Origin: Methylophaga sp. OBS4 | GTDB lineage: Bacteria > Pseudomonadota > Gammaproteobacteria > Nitrosococcales > Methylophagaceae | Direction of reading: 5' to 3' | DNA length: 34,730 nt | NCBI RefSeq assembly: GCF_026319305.1 | Contig: NZ_JAPDMV010000028.1 | Location: forward strand, 1 to 34,730 | Part shown: piece after piece, positions 1 through 34,730 of the stretch | Layout of the letters: each line of letters opens with the position of its first letter | Position numbering within the stretch: position 1 is the first letter of the stretch | Translations under genes and position numbers: made by a program | Notes under the pieces: model-generated | Database searches by the model: none | What the model saw: the letters and a program-made list of their open reading frames with translations, nothing else | Told to the model about the DNA's origin: nothing

Positions 1-2
1 AA

Positions 3-173
3 GTGGCATTTAGTGTTGATCACCGTAATGCAGACTATGATGAAAATGGTCTGGACTGCACAATCGCTTCCGGCGGTGGCGGTGGCGGTGGCGGTGGCGG
101 TGGCGGTGGCGGTGGCGGTGGCGGAAATCGACATGTTCAAGGTGCGCGGGATAGGGGTGGCTGTCAGGGTTAA
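3..173 (+). other. Partial reading frame ending in poly-glycine, from an unrelated gene
   Basis: The frame is open from the window edge: VAFSVDHRNADYDENG, a short stretch with one Cys, then 18 Gly, then a tail antisense to mfd ending at TAA 171-173. The Asp/Asn-rich segment before the glycines looks like the C-terminal part of an exported protein with a Gly linker (GlyGly-CTERM-type proteins have such linkers). Only about the first 70 bases plus the repeat can belong to it; the tail is the complement of mfd. Function unknown. Confidence 0.4.
72..124. repeat. GGCGGT hexanucleotide tandem repeat (8 full copies plus 5 nt)
   Basis: Eight perfect copies of GGCGGT plus a partial copy, with no sequence errors. 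Read on the plus strand from base 3 it encodes a run of 18 glycines after the segment VAFSVDHRNADYDENG. Read on the minus strand it gives alternating Ala-Thr directly after the Mfd motif TATPIPRTLNM. The boundary of Mfd similarity falls at the repeat edge. A poly-Gly linker of this kind is common near the C-terminus of secreted proteins, but Mfd has none. The repeat is probably where two unrelated loci were joined. Confidence 0.9.
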
Positions 174-2453
174 CACATCAATATGCGTACGATATTTTTT
201 GAGCTGCTCTTTCTGGGTGACACCAAAACGGTGTTCTTCATCAAGAACAAACAGGCCCAGACGTTTGGGTTCAATATCCTGCTGCAACAGTTTATGGGTG
301 CCGATAATGATATCGGCATTGCCGTCACTGATCGCTGCTTTTACCCGATCCAGCTCTTTTTTGGAACGGAAACGTGATAACACTTCGACCCTGACCGGCC
401 AGTCGGCAAAACGATCCTTGAAGTTTTCATAATGTTGTTGGGCGAGCAGAGTGGTCGGTACCAGCACCATGACTTGCTTACCCGAATGCACTGCAAGAAA
501 TGCGGCACGCATGGCTACTTCTGTTTTACCAAAACCGACATCGCCGCAGATCAATCTGTCCATCGGTTGCTCTGACAACATGTCTTTGATGACTGCATCG
601 ATTGCATCCTGCTGATCCGGCGTGGTTTCAAACGGGAAAGCGGCGGCAAATGAAGCATAATGCTCATCAGGCATGGCCATCGGTGTTTTCTTGTTGGCGG
701 CGCGACGGGCATAAATATCGAGCAGTTCGGCCGCGACATCACGGGCTTTTTCGGCGGCACGGCGGCGGGCTTTTTCCCACTGGCCGCTACCCAGTTTATG
801 TAAAGGTGCCAGCTCCGGTGCGGCACCGGAGTAACGACTGATCAGATCCAGCGATGCTACCGGCACATAAAGCTTGTCGCCTTTGGCGTATTCCAGCGTG
901 ACATACTCGGCCGTTACATCGCCTACATCCAGGGTTTGCAGACCGAGATAACGACCGACACCGTGATCTTCATGTACCACGGCATCACCGATGGAAAGTT
1001 CAGCGAGGTTACGGATGATCGCGTCGGTATCACGTTTCTTACGGCTGCGGCGACGGCGCTGCATCACTTGCTGGCCGAACAGCTGGGCTTCGGCGATAAC
1101 GGCGATATGCTGTGATGGCAGGATCAAACCCTGTTCCAGCGGCGCTACCGTCACCGTCAGTTTTGCATCGTCCGTTACAAACTCATCCCAGCCATGACAG
1201 GTTTTCAGTTGAATGTGCTGCTGGCGCAGCAGATCCAGCAATGTTTCACGGCGGCCGGCACTTTCGGCTGCAAATAGAATACGGCCGTCAAACTGTTCAA
1301 TAAACTGTTCAAGGGCTTCGCAAGGCTTGTCCTTGCGGGCGTTCATGGTCAGTTGCGGCGGAATTACACTGGCATAGTTGAAGTTACCGGCTTTCTGTTC
1401 CTGCTCAAAACTCTGCAAATGCAGCCGTTGATAGGATTTGAAGCGGGCAAACAAGTCCGCTACCGGAATAAACACGGTAGCCGGTTCCAGCAAAGGTCTT
1501 TCAATATCGACGCGGTGCTGGCGGTAGCGTTCGCTGATTTCATCCCAGAAACTGCTGGCGCCGTGATGCGGATCACTGATATTAACCAGCAGCGTGTTGT
1601 CAGGCAGATAGTCGATCAGGCTGCTGGTCTGTTCAAAAAATAGCGGCAGATAATATTCAATCCCGCCGGGCAGGTTGCCGTCACTTACCTCACGGTAGAT
1701 ATAGCTGCGCTGGGGATCACCTTCAAAGTGACGCCTGAATTGTTGTCTGAACAGCTGAATGCTGTCTTCGGTCATCGGAAATTCGCGTGCCGGCAATAGA
1801 CGAATGGCATCCATATTATTGATGGAACGCTGGGTTTCCGGATCGAAGGTGCGCAAGGTGTCGATTTCGTTATCAAACAAATCGATACGGTAAGGGAGTT
1901 TGCTGCCCATCGGGAACAAATCGATAATAGCGCCACGCACGGCAAACTCGCCGTGTTCCATCACCTGCGACACATTACGGTAACCGGCTTTTTCCAGTCG
2001 CAGCCGCCAGCTTTCAATATCGAACTGATCCCCGGTTTGCAACATCAAAGTGTTGCCGTCCAGAAACTCGCGTGGCGCAATGCGCTGCATCAGGGTAGCA
2101 ATGGGAACCAGCAAAATGCCTTGTTTGAAATCAGGTAATTGATGCAGGGTTTCCAGGCGCTCGGAAACAATATCCTGATGCGGGGAAAACGTATCGTAAG
2201 GCAGGGTTTCCCAGTCAGGGAAATGCAGAATGGGGCGTGTGTCCTGACCCAGATAAAAACGCGCTTCCAGTTCCAGCCGGTGAGCTGTAGCCATATCATC
2301 GGTGATAACCAGCAAAGGGCCATCGTGTTGCTGCGCTGCTTTTGCCAATAACAGGCCTTGCGCACTGCCATAGAGCTGGCCGGCGTGAAAAGCCTCTTTA
2401 TTGGAATGGGGTAGGGCAGGCTGAAGCAGATTGGGTGTAACTGAAGAAACCAT
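123..2453 (-). CDS. mfd: Transcription-repair coupling factor Mfd, N-terminal about 777 residues (3' end lost)
   Basis: Mfd is an ATP-dependent DNA translocase that removes stalled RNA polymerase from lesions and recruits UvrA. Translation from ATG 2453 is open without a stop to the left edge. Visible in order: the UvrB-like N-terminal module (HFPDWETLPYDTFSPHQD), the RNA-polymerase-interacting region (VVHEDHGVGRY, then LEYAKGDKLYVPV), the helicase Walker A CGDVGFGKTEVAMRAAF, DEEHRFGV (Walker B), and motif III TATPIPRTLNM. A full Mfd has about 1150 residues, so roughly the last third (second RecA-like lobe and C-terminal domain) is missing: similarity stops at the GGCGGT repeat near base 123. 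Upstream of the start, the intergenic stretch to 3063 separates it from the plus-strand uvrC cluster. Identity is certain; whether the truncation is real or an assembly artefact is open. Confidence 0.93.
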
Positions 2454-2637
2454 TAATTATTATCGGGAAAAAGCGCTATTTTCCCACAAATCGCCGAGAT
2501 ATACCGAAACAATCTGGAAATGCGTGTATCAGAATCTGGCGAATCTCCACGAATAAATAAGTAAAATCAGATAGATACTGGAAAATTTGTTCTGGTTCAC
2601 ATGTTTTGCGTGGGAACCCGGTGGAAAATTTTATAAA

Positions 2638-2865
2638 TCCGCAGATTACGCAGATTACGCAGATGGACGCAGATTATTTTAAAAGGGATGAGCAGAACTA
2701 TGTATTCCCATAAGCGAGAGAAGGCGCTTCCAATCTTTTCAGGGGCAGCTCAGGTTCACTATTTTAAAGCCCGGGTTGCCACAAGCCTATTACTTAACTT
2801 TGGTGCCGGGAGTTTGCAACAGAAAAGACTTATTCTTAATTTGCGAAATTGGCGAAATCTGCGGA
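2638..2865. repeat. Imperfect inverted-repeat element with CGCAGATTA-type tandem units
   Basis: The left end has TCCGCAGATT followed by tandem ACGCAGATT units and a diverged copy (2638-2676). The right end (2838-2865) contains AATCTGCGGA at 2856-2865, the exact inverse of the first 10 bases, preceded by related GCGAAAT units. The roughly 160 bp between them have no convincing gene. CGCAGATT-type repeats occur interspersed in many bacterial genomes. Here they look like the termini of a small non-autonomous element or a REP-like cluster. The rest of the 2454-3063 gap is AT-rich and shows no gene. Confidence 0.5.
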
Positions 2866-3063
2866 TAAAGATTTACTTTAAACGATGCTTTAATTTATTC
2901 AGGTATGGCCTTGTTACAGTATGTCCTGTGCGGAAGTAAGGCGCGAACGTGAGATAATGGTTTCAGGAGTTGCCATCCTGTTGTCATCAAGGCTACATTA
3001 TCCCCTGCATTTTATAAGTGATAATGCATTTGATAATTCTGGCAACGATGCGGAGAATAAATA

Positions 3064-3270
3064 ATGAAACGGATTGAAAACGTCCTGTTACTCAAAGTAA
3101 TAGGCAGTTGTGAACTGATTGCTGCTCTGGCGATGATTTATTTTTTTTATGAAAAAGTGCCGGCGCTGATTGGCGGCGTGATTTTGCTGGGATTGTCAGC
3201 TAATAGTTTTTATCAGGCGCATAAATGCTACCAGCGCCAATACACACCGAAGAAAAACGACCCCACCTGA
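3064..3270 (+). CDS. Small two-helix inner-membrane protein, function unknown
   Basis: 68 residues. Two hydrophobic stretches are predicted to span the membrane (about residues 8-28, VIGSCELIAALAMIYFFY, and 33-50, ALIGGVILLGLSANSFY), joined by a short loop, with a basic tail (QRQYTPKKNDP). A GGAG Shine-Dalgarno lies 8 nt before the ATG. It ends 17 bp before uvrC on the same strand, so it is probably the first gene of a uvrC-pgsA transcript. I do not recognise a family. The hydrophobic pattern, ribosome site and tight spacing support a real gene; the role is unknown. Confidence 0.65.
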   Translation: MKRIENVLLLKVIGSCELIAALAMIYFFYEKVPALIGGVILLGLSANSFYQAHKCYQRQYTPKKNDPT

Positions 3271-3287
3271 CTTGATTGATATGATTT

Positions 3288-5129
3288 ATGGCTGAAGCAA
3301 ATACGCAACATGCGGAAACAGGATTTGACTCAGCTGCCTTCCTGAAAACGCTTACCGGACGCCCGGGTGTCTACCGTATGCTCGATAGCGACGGTACGGT
3401 TATCTACGTCGGTAAGGCGAAGAATCTTAAAAAACGCGTCAGCAGTTATTTCAGAAAAACCGGCCTGACCGCCAAGACCCAGGTCATGGTGGCGCAGGTT
3501 GCTGCCATCGAAACCACCGTTACCCACACTGAAAATGAGGCGCTGATCCTTGAGAATAATCTGATCAAGGAGCTGATGCCGCGTTATAACATTCTGCTGC
3601 GTGATGATAAGAGTTATCCCTACCTGTTTATTTCCGGAGACAGGTTTCCGCGCCTGAGCGTGCATCGGGGAGCCAAGCGCAAGATGGGCAAATATTTCGG
3701 CCCCTATCCCAGTGCCGGTGCGGTCAGAGAAAGTCTGAACCTGTTGCAGAAGCTGTTTCCGGTGCGTCAATGTGAAGACAGTTATTATCAGAACCGCTCA
3801 CGACCCTGCCTGCAATATCAGATCAAACGCTGCACGGCGCCCTGTGTCGGACTGGTGTCTGACGAGGACTATAAGAAAGATGTCGAACACACCATCATGT
3901 TTCTGGAAGGTAAAAACCAGCAGGTGATGGATGATCTGACCGCAGAAATGGAAGCGGCATCAAAGCGACTCGACTTTGAGCAGGCCGCGGCGATTCGTGA
4001 CAAGATCATCGCTCTGCGTCGGGTACAGGAAAGGCAATATGTCAGCTCTACTCAGGGTGAGTTTGATGTGCTGGCGGCCATTGTCCGCGATGGTATGGCG
4101 GTGGTAGAGGTCTGTTTTATCCGTGGCGGCCGCAACCTGGGCAGTAAGAGTTATTTCCCCAAAGGTTCGGCCGACAGTTCAGCCGAAGAACTGCTGACGG
4201 CGTTTATTCCACAATATTATCTGGGTAAAAATGTGCCTGCTGAGATCCTGCTCAGTCATCAGGCGAAAGATATGGCATTGATGCAGGATGTGCTGCAAAC
4301 CGAGTCCGGGCACAAAGTCAGTCTGCGCCAACCCCAACGCGGACAGGCCGTGCGCTGGATGAAAATGGCACAAACGAATGCCGAAATCAGCCTTACACAG
4401 CGGCTGAGCAGTAGAGCAAATTTACTGCAACGGTTTGAGATGTTGCAGGATGCGCTGGCACTGGATGAGTTACCCAAACGGATTGAATGTTTTGATATCA
4501 GTCATACCCGCGGTGAGAAGACCGTCGCATCCTGCGTGGTGTTTAGTTTGGAAGGCGCCATCAAAGCCGATTATCGCAAGTTCAATATTGAAGGTATTAC
4601 CGGCGGTGATGATTACGCGGCGATGAACCAGGCCCTGAGCCGCCGCTTTACCCGGCTGCAGAAAGGTGAGGGTAAACGTCCGGACCTATTATTGATAGAC
4701 GGCGGTAAAGGTCAAATCCGGGAAGCCCGGGAAGTGCTGGCGGAACTTAATTTAAGCGATTTGCCAATTCTGGGTATCGCCAAGGGGCCGGAGCGCAAAC
4801 CGGGCGAAGAAAGCTTGTTTCTAGTAGGCAGGGAAGGGGAGGTGACCTTGTCAGCAGATTCACCCGCTTTGCATTTACTGCAACAAGTCCGGGATGAAGC
4901 CCACCGCTTTGCCATCACTGGCCACCGACAACGGCGGGCCAAGGCGCGTAAAACCTCTACACTCGAACATATTGAAGGCCTGGGGCCCAAACGCAGACAG
5001 AAATTACTGCAGCAATTTGGTGGTCTGCAGGAAGTACAACGCGCCGGGGTAGAAGATCTGGCCAAGGTGGACGGCATCAGTAAAGCGCTGGCGCAAAAGA
5101 TCTATGATGTGTTGCATGATGACAAATAA
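3288..5129 (+). CDS. uvrC: Excinuclease ABC subunit C (UvrC)
   Basis: UvrC makes the two incisions flanking a DNA lesion in nucleotide excision repair, acting with UvrB. 613 residues, against 610 in E. coli. N-terminal GIY-YIG nuclease: GVY at 27-29 and VIYVGKAKNLKKRV at 38-51. A Cys cluster of the Fe-S type (CEDSYYQNRSRPC, then KRCTAPCVG) follows at about 160-190. The UVR motif (KRLDFEQAAAIRDKI) lies at about 220-240 and binds UvrB. The RNase H-like second nuclease has ECFDISHTRGE and LLLIDGGKGQI. The C-terminal double helix-hairpin-helix (IEGLGPKRRQKLL, then VDGISKALAQKI) binds DNA. No strong Shine-Dalgarno precedes the ATG, so translation may be coupled to the upstream small gene. mfd, another repair gene, lies divergently upstream. 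Complete, no oddities. Confidence 0.97.
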   Translation: MAEANTQHAETGFDSAAFLKTLTGRPGVYRMLDSDGTVIYVGKAKNLKKRVSSYFRKTGLTAKTQVMVAQVAAIETTVTHTENEALILENNLIKELMPRYNILLRDDKSYPYLFISGDRFPRLSVHRGAKRKMGKYFGPYPSAGAVRESLNLLQKLFPVRQCEDSYYQNRSRPCLQYQIKRCTAPCVGLVSDEDYKKDVEHTIMFLEGKNQQVMDDLTAEMEAASKRLDFEQAAAIRDKIIALRRVQERQYVSSTQGEFDVLAAIVRDGMAVVEVCFIRGGRNLGSKSYFPKGSADSSAEELLTAFIPQYYLGKNVPAEILLSHQAKDMALMQDVLQTESGHKVSLRQPQRGQAVRWMKMAQTNAEISLTQRLSSRANLLQRFEMLQDALALDELPKRIECFDISHTRGEKTVASCVVFSLEGAIKADYRKFNIEGITGGDDYAAMNQALSRRFTRLQKGEGKRPDLLLIDGGKGQIREAREVLAELNLSDLPILGIAKGPERKPGEESLFLVGREGEVTLSADSPALHLLQQVRDEAHRFAITGHRQRRAKARKTSTLEHIEGLGPKRRQKLLQQFGGLQEVQRAGVEDLAKVDGISKALAQKIYDVLHDDK

Positions 5130-5180
5130 GCCGGTCCTTAGTGCTAACATAACAGCGATTTAAACTTTCAAGTGACTGCC

Positions 5181-5738
5181 ATGCTGAATTTACCCAATAT
5201 CCTGAGTTTGCTGCGTATCCTGCTGATCCCGGTGCTGATAGTGCTGTATTTTCTGCCTTTTGATTCTGCGCCGATCTGGGCCGCGATCGTGTTTGCTGTC
5301 GCAGCGGTCACTGACTGGCTGGATGGTTATCTGGCCCGGCTTTGGGATCAGGCTTCGCCGTTCGGTGCTTTTATTGATCCGGTGGCGGATAAGCTGATTG
5401 TGGTGGTGGCTCTGCTACTGATCCTGTTTAAAACTGCTACCTGGTATATCCTGATTCCGGTGGTTTTGATTGTTTCGCGTGAGCTCACTGTGTCCGCATT
5501 GCGTGAATGGATGGCCGAATTAGGGCAAAGAAATGTGGTCAAAGTATCCAATATGGCTAAGTGGAAAACCACCTTTCAGATGATTGCGATCGGCTGCCTG
5601 ATTTTCTATAAACCCTTATTTGGCTTACCAATATTCGAAATCGGGCTAGTCCTGCTGTATGTGGCGGCCTGGCTCACTTTATCGTCCATGTTTAACTACC
5701 TGCAGGCCGCATGGCCCATGTTGCGTAATAAGGGTTGA
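5181..5738 (+). CDS. pgsA: CDP-diacylglycerol--glycerol-3-phosphate 3-phosphatidyltransferase
   Basis: This inner-membrane enzyme makes phosphatidylglycerol phosphate, the committed step to phosphatidylglycerol and cardiolipin. The CDP-alcohol phosphotransferase signature DG-x2-AR-x8-G-x3-D-x3-D is complete (DWLDGYLARLWDQ, then GAFIDPVADK), starting near residue 41. About five hydrophobic helices follow the family pattern. I chose ATG 5181 (MLNLPNILSLLRILLIP) because family members begin with this kind of N-terminus; a GTG three codons upstream (5172) is the alternative. It sits 51 bp after uvrC, a conserved gammaproteobacterial neighbour pair. Its TGA stop lies inside the -35 box of the tRNA-Gly promoter, an unusually tight arrangement. 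Confidence 0.95.
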   Translation: MLNLPNILSLLRILLIPVLIVLYFLPFDSAPIWAAIVFAVAAVTDWLDGYLARLWDQASPFGAFIDPVADKLIVVVALLLILFKTATWYILIPVVLIVSRELTVSALREWMAELGQRNVVKVSNMAKWKTTFQMIAIGCLIFYKPLFGLPIFEIGLVLLYVAAWLTLSSMFNYLQAAWPMLRNKG

Positions 5739-5762
5739 CATAAAAAATGAAGTGCCTATAAT
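5735..5762 (+). promoter_or_regulatory. Sigma-70 promoter of tRNA-Gly
   Basis: A perfect TTGACA (5735-5740) and a perfect TATAAT (5757-5762) are separated by 16 bp. Transcription would start near 5769, 8 bp before the mature tRNA. The -35 box overlaps the pgsA stop codon. Confidence 0.9.
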
Positions 5763-5776
5763 GCACGTCTTCCTAA

Positions 5777-5852
5777 GCGGGAATAGCTCAGCTGGTAGAG
5801 CACAACCTTGCCAAGGTTGGGGTCGCGAGTTCGAATCTCGTTTCCCGCTCCA
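5777..5852 (+). tRNA. tRNA-Gly (GCC anticodon)
   Basis: 76 nt with encoded CCA. The acceptor strands GCGGGAA and TTCCCGC pair, the D-arm contains AGCTCAGCTGGTAGAGC, the anticodon stem CAACC/GGTTG encloses the loop TTGCCAA with anticodon GCC, and the T-loop is GTTCGAATC. Every arm of the cloverleaf is intact. Confidence 0.97.
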
Positions 5853-5859
5853 GAATTAA

Positions 5860-5898
5860 AAAAAGCCGCGGTATGTTTTAGCACTATCGCGGCTTTTT
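5860..5898 (+). terminator. Rho-independent terminator after tRNA-Gly
   Basis: The arms AAAAAGCCGCG and CGCGGCTTTTT are perfect complements around a 17-nt loop. The terminator separates tRNA-Gly from tRNA-Cys, so the latter either depends on read-through or has its own promoter. Confidence 0.9.
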
Positions 5899-5915
5899 AG
5901 TATTATTGCTTCCAT

Positions 5916-5989
5916 GGCTGAGTGGCAGAGTGGTTATGCAGCGGACTGCAACTCCGTGTACGCCGGTTCGATTCCGACCTCAGCCTCCA
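5916..5989 (+). tRNA. tRNA-Cys (GCA anticodon)
   Basis: 74 nt with encoded CCA. The acceptor strands GGCTGAG and CTCAGCC pair, the anticodon stem GCGGA/TCCGT encloses the loop CTGCAAC with anticodon GCA, and the T-arm has GGTTCGATTCC. The D-arm resembles that of E. coli tRNA-Cys (GCGGTTATG-type). Confidence 0.96.
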
Positions 5990-6010
5990 ATTCAATTACA
6001 TCTGACAAGC

Positions 6011-6040
6011 TTGACACTGCGGCTTTTGGATAGCTGTAAT
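6011..6040 (+). promoter_or_regulatory. Candidate sigma-70 promoter with a long structured leader before the SulP gene
   Basis: TTGACA (6011-6016) and TGTAAT (6035-6040) are 18 bp apart. A start near 6047 would leave a leader of about 228 nt before the SulP ATG. The leader holds two compact hairpins: ACGGCT/AGCCGT at 6123-6139 and GAACG/CGTTC near 6168-6180. I see no open reading frame or known riboswitch. It could be a regulatory leader or a small RNA. Confidence 0.45.
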
Positions 6041-6274
6041 TGACCGGATGAATTTATATGTCACGTTCTAAACCTGCCAATTTCAATATGATGCTCAGTC
6101 CGCCCTAGCGCTTCTTTCTACAACGGCTATTCCAGCCGTCTGCCATTACAGCTGTATATCTGCACGGAACGATCCGTTCATTGGGCATCACCGCTTGGTA
6201 GTGCTTGCACATAAGCTATGCTTTGGCTCCCCCCTCGCTCAAACCAATTTATCTATAACAAACAGGAATTCTTT

Positions 6275-7765
6275 ATGTTTCAGAACTGGAAAAATGACTG
6301 GTTCTCTAATATTCGTGGTGATTTATTAGCCGGCACTGTCGTTGCATTGGCTCTGATACCGGAAGCTATCGCTTTTTCAATTATTGCCGGCGTCGATCCC
6401 AAAGTCGGTTTGTATGCCTCATTCTGTATAGCGGTCATTGTTGCCTTCACTGGTGGCCGGCCGGGCATGATTTCGGCGGCTACCGGCGCCATGGCTTTGT
6501 TGATGGTCACTTTGGTCAAAGAGCATGGTCTTGAATATCTGCTTGCCGCTACTTTGCTGACAGGTGTTTTTCAGATTGCAGCTGGTTATCTGAAACTAGG
6601 GGATCTGATGCGGTTTGTCTCACGCTCGGTAGTGACCGGTTTTGTGAATGCGCTGGCCATTTTGATTTTCATGGCACAGCTGCCGGAGCTCACCGATGTG
6701 ACCTGGCATGTTTATGCGGTGACGGCCGCGGGGCTGGGCATTATCTACCTGTTTCCGCTATTGCCTAAAATCGGCAGGATACTGCCGTCACCACTGGTGA
6801 CTATTGTCGTACTCACGCTGGTGACCATTTTCCTGGGGCTGGATATTCGTACCGTGGGCGATATGGGGGAATTACCCGATACCTTGCCGATATTCCTCTG
6901 GCCTGACGTGCCGCTCAACCTTGAAACGCTGGCGATTATCTTTCCCTATTCCATCGCACTTGCTACGGTGGGTTTACTGGAATCGATGATGACCGCGACG
7001 ATTATCGATGATCTGACTGATACCGGCAGTGACAAAAACCGCGAATGCAAAGGGCAGGGCATTGCCAATATCGGATCAGGTCTGCTGGGAGGTATGGCAG
7101 GATGCGCCATGATCGGCCAGTCAGTCATTAATGTTAAGTCAGGGGGGAGGGGACGCCTGTCGACTTTTGCTGCCGGTGTATTGCTGATCGTGATGGTGGT
7201 CTTTTTGGATCAGTGGATCAAGCAAATCCCTATGGCCGCGCTGGTTGCCGTAATGATCATGGTGTCTATCGGTACTTTTTCCTGGGACTCGCTCAAGGAT
7301 ATGAAAAAGCTGCCTCTTTCCACTAACCTGGTGATGGTAACCACGGTTGTCGTTGTGGTTGCGACGCATAACCTGGCTATCGGTGTTTTTGTCGGGGTGT
7401 TGTTGGCATCACTGTTTTTTGCCAGTAAAGTCGGACACTTTCTGGTTATCAAAAGTGAGACTAACGAAGAGGAAACTCAGCGCAGCTATCAAATCCTCGG
7501 TCAGATTTTCTTTGCCTCCGCCGATAAGTTTATCGCCTCTTTTGATTTCAAAGAGGCGTTGGAAAAGGTCACTATCGATTTGACTCATGCTCATTTCTGG
7601 GATATCACCTCGGTGACTGCTTTGGACAAGGTCGTTATCAAGTTCCGCCGTGAAGGTACTGAAGTAGAACTGGTCGGCATGAATGAAGCCACTGCCACTA
7701 TCGTGGATCGCTTTGGGGTGCATGACAAGCCGGAAGAAGTAGAAAAAATACTCGCGGGACACTAG
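6275..7765 (+). CDS. SulP-family anion transporter with STAS domain
   Basis: SulP proteins (SLC26 relatives) carry sulfate, bicarbonate or other anions across the inner membrane. 496 residues from ATG 6275, chosen because AGGA lies 8 nt upstream; an upstream in-frame ATG at 6218 has no ribosome site. The N-terminal 400 residues are strongly hydrophobic, with the family core [26 protein letters not shown] written in segments ([15 protein letters not shown], then DPKVGLY) and [17 protein letters not shown]. The C-terminal STAS domain (about 400-490) includes [19 protein letters not shown]. It is followed 19 bp later by a universal stress protein, an arrangement common for bicarbonate/sulfate SulP carriers. 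The substrate cannot be told from sequence. Confidence 0.88.
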
Positions 7766-7784
7766 TGCCTCAAAGGAGAGAGAA

Positions 7785-8645
7785 ATGACAAAAATAATCG
7801 CATGTATAGATGGTTCACATGTGGCTACGGCGGTATGTGATGCAGCAGCCTGGGCCAGTCAGCAACTGGATGCCCCACTCGATTTATTGCACGTTCTGGA
7901 TAAAGCGGAATATCCAGAACCTGCCCAGCAGGGTGATTTGTCAGGCAATATCGGTTTGGGCAGCCGTGAGCATCTTCTGACAGAACTGACCGAGTTGGAC
8001 GAAAAACGCAGCAAACTGGCATTGGAGCATGGCAAACATATGCTTGAAGATGCCAAAAAGCGTGTTGAGCAAGATGGCGCTTCTGATGTGACTACTCATC
8101 AGCGCCACGGCAGCCTGCTGGAAACCTTACAGGAGCTGGAATCCGAATCACGTTTGCTGGTTATGGGCAGACAGGGTGAGGCGCATGACAACCAGGCTCA
8201 CACTATCGGCAGCCATCTGGAAAATGTGGTTCGCGCCATGCACAGACCGATACTGGCTGTTGTGCCGGGCTTCAAAAATCCGCGGCGTTTCATGTTTGCC
8301 TTTGACGGCAGCAAAACCGCCCGCAAAGCCCTGGAAAGAGTAGCCGCTAGTCCTTTGTTGCAAGGATTGGAATGCCATCTGGTGATGGTGGCCGAGTCAG
8401 ATGACAAACATGTCGGTGAGTTGAAACAAGCCACGGCAATACTGCAAGAGGCCGGTTTCAGTGTCATACCGGTAATACGGCAGGGAGAAGTTCAGCCGAC
8501 ATTGTCACAATATCAGCTTGAAAACGATATTGATCTGATGGTGATGGGCGCTTATGGCCATTCACGCATCCGCCAATTTCTGGTCGGCAGCAATACCTCC
8601 AAAATGGTCAGGCTCAGTGATATTCCTGTTTTGCTGCTCAGGTAG
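7785..8645 (+). CDS. Tandem universal stress protein (UspA family)
   Basis: 286 residues with two Usp domains: about 1-145 (starting MTKIIACIDGSHVATAVCDAA) and 150-286 (starting RRFMFAFDGSKTARKALE). The second domain ends with a nucleotide-binding motif of the G-2x-G-9x-G(S/T) type, seen as MGAYGHSRIRQFLVGSNTSK, so it probably binds ATP. The equivalent loop of the first domain is MGRQGEAHDN and then IGSHLENVV, which is also plausible. A very good Shine-Dalgarno (AAAGGAGAGAG) precedes the ATG. Spacing of 19 bp to the SulP gene implies co-transcription, and the protein may regulate or respond to that transporter. Confidence 0.92.
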   Translation: MTKIIACIDGSHVATAVCDAAAWASQQLDAPLDLLHVLDKAEYPEPAQQGDLSGNIGLGSREHLLTELTELDEKRSKLALEHGKHMLEDAKKRVEQDGASDVTTHQRHGSLLETLQELESESRLLVMGRQGEAHDNQAHTIGSHLENVVRAMHRPILAVVPGFKNPRRFMFAFDGSKTARKALERVAASPLLQGLECHLVMVAESDDKHVGELKQATAILQEAGFSVIPVIRQGEVQPTLSQYQLENDIDLMVMGAYGHSRIRQFLVGSNTSKMVRLSDIPVLLLR

Positions 8646-9152
8646 CAGCCTTGGATCAAGCAATCATCATGCAGCAACAAGACATCGAGTCGTCGCTGCG
8701 AATACTGGTATGTTCACACCCAGCGAGTTCCTGGAATATATCACTTAGAGACCTTAATCAGATCTCCCTTAAAGCTGGTCGGCTATACCCTTCGGTAACA
8801 ATCATCAACGATTTGAATCCTTCCGTACCGCAGCAGTGTTGCTGAAATCTGATGCTGATGTCATTGCCTTGCAGGAAAACGACTTGGATACATTGGCCGG
8901 TTTTTGTATTGGACAGTAGCTGATAGCGATGACTGTGCATCGATCTGTGCCGGCCGTCGGTAGCGCTTCTGAGCATTTACCTGTTACTGCAACCATCAGT
9001 CTTTGATTACGCAGGCTGATTTGCAAAGTAGTCAAACTTTGGTAGCTTTAACCTGTGGGTTCTTTTAACAGAACGTTCATGGAGGAGAAAGCACGATTCC
9101 TGTGTGATTAATAAACATCGTCAGCACCACCTACAGTTGGGGATGAATCAAA
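8646..9152. other. 507-bp gap with possible decayed coding sequence
   Basis: No gene with a ribosome site and an uninterrupted frame is visible. One plus-strand frame around 8797-8920 reads protein-like (RFESFRTAAVLLKSDADV and onward) to a TAG, and the same frame resumes afterwards with TVHRSVPAVGS. This could be the remnant of a broken gene, but I cannot assign it. A Shine-Dalgarno-like GGAGGAG near 9080 is not followed by a usable frame. The GGGG at about 9139-9142 may serve the porin start at 9153. Confidence 0.3.
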
Positions 9153-10520
9153 ATGGCCGGACACTCAAGCCACATACTACAAAACAGCTTTCAGTCCATA
9201 GCATTTTGTAGTGCCTGTTTACTGTTCTTGTTCAGCAATATCGCTTGTGCTGAAGCAAGGCTGGAATCAGTCGAACAACTCCAGCAACGAATAAAACAAC
9301 TTGAAATTCAATTGGAGCAGACCAGGCAGGCCCTGACAAAAGCAGAAAAGACCAGCCAGGAAGCCGAAATACAGGCAGCCACGATGACAGAGCAACAACA
9401 GGCTGAGAGCCAACCTGAGGACGATAAAATACGCTTTGGGCCGCTGAAAGTCGGTGGCGCGATGCGGGTCAATTATGCTATTGGTGATTATCCTGAAACA
9501 GGTGGCGCCTCGAGAGCGGTTGAAGATGACGGTAATTTTGCTCTCGATACCTTTCGCATCAATCTCGGCTATACCGATGGTCCATACATCGGCAAGGTGG
9601 AATACCGCTGGTATGACGGCTACAACTTCCTGCATACCGGCTGGCTGGGTTATCAGCTGGATAAAGCGCGGCAAATCCAGCTCGGTGTGAACAGGGTGCC
9701 GTTCGGTCCCGGTCCTTACGGCGTATCGCAGAGCTGGTTTTTCGATCAGCATTATTATCTGGGCCTGTCGGATGATATGGATTTGGGGATCAAGTACAGC
9801 CAGTCTGATGAAAACTGGCAGCTTGATATGGCCTATTATTATTCCGATGAAGGCAGCTACACCGGTTCGTCCCACGACAGTGCCCGCTACTCCTATGATG
9901 TTGTCAATGAGTCAGGAGACGGCTACGAAGAACGCAACCAATTAAATTTGCGGGGTATTTACCACTTTGAGGCCCGGCAGATAAAAACGGATTTTGGCTT
10001 GTCGTTGCAGTACGGAGAGCTGAAAAGCCGCGGTGTTCAGGATGACGGCGATCACCTGGCCGCTTCGCTGCATATGGTCAACAAGTGGCACAACTTCACA
10101 TTGGCATCGCAACTGACTTATTACCGTTACGATGTCGATGACCGTCAGCCGCTGGGCACCGATAAATTGGTTCAGATGGGGGCTTATGATTTTCCGGGTA
10201 CTGCGGCAGCCGAGGCGTGGGTGCCGGCCGTATCGTTAAGTTATTACCTTGCGGTGCCGTCAATTGCCTGGTTGGATTATGTTATTCCTTATGTCGAGTA
10301 CAGCGTGCTGCTCAAGCGGGATAGCGGTTTGAATGACAGTGAGTTGGCAACACTTGGTGCGGCCTGGGGCAGCGGTAACTGGTTTATCTACACTGATTTG
10401 AGCGCATCCAACGGTAACGAGTTTATCGGCGGTGACGATCCTTTTGGCGATCGTCTGGGCGCCAACGAGTCCCACGAATGGCAAACCCGTTTCAATATTA
10501 ACTTTGGCTATTACTTCTAG
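9153..10520 (+). CDS. Outer-membrane porin with N-terminal coiled coil
   Basis: 455 residues. A signal peptide is predicted at about 1-33 (hydrophobic core IAFCSACLLFLFSNIA, then CAEA). Residues 36-90 form a coiled coil (LESVEQLQQRIKQLEIQLEQ), as in OprO/DcaP-like trimeric porins. The rest is a beta-barrel: alternating hydrophobic and aromatic strands, many Tyr/Trp/Asp, and a C-terminal aromatic residue (NFGYYF ends in Phe, the outer-membrane insertion signal). It lies 34 bp before the BCCT carrier on the same strand, suggesting it admits the same solute through the outer membrane. Exact family and substrate not identified. Confidence 0.8.
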   Translation: MAGHSSHILQNSFQSIAFCSACLLFLFSNIACAEARLESVEQLQQRIKQLEIQLEQTRQALTKAEKTSQEAEIQAATMTEQQQAESQPEDDKIRFGPLKVGGAMRVNYAIGDYPETGGASRAVEDDGNFALDTFRINLGYTDGPYIGKVEYRWYDGYNFLHTGWLGYQLDKARQIQLGVNRVPFGPGPYGVSQSWFFDQHYYLGLSDDMDLGIKYSQSDENWQLDMAYYYSDEGSYTGSSHDSARYSYDVVNESGDGYEERNQLNLRGIYHFEARQIKTDFGLSLQYGELKSRGVQDDGDHLAASLHMVNKWHNFTLASQLTYYRYDVDDRQPLGTDKLVQMGAYDFPGTAAAEAWVPAVSLSYYLAVPSIAWLDYVIPYVEYSVLLKRDSGLNDSELATLGAAWGSGNWFIYTDLSASNGNEFIGGDDPFGDRLGANESHEWQTRFNINFGYYF

Positions 10521-10554
10521 TGAAGTAAGACAGGTCAGATCGAAGCAGTTGATT

Positions 10555-12552
10555 ATGACTCATCAGACAAACAATCAGGAACAGTCAGATAAACCTGTAA
10601 AAGCCCAGATCAACCCGCCGGTGTTTTTTGGGGCGGCTGTGCTGATTCTTGCCTTTGTCGTATTCGGCGCTGCTTTCTCGGACCTGGCCGCCAGTATTTT
10701 CAGCGCTGTACAGAGCTGGATTGTCAGAACCTTCGGCTGGTTTTACCTGCTGGCAGTGGCCATTTTTCTGGTCTTCAGTATCAGCCTCGCTATCAGCTCT
10801 TACGGCGCAATCAAGCTGGGGCCGGATCATTCTGAACCGGACTACAGTTATCTGTCATGGTTTGCGATGTTGTTCAGTGCCGGTATGGGGATTGGCTTGT
10901 TGTTCTTCGGGGTCGCCGAACCTGTTATGCACTTTTCCAACCCGCCTGTTGGAGAAGGCGGTACGGTTGAAGCTGCGCGTGAGGCGATGTCGATTTCGTT
11001 TTTCCATTGGGGACTGCATGCCTGGGCGATTTATGCCGTAGTGGGGCTTTCTCTCGCGTATTTCGGTTTCAGACATGGGTTGCCGTTAACAATCCGATCA
11101 GCTCTCTATCCGTTGATCGGCGAGCGCATTTATGGCCCGATTGGTCATGTCGTTGATATCTTCGCAGTGCTCGGCACCATGTTCGGTATCGCGACTTCAC
11201 TGGGACTGGGGGTATTGCAGATCAATGCAGGATTGAATTATCTGTTTGATTTACCCGTGTCTGTCTATCTGCAAATCGGCTTGATCTGTGTGATAACGCT
11301 GATGGCGACAGGCTCGGTGATTGCAGGACTGGATGCCGGCATCAAGCGGTTGTCTGAGCTCAATCTGGTGCTGGCCGTTGTCTTGCTGCTGTTTGTGCTG
11401 ATTGCCGGGCCGACCCTGTTTCTATTGCAGGCCCTGGTGCAGAATACCGGCTTCTATCTCAGTGAGGTTGTCAACAAGACATTCAATCTTTATGCCTATG
11501 AGCCGACCGGCTGGATAGGCGGCTGGACCTTGTTCTATTGGGGATGGTGGATTGCCTGGTCGCCATTTGTCGGCATGTTCATAGCCCGGGTTTCACGGGG
11601 CCGGACTATCAGGGAGTTTGTGCTGGGCGTGTTGTTCGTGCCGGTCGGTTTTACCTTCATGTGGATGACGTTTTTCGGCGGCACGGCGATCAATATGGAA
11701 TTGGGGCAGCTGACGGGGGTGATTAGCGGGGCGGTGGCCGATAGTGTTCCTACTGCTATCTTTACTTTGTTTGAGCAGCTGCCGCTGAGTATGATTGCGT
11801 CCGGGCTGGCGACGCTTCTGGTTATAACGTTCTTTGTGACTTCTTCCGATTCCGGATCGATGGTTATCGATATCATTACTTCCGGCGGCCATCCCAAACC
11901 GCCGGTCTGGCAACGTATTTTCTGGGCGTTGACCGAAGGTCTGGTCGCAGCGATATTGTTACTGGCCGGCGGTTTGACTGCATTACAGACGGCTGCTATT
12001 GCCGGTGCCTTGCCTTTTGTGATTATTATGCTGGTGATTTGTTTCGGCCTCTATAAGGGGTTGCGAATGGAGGGTATCAAACGTCGTGTTTTGGGCGAAC
12101 CTCAGGCACCAGTCAGCACCGGCAGGAAAGTGGGGTGGAAGCAGCGACTGAAAAATATCAGCAGTCACCCGCCTAAAAGTGAAATGAAACGTTTTCTGCA
12201 AATTGTCGTTAAACCGTCGTTAGAAGAGGTCGCGAGTGAGATGAGAAAATCGGGCCTGGAAGCCAGCGTTACTGAACAAGAAGACTATGTCGAACTCAAT
12301 GTGGCATATGGTGAAGAAGAGAACTTCGTTTATGGCGTGCACAGCGTGGGGCATCTGATTCCCAGCTTTGCTTTCCCTCAGTTTGATCGGCAGCCGGATG
12401 AGAGCAAACGCTACTACCGGGGGGAGGTCTATCTGGCCGAAGGCAGCCAGCATTACGATTTGTATGGCTATAATCAAGAGCAGGTCATTGACGATGTCCT
12501 GACTCAGTATGAAAAACATATGCATTTTCTGCATATCGTGCGCGATGTGTGA
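10555..12552 (+). CDS. betT: BCCT-family choline/betaine transporter, BetT type
   Basis: BCCT carriers import choline, glycine betaine or carnitine, usually as osmoprotectants. 665 residues, close to E. coli BetT (677). About 12 membrane helices. Family motifs: GMGIGLLFFGVAEPVMHF near residue 105 and the tryptophan-rich segment WTLFYWGWWIAWSPFVGMF around 325-343, which forms the quaternary-amine aromatic box. The long hydrophilic C-terminal domain (about 540-665, MKRFLQIVVKPSLEEV, GVHSVGHLIPSFAF, HYDLYGYNQEQVIDDVLTQY) is typical of BetT and senses osmolarity in that protein. Start ATG 10555 is chosen because upstream in-frame codons overlap the porin gene. Choline is the likeliest substrate, but betaine is possible. 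Confidence 0.88.
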   Translation: MTHQTNNQEQSDKPVKAQINPPVFFGAAVLILAFVVFGAAFSDLAASIFSAVQSWIVRTFGWFYLLAVAIFLVFSISLAISSYGAIKLGPDHSEPDYSYLSWFAMLFSAGMGIGLLFFGVAEPVMHFSNPPVGEGGTVEAAREAMSISFFHWGLHAWAIYAVVGLSLAYFGFRHGLPLTIRSALYPLIGERIYGPIGHVVDIFAVLGTMFGIATSLGLGVLQINAGLNYLFDLPVSVYLQIGLICVITLMATGSVIAGLDAGIKRLSELNLVLAVVLLLFVLIAGPTLFLLQALVQNTGFYLSEVVNKTFNLYAYEPTGWIGGWTLFYWGWWIAWSPFVGMFIARVSRGRTIREFVLGVLFVPVGFTFMWMTFFGGTAINMELGQLTGVISGAVADSVPTAIFTLFEQLPLSMIASGLATLLVITFFVTSSDSGSMVIDIITSGGHPKPPVWQRIFWALTEGLVAAILLLAGGLTALQTAAIAGALPFVIIMLVICFGLYKGLRMEGIKRRVLGEPQAPVSTGRKVGWKQRLKNISSHPPKSEMKRFLQIVVKPSLEEVASEMRKSGLEASVTEQEDYVELNVAYGEEENFVYGVHSVGHLIPSFAFPQFDRQPDESKRYYRGEVYLAEGSQHYDLYGYNQEQVIDDVLTQYEKHMHFLHIVRDV

Positions 12553-12622
12553 GCCAGTTCGAGATAGGGATCGGATTTCATGCTATGGTCCGTCCAGACA
12601 GGTTTGTAATTGGGAGAGAGCG

Positions 12623-12961
12623 ATGCGACTTGCTGCAACTGTTGCTGTGTCAATGATGACACTGATGATGAACGGTAATGTGTGGGCCGGAAGTATCACC
12701 GACTTGACTGAATTGAATTGCGGAAATAAAGCAATCCAAATCGGTATGAGCCCGCAGGATATCAAAACAATTTGTGGGCGGAACTGGGAACCTGCTTTTA
12801 TCAGCAAGCATATCCGGCCTGCACTGCATGCGGATGAGGATGGAAAAGTCAGCAACGATTATTTCGAAAAGTGGATGTACAAAGCTGCGGACAAGAGTGA
12901 TGCCCATGTTTTACTCAAAAATGGTGAAGTGATTCGGATCTTTACCACTAGCCAGAATTAA
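12623..12961 (+). CDS. Small secreted DUF2845-like protein
   Basis: 112 residues with an N-terminal signal peptide (hydrophobic core AATVAVSMMTLMMNG, cleavage likely after VWAG). The mature part has the pattern of DUF2845 proteins: LNCGNKAIQIGMS, then IKTICGRNWEP, then EKWMYKA, then LKNGEVIRI, with two conserved cysteines that could form a disulfide. The start at 12623 is supported by the Shine-Dalgarno GGGAGAGAG; an upstream in-frame start at 12509 would overlap betT. Function unknown, periplasmic by prediction. Confidence 0.75.
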   Translation: MRLAATVAVSMMTLMMNGNVWAGSITDLTELNCGNKAIQIGMSPQDIKTICGRNWEPAFISKHIRPALHADEDGKVSNDYFEKWMYKAADKSDAHVLLKNGEVIRIFTTSQN

Positions 12962-12975
12962 TTTATCGAGGCTGT

Positions 12976-12997
12976 TTCAGCTTGGTTTAAGTTTGCT
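12976..12997 (+). promoter_or_regulatory. 22-bp motif copy 1, upstream of PepSY/two-component operon
   Basis: Core CAGCTTGGTTTAAGTTTGCT. All 22 bases are identical to the reverse complement of 15725-15746, upstream of the second PepSY gene. It ends 41 bp before the ATG at 13039; TATATA at 13007-13012 could be the -10 box. It is probably the binding site of the OmpR-type regulator encoded here. Confidence 0.75.
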
Positions 12998-13038
12998 TGT
13001 TCATGCTATATACATTACTGACTAAGCAGGACTTAACC

Positions 13039-13365
13039 ATGACTAAAACAAGCAGCTTTTTTATTGCCATTACGGCTTTGTTAGCGGCCAGTCTGATATT
13101 GCCGGGTTCAGCCAGTAGTGTTATGGCTGATCAAGGGCCGGCTAAAGCCAGACAACTGCAACAGCACGGCAAAATTTTAGCCCTGGAACAAATCATTGAT
13201 GCCGCGATTGCCATCAAACCGGGGCAGATTCTGGAAACAGAACTGGAGCGCGATGATGGCCGTTATTTTTACGAACTCGAAATTCTTGATGCCGGTGGAC
13301 AGGTATGGGAATTAGAATTCGATGCGCAAAGCGGTGACTTGATAGAGCTTGAGCTCGAGGACTGA
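13039..13365 (+). CDS. Periplasmic PepSY-domain protein
   Basis: 108 residues from ATG 13039 (AGGA 8 nt upstream); a start at 12997 is unlikely because it would lie in the promoter. Signal peptide: core FFIAITALLAASLILPG, cleavage near SVMA. The PepSY domain covers about 45-108: ALEQIIDAAIAIKPGQILETELE, then YFYELEILDAGGQVWELEFDAQSGDLIELE. PepSY proteins of this kind often accompany PhoPQ/QseBC-like two-component systems. It ends 2 bp before the response-regulator start and so is the first gene of that operon. Confidence 0.85.
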   Translation: MTKTSSFFIAITALLAASLILPGSASSVMADQGPAKARQLQQHGKILALEQIIDAAIAIKPGQILETELERDDGRYFYELEILDAGGQVWELEFDAQSGDLIELELED

Positions 13366-13367
13366 CC

Positions 13368-14036
13368 ATGCGTTTGTTACTGGTCGAGGATGACCCGGTT
13401 CTGGGACCGAAACTGCAGTCTGCATTGAACAAGGCCGGTTATGCCACCGATTTGTCGGTTGATGGTATTGATGCGCAGGCTATGGGCGATATCGAAACTT
13501 ATGACTTGATTGTGCTTGATCTCGGCTTGCCCGGACAATCCGGTCTGGAGGTGCTGAAAAACTGGCGTGAAGCAAATAATGCGACACCAGTGATTATTCT
13601 GACAGCGAGAGATGCCTGGGAAGACAAGGTGCTCGGCTTTAAAGCCGGTGCCGATGACTATCTGGCTAAACCGTTTCAAACCGAAGAATTGCTGGTGCGA
13701 ATCAATGCCGTGTTAAGACGTTGTTCAGGATTGAACACCGGTGCGCTGACTTATGCCGGTTTGTCTCTGGATGAGAGCGACCAGAGCGTAACCTTGAGCT
13801 CAGGTGAAAAGCTGTTGCTGACGGGCACCGAGTTTAAATTGTTACGTTATTTTATGTTGCATCCGGGACAGTTGCTGTCCAAATCGACCCTGACCGAACA
13901 TGTTTACCAACTCGACAGTGATAAAGACAGTAATGTGATGGAAGTGTATGTGAATCGTTTGCGTCAGAAGCTGGGCGCAGAGTTGATTCAGACCCGGCGG
14001 GGGCAAGGGTATATCTTCGGAAACCCTGACGGATGA
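13368..14036 (+). CDS. OmpR/PhoB-family response regulator
   Basis: 222 residues. The N-terminal receiver has an acidic pair (ED at 7-8), phosphoacceptor D51 (DLIVLDLGLPG), T79 (ILTARD) and K101 (LAKPF), so all catalytic positions are intact. The C-terminal winged-helix DNA-binding domain (about 125-220) contains LTGTEFKLLRYFMLHPGQLLSKSTL, then VMEVYVNRLRQKLG and IQTRRGQGYIF. It most resembles the PhoP/QseB/PmrA group. It overlaps the kinase gene by 4 bp (ATGA), so the two are translationally coupled. It is the obvious candidate to bind the 22-bp motif shared by the two PepSY promoters. Confidence 0.93.
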   Translation: MRLLLVEDDPVLGPKLQSALNKAGYATDLSVDGIDAQAMGDIETYDLIVLDLGLPGQSGLEVLKNWREANNATPVIILTARDAWEDKVLGFKAGADDYLAKPFQTEELLVRINAVLRRCSGLNTGALTYAGLSLDESDQSVTLSSGEKLLLTGTEFKLLRYFMLHPGQLLSKSTLTEHVYQLDSDKDSNVMEVYVNRLRQKLGAELIQTRRGQGYIFGNPDG

Positions 14037-15367
14037 CCTCTATTCGAAGTCGTCTGGCTATCGGACTGACTATGGTTATGGCCTTGTTACTGCTGGGGCA
14101 GTGGTTATGGCTGACTTTAACTATTGACCGGCTGATAGAAAAGCAGGTCATCACCCGCCTGCAGGAAGAAACGGAAAGTCTGCTGGCAAATCTCAATATT
14201 GATCAGACAGGGCGCCTGCAACTGGACAGCCAGCGGCTGAGTAGCAGCTATCAGCGGGCGTTTTCCGGTTTATATTTTTCAGTGTACTCAAAGCAACAGA
14301 GTGTGTTGTCACGCTCGCTTTGGGACTTTAATCTTACCGTGCCGCAACTCAGCGCCGGCGAACAGGCAATCCTTTATCTGAACGGGCCACAGGATCAGCC
14401 GTTACTTGCCATGTCGGCGGGGTATATCAAACAAACCAGGCCGCTGACTATTACAGTCGCCGAAGATATTTCATGGATGCTGGCAGATAAGCGGCATTTC
14501 CAGATGTTTTTTACCTTGCTGTCAGCTCTGGGATTGGTGCTGTTGTTATTGTTGCAGGCACTGATTGTAAGACGGGCGCTGCAACCACTTACGAAGGCAA
14601 AGATGCAGCTCAAACAGCTTGAAAAGGGAGATATTGAGCAGATTGATGAGCAGGTGCCTGATGAGATCAAACCTTTACTCAGTGAACTCAACCGCTTGAT
14701 GGGCAGCATGGTAAATAAAACGCGTCGATCCCGACAGACGCTGGGAAATCTGGCACATCGGTTGAAAACCCAGCTGACTTTACTCAATCAGGTGGCGGAC
14801 GCCGAGCTTATTAGCACAGACCCAGCGACGCGGAAGGCTATTTATCAGCAGACCGAGCATATCAGACAAATTATCGATCGTGAGTTAAAACGTGCCCGGC
14901 TTTCAGGTTTTACCTTGCCCGGGAAAGGGGTTGATTTAGGCGCATTGATCAGTCAACTGGTCGATACTTTGTATCTGATTCACCAGGACAAAAACTTCGC
15001 TATCAACTGGCAGCTGGAAGATAATGTACGGTTCAATGGCGATCGTGAAGATGTACTGGAACTGCTCGGAAATCTGATGGATAACGCCTGCAAATGGTGC
15101 AATAAAGCAGTGCGGCTGCAGGTGAGAATGCAGGCGGGACTGGTATTTATCGTTGAAGATGATGGGCCGGGTTGCGATATTGATGATTTATCAGCGCTGA
15201 CCAGGCGGGGCTTTCGTACTGATGAATCCAAACCCGGCAGTGGGCTCGGACTCGCCATTGCATTTGATATTGTCGACAGTTATGAAGGTACTATGCAGTT
15301 TGATCGTTCTGAACAATTAGGCGGTCTGCAGGTGACGGTTCACCTGCAGTCACCGTTGGCTAATTAG
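14033..15367 (+). CDS. PhoQ-like membrane sensor histidine kinase
   Basis: 444 residues. TM1 is at about 8-30, a periplasmic sensor domain spans about 31-157, and TM2 (FFTLLSALGLVLLLLLQALI) lies at about 159-178, followed by HAMP-like sequence to about 230. The dimerisation/phosphotransfer segment is GNLAHRLKTQLTLL with His242. The H-box normally reads HxLKTPL, and the conserved Pro is Gln here. The ATPase domain has the N-box LMDNACKWCN, the D-box VEDDGPG and the G-box GSGLGLAI. It pairs with the preceding regulator. The stop codon overlaps the end of the convergent PepSY gene by 4 nt. The ligand cannot be read from sequence; PhoQ-like kinases typically sense cations or envelope stress. Confidence 0.92.
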   Translation: MTSIRSRLAIGLTMVMALLLLGQWLWLTLTIDRLIEKQVITRLQEETESLLANLNIDQTGRLQLDSQRLSSSYQRAFSGLYFSVYSKQQSVLSRSLWDFNLTVPQLSAGEQAILYLNGPQDQPLLAMSAGYIKQTRPLTITVAEDISWMLADKRHFQMFFTLLSALGLVLLLLLQALIVRRALQPLTKAKMQLKQLEKGDIEQIDEQVPDEIKPLLSELNRLMGSMVNKTRRSRQTLGNLAHRLKTQLTLLNQVADAELISTDPATRKAIYQQTEHIRQIIDRELKRARLSGFTLPGKGVDLGALISQLVDTLYLIHQDKNFAINWQLEDNVRFNGDREDVLELLGNLMDNACKWCNKAVRLQVRMQAGLVFIVEDDGPGCDIDDLSALTRRGFRTDESKPGSGLGLAIAFDIVDSYEGTMQFDRSEQLGGLQVTVHLQSPLAN

Positions 15368-15681
15368 AACCAGTCTTTTTCAATTTTACGTACTTCACCG
15401 GTTTTGGCATTGATGTAGACTTCCCATTCGTTGCCATCGGCATCGACAATTTCAAATTCATAATCCCAGCCTTTACCGAATGTGCGACTTTCCAGATCGG
15501 CATCGTCAATCACCCCCGGTTTAGCTTCCAGAGCTATTGCCTGAGCCTGTTCAAGCGTAATCAGGCCCAATCCTTCTGACAGCACTTTCATTTCCCTTAC
15601 ATCATCATCAGCCCGGGCAGGGGTGGTTTGTAACAGCATGGTCATCAGACCGATTAAGGTAAATGCAGTTATGGTTTTCAT
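15364..15681 (-). CDS. Second periplasmic PepSY-domain protein
   Basis: 105 residues with a signal peptide (core FTLIGLMTMLLQ, cleavage after ARA) and a PepSY domain: ITLEQAQAIALEAKPGVIDDADLE, then WDYEFEIVDADGNEWEVYINAKTGEVRKIE. It resembles the PepSY protein at 13039 in size and layout. The Shine-Dalgarno AAGGAG lies 9 nt before the ATG. Convergent to the kinase, with overlapping stop codons. Its promoter carries the same 22-bp motif as the operon promoter, so it is probably a target of the same response regulator. Confidence 0.88.
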   Translation of the reverse strand: MKTITAFTLIGLMTMLLQTTPARADDDVREMKVLSEGLGLITLEQAQAIALEAKPGVIDDADLESRTFGKGWDYEFEIVDADGNEWEVYINAKTGEVRKIEKDWF

Positions 15682-15724
15682 TGCTTGTTCTCCTTATTGT
15701 GTTGAACAGTTTCCATACTAGGAG

Positions 15725-15746
15725 AGCAAACTTAAACCAAGCTGAA
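15725..15746 (-). promoter_or_regulatory. 22-bp motif copy 2, upstream of the convergent PepSY gene
   Basis: Exact reverse complement of 12976-12997, positioned 43 bp before the ATG at 15681 (41 bp for the other copy). A -10-like TAGTAT follows 4 bp downstream on the minus strand. Identical sequence and equal spacing strongly suggest a shared activator site. Confidence 0.78.
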
Positions 15747-15770
15747 TATTAATATCTTAAAAAATAACTG

Positions 15771-15800
15771 TTTACATTTAGTTAGGTGGCTAACTATAAT
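15771..15800 (+). promoter_or_regulatory. marR-type promoter with embedded palindromic operator
   Basis: TTTACA (15771-15776) and TATAAT (15795-15800) are 18 bp apart. Between them, overlapping the -10, lies the perfect palindrome TAGTTAG-GTGG-CTAACTA (15779-15796). A bound repressor would block the promoter. The same palindrome occurs at 16327-16346. The expected transcription start (about 15807) coincides with the ATG of the regulator. Confidence 0.85.
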
Positions 15801-15806
15801 GGTCAC

Positions 15807-16310
15807 ATGTTACAAGTCAAAGATTTACCGGACGCCGAGATCCTCAAAAAATTTGCCCAGCGTTATCCGGATGCGGATATAGCTCGAGTATTACAATTCC
15901 TGACATTGCTGCGAGTGGCGTCGGATTTGTCTAATGGATTGGATCAGTTTCTGGCGACGTATGACTTGTTGCAGGGGCGTTGGTGGGTGTTGCTATTATT
16001 GATGCGGGAAGACGACTTCAGTTCCAGTCCATCTAAACTGGCGGACAAGGCTGGGGTCAGCCGTGCCACGATGACAGGCCTGATTGATGGCTTGCAGCGT
16101 GATGGGCTGGTTAAACGCATTACTGATAATAAAGACAGACGCCAGACATTGGTCAGGCTGACCAGAAATGGCCAAAAAAAGCTCGATGAAGTGATGCCGG
16201 ATTATTATCAACGGCTTAATGAATTGATGAGTGTCCTCAGTGAGGAGCAGGGCGATCAGCTGATAACCATGCTTACACAGCTAAATACACAACGCCATAT
16301 TTTCGATTGA
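15807..16310 (+). CDS. MarR-family transcriptional regulator
   Basis: 167 residues from ATG 15807. The winged helix-turn-helix is at about 55-125: LQGRWWVLLLLMRE, then LADKAGVSRATMTGLIDGLQRDGLVKRI, then the wing DNKDRRQTLVRLT, all typical of MarR. A GTG 21 bp upstream (15786) is in frame but lies inside the operator and upstream of the predicted transcription start, so I reject it. No Shine-Dalgarno precedes ATG 15807, so the mRNA may be leaderless. It should repress itself and the SnoaL-like gene through the shared palindrome. The effector is unknown. Confidence 0.9.
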   Translation: MLQVKDLPDAEILKKFAQRYPDADIARVLQFLTLLRVASDLSNGLDQFLATYDLLQGRWWVLLLLMREDDFSSSPSKLADKAGVSRATMTGLIDGLQRDGLVKRITDNKDRRQTLVRLTRNGQKKLDEVMPDYYQRLNELMSVLSEEQGDQLITMLTQLNTQRHIFD

Positions 16311-16326
16311 CTTTATTTTTACCTTA

Positions 16327-16346
16327 ATAGTTAGGTGGCTAACTAT
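16327..16346 (+). promoter_or_regulatory. Second copy of the MarR palindromic operator
   Basis: ATAGTTAG-GTGG-CTAACTAT is a perfect 8-bp inverted repeat with the same GTGG spacer as the marR operator. TATATA (16344-16349) overlaps its right arm as the likely -10 box, and the ATG of the SnoaL-like gene follows 20 bp later. Confidence 0.85.
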
Positions 16347-16366
16347 ATAAGCAAAGGAGCAAATCC

Positions 16367-16810
16367 ATGAAACGAATCATGATGTTAGCAGGAACAGCAT
16401 TAATCAGTATGCAGGTACAGGCTGTCGACCTGAAACCGGAAGCTATTGTTGAAGCGGCCAATCAACAATGGAATCAGGCTTTTAACCAAGGCAAAATCGA
16501 GCAACTCGTCGCGTTGTATGCAGAGGATGCAACTTTGTCCCCCGGGAATGGTGCAGTTTTACGAGGACATGATGCGATTAAAGCGTTATTCAGTGGGTTT
16601 CAGCAAAATGGCGTTCATAACCATCAGATTAAAGCCGTTGATGTGATTTCCTCTGACAAACAAATTACTCAGGTCGGCTATTGGCAGGCTAAAGGTCAGA
16701 ATGCTAAGCAGGAGGCCATCAGTTTTGGCGGTGTTCTGGTTACCGTGTTGCAGCAGAACGAAGCCGGTGAGTGGCAACTGCAATCGCATGTCTGGAACAT
16801 GGCGCCCTGA
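16367..16810 (+). CDS. Secreted SnoaL/DUF4440-like protein
   Basis: 147 residues with a signal peptide (core IMMLAGTALISMQ, cleavage after VQA) and an NTF2-like fold: AANQQWNQAFNQGKIEQLVALYAEDATLSPGNG written in parts (WNQAFNQGKIEQLVALYAED, then ATLSPGNGAVLRGHDAI), ending WQLQSHVWNMAP. This matches the SnoaL/DUF4440 group (ketosteroid-isomerase fold). Such proteins have diverse or unknown roles, and the sequence does not reveal a substrate. The Shine-Dalgarno AAAGGAG lies 8 nt before the ATG. It is controlled with the adjacent MarR gene through the shared palindrome, so it is probably induced by the same signal. Confidence 0.82.
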   Translation: MKRIMMLAGTALISMQVQAVDLKPEAIVEAANQQWNQAFNQGKIEQLVALYAEDATLSPGNGAVLRGHDAIKALFSGFQQNGVHNHQIKAVDVISSDKQITQVGYWQAKGQNAKQEAISFGGVLVTVLQQNEAGEWQLQSHVWNMAP

Positions 16811-16820
16811 TAACACCATC

Positions 16821-16842
16821 GCTATCACAGGGAGGTGATAGC
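16821..16842 (+). terminator. Hairpin after the SnoaL-like gene
   Basis: GCTATCAC-AGGGAG-GTGATAGC is a perfect 8-bp stem with a 6-nt loop, 10 bp after the stop. It is not followed by a T run, so it may protect the 3' end rather than terminate. Confidence 0.5.
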
Positions 16843-17311
16843 TTATAACGAACCGAAATGTATTTTTCTCAATTGTACGTATTTCACCGGTTCTTACCGG
16901 GCTGGATCATAAATCAAGCTGAAACCGTACTTGAATGCGCGAAGCGGGGATTTCAATAATCTGAAAAGCCGAATCTGAACGCATAATGCCTTAGCACGGG
17001 CTTGTGTTAGAAAAACTACTTCCCGGCATTCATTTAGATTGACTGGGAAAACGTCTGGACAAGCAATGTCCCAGACATTGCTTTGCATATGATGGGCAGG
17101 ACGCCCAAATGCCTTGATAGCAGGGATAGCGAAGTATCGCGGGTGCAGAACGTACAGGAGCGACCACTCCATCCATGGAGATAAACGTTTTTGAACGTAA
17201 GCGCTTGTCAAGTGTGCGAGATACAAGCGTGTTGTCTTTCGCGAATTTCATTTCCCTTTTACGGCACGTTTACAGAAAACGACAGCGGCGCAGACGAAGG
17301 GTTAACAGGCT
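16843..17311. other. 469-bp non-coding gap with a short palindrome
   Basis: No gene with a ribosome site is visible on either strand. A perfect inverted repeat AGCAATGTC-CCA-GACATTGCT lies at 17062-17082. Around it is GC-richer sequence containing GGATAGCGAAGTATCGCGGG. The composition looks like an interspersed repeat rather than promoter DNA, but I cannot show further copies in this window. Confidence 0.35.
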
Positions 17312-19945
17312 TTAGAGACTTTTTCCGATGGAGGCTTGAGCCCTTCTGGGCTGGGCGGCATCATGTACCGGATTCAGGATATAAGGTGTCGGGCGGCGGA
17401 TATGATAGCCCTGAGCATAGGTAATACCGATGGCGCGTACCGCATCCAGTACTTCCTGACTTTCCACATATTCTGCAATCGTCAAAGCCTGCAACTCGTG
17501 AGCCAGATTGGATATGCAGCGAACGACAGCATGATCTTTGGGGTTGTTAACCATATTGGCGACAAACTCGCCATCGATTTTGACGAAGTCGATAGGAAAA
17601 TGTTTAAGGTAATGGAACGATGAGAAGCCGGAACCGAAATCATCCACAGCCAGCTTGAAGCCCTCAGATTTAAGGTTGCTGACGAATTTTTCCAGCAGTG
17701 TCATGTTCTTCACGGTATCGCGTTCGGTGATTTCGAAAACGATACGCTCGCGGCTGACGTTAGTTTTAGAGACGATACGTTCCACTTCGGGCAGGAATTC
17801 ACTCAGCACCAGCGAGCGGGGGGAGATATTGATAAATATCATACCGTCGTAGTCTTCGGCTTCCACTTGCTGCAGGGCTTTTTCCAGCATCACGAAATCA
17901 AGGTTATGGATGATACCCATCTTCTCGGCAATTTCGATAAATTCGTGGGCACCCATGATGTCACCGTCATCGGTTTTGATCCGGCACAGTACTTCCACCG
18001 CCCGGGTTTCGCCGTTTTCAGTGCTGACCAGCGGCTGAAAATAGGGAATGACCGCTTTGTCCTTGATCGCCTTGCTGATCCTCAGGCTCTTTTCGTTTAT
18101 ATCCTGGAAGACTTCCAGTATGTCGTTCTCGTCAGGCGTATAAGCGCGGTTTTTGCCGTGGCTTTTGGCTTTGTACATCATGTTGTCGGCGAACATAAAC
18201 AGGTCGCGGCTGCTGTCAGCGTGATCGGGATAGACTGACATGCCGATCGACAGGCGGGCATCGACCCGCTCCCCTTTGTCGGGTGTATAGAGGTCGATGG
18301 ATTGCAAGCCATCAAAGATCCGTTGGGCTACCAACTGGGCCTGCTCAATATCGCTTTCGGGCAAAATAACGGCAAACTCATCGCCGCCGTAGCGGGCGAG
18401 GAAATCGCCGCTGCGCAGGGCATGGCGCATCACATCGCTAATGGCCTGCAGGGCCTTGTCACCGAAACTGTGTCCGTAGGAGTCGTTCAGGTTTTTGAAG
18501 TTGTCCAGATCGATCATCAGTATCGAGAACTTGTAGTCATGGCGGGTGGCGCGCAGCACTTCGTAGTCCAGCATTTCCCAGAAAATACGCTGGTTGTGCA
18601 GATCGGTGAGGGGATCCCGGGTGGCGTAATATTCCAGATCCTTGGTGTACTTGTAGATGGCCTTGACGGAACCGACCACGTTGATCAGCGTCGACAGAAT
18701 ACTGCTGGTCACCAGCATGCGGGTACTATCCTTGCTGATATCGGAGTGCACGCCAATGCCGACAATACCGCCTATTTTTGGCTTGTCCAGCACCAGTGAC
18801 TTGGTCTGCAACCGGATGTGTTCGGGGTCCAGGCTTATGATCTGGCCATCGGGTATGGCCGTATGGTGCAGCACCTCCATGCTGATCTGATCATGAAACA
18901 GTGGATGTTCACTGAGATTATGGCGGATGGCGTCTTCCATCTGTTTCCTGGTGTCATCAGAAGGGGGACTGAGCCAGAAAAGTTCCAGCGCAAACATCTC
19001 GTCATCGACTTTAAAGATGGAGAATAGATTGTAGACCGGCATGACTTCATTTATTTCTCTCAGCAGCAGACTGATATATTCGCGCCAGTCCCGCACCACT
19101 TCAGAGGTGATAACAAATTTTTCCAGCATCTGGATCTCAAATTCCAGCAGATCCTTATCGACGGCCATGTTGCGCATTTTGTTGGATAGTTTTTCCACTT
19201 TGCCGTAGATACGATTGAGTTCGGAAAAGCCGTGCAGGTTATTTTGCAGGTCCAGTTTGCTCAGGTCTGCGACCCTTTGCACTTGCTCAATACTGTATTC
19301 CAGCTCGTCCACTGAGTTGTTGATACGCCGGTTCAGATAGGCAATGACAAATAACGAGAGCAAGAAAGGGAAAGGCGACAAGTAAACAAGGTTGATAAGC
19401 AGACTTTTCCTCGCCTCGGACAATAGCTGTGAAACATCGTAAGCGACTTCCACAACTGCGAGTACATCACCGGTGGCAGTGTTCCGGGAGCAGGTAAGAC
19501 AGTTTGTATTCGCTGCTAAAGGCCAAGTAAATCTAAGCGTATTGTTGAGATAGCTTTGCTGAAGCCGCTGCAATTTAACAGTGTTTTTCAGAAGACTATT
19601 GACCGGATCCGTTCTCGTTGTGGCCAGGCTCTCCAATTGGTGGAGGGTAATTTGATAAGAGCCATAACGTTTTTGTTGCTCTGTAATAAAGGCTTCGACT
19701 TCATCTGTATCCCAATCTTTTTGCTGCAGTTGGTAAAGATTGTCGAAGATAGTCGAAGCAATCTGTCGTGTCGCGGCGATGGTGCTGTTTTTGACCGATT
19801 CCTGATAGGCCCGATCGGCTGCAATATAAATGAGCAAGAAGCCCAGTGCGGAAAAGAAGACCGAAATTCGTATGATAAAGGCTTTAATAGAACGGTTATG
19901 GCGGCGCTGCTTATGGGCTTCCTGCGCGCTGTTATTTTTCAACAT
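17312..19945 (-). CDS. Membrane GGDEF-EAL cyclic di-GMP protein
   Basis: 877 residues. TM1 (about 24-42), a periplasmic sensor region with a Cys pair (NTNCLTCSRN, about 147-155), TM2 (about 184-203), then a cytoplasmic linker and a GAF-like region (about 270-430). The GGDEF domain (about 440-600) has an intact catalytic GGDEF (520-524) and an inhibitory I-site RSGD (511-514) five residues before it, so diguanylate cyclase activity is likely. The EAL domain (about 630-855) reads EVL instead of EAL at 651-653 but keeps the catalytic Glu, FINIS, EITE, DDFGSG (768-773), KIDGEF and the later Glu (AEYVE), so phosphodiesterase activity is possible. Convergent to the SnoaL-like gene and divergent from the nitrate cluster. 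Confidence 0.92.
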   Translation of the reverse strand: MLKNNSAQEAHKQRRHNRSIKAFIIRISVFFSALGFLLIYIAADRAYQESVKNSTIAATRQIASTIFDNLYQLQQKDWDTDEVEAFITEQQKRYGSYQITLHQLESLATTRTDPVNSLLKNTVKLQRLQQSYLNNTLRFTWPLAANTNCLTCSRNTATGDVLAVVEVAYDVSQLLSEARKSLLINLVYLSPFPFLLSLFVIAYLNRRINNSVDELEYSIEQVQRVADLSKLDLQNNLHGFSELNRIYGKVEKLSNKMRNMAVDKDLLEFEIQMLEKFVITSEVVRDWREYISLLLREINEVMPVYNLFSIFKVDDEMFALELFWLSPPSDDTRKQMEDAIRHNLSEHPLFHDQISMEVLHHTAIPDGQIISLDPEHIRLQTKSLVLDKPKIGGIVGIGVHSDISKDSTRMLVTSSILSTLINVVGSVKAIYKYTKDLEYYATRDPLTDLHNQRIFWEMLDYEVLRATRHDYKFSILMIDLDNFKNLNDSYGHSFGDKALQAISDVMRHALRSGDFLARYGGDEFAVILPESDIEQAQLVAQRIFDGLQSIDLYTPDKGERVDARLSIGMSVYPDHADSSRDLFMFADNMMYKAKSHGKNRAYTPDENDILEVFQDINEKSLRISKAIKDKAVIPYFQPLVSTENGETRAVEVLCRIKTDDGDIMGAHEFIEIAEKMGIIHNLDFVMLEKALQQVEAEDYDGMIFINISPRSLVLSEFLPEVERIVSKTNVSRERIVFEITERDTVKNMTLLEKFVSNLKSEGFKLAVDDFGSGFSSFHYLKHFPIDFVKIDGEFVANMVNNPKDHAVVRCISNLAHELQALTIAEYVESQEVLDAVRAIGITYAQGYHIRRPTPYILNPVHDAAQPRRAQASIGKSL

Positions 19946-20030
19946 ACTGCCAACCGGTCTTCATGTCTAATGTCCCTGATTTTGAAGGTCAATCTTAACT
20001 AGTGACAGGGGGGAAGTGAAGTGCTGATGG

Positions 20031-20044
20031 GTGATCTGGATCAA
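20031..20044 (-). promoter_or_regulatory. Candidate FNR/Anr box
   Basis: GTGATCTGGATCAA matches TTGAT-N4-ATCAA in 9 of 10 defined positions. It lies 86 bp upstream of the GGDEF-EAL start. A -10-like TTAAGAT on the minus strand lies about 40 bp downstream, which is not the classical -41.5 geometry, so the assignment is tentative. The rest of the 19946-20350 gap shows no gene. Confidence 0.35.
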
Positions 20045-20357
20045 TATCCGCTGGGTTAAATGAAATTCGTTCAGAAAACACGGATGTTTATTTTTTATGA
20101 TGTGATTGTAAATCATCCCGGTTGCATGCCGGCAAGCTGAGAAGGGGGGCTGAACGGGCAGCTTCCAGTTACGGCCAGGTATTGGTCAGGAGCTTGCGGG
20201 AATAATACAGCAGGTGGGCGGCCATTAGTTGCGAACGGTGCCTTGCTCTAAACACTGACAGACCAACTGAATACGGCAATATCACGTTGAAGAGCACCAG
20301 TGGCAACAGGGATGTTTCAGTCAAGTTGTTTCAGAGCCTGCCGGATAATAATTGCAC

Positions 20358-20441
20358 GGAACCATTTTGGCGCTACCAAATTGGTGCATTGATGTTTTAA
20401 TTTGGTGCGTAAATCAGTATAAAATGCACCAATTAAGTACT
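20358..20441 (+). promoter_or_regulatory. NtrC enhancer cluster upstream of nirB
   Basis: Compared with the NtrC consensus TGCACCA-N3-TGGTGCA: 20358-20374 (GGAACCATTTTGGCGCT), 20372-20388 (GCTACCAAATTGGTGCA, the best), a half-site ending at 20409 (TTTGGTGCG), and 20425-20441 (TGCACCAATTAAGTACT). The best site centres about 131 bp upstream of the predicted start, the usual enhancer distance for sigma-54 promoters. Confidence 0.75.
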
Positions 20442-20484
20442 TTCATAATCAATTATCTCTAATAATATCAATATGTTATAGGTA

Positions 20485-20499
20485 TGGCACGGACATTGC
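20485..20499 (+). promoter_or_regulatory. Sigma-54 promoter of nirB-nirD-nasA
   Basis: TGGCACGGACATTGC matches the -24/-12 consensus TGGCACR-N4-TTGC at all defined positions. The predicted start is about 20511, leaving a 23-nt leader without an attenuator before nirB. Confidence 0.93.
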
Positions 20500-20533
20500 C
20501 ATACTTATAAGATAGTTATTACCGGAGAGATCC

Positions 20534-22966
20534 ATGAGAGAAAAGTTAGTCCTTATTGGTAATGGGATGGCAGGGGTGAGAACGCTTGAAGAATTACTCA
20601 AGCTGTCACCGGAAAAATACGACATTACCGTTTTCGGTGAAGAACCTTACGGCAACTACAACCGAATCATGTTATCACCTGTTCTGGCAGGTGAAAAAAC
20701 CATTCATGAGATCATGATTAACGATCTGCAGTGGTATGAAGATAACAATATTACTTTGCATGCCGGCAAGAAAATCACCAAGATTGATCGTGTTAAACGC
20801 CAGGTACTGACTGATGACGGTACGGTCGCTGAATATGACCGTCTGTTACTGGCAACCGGTTCTAAACCATTTATGTTGCCTATTCCCGGCGCCGACTTGC
20901 CTGGTGTTATCAGTTTCCGTGATATCGCCGATGTCGATACGATGCTGGCAACGTCGAAAACCCATAAAAAAGCAGTGGTTATCGGTGGCGGTCTGCTGGG
21001 ACTGGAAGCGGCTAATGGTCTGATGCTGCAGGGTATGGATGTGACGGTTGTTCATATCAGCGATGTGTTGATGAACCAGCAACTGGATAAACCGGCTTCG
21101 GATTTGATGCTGGAAGAATTACGGGGTAAAGGCCTTAACTTCCTGATGGAATATGCCACCGAGTCAATCAGTGGTAATGGCCGGGTCGAGAAGCTGCATT
21201 TCAAGGATGGCAGTGAAATAGAAGCTGACTTGGTGGTGATGGCGGTAGGTATCCGTCCTAATATTGATTTGGCCCAATCGGCAGGTATTCATTGTGAACG
21301 CGGTATCGTGGTTGATGACACGATGCAGACCTTCGACCCTGCTATTTATGCAGTCGGCGAATGTGTGCAGCACCGTAACCAGACTTTTGGCTTGGTCGCG
21401 CCGCTGTTTGAACAGGCTAAAGTATGTTCAAACCATCTGGCGAAAATGGGTATCGCCCGTTATATCAGTTCGGTCACGTCCACCAAACTTAAAGTAACCG
21501 GTATCGATCTGTTCTCTGCCGGTGATTTTCTTGGGGATGATGAGACTGAAGATCTGGTCTTTAAAGACGCTGCCCGTCATGTGTACAAGAAACTGGTTAT
21601 CAAAGATAACAAACTGGTCGGTGCCGTATTGTATGGCGATACCGTAGAAGGCACTTGGTACTTCCAGTTGATGCGGGATGGGACCGATGTGTCCGATATT
21701 CGTGAGAATATGCTGTTCGGACAACATCACCTCGGTGATTCCGGCCATGGTCCGACCAACTCGGTGGACGGTTTGCCGGATGATGCCGAAATCTGTGGTT
21801 GTAACGGCGTATGTAAAGGCGACATTGTCAAAGCGATAGCCAAAGAGAACCTGTTTACGCTGGATGAAGTCAAGGCCCATACCAAAGCGTCTGCATCCTG
21901 TGGCTCTTGTACCGGTCTGGTCGAGCAGATTCTGGCTTCTGCGCTGGGATCTGATTTCAACGACACGCCGAGCAAAAAAGCGATGTGTGCTTGTACTGAT
22001 ATGTCTCACGACGAAGTTAAGGCCGCTATCAAAGAGCAGTCACTTAAAACCATTCCTGATTTGATACAGGCGTTGGACTGGAAAAATGCAGATGGTTGTC
22101 ATTCCTGCCGTCCGGCATTGAACTACTATATGCTCAGCAGCTGGCCCAATGAATATGTGGATGATCCGCAGTCACGCTTTATTAACGAGCGTGTTCACGC
22201 CAATATTCAGAAAGATGGTACCTATTCAGTAGTACCACGTATCTGGGGCGGGGTGACCAACCCGAGCGAATTACGCGCTATTGCTGATATTTCTGAAAAA
22301 TACGCTGTGCCAACGGTGAAGATCACCGGTGGTCAGCGTATCGACCTGCTGGGTGTGAAAAAAGAGGATCTGCCTAAAATGTGGGCTGATCTGAGCAATG
22401 CCGGTTTTGTTTCCGGCCATGCTTATGGTAAATCGCTGCGTACGGTGAAAACCTGCGTCGGTTCGGAATGGTGTCGTTTTGGTACCCAGGACTCGACCGG
22501 CCTCGGTATTAAGACGGAGAAAATGACTTGGGGTTCGTGGACACCGCATAAATTCAAGATTGCAGTATCAGGTTGTCCGCGTAACTGTGCTGAAGCCACA
22601 ATCAAGGACTTCGGTATTGTTTGCGTAGATTCCGGTTATGAACTGCACGTAGGTGGCAATGGAGGCATCAAAGTGCGGGCGACAGATTTTCTGACCAAGG
22701 TCGCGACAGAAGAGGAAGCGCTGGAATATTGTGCAGCCTTTATGCAACTGTATCGCGAAGAAGGGCACTATCTGGAGCGGACTGCGCCATGGATTGAACG
22801 TGTGGGCCTTAAGCACGTGCAAGCGCTGGTGGTGGAAGACGAAGTCAATCGTAAACGCCTGGCTGAGCGTTTCTATGAATCTCAGGAAAACGCACAGGAT
22901 GATCCTTGGGCAGAACATGCTGCCAAGTATCAAGAAAACTATATTCCTATCAAACAAGTAAGCTAG
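20534..22966 (+). CDS. nirB: Assimilatory nitrite reductase (NAD(P)H), large subunit
   Basis: It reduces nitrite to ammonium in the cytoplasm, passing electrons from NAD(P)H through FAD and Fe-S centres to siroheme. 810 residues (E. coli NirB 847). Order: FAD-binding motif LIGNGMAGVRTLEELL (residue 7 on), NAD-binding VIGGGLLGLEAANG (about 149), a BFD-like [2Fe-2S] domain with C421, C423, C456, C459, a second BFD-like Cys set (AMCACTDMS, then DGCHSC), the ferredoxin-reductase-like half domain, and the siroheme/[4Fe-4S] ligands C641, C647, C681, C685 (VGSEWC, GCPRNC). First gene of nirB-nirD-nasA; the GGAGAG Shine-Dalgarno lies 6 nt before the ATG. Expressed from the sigma-54 promoter above. 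Confidence 0.96.
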   Translation: MREKLVLIGNGMAGVRTLEELLKLSPEKYDITVFGEEPYGNYNRIMLSPVLAGEKTIHEIMINDLQWYEDNNITLHAGKKITKIDRVKRQVLTDDGTVAEYDRLLLATGSKPFMLPIPGADLPGVISFRDIADVDTMLATSKTHKKAVVIGGGLLGLEAANGLMLQGMDVTVVHISDVLMNQQLDKPASDLMLEELRGKGLNFLMEYATESISGNGRVEKLHFKDGSEIEADLVVMAVGIRPNIDLAQSAGIHCERGIVVDDTMQTFDPAIYAVGECVQHRNQTFGLVAPLFEQAKVCSNHLAKMGIARYISSVTSTKLKVTGIDLFSAGDFLGDDETEDLVFKDAARHVYKKLVIKDNKLVGAVLYGDTVEGTWYFQLMRDGTDVSDIRENMLFGQHHLGDSGHGPTNSVDGLPDDAEICGCNGVCKGDIVKAIAKENLFTLDEVKAHTKASASCGSCTGLVEQILASALGSDFNDTPSKKAMCACTDMSHDEVKAAIKEQSLKTIPDLIQALDWKNADGCHSCRPALNYYMLSSWPNEYVDDPQSRFINERVHANIQKDGTYSVVPRIWGGVTNPSELRAIADISEKYAVPTVKITGGQRIDLLGVKKEDLPKMWADLSNAGFVSGHAYGKSLRTVKTCVGSEWCRFGTQDSTGLGIKTEKMTWGSWTPHKFKIAVSGCPRNCAEATIKDFGIVCVDSGYELHVGGNGGIKVRATDFLTKVATEEEALEYCAAFMQLYREEGHYLERTAPWIERVGLKHVQALVVEDEVNRKRLAERFYESQENAQDDPWAEHAAKYQENYIPIKQVS

Positions 22967-22974
22967 AGGTAAGC

Positions 22975-23280
22975 ATGAGCTGGACTGAAATTGGCCCCTT
23001 GGCCGATATTCCAAGCAGAGGGTCGCGTGTGTTAGCGACCCCTGACGGCAACGTGGCCGTCTTTAGAACCGCGGGCGATGAAGTGTTCGCATTATATGAT
23101 CAATGTCCGCACAAGCAGGGTCCGTTATCGCAGGGCATCGTTTACGATAAACGCGTGGCCTGCCCGTTGCATAACTGGGTCATCGATATGGAAAGCGGTG
23201 AGGCCACCGGGCCGGATAAAGGCTGTACACGGACCTTCGAGACTAAAGTCGAAAACGGCGTGGTTTATATTTCGCTTTAA
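22975..23280 (+). CDS. nirD: Nitrite reductase small subunit, Rieske type
   Basis: 101 residues from ATG 22975 (AGAGG Shine-Dalgarno), 8 bp after nirB. A Rieske fold with an intact [2Fe-2S] ligand set, CPHKQG and CPLHNW (Cys-x-His and Cys-x2-His). The E. coli NirD is reported to have the fold without the cluster, so this version is of the cluster-bearing kind. It ends 13 bp before nasA. It completes the NirBD enzyme that makes ammonium from nitrite. Confidence 0.95.
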   Translation: MSWTEIGPLADIPSRGSRVLATPDGNVAVFRTAGDEVFALYDQCPHKQGPLSQGIVYDKRVACPLHNWVIDMESGEATGPDKGCTRTFETKVENGVVYISL

Positions 23281-23293
23281 AAGAGTCTTTGTT

Positions 23294-25945
23294 TTGGGTA
23301 AACAACATACAATTCAGACTACCTGTCCTTACTGTGGTGTCGGCTGTGGTGTACTGGCAACACCACAGGCGGATGGTACGGTTGCAATTCAGGGCGATAC
23401 TTCACATCCGGCCAATCTGGGGCGGTTGTGTTCTAAAGGTTCAGCGCTGGGTGAAACCGTTGATCTCAGTAACAGATTGCTATATCCGCAAATCGGTGGT
23501 GAACGGGTGTCCTGGGATCAGGCACTCGACACTGTCAGCCGCAAATTCAGCGACATTATTGCCAAACATGGCCCCAGTGCCATTGGTTTTTATATTTCCG
23601 GTCAAATTCTGACGGAAGATTATTACACCGCTAACAAATTAATGAAGGGCTTTATTGGCAGTGCCAATATTGATACCAACTCGCGCTTATGCATGTCTTC
23701 TGCGGTTGCGGGTTACAAACGTGCGTTTGGCAGTGACTCTGTGCCCTGCAATTACGAAGATCTGGAGCAAGCCGATCTCATTGTGATGACCGGTTCAAAT
23801 CTGGCTTGGTGTCACCCGGTTATTTTTCAGCGTATTAGCCAAGCGAAAAAAGACCGGCCGGCTATGAAGATCGTGGTCATCGATCCACGTAAAACTGCGA
23901 CCTGTGATATTGCAGATCTGCATCTTCCGCTGCGTCCCGGCAGTGATGCGACGCTGTTTAATGGTTTACTCAATTACCTGAAACAGGAAGATTACCTCGA
24001 TTGGGACTTTCTTGAGCAACATACGGAAGGCTTTTCAGCGGCGATGCAGGCAGCAAAAAACAGTGCCGGCAATATTCCGCAAGTGGCATCCGTCACCGAG
24101 TTGCCGGAAGAAGATATCGCCCGTTTTTTTCAATTATTTGCCTCTACCGAAAAGGTTATTACCCTCTATTCGCAAGGCATCAATCAATCGACATCCGGCA
24201 CGGATAAATCCAACAGCATTATTAACTGCCACCTGGCTACCGGTCGCATCGGCCAGCCTGCTATGGGGCCGTTTTCAATTACCGGACAACCTAATGCCAT
24301 GGGCGGGCGTGAAGTCGGCGGACTGAGTAATCAGCTGGCGGCGCATATGGAGATTACCAATCCTGAACATCACGATTTAGTCTCCCGTTTCTGGGAAACA
24401 GACAGACTGGCCACTGAAAATGGTGCCAAGGCTGTTGATATGTTTCGGGATGTGGCTGAAGGGAAAATCAAAGCCGTCTGGATTATGGCGACTAATCCCG
24501 TGGTCAGTTTACCTGATGCCGATAAAGTCAAAGCCGCGTTGGAACAGTGTGAACTGGTGGTGGTGTCGGAATGCGAGGCGCATACCGACACTACCGAGCT
24601 TGCTGATGTGTTACTGCCGGCCTTGGCGTGGGGTGAGAAAAGTGGCATGGTGACCAATTCCGAACGACGTATCAGTCAGCAACGCGCCTTTATGCCGCCG
24701 CCAGGAGAGGCAAAGTCTGACTGGTGGATTATTACGCAAGTTGCCCGCAAGATGGGCTTTGAGAAAGCATTCCCATTTGAAAAACCTGCTGATGTGTTTC
24801 GTGAACATGCCGCGTTGTCAGCTTTTGAAAACAACGGCAGTCGTGATTTTGATCTGGGTGCATTAGTGGGTATGACTGATGAAGCCTATGACAATCTTGC
24901 CCCTATTCAGTGGCCGGTCAGTGAAGCAGCGCCGGCCGGTACGGCCAGGTTGTTTACTGACAAGCGCTTTTTCACACCCAATGGCAAAGCCAGAATGGTG
25001 CCAATTGAGCCGAAGCTACCGGAAAATATGACCAGTGATAAATACCCGCTGGTATTGAATACCGGTCGTATCCGTGATCAATGGCATACCATGACCCGAA
25101 CCGCCCGCGCGGTTAGATTGAACGCCCATATACCGGAGCCTATCGTGCAGATTCATCCGGTTGATGCGATGAACTGGAATTTGATTGACGGCGGTCTGGC
25201 AAAAATCACCAGCGAATGGGGGCAGATGATTGTCCGGGTAGACATCACCGATGACCAGCGTCCGGGCAGTGTTTTTGTGCCTATTCACTGGAGTAACCAG
25301 TTTGCTTCACTTGCCAGAGTTGATGCTTTGGTTGCCGCGGCTGTTGATCCCATCTCGGGTCAGCCTGAATTGAAACATGCACCTGTCATGATTAGACCTT
25401 ACCAGCCCGCCTGGCATGGTTTTATTCTGTCTCGCCGCCCTATAGCGGTGCAGGATGCCAACTACTGGGTCAAGGTCAAAGGTGGACAATTCTGGCGTTA
25501 TGAAATTGCCGGAGAGCAACCCATTACGGATCTGGTTTCCTGGGCGCAGCAGCATCTGGGGGCCGATGGTGAATGGCTTGATTTTATTGATGAAAAAGCC
25601 GGCCGTTATCGTGCGGGTATTATCGTCAGAAACCGCCTGGAAGGGGTGGTATTTATTGCCCCCAGCCACGACTTGCCTGCCAGATCCTGGTTGTCACAAT
25701 TATTTGCCTCGACCAGTTTGTCTGATGAAGAACGCTACAGCCTGCTGGTAGGCCAGCCCGGTAAAGGGCAGAAAGATTGTGGTGCGATAGTGTGTTCCTG
25801 TTTCGGAGTGGGTGAAAACACCCTTAAAGAGGCCATTACTAGCGGTCATGTCAAATCTGTTGATGACGTTGGCCGCAAGCTTAATGCCGGTACAAACTGT
25901 GGATCCTGCATACCTGAATTAAAGAAACTGTTAACAGGCCATTAA
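23294..25945 (+). CDS. nasA: Assimilatory nitrate reductase catalytic subunit (molybdopterin, NasA/NarB type)
   Basis: It reduces nitrate to nitrite in the cytoplasm. 883 residues. The N-terminal [4Fe-4S] ligands are C11, C14, C18 (CPYCGVGC) and the Cys of GRLCSKG; the Mo-bis-MGD domain follows (SRLCMSSAVAGYKRAFG, MTGSNLAWCHPV, SQGINQSTSGTDKSN, ITGQPNAMGGREVGG, and VLNTGRIRDQWHTMTRT at the cofactor-binding C-terminal part). A C-terminal BFD-like [2Fe-2S] domain (CSCFGVGENTLKEAI, then TNCGSCIPELKKLL) is typical of NasA. I chose TTG 23294 as start: no ATG or GTG lies between the nirD stop and the first Fe-S Cys, and AAGAG is 8 nt upstream. No separate flavoprotein electron donor is encoded in the window. 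Confidence 0.93.
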   Translation: MGKQHTIQTTCPYCGVGCGVLATPQADGTVAIQGDTSHPANLGRLCSKGSALGETVDLSNRLLYPQIGGERVSWDQALDTVSRKFSDIIAKHGPSAIGFYISGQILTEDYYTANKLMKGFIGSANIDTNSRLCMSSAVAGYKRAFGSDSVPCNYEDLEQADLIVMTGSNLAWCHPVIFQRISQAKKDRPAMKIVVIDPRKTATCDIADLHLPLRPGSDATLFNGLLNYLKQEDYLDWDFLEQHTEGFSAAMQAAKNSAGNIPQVASVTELPEEDIARFFQLFASTEKVITLYSQGINQSTSGTDKSNSIINCHLATGRIGQPAMGPFSITGQPNAMGGREVGGLSNQLAAHMEITNPEHHDLVSRFWETDRLATENGAKAVDMFRDVAEGKIKAVWIMATNPVVSLPDADKVKAALEQCELVVVSECEAHTDTTELADVLLPALAWGEKSGMVTNSERRISQQRAFMPPPGEAKSDWWIITQVARKMGFEKAFPFEKPADVFREHAALSAFENNGSRDFDLGALVGMTDEAYDNLAPIQWPVSEAAPAGTARLFTDKRFFTPNGKARMVPIEPKLPENMTSDKYPLVLNTGRIRDQWHTMTRTARAVRLNAHIPEPIVQIHPVDAMNWNLIDGGLAKITSEWGQMIVRVDITDDQRPGSVFVPIHWSNQFASLARVDALVAAAVDPISGQPELKHAPVMIRPYQPAWHGFILSRRPIAVQDANYWVKVKGGQFWRYEIAGEQPITDLVSWAQQHLGADGEWLDFIDEKAGRYRAGIIVRNRLEGVVFIAPSHDLPARSWLSQLFASTSLSDEERYSLLVGQPGKGQKDCGAIVCSCFGVGENTLKEAITSGHVKSVDDVGRKLNAGTNCGSCIPELKKLLTGH

Positions 25946-25975
25946 ATTCCTTGTAACAGGCCATTAAATTCCTTG
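25932..25975. repeat. Perfect 22-bp tandem duplication over the nasA stop codon
   Basis: The unit begins TAACAGGCCATTAAATTCCT and occurs twice without a gap (25932-25953, 25954-25975). The first copy contains the end of nasA and its TAA; the second is non-coding. Identical copies imply a recent slippage or duplication event. Confidence 0.92.
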
Positions 25976-26005
25976 GCTTCTTGTAGTGCATCCTGTTTAA
26001 AATTT

Positions 26006-26097
26006 AGTATCAAATTAGTGCATTTTTGTCATCGCACTGTAATTTAATTTAAAAAATTATTATAAAACATATACTTAAATATTGGCATTAAGATTGC
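26006..26097 (+). promoter_or_regulatory. Sigma-54 promoter of the porin gene, with upstream NtrC-like site
   Basis: TGGCATTAAGATTGC at 26083-26097 fits TGGCAY-N5-TTGC, with the required GG-to-GC spacing. The predicted start is about 26109. An imperfect NtrC-like site, AGTATCAAATTAGTGCA (26006-26022), lies about 95 bp upstream; it differs by a few bases from the best nirB site. Confidence 0.85.
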
Positions 26098-26108
26098 TAA
26101 GTCACACG

Positions 26109-26206
26109 GAGTGAATCTGCAATGATGCAGCAACTTTTATAACCCATTTCTTTTAACCCAAGGTAACGAAGCCATAACCTGCTTGCAGGTTATGGCTTTT
26201 TTTTTT
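26109..26206 (+). ncRNA. ANTAR-type attenuator leader upstream of the porin
   Basis: Order in the predicted transcript: hairpin P1 CTGC-AATGAT-GCAG (26117-26130), a hexaloop with A1 and G4; hairpin P2 GGT-AACGAA-GCC (26162-26173), a hexaloop with A1 and G4 and a short stem; then a terminator of GCCATAACCTGC (26171-26182) pairing perfectly with 26185-26196, followed by ten T. P2 uses the GCC that starts the terminator's 5' strand, so the two cannot form together. ANTAR proteins are known to bind paired hexaloop hairpins with A1 and G4 and thereby prevent termination. The porin ATG follows 13 nt after the T run. Confidence 0.8.
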
Positions 26207-26219
26207 GCGAGGAAAAACC

Positions 26220-27479
26220 ATGCCACAAATGAAAAAACTCACTGCCCTGACGATCCTGGCTACAGGAATGAGCAGTTTTGCCATCGCCCCTGCGGCCCAG
26301 GCTGAAGATGCATTTTTTGATGCGCTGACTGGTGGTAAAGCCAGTTTCTCAGCACGTGTGCGTTATGAATCAGTAGAACAGGATAATGCATTGAAAGATG
26401 CTGATGCGCTGACGTTACGAACCACATTGGGTTATAAAACCGGCGCTTTCCACGGTTTCAGTGGTTTTGTTGAGTTTGAGGATGTGTCTGATATCGGTTC
26501 AGCCAATTTTAACAGCACCACTAACGGCGAAGCAGATCATTCAGTAGTGGCTGATCCTGATGGTACCGAAGTCAACCAGGCTTACCTGGCTTATAACGGC
26601 TTTGATACCGAAGTAAAATTCGGCCGTCAGGAAATCACCTATCGTGATGCGCCGTTCCATCGTTTTATCGGTAACGTGTTATGGCGTCAGAACCATCAAT
26701 CATTTGACGCATTGAGCCTCAGCAATACCTCGCTGCCTGATACCAAAATCAGCTATGCCTATATCAATAAAGTTCACACGATTTTTGGTGATGACCGTGA
26801 TGCCGCCGCTGCTTTTATTGAAGATGGCGATATCGATATGGACACGCATCTGTTTAATATCCAGTACAGCGGCTTGCCAATCGGTAAGTTGGAAGGCTAT
26901 ACCTATCTGTTGGATTACACCGATGCGCCTGATGATAACGCGGCTTCCAGAGCTACTTATGGTTTACGTCTGAGTGGGGCCCAAGCGATTAGTGATGCTG
27001 CGAAAGTGCTCTATACCGCTGAATATGCCACTCAGGACGATTATGCCGATGGTGAAATGGACAGCCAGGATTATTACTTGCTGGAACTGGGCGGTAAATA
27101 CAAGAACTGGCTAGCCAAAGTGTCTTATGAAGTACAGGAAGGTGACGGGACCTTCAGCTTCAGAACGCCACTGGGTACCAACCATGCCTTCCAGGGCTGG
27201 GCTGATCAGTTCCTGAACACGCCGACACAAGGTCTGGAAGATCTGTACTTTACTGTTGCCGGTAATGTTTTTGGCGCCAAACTGGTTGCTGTTTACCATG
27301 ACTTTGAGACTGATGAAAGCAGTCTGGATGCCGGTAATGAACTCGATATTCTGTTAGAGAAAACATTCAAAGAGCATTACACCGTGGGCGTGAAATATGC
27401 CGACTACAATGCTGATAAAGAGTTTCCATCATTGGTCGATACAGAAAAATTCTGGGTTTACGGACAAGTTAAGTTCTAA
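26220..27479 (+). CDS. Outer-membrane porin, alginate-export-like fold, probable nitrate/nitrite entry channel
   Basis: 419 residues with a signal peptide (core LTALTILATGMSSFAIAP, cleavage after AQA) and a beta-barrel rich in aromatic, Asp and Gly residues, ending in VKF (C-terminal Phe insertion signal). Patterns such as ARVRYESVEQ near the start of the mature protein and FGRQEITYRDAPFHRFIGNVLWRQN resemble the alginate-export porin family. The start is ATG 26220 (AGG 7 nt upstream); an in-frame TTG at 26205 lies in the terminator T run. The position inside the nitrate cluster, the sigma-54 promoter and the ANTAR leader make an anion-uptake role likely, though the barrel itself does not show the substrate. 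Confidence 0.82.
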   Translation: MPQMKKLTALTILATGMSSFAIAPAAQAEDAFFDALTGGKASFSARVRYESVEQDNALKDADALTLRTTLGYKTGAFHGFSGFVEFEDVSDIGSANFNSTTNGEADHSVVADPDGTEVNQAYLAYNGFDTEVKFGRQEITYRDAPFHRFIGNVLWRQNHQSFDALSLSNTSLPDTKISYAYINKVHTIFGDDRDAAAAFIEDGDIDMDTHLFNIQYSGLPIGKLEGYTYLLDYTDAPDDNAASRATYGLRLSGAQAISDAAKVLYTAEYATQDDYADGEMDSQDYYLLELGGKYKNWLAKVSYEVQEGDGTFSFRTPLGTNHAFQGWADQFLNTPTQGLEDLYFTVAGNVFGAKLVAVYHDFETDESSLDAGNELDILLEKTFKEHYTVGVKYADYNADKEFPSLVDTEKFWVYGQVKF

Positions 27480-27500
27480 GCCTGCCATTTTGGCACAGAT

Positions 27501-27530
27501 AAAAAAGCCGGGCAGCGTCCCGGCTTTTTT
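27501..27530 (+). terminator. Rho-independent terminator after the porin
   Basis: AAAAAAGCCGGG-CAGCGT-CCCGGCTTTTTT: a perfect stem of six GC-rich pairs extended by A/T pairs, with a T6 tail, 21 bp after the stop codon. It closes the porin as a single-gene unit. Confidence 0.93.
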
Positions 27531-27556
27531 ATGCCTGTCGGTAAATAATTCTATCT

Positions 27557-27671
27557 TGCACCACAATTGTTCAGCTTGCAGATTACTAAGCCCATTTTGT
27601 AGCAAACCAACAAGGCTTGTTTTTCTTATGTAATTGAAAATTATAAATAAAATACTTGGCACAGCTTATGC
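27557..27671 (+). promoter_or_regulatory. Sigma-54 promoter and NtrC site of the regulator operon
   Basis: TGGCACAGCTTATGC at 27657-27671 has the invariant GG and GC at the right spacing (one departure, ATGC for TTGC). The NtrC-like site TGCACCACAATTGTTCA (27557-27573) matches 12 of 14 consensus positions and centres about 118 bp before the predicted start (about 27683). The 27-nt leader has no attenuator. Confidence 0.82.
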
Positions 27672-27709
27672 AGAATTCAATAGGCAATCAACCATGGAGG
27701 AGCAGCGTT

Positions 27710-27823
27710 ATGGGTTATCTAATCGATTTAATGTATCTGCTGAAAGAGTTGGTGAAGTTAGTGTTTATGGTCATGATTTCACCATTGGGCATCATGGCCG
27801 GTTTTCTAATTGCCTGGGAATAG
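27710..27823 (+). CDS. 37-residue membrane peptide, first gene of the NIT-ANTAR operon
   Basis: A short frame with a strong Shine-Dalgarno GGAGGAG (27697-27703) 6 nt before its ATG, starting 27 nt after the predicted transcription start. The sequence begins MGYLIDLMYLLKELVKLVFM and continues VMISPLGIMAGFLIAWE: almost entirely hydrophobic, with two lysines and two glutamates, so one long or two short membrane segments. It ends 38 bp before the NIT sensor gene. I know no family for it. Placement ahead of a membrane-anchored sensor suggests a role in assembling or tuning that sensor (inference). It could also be a translated leader that affects expression of the next gene. Confidence 0.7.
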   Translation: MGYLIDLMYLLKELVKLVFMVMISPLGIMAGFLIAWE

Positions 27824-27861
27824 GGTTTCAGGCTCATCTCATTGTTCATTGGAGAACAAAG

Positions 27862-28725
27862 ATGTATCCGATGTTTATTAGTGCTATGACGGTGACCTTG
27901 TTGGTATATGCCGGTATTCGGTTTGCAACCGTCAAGCGCGAAGCGAAAAGTCATATTCAAAAAGGAATCATACTGACAGTTCACCTCAAACGTCTGATTG
28001 ACAACTGTCAGAAACATCGCGGCACCAGCAACGCGATCAATCAGGGTAACAGCAAACTGAAACCGCAACTGGTGAGCTTACAAGCCGATATCGACAGGCT
28101 GGTCACCAGTAGTGACAGCAGTGTTCTACACCGCTTCCCGCAGTGGGAATCCTTTATGGAACACTGGCCGCGCTTGAAGAAACATGTGCTGGAAGGCAAT
28201 CTGGAATCACGTAATATTGTCCGTCAGCACAGCTTGATGATAGACGGGCAATTGTCGTTGCTTGATGATGTGATGCGTTATCACAATTTGCACAAAATGA
28301 TGCTGGATCGCTGTACCCGGGTTTCGGAAATCTGTCTGGACACATTGCGGGTTGCCGAAACCGTCGGACAGATGCGGGCTGTCGGTTCTGGCATCTGTGC
28401 CCGCGGCCAATGCGAAGGTTCCGATAGAATCGTCCTCGATTTTTTACGAATATCTGTGCAAAGCACGACCGATGAGTTATTGAAAGAAATCAATGCAATC
28501 AATAACAACACCTTGCATCAAAATCTGCTGACGACTTCCGCAGCTATCAAGGACAGTGTCGGCAAACTGATGACCATGGTAGAAAAACAAGTGCTGCAAG
28601 AGGGCAAATTGCAAGTTGATTCCAATGATTTCTTCGATGCTTCGACCAGCGCTATTGATGAAATGCTGAAAGTGTTTGGCATTATTATTCATTATGCTTC
28701 GCAACAACACATCCGAATGATATGA
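27862..28725 (+). CDS. Membrane-anchored NIT-domain nitrate/nitrite sensor
   Basis: 287 residues from ATG 27862 (GGAG 7 nt upstream). One N-terminal TM helix (about 5-21, FISAMTVTLLVYAGIRF) is followed by Lys/Arg, so the rest is predicted cytoplasmic. The remainder is an all-helical NIT domain: LKRLIDNCQKHRGTSNAINQ with the (E/H)RG-x-S signature at 52-56, the central VAETVGQMRAVGSGICARG, and the C-terminal DFFDASTSAIDEMLKVF. In NasR the NIT domain binds nitrate or nitrite and is fused to ANTAR. Here no ANTAR follows in the same chain; instead the next gene, overlapping by 4 bp, encodes it. The frame is open further upstream to 27634 but that is before the promoter. Probably the signal-receiving half of a split NasR. 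Confidence 0.82.
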   Translation: MYPMFISAMTVTLLVYAGIRFATVKREAKSHIQKGIILTVHLKRLIDNCQKHRGTSNAINQGNSKLKPQLVSLQADIDRLVTSSDSSVLHRFPQWESFMEHWPRLKKHVLEGNLESRNIVRQHSLMIDGQLSLLDDVMRYHNLHKMMLDRCTRVSEICLDTLRVAETVGQMRAVGSGICARGQCEGSDRIVLDFLRISVQSTTDELLKEINAINNNTLHQNLLTTSAAIKDSVGKLMTMVEKQVLQEGKLQVDSNDFFDASTSAIDEMLKVFGIIIHYASQQHIRMI

Positions 28726-29342
28726 GCGACGCCGCTATGAGTTCTTCAACTGTGATTAATACCATTGTGATCAGCGAGCAGCCGCAAACGGCCGCTAAAT
28801 TAAAGGCTGTACTGAACGATAGCGACTATAAAGTGATTTTTGAAGGCAGCAACCTGCAACAATTACTGACATTAAAATGGCGTGTGGAACCGGAATTGAT
28901 CATTGCGGTAATGGAAACCAGTGACAGCCAGGTTCTGAGCAAATTCAAAGTGATCAATGAACAGTTCCCGCTGCCTATTGTTATCTTCACTCATGATGAT
29001 CGCGATGATGCCATTGAGCAGGCTATCGAAGCGGGCGTCAGTGCCTATATTGTTGACGGCTTTCGTGAAGATCGCGTTCAACCTATTCTGCGTACGGCCA
29101 TGGCCCGTTTTCGGCAATACCGGTCAATGCAGAAACAGCTTCAGGAACTGCGTACATCACTTGCTGACCGCAAGATCATCGATCGGGCAAAAGGATTGAT
29201 CATGCAACAACGGCAGTGCAGTGAAGATGAGGCTTACCGCCTGCTCAGAACCTCAGCGATGAACCAGAATATGCGTCTGGCAGCCCTGGCACAGAATATT
29301 CTGGCCACAGCCGACTTACTGGAACCCCGAAAAACCGTCTGA
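28722..29342 (+). CDS. nasT: NasT-like ANTAR antiterminator with degenerate receiver domain
   Basis: 206 residues. The N-terminal part (about 10-130) is a receiver-like fold resembling NasT (PIVIFTHDDRDDAIEQ, AGVSAYIVDGF), but the position of the usual phosphoacceptor Asp appears to be Val63 (PELIIAVMETSD), so it is probably not phosphorylated. The C-terminal ANTAR RNA-binding domain (about 140-197) is textbook: LADRKIIDRAKGLIMQQ, then CSEDEAYRLLRTSAMNQN. ANTAR proteins bind paired hexaloop RNA hairpins to block transcription termination. Its start overlaps the stop of the NIT gene (ATGA), implying coupled 1:1 synthesis. The partner in known NasT systems is NasS, an NrtA-like protein; here it should be the NIT protein. 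Targets: the leaders at 26109 and 29508. Confidence 0.92.
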   Translation: MSDAAMSSSTVINTIVISEQPQTAAKLKAVLNDSDYKVIFEGSNLQQLLTLKWRVEPELIIAVMETSDSQVLSKFKVINEQFPLPIVIFTHDDRDDAIEQAIEAGVSAYIVDGFREDRVQPILRTAMARFRQYRSMQKQLQELRTSLADRKIIDRAKGLIMQQRQCSEDEAYRLLRTSAMNQNMRLAALAQNILATADLLEPRKTV

Positions 29343-29359
29343 TCAATCTTGGTTTATAT

Positions 29360-29496
29360 TGCACAGAAAGAGTGCAGTCTGAGCGGCTGCGAGCTAAAGG
29401 TGTACACGCTGTCAGCATAAATTTAATTGATTTATTTTTTAACTGTATGATTTGTAGGTAAAAAGTATTTAAGTATTTTGTTGGCATATTATCTGC
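29360..29496 (+). promoter_or_regulatory. Sigma-54 promoter and NtrC site of the nitrate importer operon
   Basis: TGGCATATTATCTGC at 29482-29496 keeps GG and GC at the sigma-54 spacing (CTGC for TTGC). TGCACAGAAAGAGTGCA (29360-29376) is a GCAC-N7-GTGC palindrome of NtrC type centred about 140 bp upstream of the predicted start (about 29508). Confidence 0.82.
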
Positions 29497-29507
29497 TAAC
29501 TATACGC

Positions 29508-29608
29508 TGAGTTATCACCCAATGGCGGGTGCAAAAAAGTAATTCATTTTTTATTCGGATAAAGACGTCCTTATTAAGCGAGAGCTTGATGAGCGCGTCT
29601 TTTTTTTT
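29508..29608 (+). ncRNA. ANTAR-type attenuator leader upstream of nrtA
   Basis: Hairpin P1 CACCC-AATGGC-GGGTG (29517-29532), a hexaloop with A1 and G4. Hairpin P2 GGAT-AAAGAC-GTCC (29557-29570), a hexaloop with A1 and G4 and a U.G closing pair. Terminator: from AAAGACG at 29561 an almost continuous stem of about 19 pairs (one mismatch, several G.U) to CGTCTTT, with loop GAGA and a T run ending at 29608. The P2 3' half is part of the terminator 5' strand, so the structures exclude each other. The layout matches the porin leader although the sequences differ, which argues for function. The nrtA ATG is 22 nt downstream. Confidence 0.82.
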
Positions 29609-29630
29609 GGCAAAAATTTGGGAGTAGATA

Positions 29631-31034
29631 ATGCAACATAACGCTTTATTAACGACGCGCCGCAAGATTATCAAAACACTGGCTGCTGCCAGTCTGGTGT
29701 TGGGAAGCGGTCTTATGCCGGTCAGTGTGCTACAGGCCGCTCCGGGCGAAATAGAAAAGCCCGAGTTGAAGTTTGGTTTTATCAAACTGACGGATATGGC
29801 GCCGCTCGCGATTGCATATGAAAAATTCTTTTTTGAAGATGAAGGCCTGTACGTTTCGTTAGAAGCCCAGGCCAACTGGAAAGTACTGCTGGATGGGGTT
29901 GTCGACGGTAAGCTGGACGGCGCGCATATGCTGGCAGGTCAGCCACTGGGGGCCACCATTGGGTTTGGTACCAAGGCGGATATTATCACTGCTTTCAGCA
30001 TGGATCTGAATGGTAACGCCATTACCGTTTCCAATGATGTCTGGGAACAGATGAAACCGAATATACCGGTAGGGGAAGACGGTGAACTGCAGCATCCTAT
30101 CAGTGCTGAGGCACTGAAACCGGTTGTCGATTCCTATAATGCGCAAGGTAAGCCTTTCAATATGGGCATGGTGTTTCCGGTTTCCACCCATAACTATGAA
30201 CTCCGTTACTGGTTGGCAGCCGGTGGTATCAACCCCGGTTATTACGCCCCGCACAAAGGTGACACCTCAGGCACCATCAAGGCTGATGCCCTGCTGTCCG
30301 TAACACCGCCGCCACAAATGCCTTCCACCATGGAAGCAGGCACTATCTATGGTTACTGCGTCGGCGAACCCTGGAACCAACAAGCCGTATTTAAGGGCAT
30401 CGGTGTTCCGGTGATTACCGATTACGAGATCTGGAAAAACAATCCGGAAAAAGTGTTCGGGGTCAGTAAAGAATGGGCTGACAAATATCCCAATACCCAT
30501 ATTGCCGTTGTGAAAGCACTGATTCGTGCTGCTGCCTGGTTGGATGAAAACAATAATGCCAACCGTCCGGAAGCGGTAAAAATCCTGTCTCAAAGCAACT
30601 ACGTGGGTGCTGACTATGAGGTGATTGCCAACAGCATGACCGGTACTTTCGAATATGAGAAAGGTGACAAGCGTGCGGTGCCTGACTTCAACGTGTTCTT
30701 CCGTTATAACGCGACTTACCCATACTACAGCGACGCTATCTGGTACCTATCGCAAATGCGTCGTTGGGGGCAGATTGCCGAGCCTAAAGCGGACAGCTGG
30801 TATATGGATATCGCCAAAAAGGTCTATCGCCCCGATATCTATGCTATCGCAGCGAAAGAACTAATCGAAGAAGGCAAGCTGGATGCTGCCGCTTTTCCTG
30901 ACTTTGACTCCGAAACCGGTTTCAAAGCACCTCAAACCGAGTTTATCGACAACATTACCTTTGACGGTACTCAGCCTAATGCCTATCTGGAGCAATTCCC
31001 GATTGGCCTGAAAGGTGATGAGGTTGTTGAGTAA
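29631..31034 (+). CDS. nrtA: Nitrate ABC transporter substrate-binding protein (NrtA/CmpA family)
   Basis: 467 residues. The N-terminus [19 protein letters not shown] has twin arginines and a hydrophobic core, so Tat export is likely (cleavage near LQA). The mature part fits the NrtA/CmpA oxyanion-binding family: [22 protein letters not shown], then [21 protein letters not shown], the periplasmic-binding core [13 protein letters not shown], and [24 protein letters not shown]. No lipobox Cys. The Shine-Dalgarno GGGAG lies 8 nt before the ATG. First gene of nrtA-nrtB-nrtD. The presence of an export signal distinguishes it from the cytoplasmic sensor NasS. Confidence 0.93.
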
Positions 31035-31054
31035 TACCCAGAAACAACGTAGTT

Positions 31055-31080
31055 CAGGCTGCCTGCACGCAGGCAGCCTG
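31055..31080 (+). other. Intercistronic hairpin between nrtA and nrtB
   Basis: CAGGCTGCCTGC-AC-GCAGGCAGCCTG is a perfect 12-bp inverted repeat without a T run. As in other ABC operons, such a hairpin probably stabilises the binding-protein mRNA or partly ends transcription, giving more NrtA than permease. Confidence 0.75.
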
Positions 31081-31111
31081 ATTGTTTCGACCCAATATAT
31101 AAAGAGTGAAA

Positions 31112-32134
31112 ATGAAAGATAAACTGATTTATTTTCTGGAATTGACCGGCTTTAGCTGGTTTATACCGCTGGTGAAACTGGCCAGTGGTGAATCTCCGAA
31201 ACATCAATTGCAGGATCTGGCCAAAATGGTCGGGGTGCCGCTATTTGCCATTGTGGTGTTTTTGATGTTCTGGCATATGGGAGCCGCTAAAATCGTCACC
31301 AGTCTCGGTCAGGTGCCTGGCCCGGTCCAAGTGTGGGAACAAGCCAATGTGCTCGTTAAGGAACATTATGAAGAACGCGAACGCGAGCAAGGATTTATCG
31401 AGCGCCAGGAAAAACGCAACGCGGCCAAGCTGGAAAAAGATCCCGATGCAGAAGTGACCATCCGTCCCTACACCGGCAAAGAAACCTTTTTCGACCAGAT
31501 TCTGACCAGTCTGGAAACGGTGTTTGTGGGCTTTCTACTGGCCAGTCTGATTGCCATTCCCATCGGTATTATCAGCGGCTTGAGCAATACCTTGTATTCG
31601 GCAATTAATCCGCTGATTCAGGTTTTCAAACCGGTTTCGCCCTTGGCGTGGCTGCCGATTGTGACGATGGTGGTCAGTGCGTTGTATGTGTCGCAGGATC
31701 CGATGTTTGCGAAATCATTTATTACTTCGGCCATTACCGTGATGTTGTGCTCCTTGTGGCCTACTTTGATTAATACCGCCGTCGGTGTTTCGTCGATTGA
31801 CAAGGACTTGATCAATGTCGGTCGTGTATTGCGGCTTAATTACATCACCACGGTGTACAAAATTGTGGTTCCTGCTTCGATTCCGATGATTTTCACAGGT
31901 TTGAGAATTTCGCTGGGTATTGGCTGGATGGTGTTGATCGCGGCAGAAATGCTGGCACAGAGCCCGGGACTGGGCAAGTTTGTCTGGGATGAGTTCCAGA
32001 ACGGTAGCTCCAGCTCCTTGAGCCGCATTATGGTCGCCGTGCTGACCATCGGCATCATCGGCTTTATTCTGGATCGCATCACGCTGACCTTCCAGAAATT
32101 CTTCTCTTACGATAAAAACGCGATTATTCGCTAG
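31112..32134 (+). CDS. nrtB: Nitrate ABC transporter permease
   Basis: 340 residues from ATG 31112 (AAGAG upstream; a GTG two codons earlier is the alternative). An N-terminal helix lies near residues 38-58, then a charged stretch (YEEREREQGFIERQEKR) about 90-120, and five helices in the BPD-type permease domain. The coupling (EAA) loop is DKDLINVGRVLRLNYITTVYKI followed by VVPASIPMIFTGLRISLGIGW, the motif of NrtB/SsuC/TauC permeases (long stretch split here). The charged periplasmic or cytoplasmic insert after the first helix is typical of NrtB-like proteins of this type. Next to the ATPase with an 8-bp gap. Confidence 0.92.
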   Translation: MKDKLIYFLELTGFSWFIPLVKLASGESPKHQLQDLAKMVGVPLFAIVVFLMFWHMGAAKIVTSLGQVPGPVQVWEQANVLVKEHYEEREREQGFIERQEKRNAAKLEKDPDAEVTIRPYTGKETFFDQILTSLETVFVGFLLASLIAIPIGIISGLSNTLYSAINPLIQVFKPVSPLAWLPIVTMVVSALYVSQDPMFAKSFITSAITVMLCSLWPTLINTAVGVSSIDKDLINVGRVLRLNYITTVYKIVVPASIPMIFTGLRISLGIGWMVLIAAEMLAQSPGLGKFVWDEFQNGSSSSLSRIMVAVLTIGIIGFILDRITLTFQKFFSYDKNAIIR

Positions 32135-32142
32135 GACATATC

Positions 32143-33000
32143 ATGGATAAATATCTCAACATTGACCACGTCAGTATTGAATTTCCCACGCCCAACGGCC
32201 CGTTCAAGGCGCTGGATAATATCAACCTGAAAATTAATAAAGGTGAATTTGTCAGCATTATCGGCCACTCGGGTTGCGGTAAATCAACAGTGATGAATAT
32301 CGTCGGTGGTTTGTATCAGGCTACCGAAGGCGGTGTGGTGCTGGAAGGGCGTGAGGTGAATGACCCCGGTCCGGATCGCGCCATTGTGTTCCAGAATCAT
32401 TCCCTGTTTCCGTGGCTGACCTGTTATCAGAACGTTGAACTGGCGGTGAAGTCGGTATTCGGCAAAACCCGCAGCAAAAAAGAAAGGAAAGACTGGATTG
32501 ATCACAATCTGGAACTGGTGCATATGAGCCATGCCAAACATAAACTGCCATCGGAGATTTCGGGTGGTATGAAACAGCGTATCGGTATTGCTCGGGCTTT
32601 ATCCATGGAACCCAAAGTGTTGCTGATGGATGAACCGTTCGGTGCGCTGGATGCTCTGACCAGAGCCCATCTGCAGGATTCCTTGATGGAGATCCAGGCT
32701 GAACTCAATAACACGGTGATGATGATTACTCACGATGTCGATGAAGCGGTGTTACTGTCTGACAAGATTGTGATGATGACCAATGGGCCGGAAGCGACTA
32801 TTGGCGAAGTCTTGGATGTCAAACTCGCCAGACCCCGCAAGCGACTCGATCTTGCCAGTGATACGGATTACAACCACTATCGCTCCGAAGTCATCCATTT
32901 CCTCCATGAGCGGCATGCCAAAAAATTGCCCAGGAGTCTGCCGGACTTAGGTGCTCGTAGCGAGAGACAGTCCGGTTTGACTGCAGTAGGACAGTCCTAG
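32143..33000 (+). CDS. nrtD: Nitrate ABC transporter ATPase
   Basis: 285 residues. Walker A GHSGCGKST (41-49), Q-loop FQNHSLFPWLT, signature SGGMKQRIGIARAL, Walker B VLLMDEPFGALDALT and the switch His in ITHDVDEAVLLSDKIVMM are all intact. It belongs to the NrtD/SsuB/TauB type and powers the permease above. The fused regulatory ATPase NrtC of cyanobacteria is absent, so one ATPase probably works as a homodimer. AGGA lies 6 nt before the ATG. Confidence 0.94.
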   Translation: MDKYLNIDHVSIEFPTPNGPFKALDNINLKINKGEFVSIIGHSGCGKSTVMNIVGGLYQATEGGVVLEGREVNDPGPDRAIVFQNHSLFPWLTCYQNVELAVKSVFGKTRSKKERKDWIDHNLELVHMSHAKHKLPSEISGGMKQRIGIARALSMEPKVLLMDEPFGALDALTRAHLQDSLMEIQAELNNTVMMITHDVDEAVLLSDKIVMMTNGPEATIGEVLDVKLARPRKRLDLASDTDYNHYRSEVIHFLHERHAKKLPRSLPDLGARSERQSGLTAVGQS

Positions 33001-33064
33001 CTGTTTAGTCCCCTCCAGTGATGGTTTACTGAGAGTCCACTGATAGTGAACTGACACTGTTTCG

Positions 33065-33113
33065 GCTGACCATGTGCTTGTTTGACAGGCACATGATTCA
33101 GTCTGTTTTTTTT
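33065..33113 (+). terminator. Terminator after the nitrate importer operon
   Basis: An imperfect hairpin, CTGACCATGTGC pairing with GCACATGATTCAG around an 11-nt loop, followed by TCTG and T8. It ends the importer transcript. Confidence 0.8.
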
Positions 33114-33162
33114 GGTTGTAATATACCGTGGACAAAGTGGACTTGCTGCAGTGACAGATTAT

Positions 33163-33315
33163 ATGCAACGAGCAATGATGCGGCCGGTAACCTTGATAAC
33201 TTACATGAACCGGTATTATGCCCAGCGGCGGGATGGCGGAGTACAAGCGGATGTTGAACAGACTTTTAATGCGATACGGCTATATGTCGACTGTGACTGT
33301 ATCTGGGTGCATTAA
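33163..33315 (+). CDS. Possible small protein overlapping the EAL gene start
   Basis: The frame from ATG 33163 (MQRAMMRPVTLITYMNRYYA, then QRRDGGVQADVEQTFNAIRL) runs 50 residues to TAA 33315. A GTG at 33151 is an alternative start. No clear Shine-Dalgarno. The amino-acid composition looks protein-like, and the frame overlaps the first codons of the EAL gene, allowing translational coupling. No family recognised; it may be a chance frame. Confidence 0.3.
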   Translation: MQRAMMRPVTLITYMNRYYAQRRDGGVQADVEQTFNAIRLYVDCDCIWVH

Positions 33316-34534
33316 ACAATCGGATGGAGCCTACGCCACCAGCTATAAAAATCTGACTTTAACCAGTGCATTTCAACCCATTTTCAGTATTTCTCACCGG
33401 CGTCCGGTGGGTTACGAAGGCCTGCTGCGAGCTACAGATATAAACGGTCAGGCCTATTCACCGCTGGATGTACTGATGTTGCCACAGTCCAGTTTTGCCC
33501 ATCTGGCTTTGGATAGAACGTGCAGGAAATTACATCTTCGTAATTTTGCTTGTCAGCAAACCGGTAATAGCTGGTTGTTTTTGAATCTTAACTCTCAATG
33601 CCTGGTCACGGAGCGCCCTGATACCGGCTTTATGAATGGTCTTTTTGAGCTGGCCGGCATTCCGCCACGCCGGATCGTGATAGAAATTCTGGAGAGTGAA
33701 ATTGATGATCGGGATTACTTAAAACAACTGATTACACATTTCCGCAGTCTGGGCTGTTTGATTGCGATTGATGATTTTGGTGCCGGACATTCCAATTTTG
33801 ACCGGATCTGGGAACTGGAACCGGATATCGTAAAAATCGATCGCAGCCTGATCCGGCGAGCCGGCATTTCTTCTAAAATTGAGCGGATCCTGATCGGTAT
33901 TGTGTCATTGATTCATGAAGCGGGAAGTTTGGCGTTGATAGAAGGGGTGGAAACGGAAAAAGAAGCCCTGATAGCCATTGCCGCTAATGCCGATATGGTT
34001 CAGGGATATTATTTTGCTAATCCCGATCCCATAATCTGCAACAATCAGGATTTTGCTCGTGATATAGATGCCTTGCTTCATACGCAGCAACGACTCAGAA
34101 AGCTAAACACTAATGAATTGCATCAACATTTTATAAAGTTTGAGGCGCGCTACAAAGAGGCTATTGACCTGTTTCTGACAACATCGAAGTTTGAAAGCTG
34201 CGCCGATATTCTGTTTGAGGAGGAGCGGGCGGTCAGATGTTATCTGCTGGACGAAGAAGGTTACCAGCTGGCACGAAGCCTTTACTCTCCACGTTATCGG
34301 GAGCAACTTGATGAGCGTTTCACACCGCTGCTTGCCGGCGATTACGCTAACTGGTCGCATAAGCATTATCACTACCGTGCAATCAATCGCCCTGGGAAAA
34401 TACAGGTAAGCAGACCTTATTTATCTGTGGCCGGCTCCCATATGTGTATTACGGTATCGCAGGCGATAGTGCTGTATGACAAACTTTATGTATTTTGCTG
34501 TGATTTGGAATGGCAAGACGAAGAAGGCGTTTGA
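33251..34534 (+). CDS. EAL-domain cyclic di-GMP phosphodiesterase with C-terminal sensory domain
   Basis: 427 residues if ATG 33251 is used (GGAG 9 nt upstream); 33218 and 33284 are alternatives. EAL domain at about 30-275: LTSAFQPIFSISHRRPVGYEG (here EGL replaces EAL but Glu is kept), LFLNLNS, IEILESEIDD, IAIDDFGAGHSNF, VKIDRSLI, LIEGVETEKE and QGYYFANP, so the metal and catalytic residues appear complete. The C-terminal domain (about 290-427: FESCADILFEEERAVRCYLL, SLYSPRYREQLDERFTP, ANWSHKHYHYRAINRPGK) resembles the PAS/Cache-like domain of YkuI-type EAL proteins. No GGDEF. Independent of the nitrate operon because a terminator intervenes. Confidence 0.85.
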   Translation: MLNRLLMRYGYMSTVTVSGCIKQSDGAYATSYKNLTLTSAFQPIFSISHRRPVGYEGLLRATDINGQAYSPLDVLMLPQSSFAHLALDRTCRKLHLRNFACQQTGNSWLFLNLNSQCLVTERPDTGFMNGLFELAGIPPRRIVIEILESEIDDRDYLKQLITHFRSLGCLIAIDDFGAGHSNFDRIWELEPDIVKIDRSLIRRAGISSKIERILIGIVSLIHEAGSLALIEGVETEKEALIAIAANADMVQGYYFANPDPIICNNQDFARDIDALLHTQQRLRKLNTNELHQHFIKFEARYKEAIDLFLTTSKFESCADILFEEERAVRCYLLDEEGYQLARSLYSPRYREQLDERFTPLLAGDYANWSHKHYHYRAINRPGKIQVSRPYLSVAGSHMCITVSQAIVLYDKLYVFCCDLEWQDEEGV

Positions 34535-34552
34535 TCTGCCCCGATTCTGATA

Positions 34553-34667
34553 TGCACTAACACGGTGCGCGATGTGTTTTTCTGCCTTAAACTGGTGCCT
34601 GTTTTGCCTGTTTAATTTACTGAACACGAGTTAAAACAGATACTTACAAACCTGGCATGATTCCAGC
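34553..34667 (+). promoter_or_regulatory. NtrC sites and sigma-54 promoter for a gene at the right edge
   Basis: TGCACTAACACGGTGCG (34553-34569) is a near-consensus NtrC site, and a weaker one lies at 34583-34599 (TGCCTTAAACTGGTGCC). TGGCATGATTCCAGC (34653-34667) keeps GG and GC at sigma-54 spacing. The sites centre about 118 and 88 bp before the predicted start (about 34679). Confidence 0.72.
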
Positions 34668-34719
34668 AATTCGAACACGAACCAATGTTGGTAACGTGTT
34701 CTAAAGAGAGAACTGATTC

Positions 34720-34730
34720 ATGTCTAGTCA
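34720..34730 (+). CDS. Start of a gene running off the right edge
   Basis: ATG 34720 follows the Shine-Dalgarno-like AAAGAGAG and sits 41 nt after the predicted sigma-54 start. Only MSS and part of a fourth codon are visible, so the product is unknown. The promoter implies a nitrogen-regulated gene. Confidence 0.45.

Follow-up and report, generated by a model that had tools for sequence, protein, structure and literature searches.

How a nitrate sensor and an RNA-binding antiterminator might work together when they are made as two separate proteins is the question raised by a locus of Methylophaga sp. OBS4. The window, i.e., the whole stretch of 34,730 nucleotides that was analyzed, is an entire contig (C24); the genome it belongs to measures 2.55 Mb at a completeness of 83.55%. 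On its forward strand lies a gene for a nitrate-sensor-like, NIT-only protein with one N-terminal hydrophobic stretch (27862-28725; 287 codons from the ATG at 27862), which is followed by a NasT-like gene encoding a degenerate receiver and an ANTAR RNA-binding domain (28722-29342; 206 codons). The two genes share the bases ATGA (28722-28725), and the NIT protein, the NasT-like protein and the 4 bp overlap described in an earlier note on this DNA are all present at these coordinates and on this strand. Further along the same strand are nrtA (29631-31034; Pfam NMT1_2), nrtB (31106-32134; Pfam BPD_transp_1) and nrtC (32143-33000; Pfam ABC_tran), which we take, from family knowledge, to encode a nitrate ABC transporter (29631-33000) and which are presumed to form an operon under ANTAR control.

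The NIT protein matches the Pfam NIT model over residues 45-270 (E 2.2e-8) and has no NCBIfam match at E<=1. Its hydrophobic stretch (residues 4-22) is moderate, with a mean Kyte-Doolittle value of 1.65 and values of at most 1.05 past residue 40, in agreement with the single transmembrane segment described earlier. The basic sequence RFATVKREAK directly follows this stretch; a basic flank marks the cytoplasmic side according to the positive-inside rule, and the NIT domain should thus face the cytoplasm. In a fold search with the AlphaFold2 model (pLDDT 91), the only PDB entry at E <0.001 was Klebsiella NasR (4AKK), recovered with both chains at TM 0.62 and 0.66 and rmsd 6.0 and 5.5, and searching PDB sequences with the NIT profile yielded no credible match (best E 0.43). 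The QxxR and GxxR motifs of the domain are strongly kept, Q50, R53 and R172 in 21/21 NIT relatives and G169 in 18/21. PMC8199190 states that in NasR a glutamine takes the place of one glycine of the GxxR nitrate motif while the two arginines are retained, and QxxR plus GxxR in the NIT protein is the very pattern stated there; seven NasR-like sequences carry the same two motifs as placed by eye. Nitrate or nitrite may be bound by R53 and R172. Relatives of the NIT protein in a genome collection amount to 18 loci, 17 from Methylophaga and one from a Gammaproteobacteria bacterium, and the genome itself contains one NIT protein above the Pfam cut-off; two further NIT-like stretches belong to frames 671 and 689 aa long.

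The second partner is the single ANTAR protein of the genome (Pfam ANTAR E 6.3e-21), in which the receiver scores below the Pfam cut-off (26.4 vs 30.2 bits) and to which NCBIfam offers far sub-threshold matches only. Alignment to EutV places Val63 at the phospho-Asp position, as the earlier note had it, and an Asp is found there in 0/31 relatives; the receiver therefore differs from those of classical two-component response regulators in having no phospho-acceptor. EutV of Enterococcus is the best structural match of the predicted model (pLDDT 80, pTM 0.61), with Rv1626 and AmiR also among the best. EutV itself is activated through phosphorylation by a kinase, and the acceptor Asp is absent from the window protein. 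Three plasmid NasT proteins show 39-40% identity over 85-88% of its length, and each of their genes overlaps by 4 bp an NrtA-like (NasS-like) gene on its 3' side.

The arrangement of the two genes is conserved. At E<=0.001, an ANTAR match occurs in 39/63 genomes of the order, and the NIT profile A1 has a match in 28/63. The survey for adjacent NIT-only and NasT-like genes that had been suggested for this locus was made on 31 strong ANTAR loci of the Methylophaga family, one per genome, two further short-contig places of G048 having been dropped; ANTAR has a NIT gene immediately on its 5' side in 21 of them, 17 from the window's genus, one (G002) from a second genus and three (G010, G016, G021) from a third. 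NIT and ANTAR are two open reading frames in different frames in 21/21 pair loci, with a 4 bp overlap in 11, a 17 bp overlap (from an ATG) in six and a gap of 2-21 bp in four, and their adjacency is beyond chance. The ten NIT-less loci are those of G045, G034, G015, G017, G051, G029, G028, G006, G004 and G018, and their genomes hold no NIT profile A1 match at E<=0.001; the NIT-less status of G051, in which nrtA is broken, refers to 576 upstream bases only. Among weaker or other-family ANTAR matches, the sample read consists of ten stretches (G053b, G052b, G031, G001, G010b, G038b, G002b and G058-G060), none with a NIT beside it. Mapped on the ANTAR tree, for which the outgroup gave no clean root, the NIT label changes five times, which fits repeated NIT loss. 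NIT genes also occur apart from such pairs: G023 carries a NIT-only gene (L141, minus strand) after nitrate-reductase-like and porin genes and yields no ANTAR match, and G047 has a second NIT-only gene, without a TM stretch, directly 5' of nrtA (L142:3494-4315), its NIT-ANTAR pair sitting elsewhere, 5' of an EAL gene.

The evolutionary distances of the two proteins go together as well. The distance correlation between NIT and the ANTAR domain is 0.94 (0.84 with the porin's removed), that between NIT and the receiver 0.81 (0.62), and that between the receiver and its own ANTAR domain 0.75 (0.49); these values come from 16 of the 21 pair genomes, with one control gene (porin) and a permutation unaware of the tree. 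In a class sample of 369 genomes read by eye, NIT and ANTAR share a single open frame in nine (G114, G168, G188, G283, G300, G332, G397, G408 and G424), and a split, stand-alone NIT directly next to ANTAR was seen only in two genomes of the window's genus, G000 and G049, the latter found through the NIT profile. The Pfam NIT model gives no match in the pair-bearing G016, G047, G049 and G052, and split pairs outside the family may thus be undercounted. Two further class genomes show other layouts: in the single-contig genome G080 (L228), a few hundred bases separate NIT from ANTAR and the two are in different frames, which looks like a NasR-like gene that has undergone a frame change, and in G183 the NIT belongs to an open frame of 699 aa, with an ANTAR roughly 1 kb away on the opposite strand.

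The likeness of the effector to the plasmid NasT proteins, taken together with a window assembly that is 83.6% complete, would accommodate an ordinary NasS-NasT system with nasS at another place or in sequence missing from the assembly. The window contains no NasS-like gene and its NrtA is exported, as had been claimed; this holds on extension to the whole genome, where the genome-wide nasS search proposed earlier recognized none in the 84% complete assembly. Two strong NMT1_2 proteins are encoded there, one being the exported NrtA and the other having a twin-arginine-like signal together with a permease of its own. Nor was a NasS recognized in the 13 pair genomes with a listed completeness of >=99% (G010, G021, G035-G038, G041, G042, G049, G050 and G052-G054), in which NMT1_2 proteins besides NrtA reach at most 89 bits, against 188, 223 and 237 bits for three NasS-like controls; in G010, the protein with an NrtA-like score lies on a separate contig and was taken as NrtA by that score. 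A NasS elsewhere is unlikely on this comparison and, with a NasS-like gene standing immediately next to nasT in the three plasmid loci, we regard an ordinary NasS-NasT system as very improbable. The pair is real, conserved and without a recognized NasS, and a NIT sensor acting in trans is thus the natural reading.

A third component accompanies the pair. A gene for a 37-aa hydrophobic peptide (27710..27823, forward strand) precedes NIT and was read in 21/21 pair loci; the peptide probably spans the membrane. In the cultured M. thiooxydans DMS010, the order of the genes is peptide, NIT, ANTAR and nrtA. Differences at codon positions 1/2/3 number 2605/1147/4295, mostly at the third position, as counted over all pairs of 21 sequences with related pairs entering many times. 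Neither Pfam nor NCBIfam matches the window peptide at E<=1, and in the 369 class genomes convincing matches are confined to two genomes of the window's genus, three others matching at E ~0.005. These two genomes carry a second copy (own genome C47, L242, and G049 C2, L243; E 2.3e-10 and 2.8e-7) beside an oppositely directed gene that by its look is tsaB-like; with this paralogue, the family of the peptide extends beyond nitrate loci. The two-part picture of the earlier note accordingly stands as regards the NIT/NasT-like pair and falls short as regards the operon, which also includes a conserved membrane peptide.

This peptide could itself bind the ANTAR protein directly and dock it there in the membrane, with NIT acting on the peptide or adding an input, and with NIT-less loci being peptide-plus-ANTAR switches that take another input. 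In keeping with such a role, a peptide profile of 17 rows matches just 5' of ANTAR in three NIT-less loci, G045 (E 4.5e-21), G034 (E 1.1e-16) and G006 (E 1.5e-16), and finds nothing beside the ANTAR-less NIT of G023 or the second NIT copy of G047. However, seven of the ten NIT-less ANTAR loci give no match to the profile either, and the peptide is short and has its second copy elsewhere, so that we consider the peptide unlikely to be the direct partner. At the NIT-less G034 locus (L067), read by eye, an MFS nitrate transporter-like gene takes the place of nrtABC after peptide and ANTAR.

The probable target of the ANTAR protein lies between its gene and nrtA, in a leader element on the forward strand that comprises two hairpins and a terminator. 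Hairpin P1 (29516..29531) reads CACCC-AATGGC-GGGTG and hairpin P2 (29557..29570) GGAT-AAAGAC-GTCC, each with a hexaloop that has A at position 1 and G at position 4; P2 overlaps an intrinsic terminator with a U run (29561..29608; -22.7 kcal/mol, z -5.8), the 5' arm of which is formed in common with the loop and 3' arm of P2. As given in PMC3369931 and PMC7496416, ANTAR leaders consist of two hairpins with A1/G4 hexaloops, the second lying over a terminator, and the nrtA leader has both such hairpins and the overlapping terminator. Taken alone, P1 and P2 fold little above shuffles (z -1.7 and -0.6). Over 14 leaders, P1 and P2 pair in 91.4% of cells, compared with 37-48% for slid versions, and 15 cells are changed on both sides with a covariation score of 0.331, each of these three values being reached by 0/500 shuffles; double-change pairs and further pair types are not above shuffles, being reached by 37/500 and 472/500, respectively. 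The terminator keeps its pairs in 98.8% of cells over the same leaders, although the U run lets slides of +2 and +3 still pair in 83% and 82%, respectively.

Searches were made with two models of this element. Model R2, which was built from nine leaders of two other genera without the window's genus and searched over 24 sources, is an independent test of the leader element: in the window it matches the leader alone, at E 5.9e-9, and elsewhere the leaders of G055, G048, G044, G050 and G049, plus one chance-level match, the leaders of the remaining window-genus loci not being found. Model R1, made from all 14 leaders and run with stricter filters at which weak matches are lost, finds 17 places in 15/63 genomes, each immediately 3' of an ANTAR gene; since 14 of these 15 genomes supplied R1 rows, the result mainly tells that no second site was seen. 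An R1 match is absent in 11/21 pair genomes. By eye, P1 is kept and P2 or the terminator changed or missing in G035, G038 and G040-G042, and in G036, G037, G047 and G052-G054 there is no nrtABC after ANTAR and no target was recognized anywhere. At gathering thresholds, Rfam reports two tRNAs in the window and misses the nrtA leader.

Promoter-like sequences were found by a pattern scan before both operons. One sigma-54-like site, TGGCACAGCTTATGCA (27657..27672, forward strand), lies 5' of the peptide-NIT-ANTAR operon, another, TGGCATATTATCTGCT (29482..29497, forward strand), 5' of nrtA, and a third (26083-26098) before the porin gene at 26205-27479, a homologue of which adjoins many of the family loci. 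The pattern, TGGCAY-N6-TGCW, was picked after two of its sites had been seen, and its three sites in the window compare with 0.65 expected, a count of at least three being reached in 3/100 shuffles. A scan for NtrC sites with <=3 mismatches gave 99 in the window vs 110 expected, and no NtrC site is claimed because the count lies below expectation; TGCACAGAAAGAGTGCA, at about 29360, nevertheless resembles the NtrC consensus. After nrtC, at 33218-34534, stands an EAL-domain gene (c-di-GMP phosphodiesterase-like), and an EAL homologue lies directly 3' of ANTAR in G036, G037, G045, G047 and G052-G054, which makes a link of nitrate to c-di-GMP possible.

Ten of the 15 genomes with an R1 match have a NIT; the other five (G004, G006, G018, G028 and G029) combine ANTAR and the RNA element without NIT or a recognized NasS. 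These NIT-less loci and those with peptide and ANTAR indicate that the ANTAR protein of some relatives does without NIT. The ANTAR protein could even be active alone, or be regulated by its amount through the sigma-54 promoter, with NIT feeding a different output, for instance the EAL protein encoded downstream. G028 and G029 (99% complete), which keep the RNA element without NIT, peptide or recognized NasS, speak for this, as does the EAL gene after the locus in the window and directly after ANTAR in the seven genomes named above. However, NIT adjoins ANTAR and not EAL in 21/21 pair loci, NIT and ANTAR distances co-vary, and a nitrate-blind NasT would differ from its characterized kin (PMC3795266), which together render an autonomous ANTAR protein decidedly unlikely. 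The sensor in trans put forward in the earlier note thus gains from the conserved split pair without NasS and from the co-varying distances, with the reservation that NIT is dispensable in some relatives; at the window locus, NIT is probably the sensor.

We propose, with somewhat better than even confidence, a nitrate-responsive antitermination switch for nrtABC in which one protein senses and another acts on the RNA. Computation shows the conserved order of the genes, the NIT fold and motifs, the loss of the phospho-Asp and the conserved P1/P2/terminator element, and on these features the following course of events is built. A sigma-54-type promoter would give one mRNA for the 37-aa membrane peptide, NIT and the ANTAR protein, and the NIT sensor would be anchored in the membrane facing the cytoplasm. 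Without nitrate, the membrane parts, presumably including the peptide, would keep the ANTAR protein inactive by contact with its acceptor-less receiver. Binding of nitrate or nitrite by the NIT arginines R53 and R172 would free the ANTAR protein, which as a dimer would bind P1/P2 in the nrtA leader and block the overlapping terminator, allowing nrtABC to be transcribed. Two parallels support this course: nitrate dissociates the NasS-NasT complex (PMC3795266), and NIT keeps ANTAR off in NasR (PMC7496416). Speaking against it are the ten NIT-less ANTAR loci, five of them with the RNA element, the 11 pair genomes without an R1 match, six of which have no recognized target, the weak folding of P1 and P2 taken alone, the two covariation measures not above shuffles, the NIT genes away from ANTAR in G023 and G047, the moderate hydrophobic stretch of NIT and the second copy of the peptide.

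Compared with known systems, the locus resembles NasR in its NIT fold, its QxxR/GxxR motifs, its ANTAR output and the two-hexaloop leader RNA 5' of a nitrate-assimilation operon. However, NasR is one soluble NIT-ANTAR protein without a receiver, whereas here a separate, membrane-anchored NIT is combined with an effector that has a receiver. With NasS-NasT of Paracoccus, Azotobacter and rhizobia, it shares the two-gene design of a sensor and a pseudo-receiver/ANTAR effector in trans, a nitrate-assimilation target and the 4-bp overlap seen in the three plasmid loci; it differs in that the sensor is a NIT and not an NrtA-like cytoplasmic NasS, that it is membrane-anchored and joined by a small membrane peptide, and that its gene lies 5' of the ANTAR gene and not 3' as NasS does. 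AmiC of Pseudomonas is a soluble, periplasmic-binding-protein-like sensor of amides. In AmiC-AmiR, a ligand-sensing partner silences an ANTAR pseudo-receiver in trans (PMC3795266), and EutW-EutV has in common with the locus a REC-ANTAR effector as well as the P1/P2/terminator logic (PMC3369931). Separate NIT and ANTAR partners or this peptide were not found in the titles and abstracts of the literature covered, which includes little of the subscription journals. New at this locus are the RNA target in the nrtA leader, the conserved peptide and the sigma-54-like sites before both operons; RNA target, peptide gene and NIT-less loci are absent from the earlier note, to which the last were not visible.

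A bolder extension, which we put forward only tentatively and consider doubtful, is that peptide and membrane-tethered NIT jointly tether the NasT-like protein to the inner membrane until nitrate sets it free, as one case of a wider rule by which membrane NIT proteins act in trans on varied outputs. The wider rule is suggested by seven other stand-alone NIT genes of Gammaproteobacteria that adjoin chemoreceptor genes. These short genes from the class genomes (L181, L184, L185, L186, L187, L190 and L192; open frames of 273-357 aa) lie directly 3' of a chemoreceptor gene in 7/7 cases, often overlapping it, and the neighboring chemoreceptors have an MCP signalling domain and no Pfam ligand-binding domain; they are possible split nitrate chemoreceptors.

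At the window locus, a NasR-type sensor appears to be joined to a NasT effector via proteins in trans. If true, this would show how a pseudo-receiver can swap its signalling partner, link a membrane-anchored sensor to control at the RNA level and add an uncharacterized small membrane protein, and the predicted RNA target and the named cultured strains make direct testing feasible. In some marine methanol-eating bacteria, the uptake of nitrate thus seems to be under the control of a new mix of known parts.
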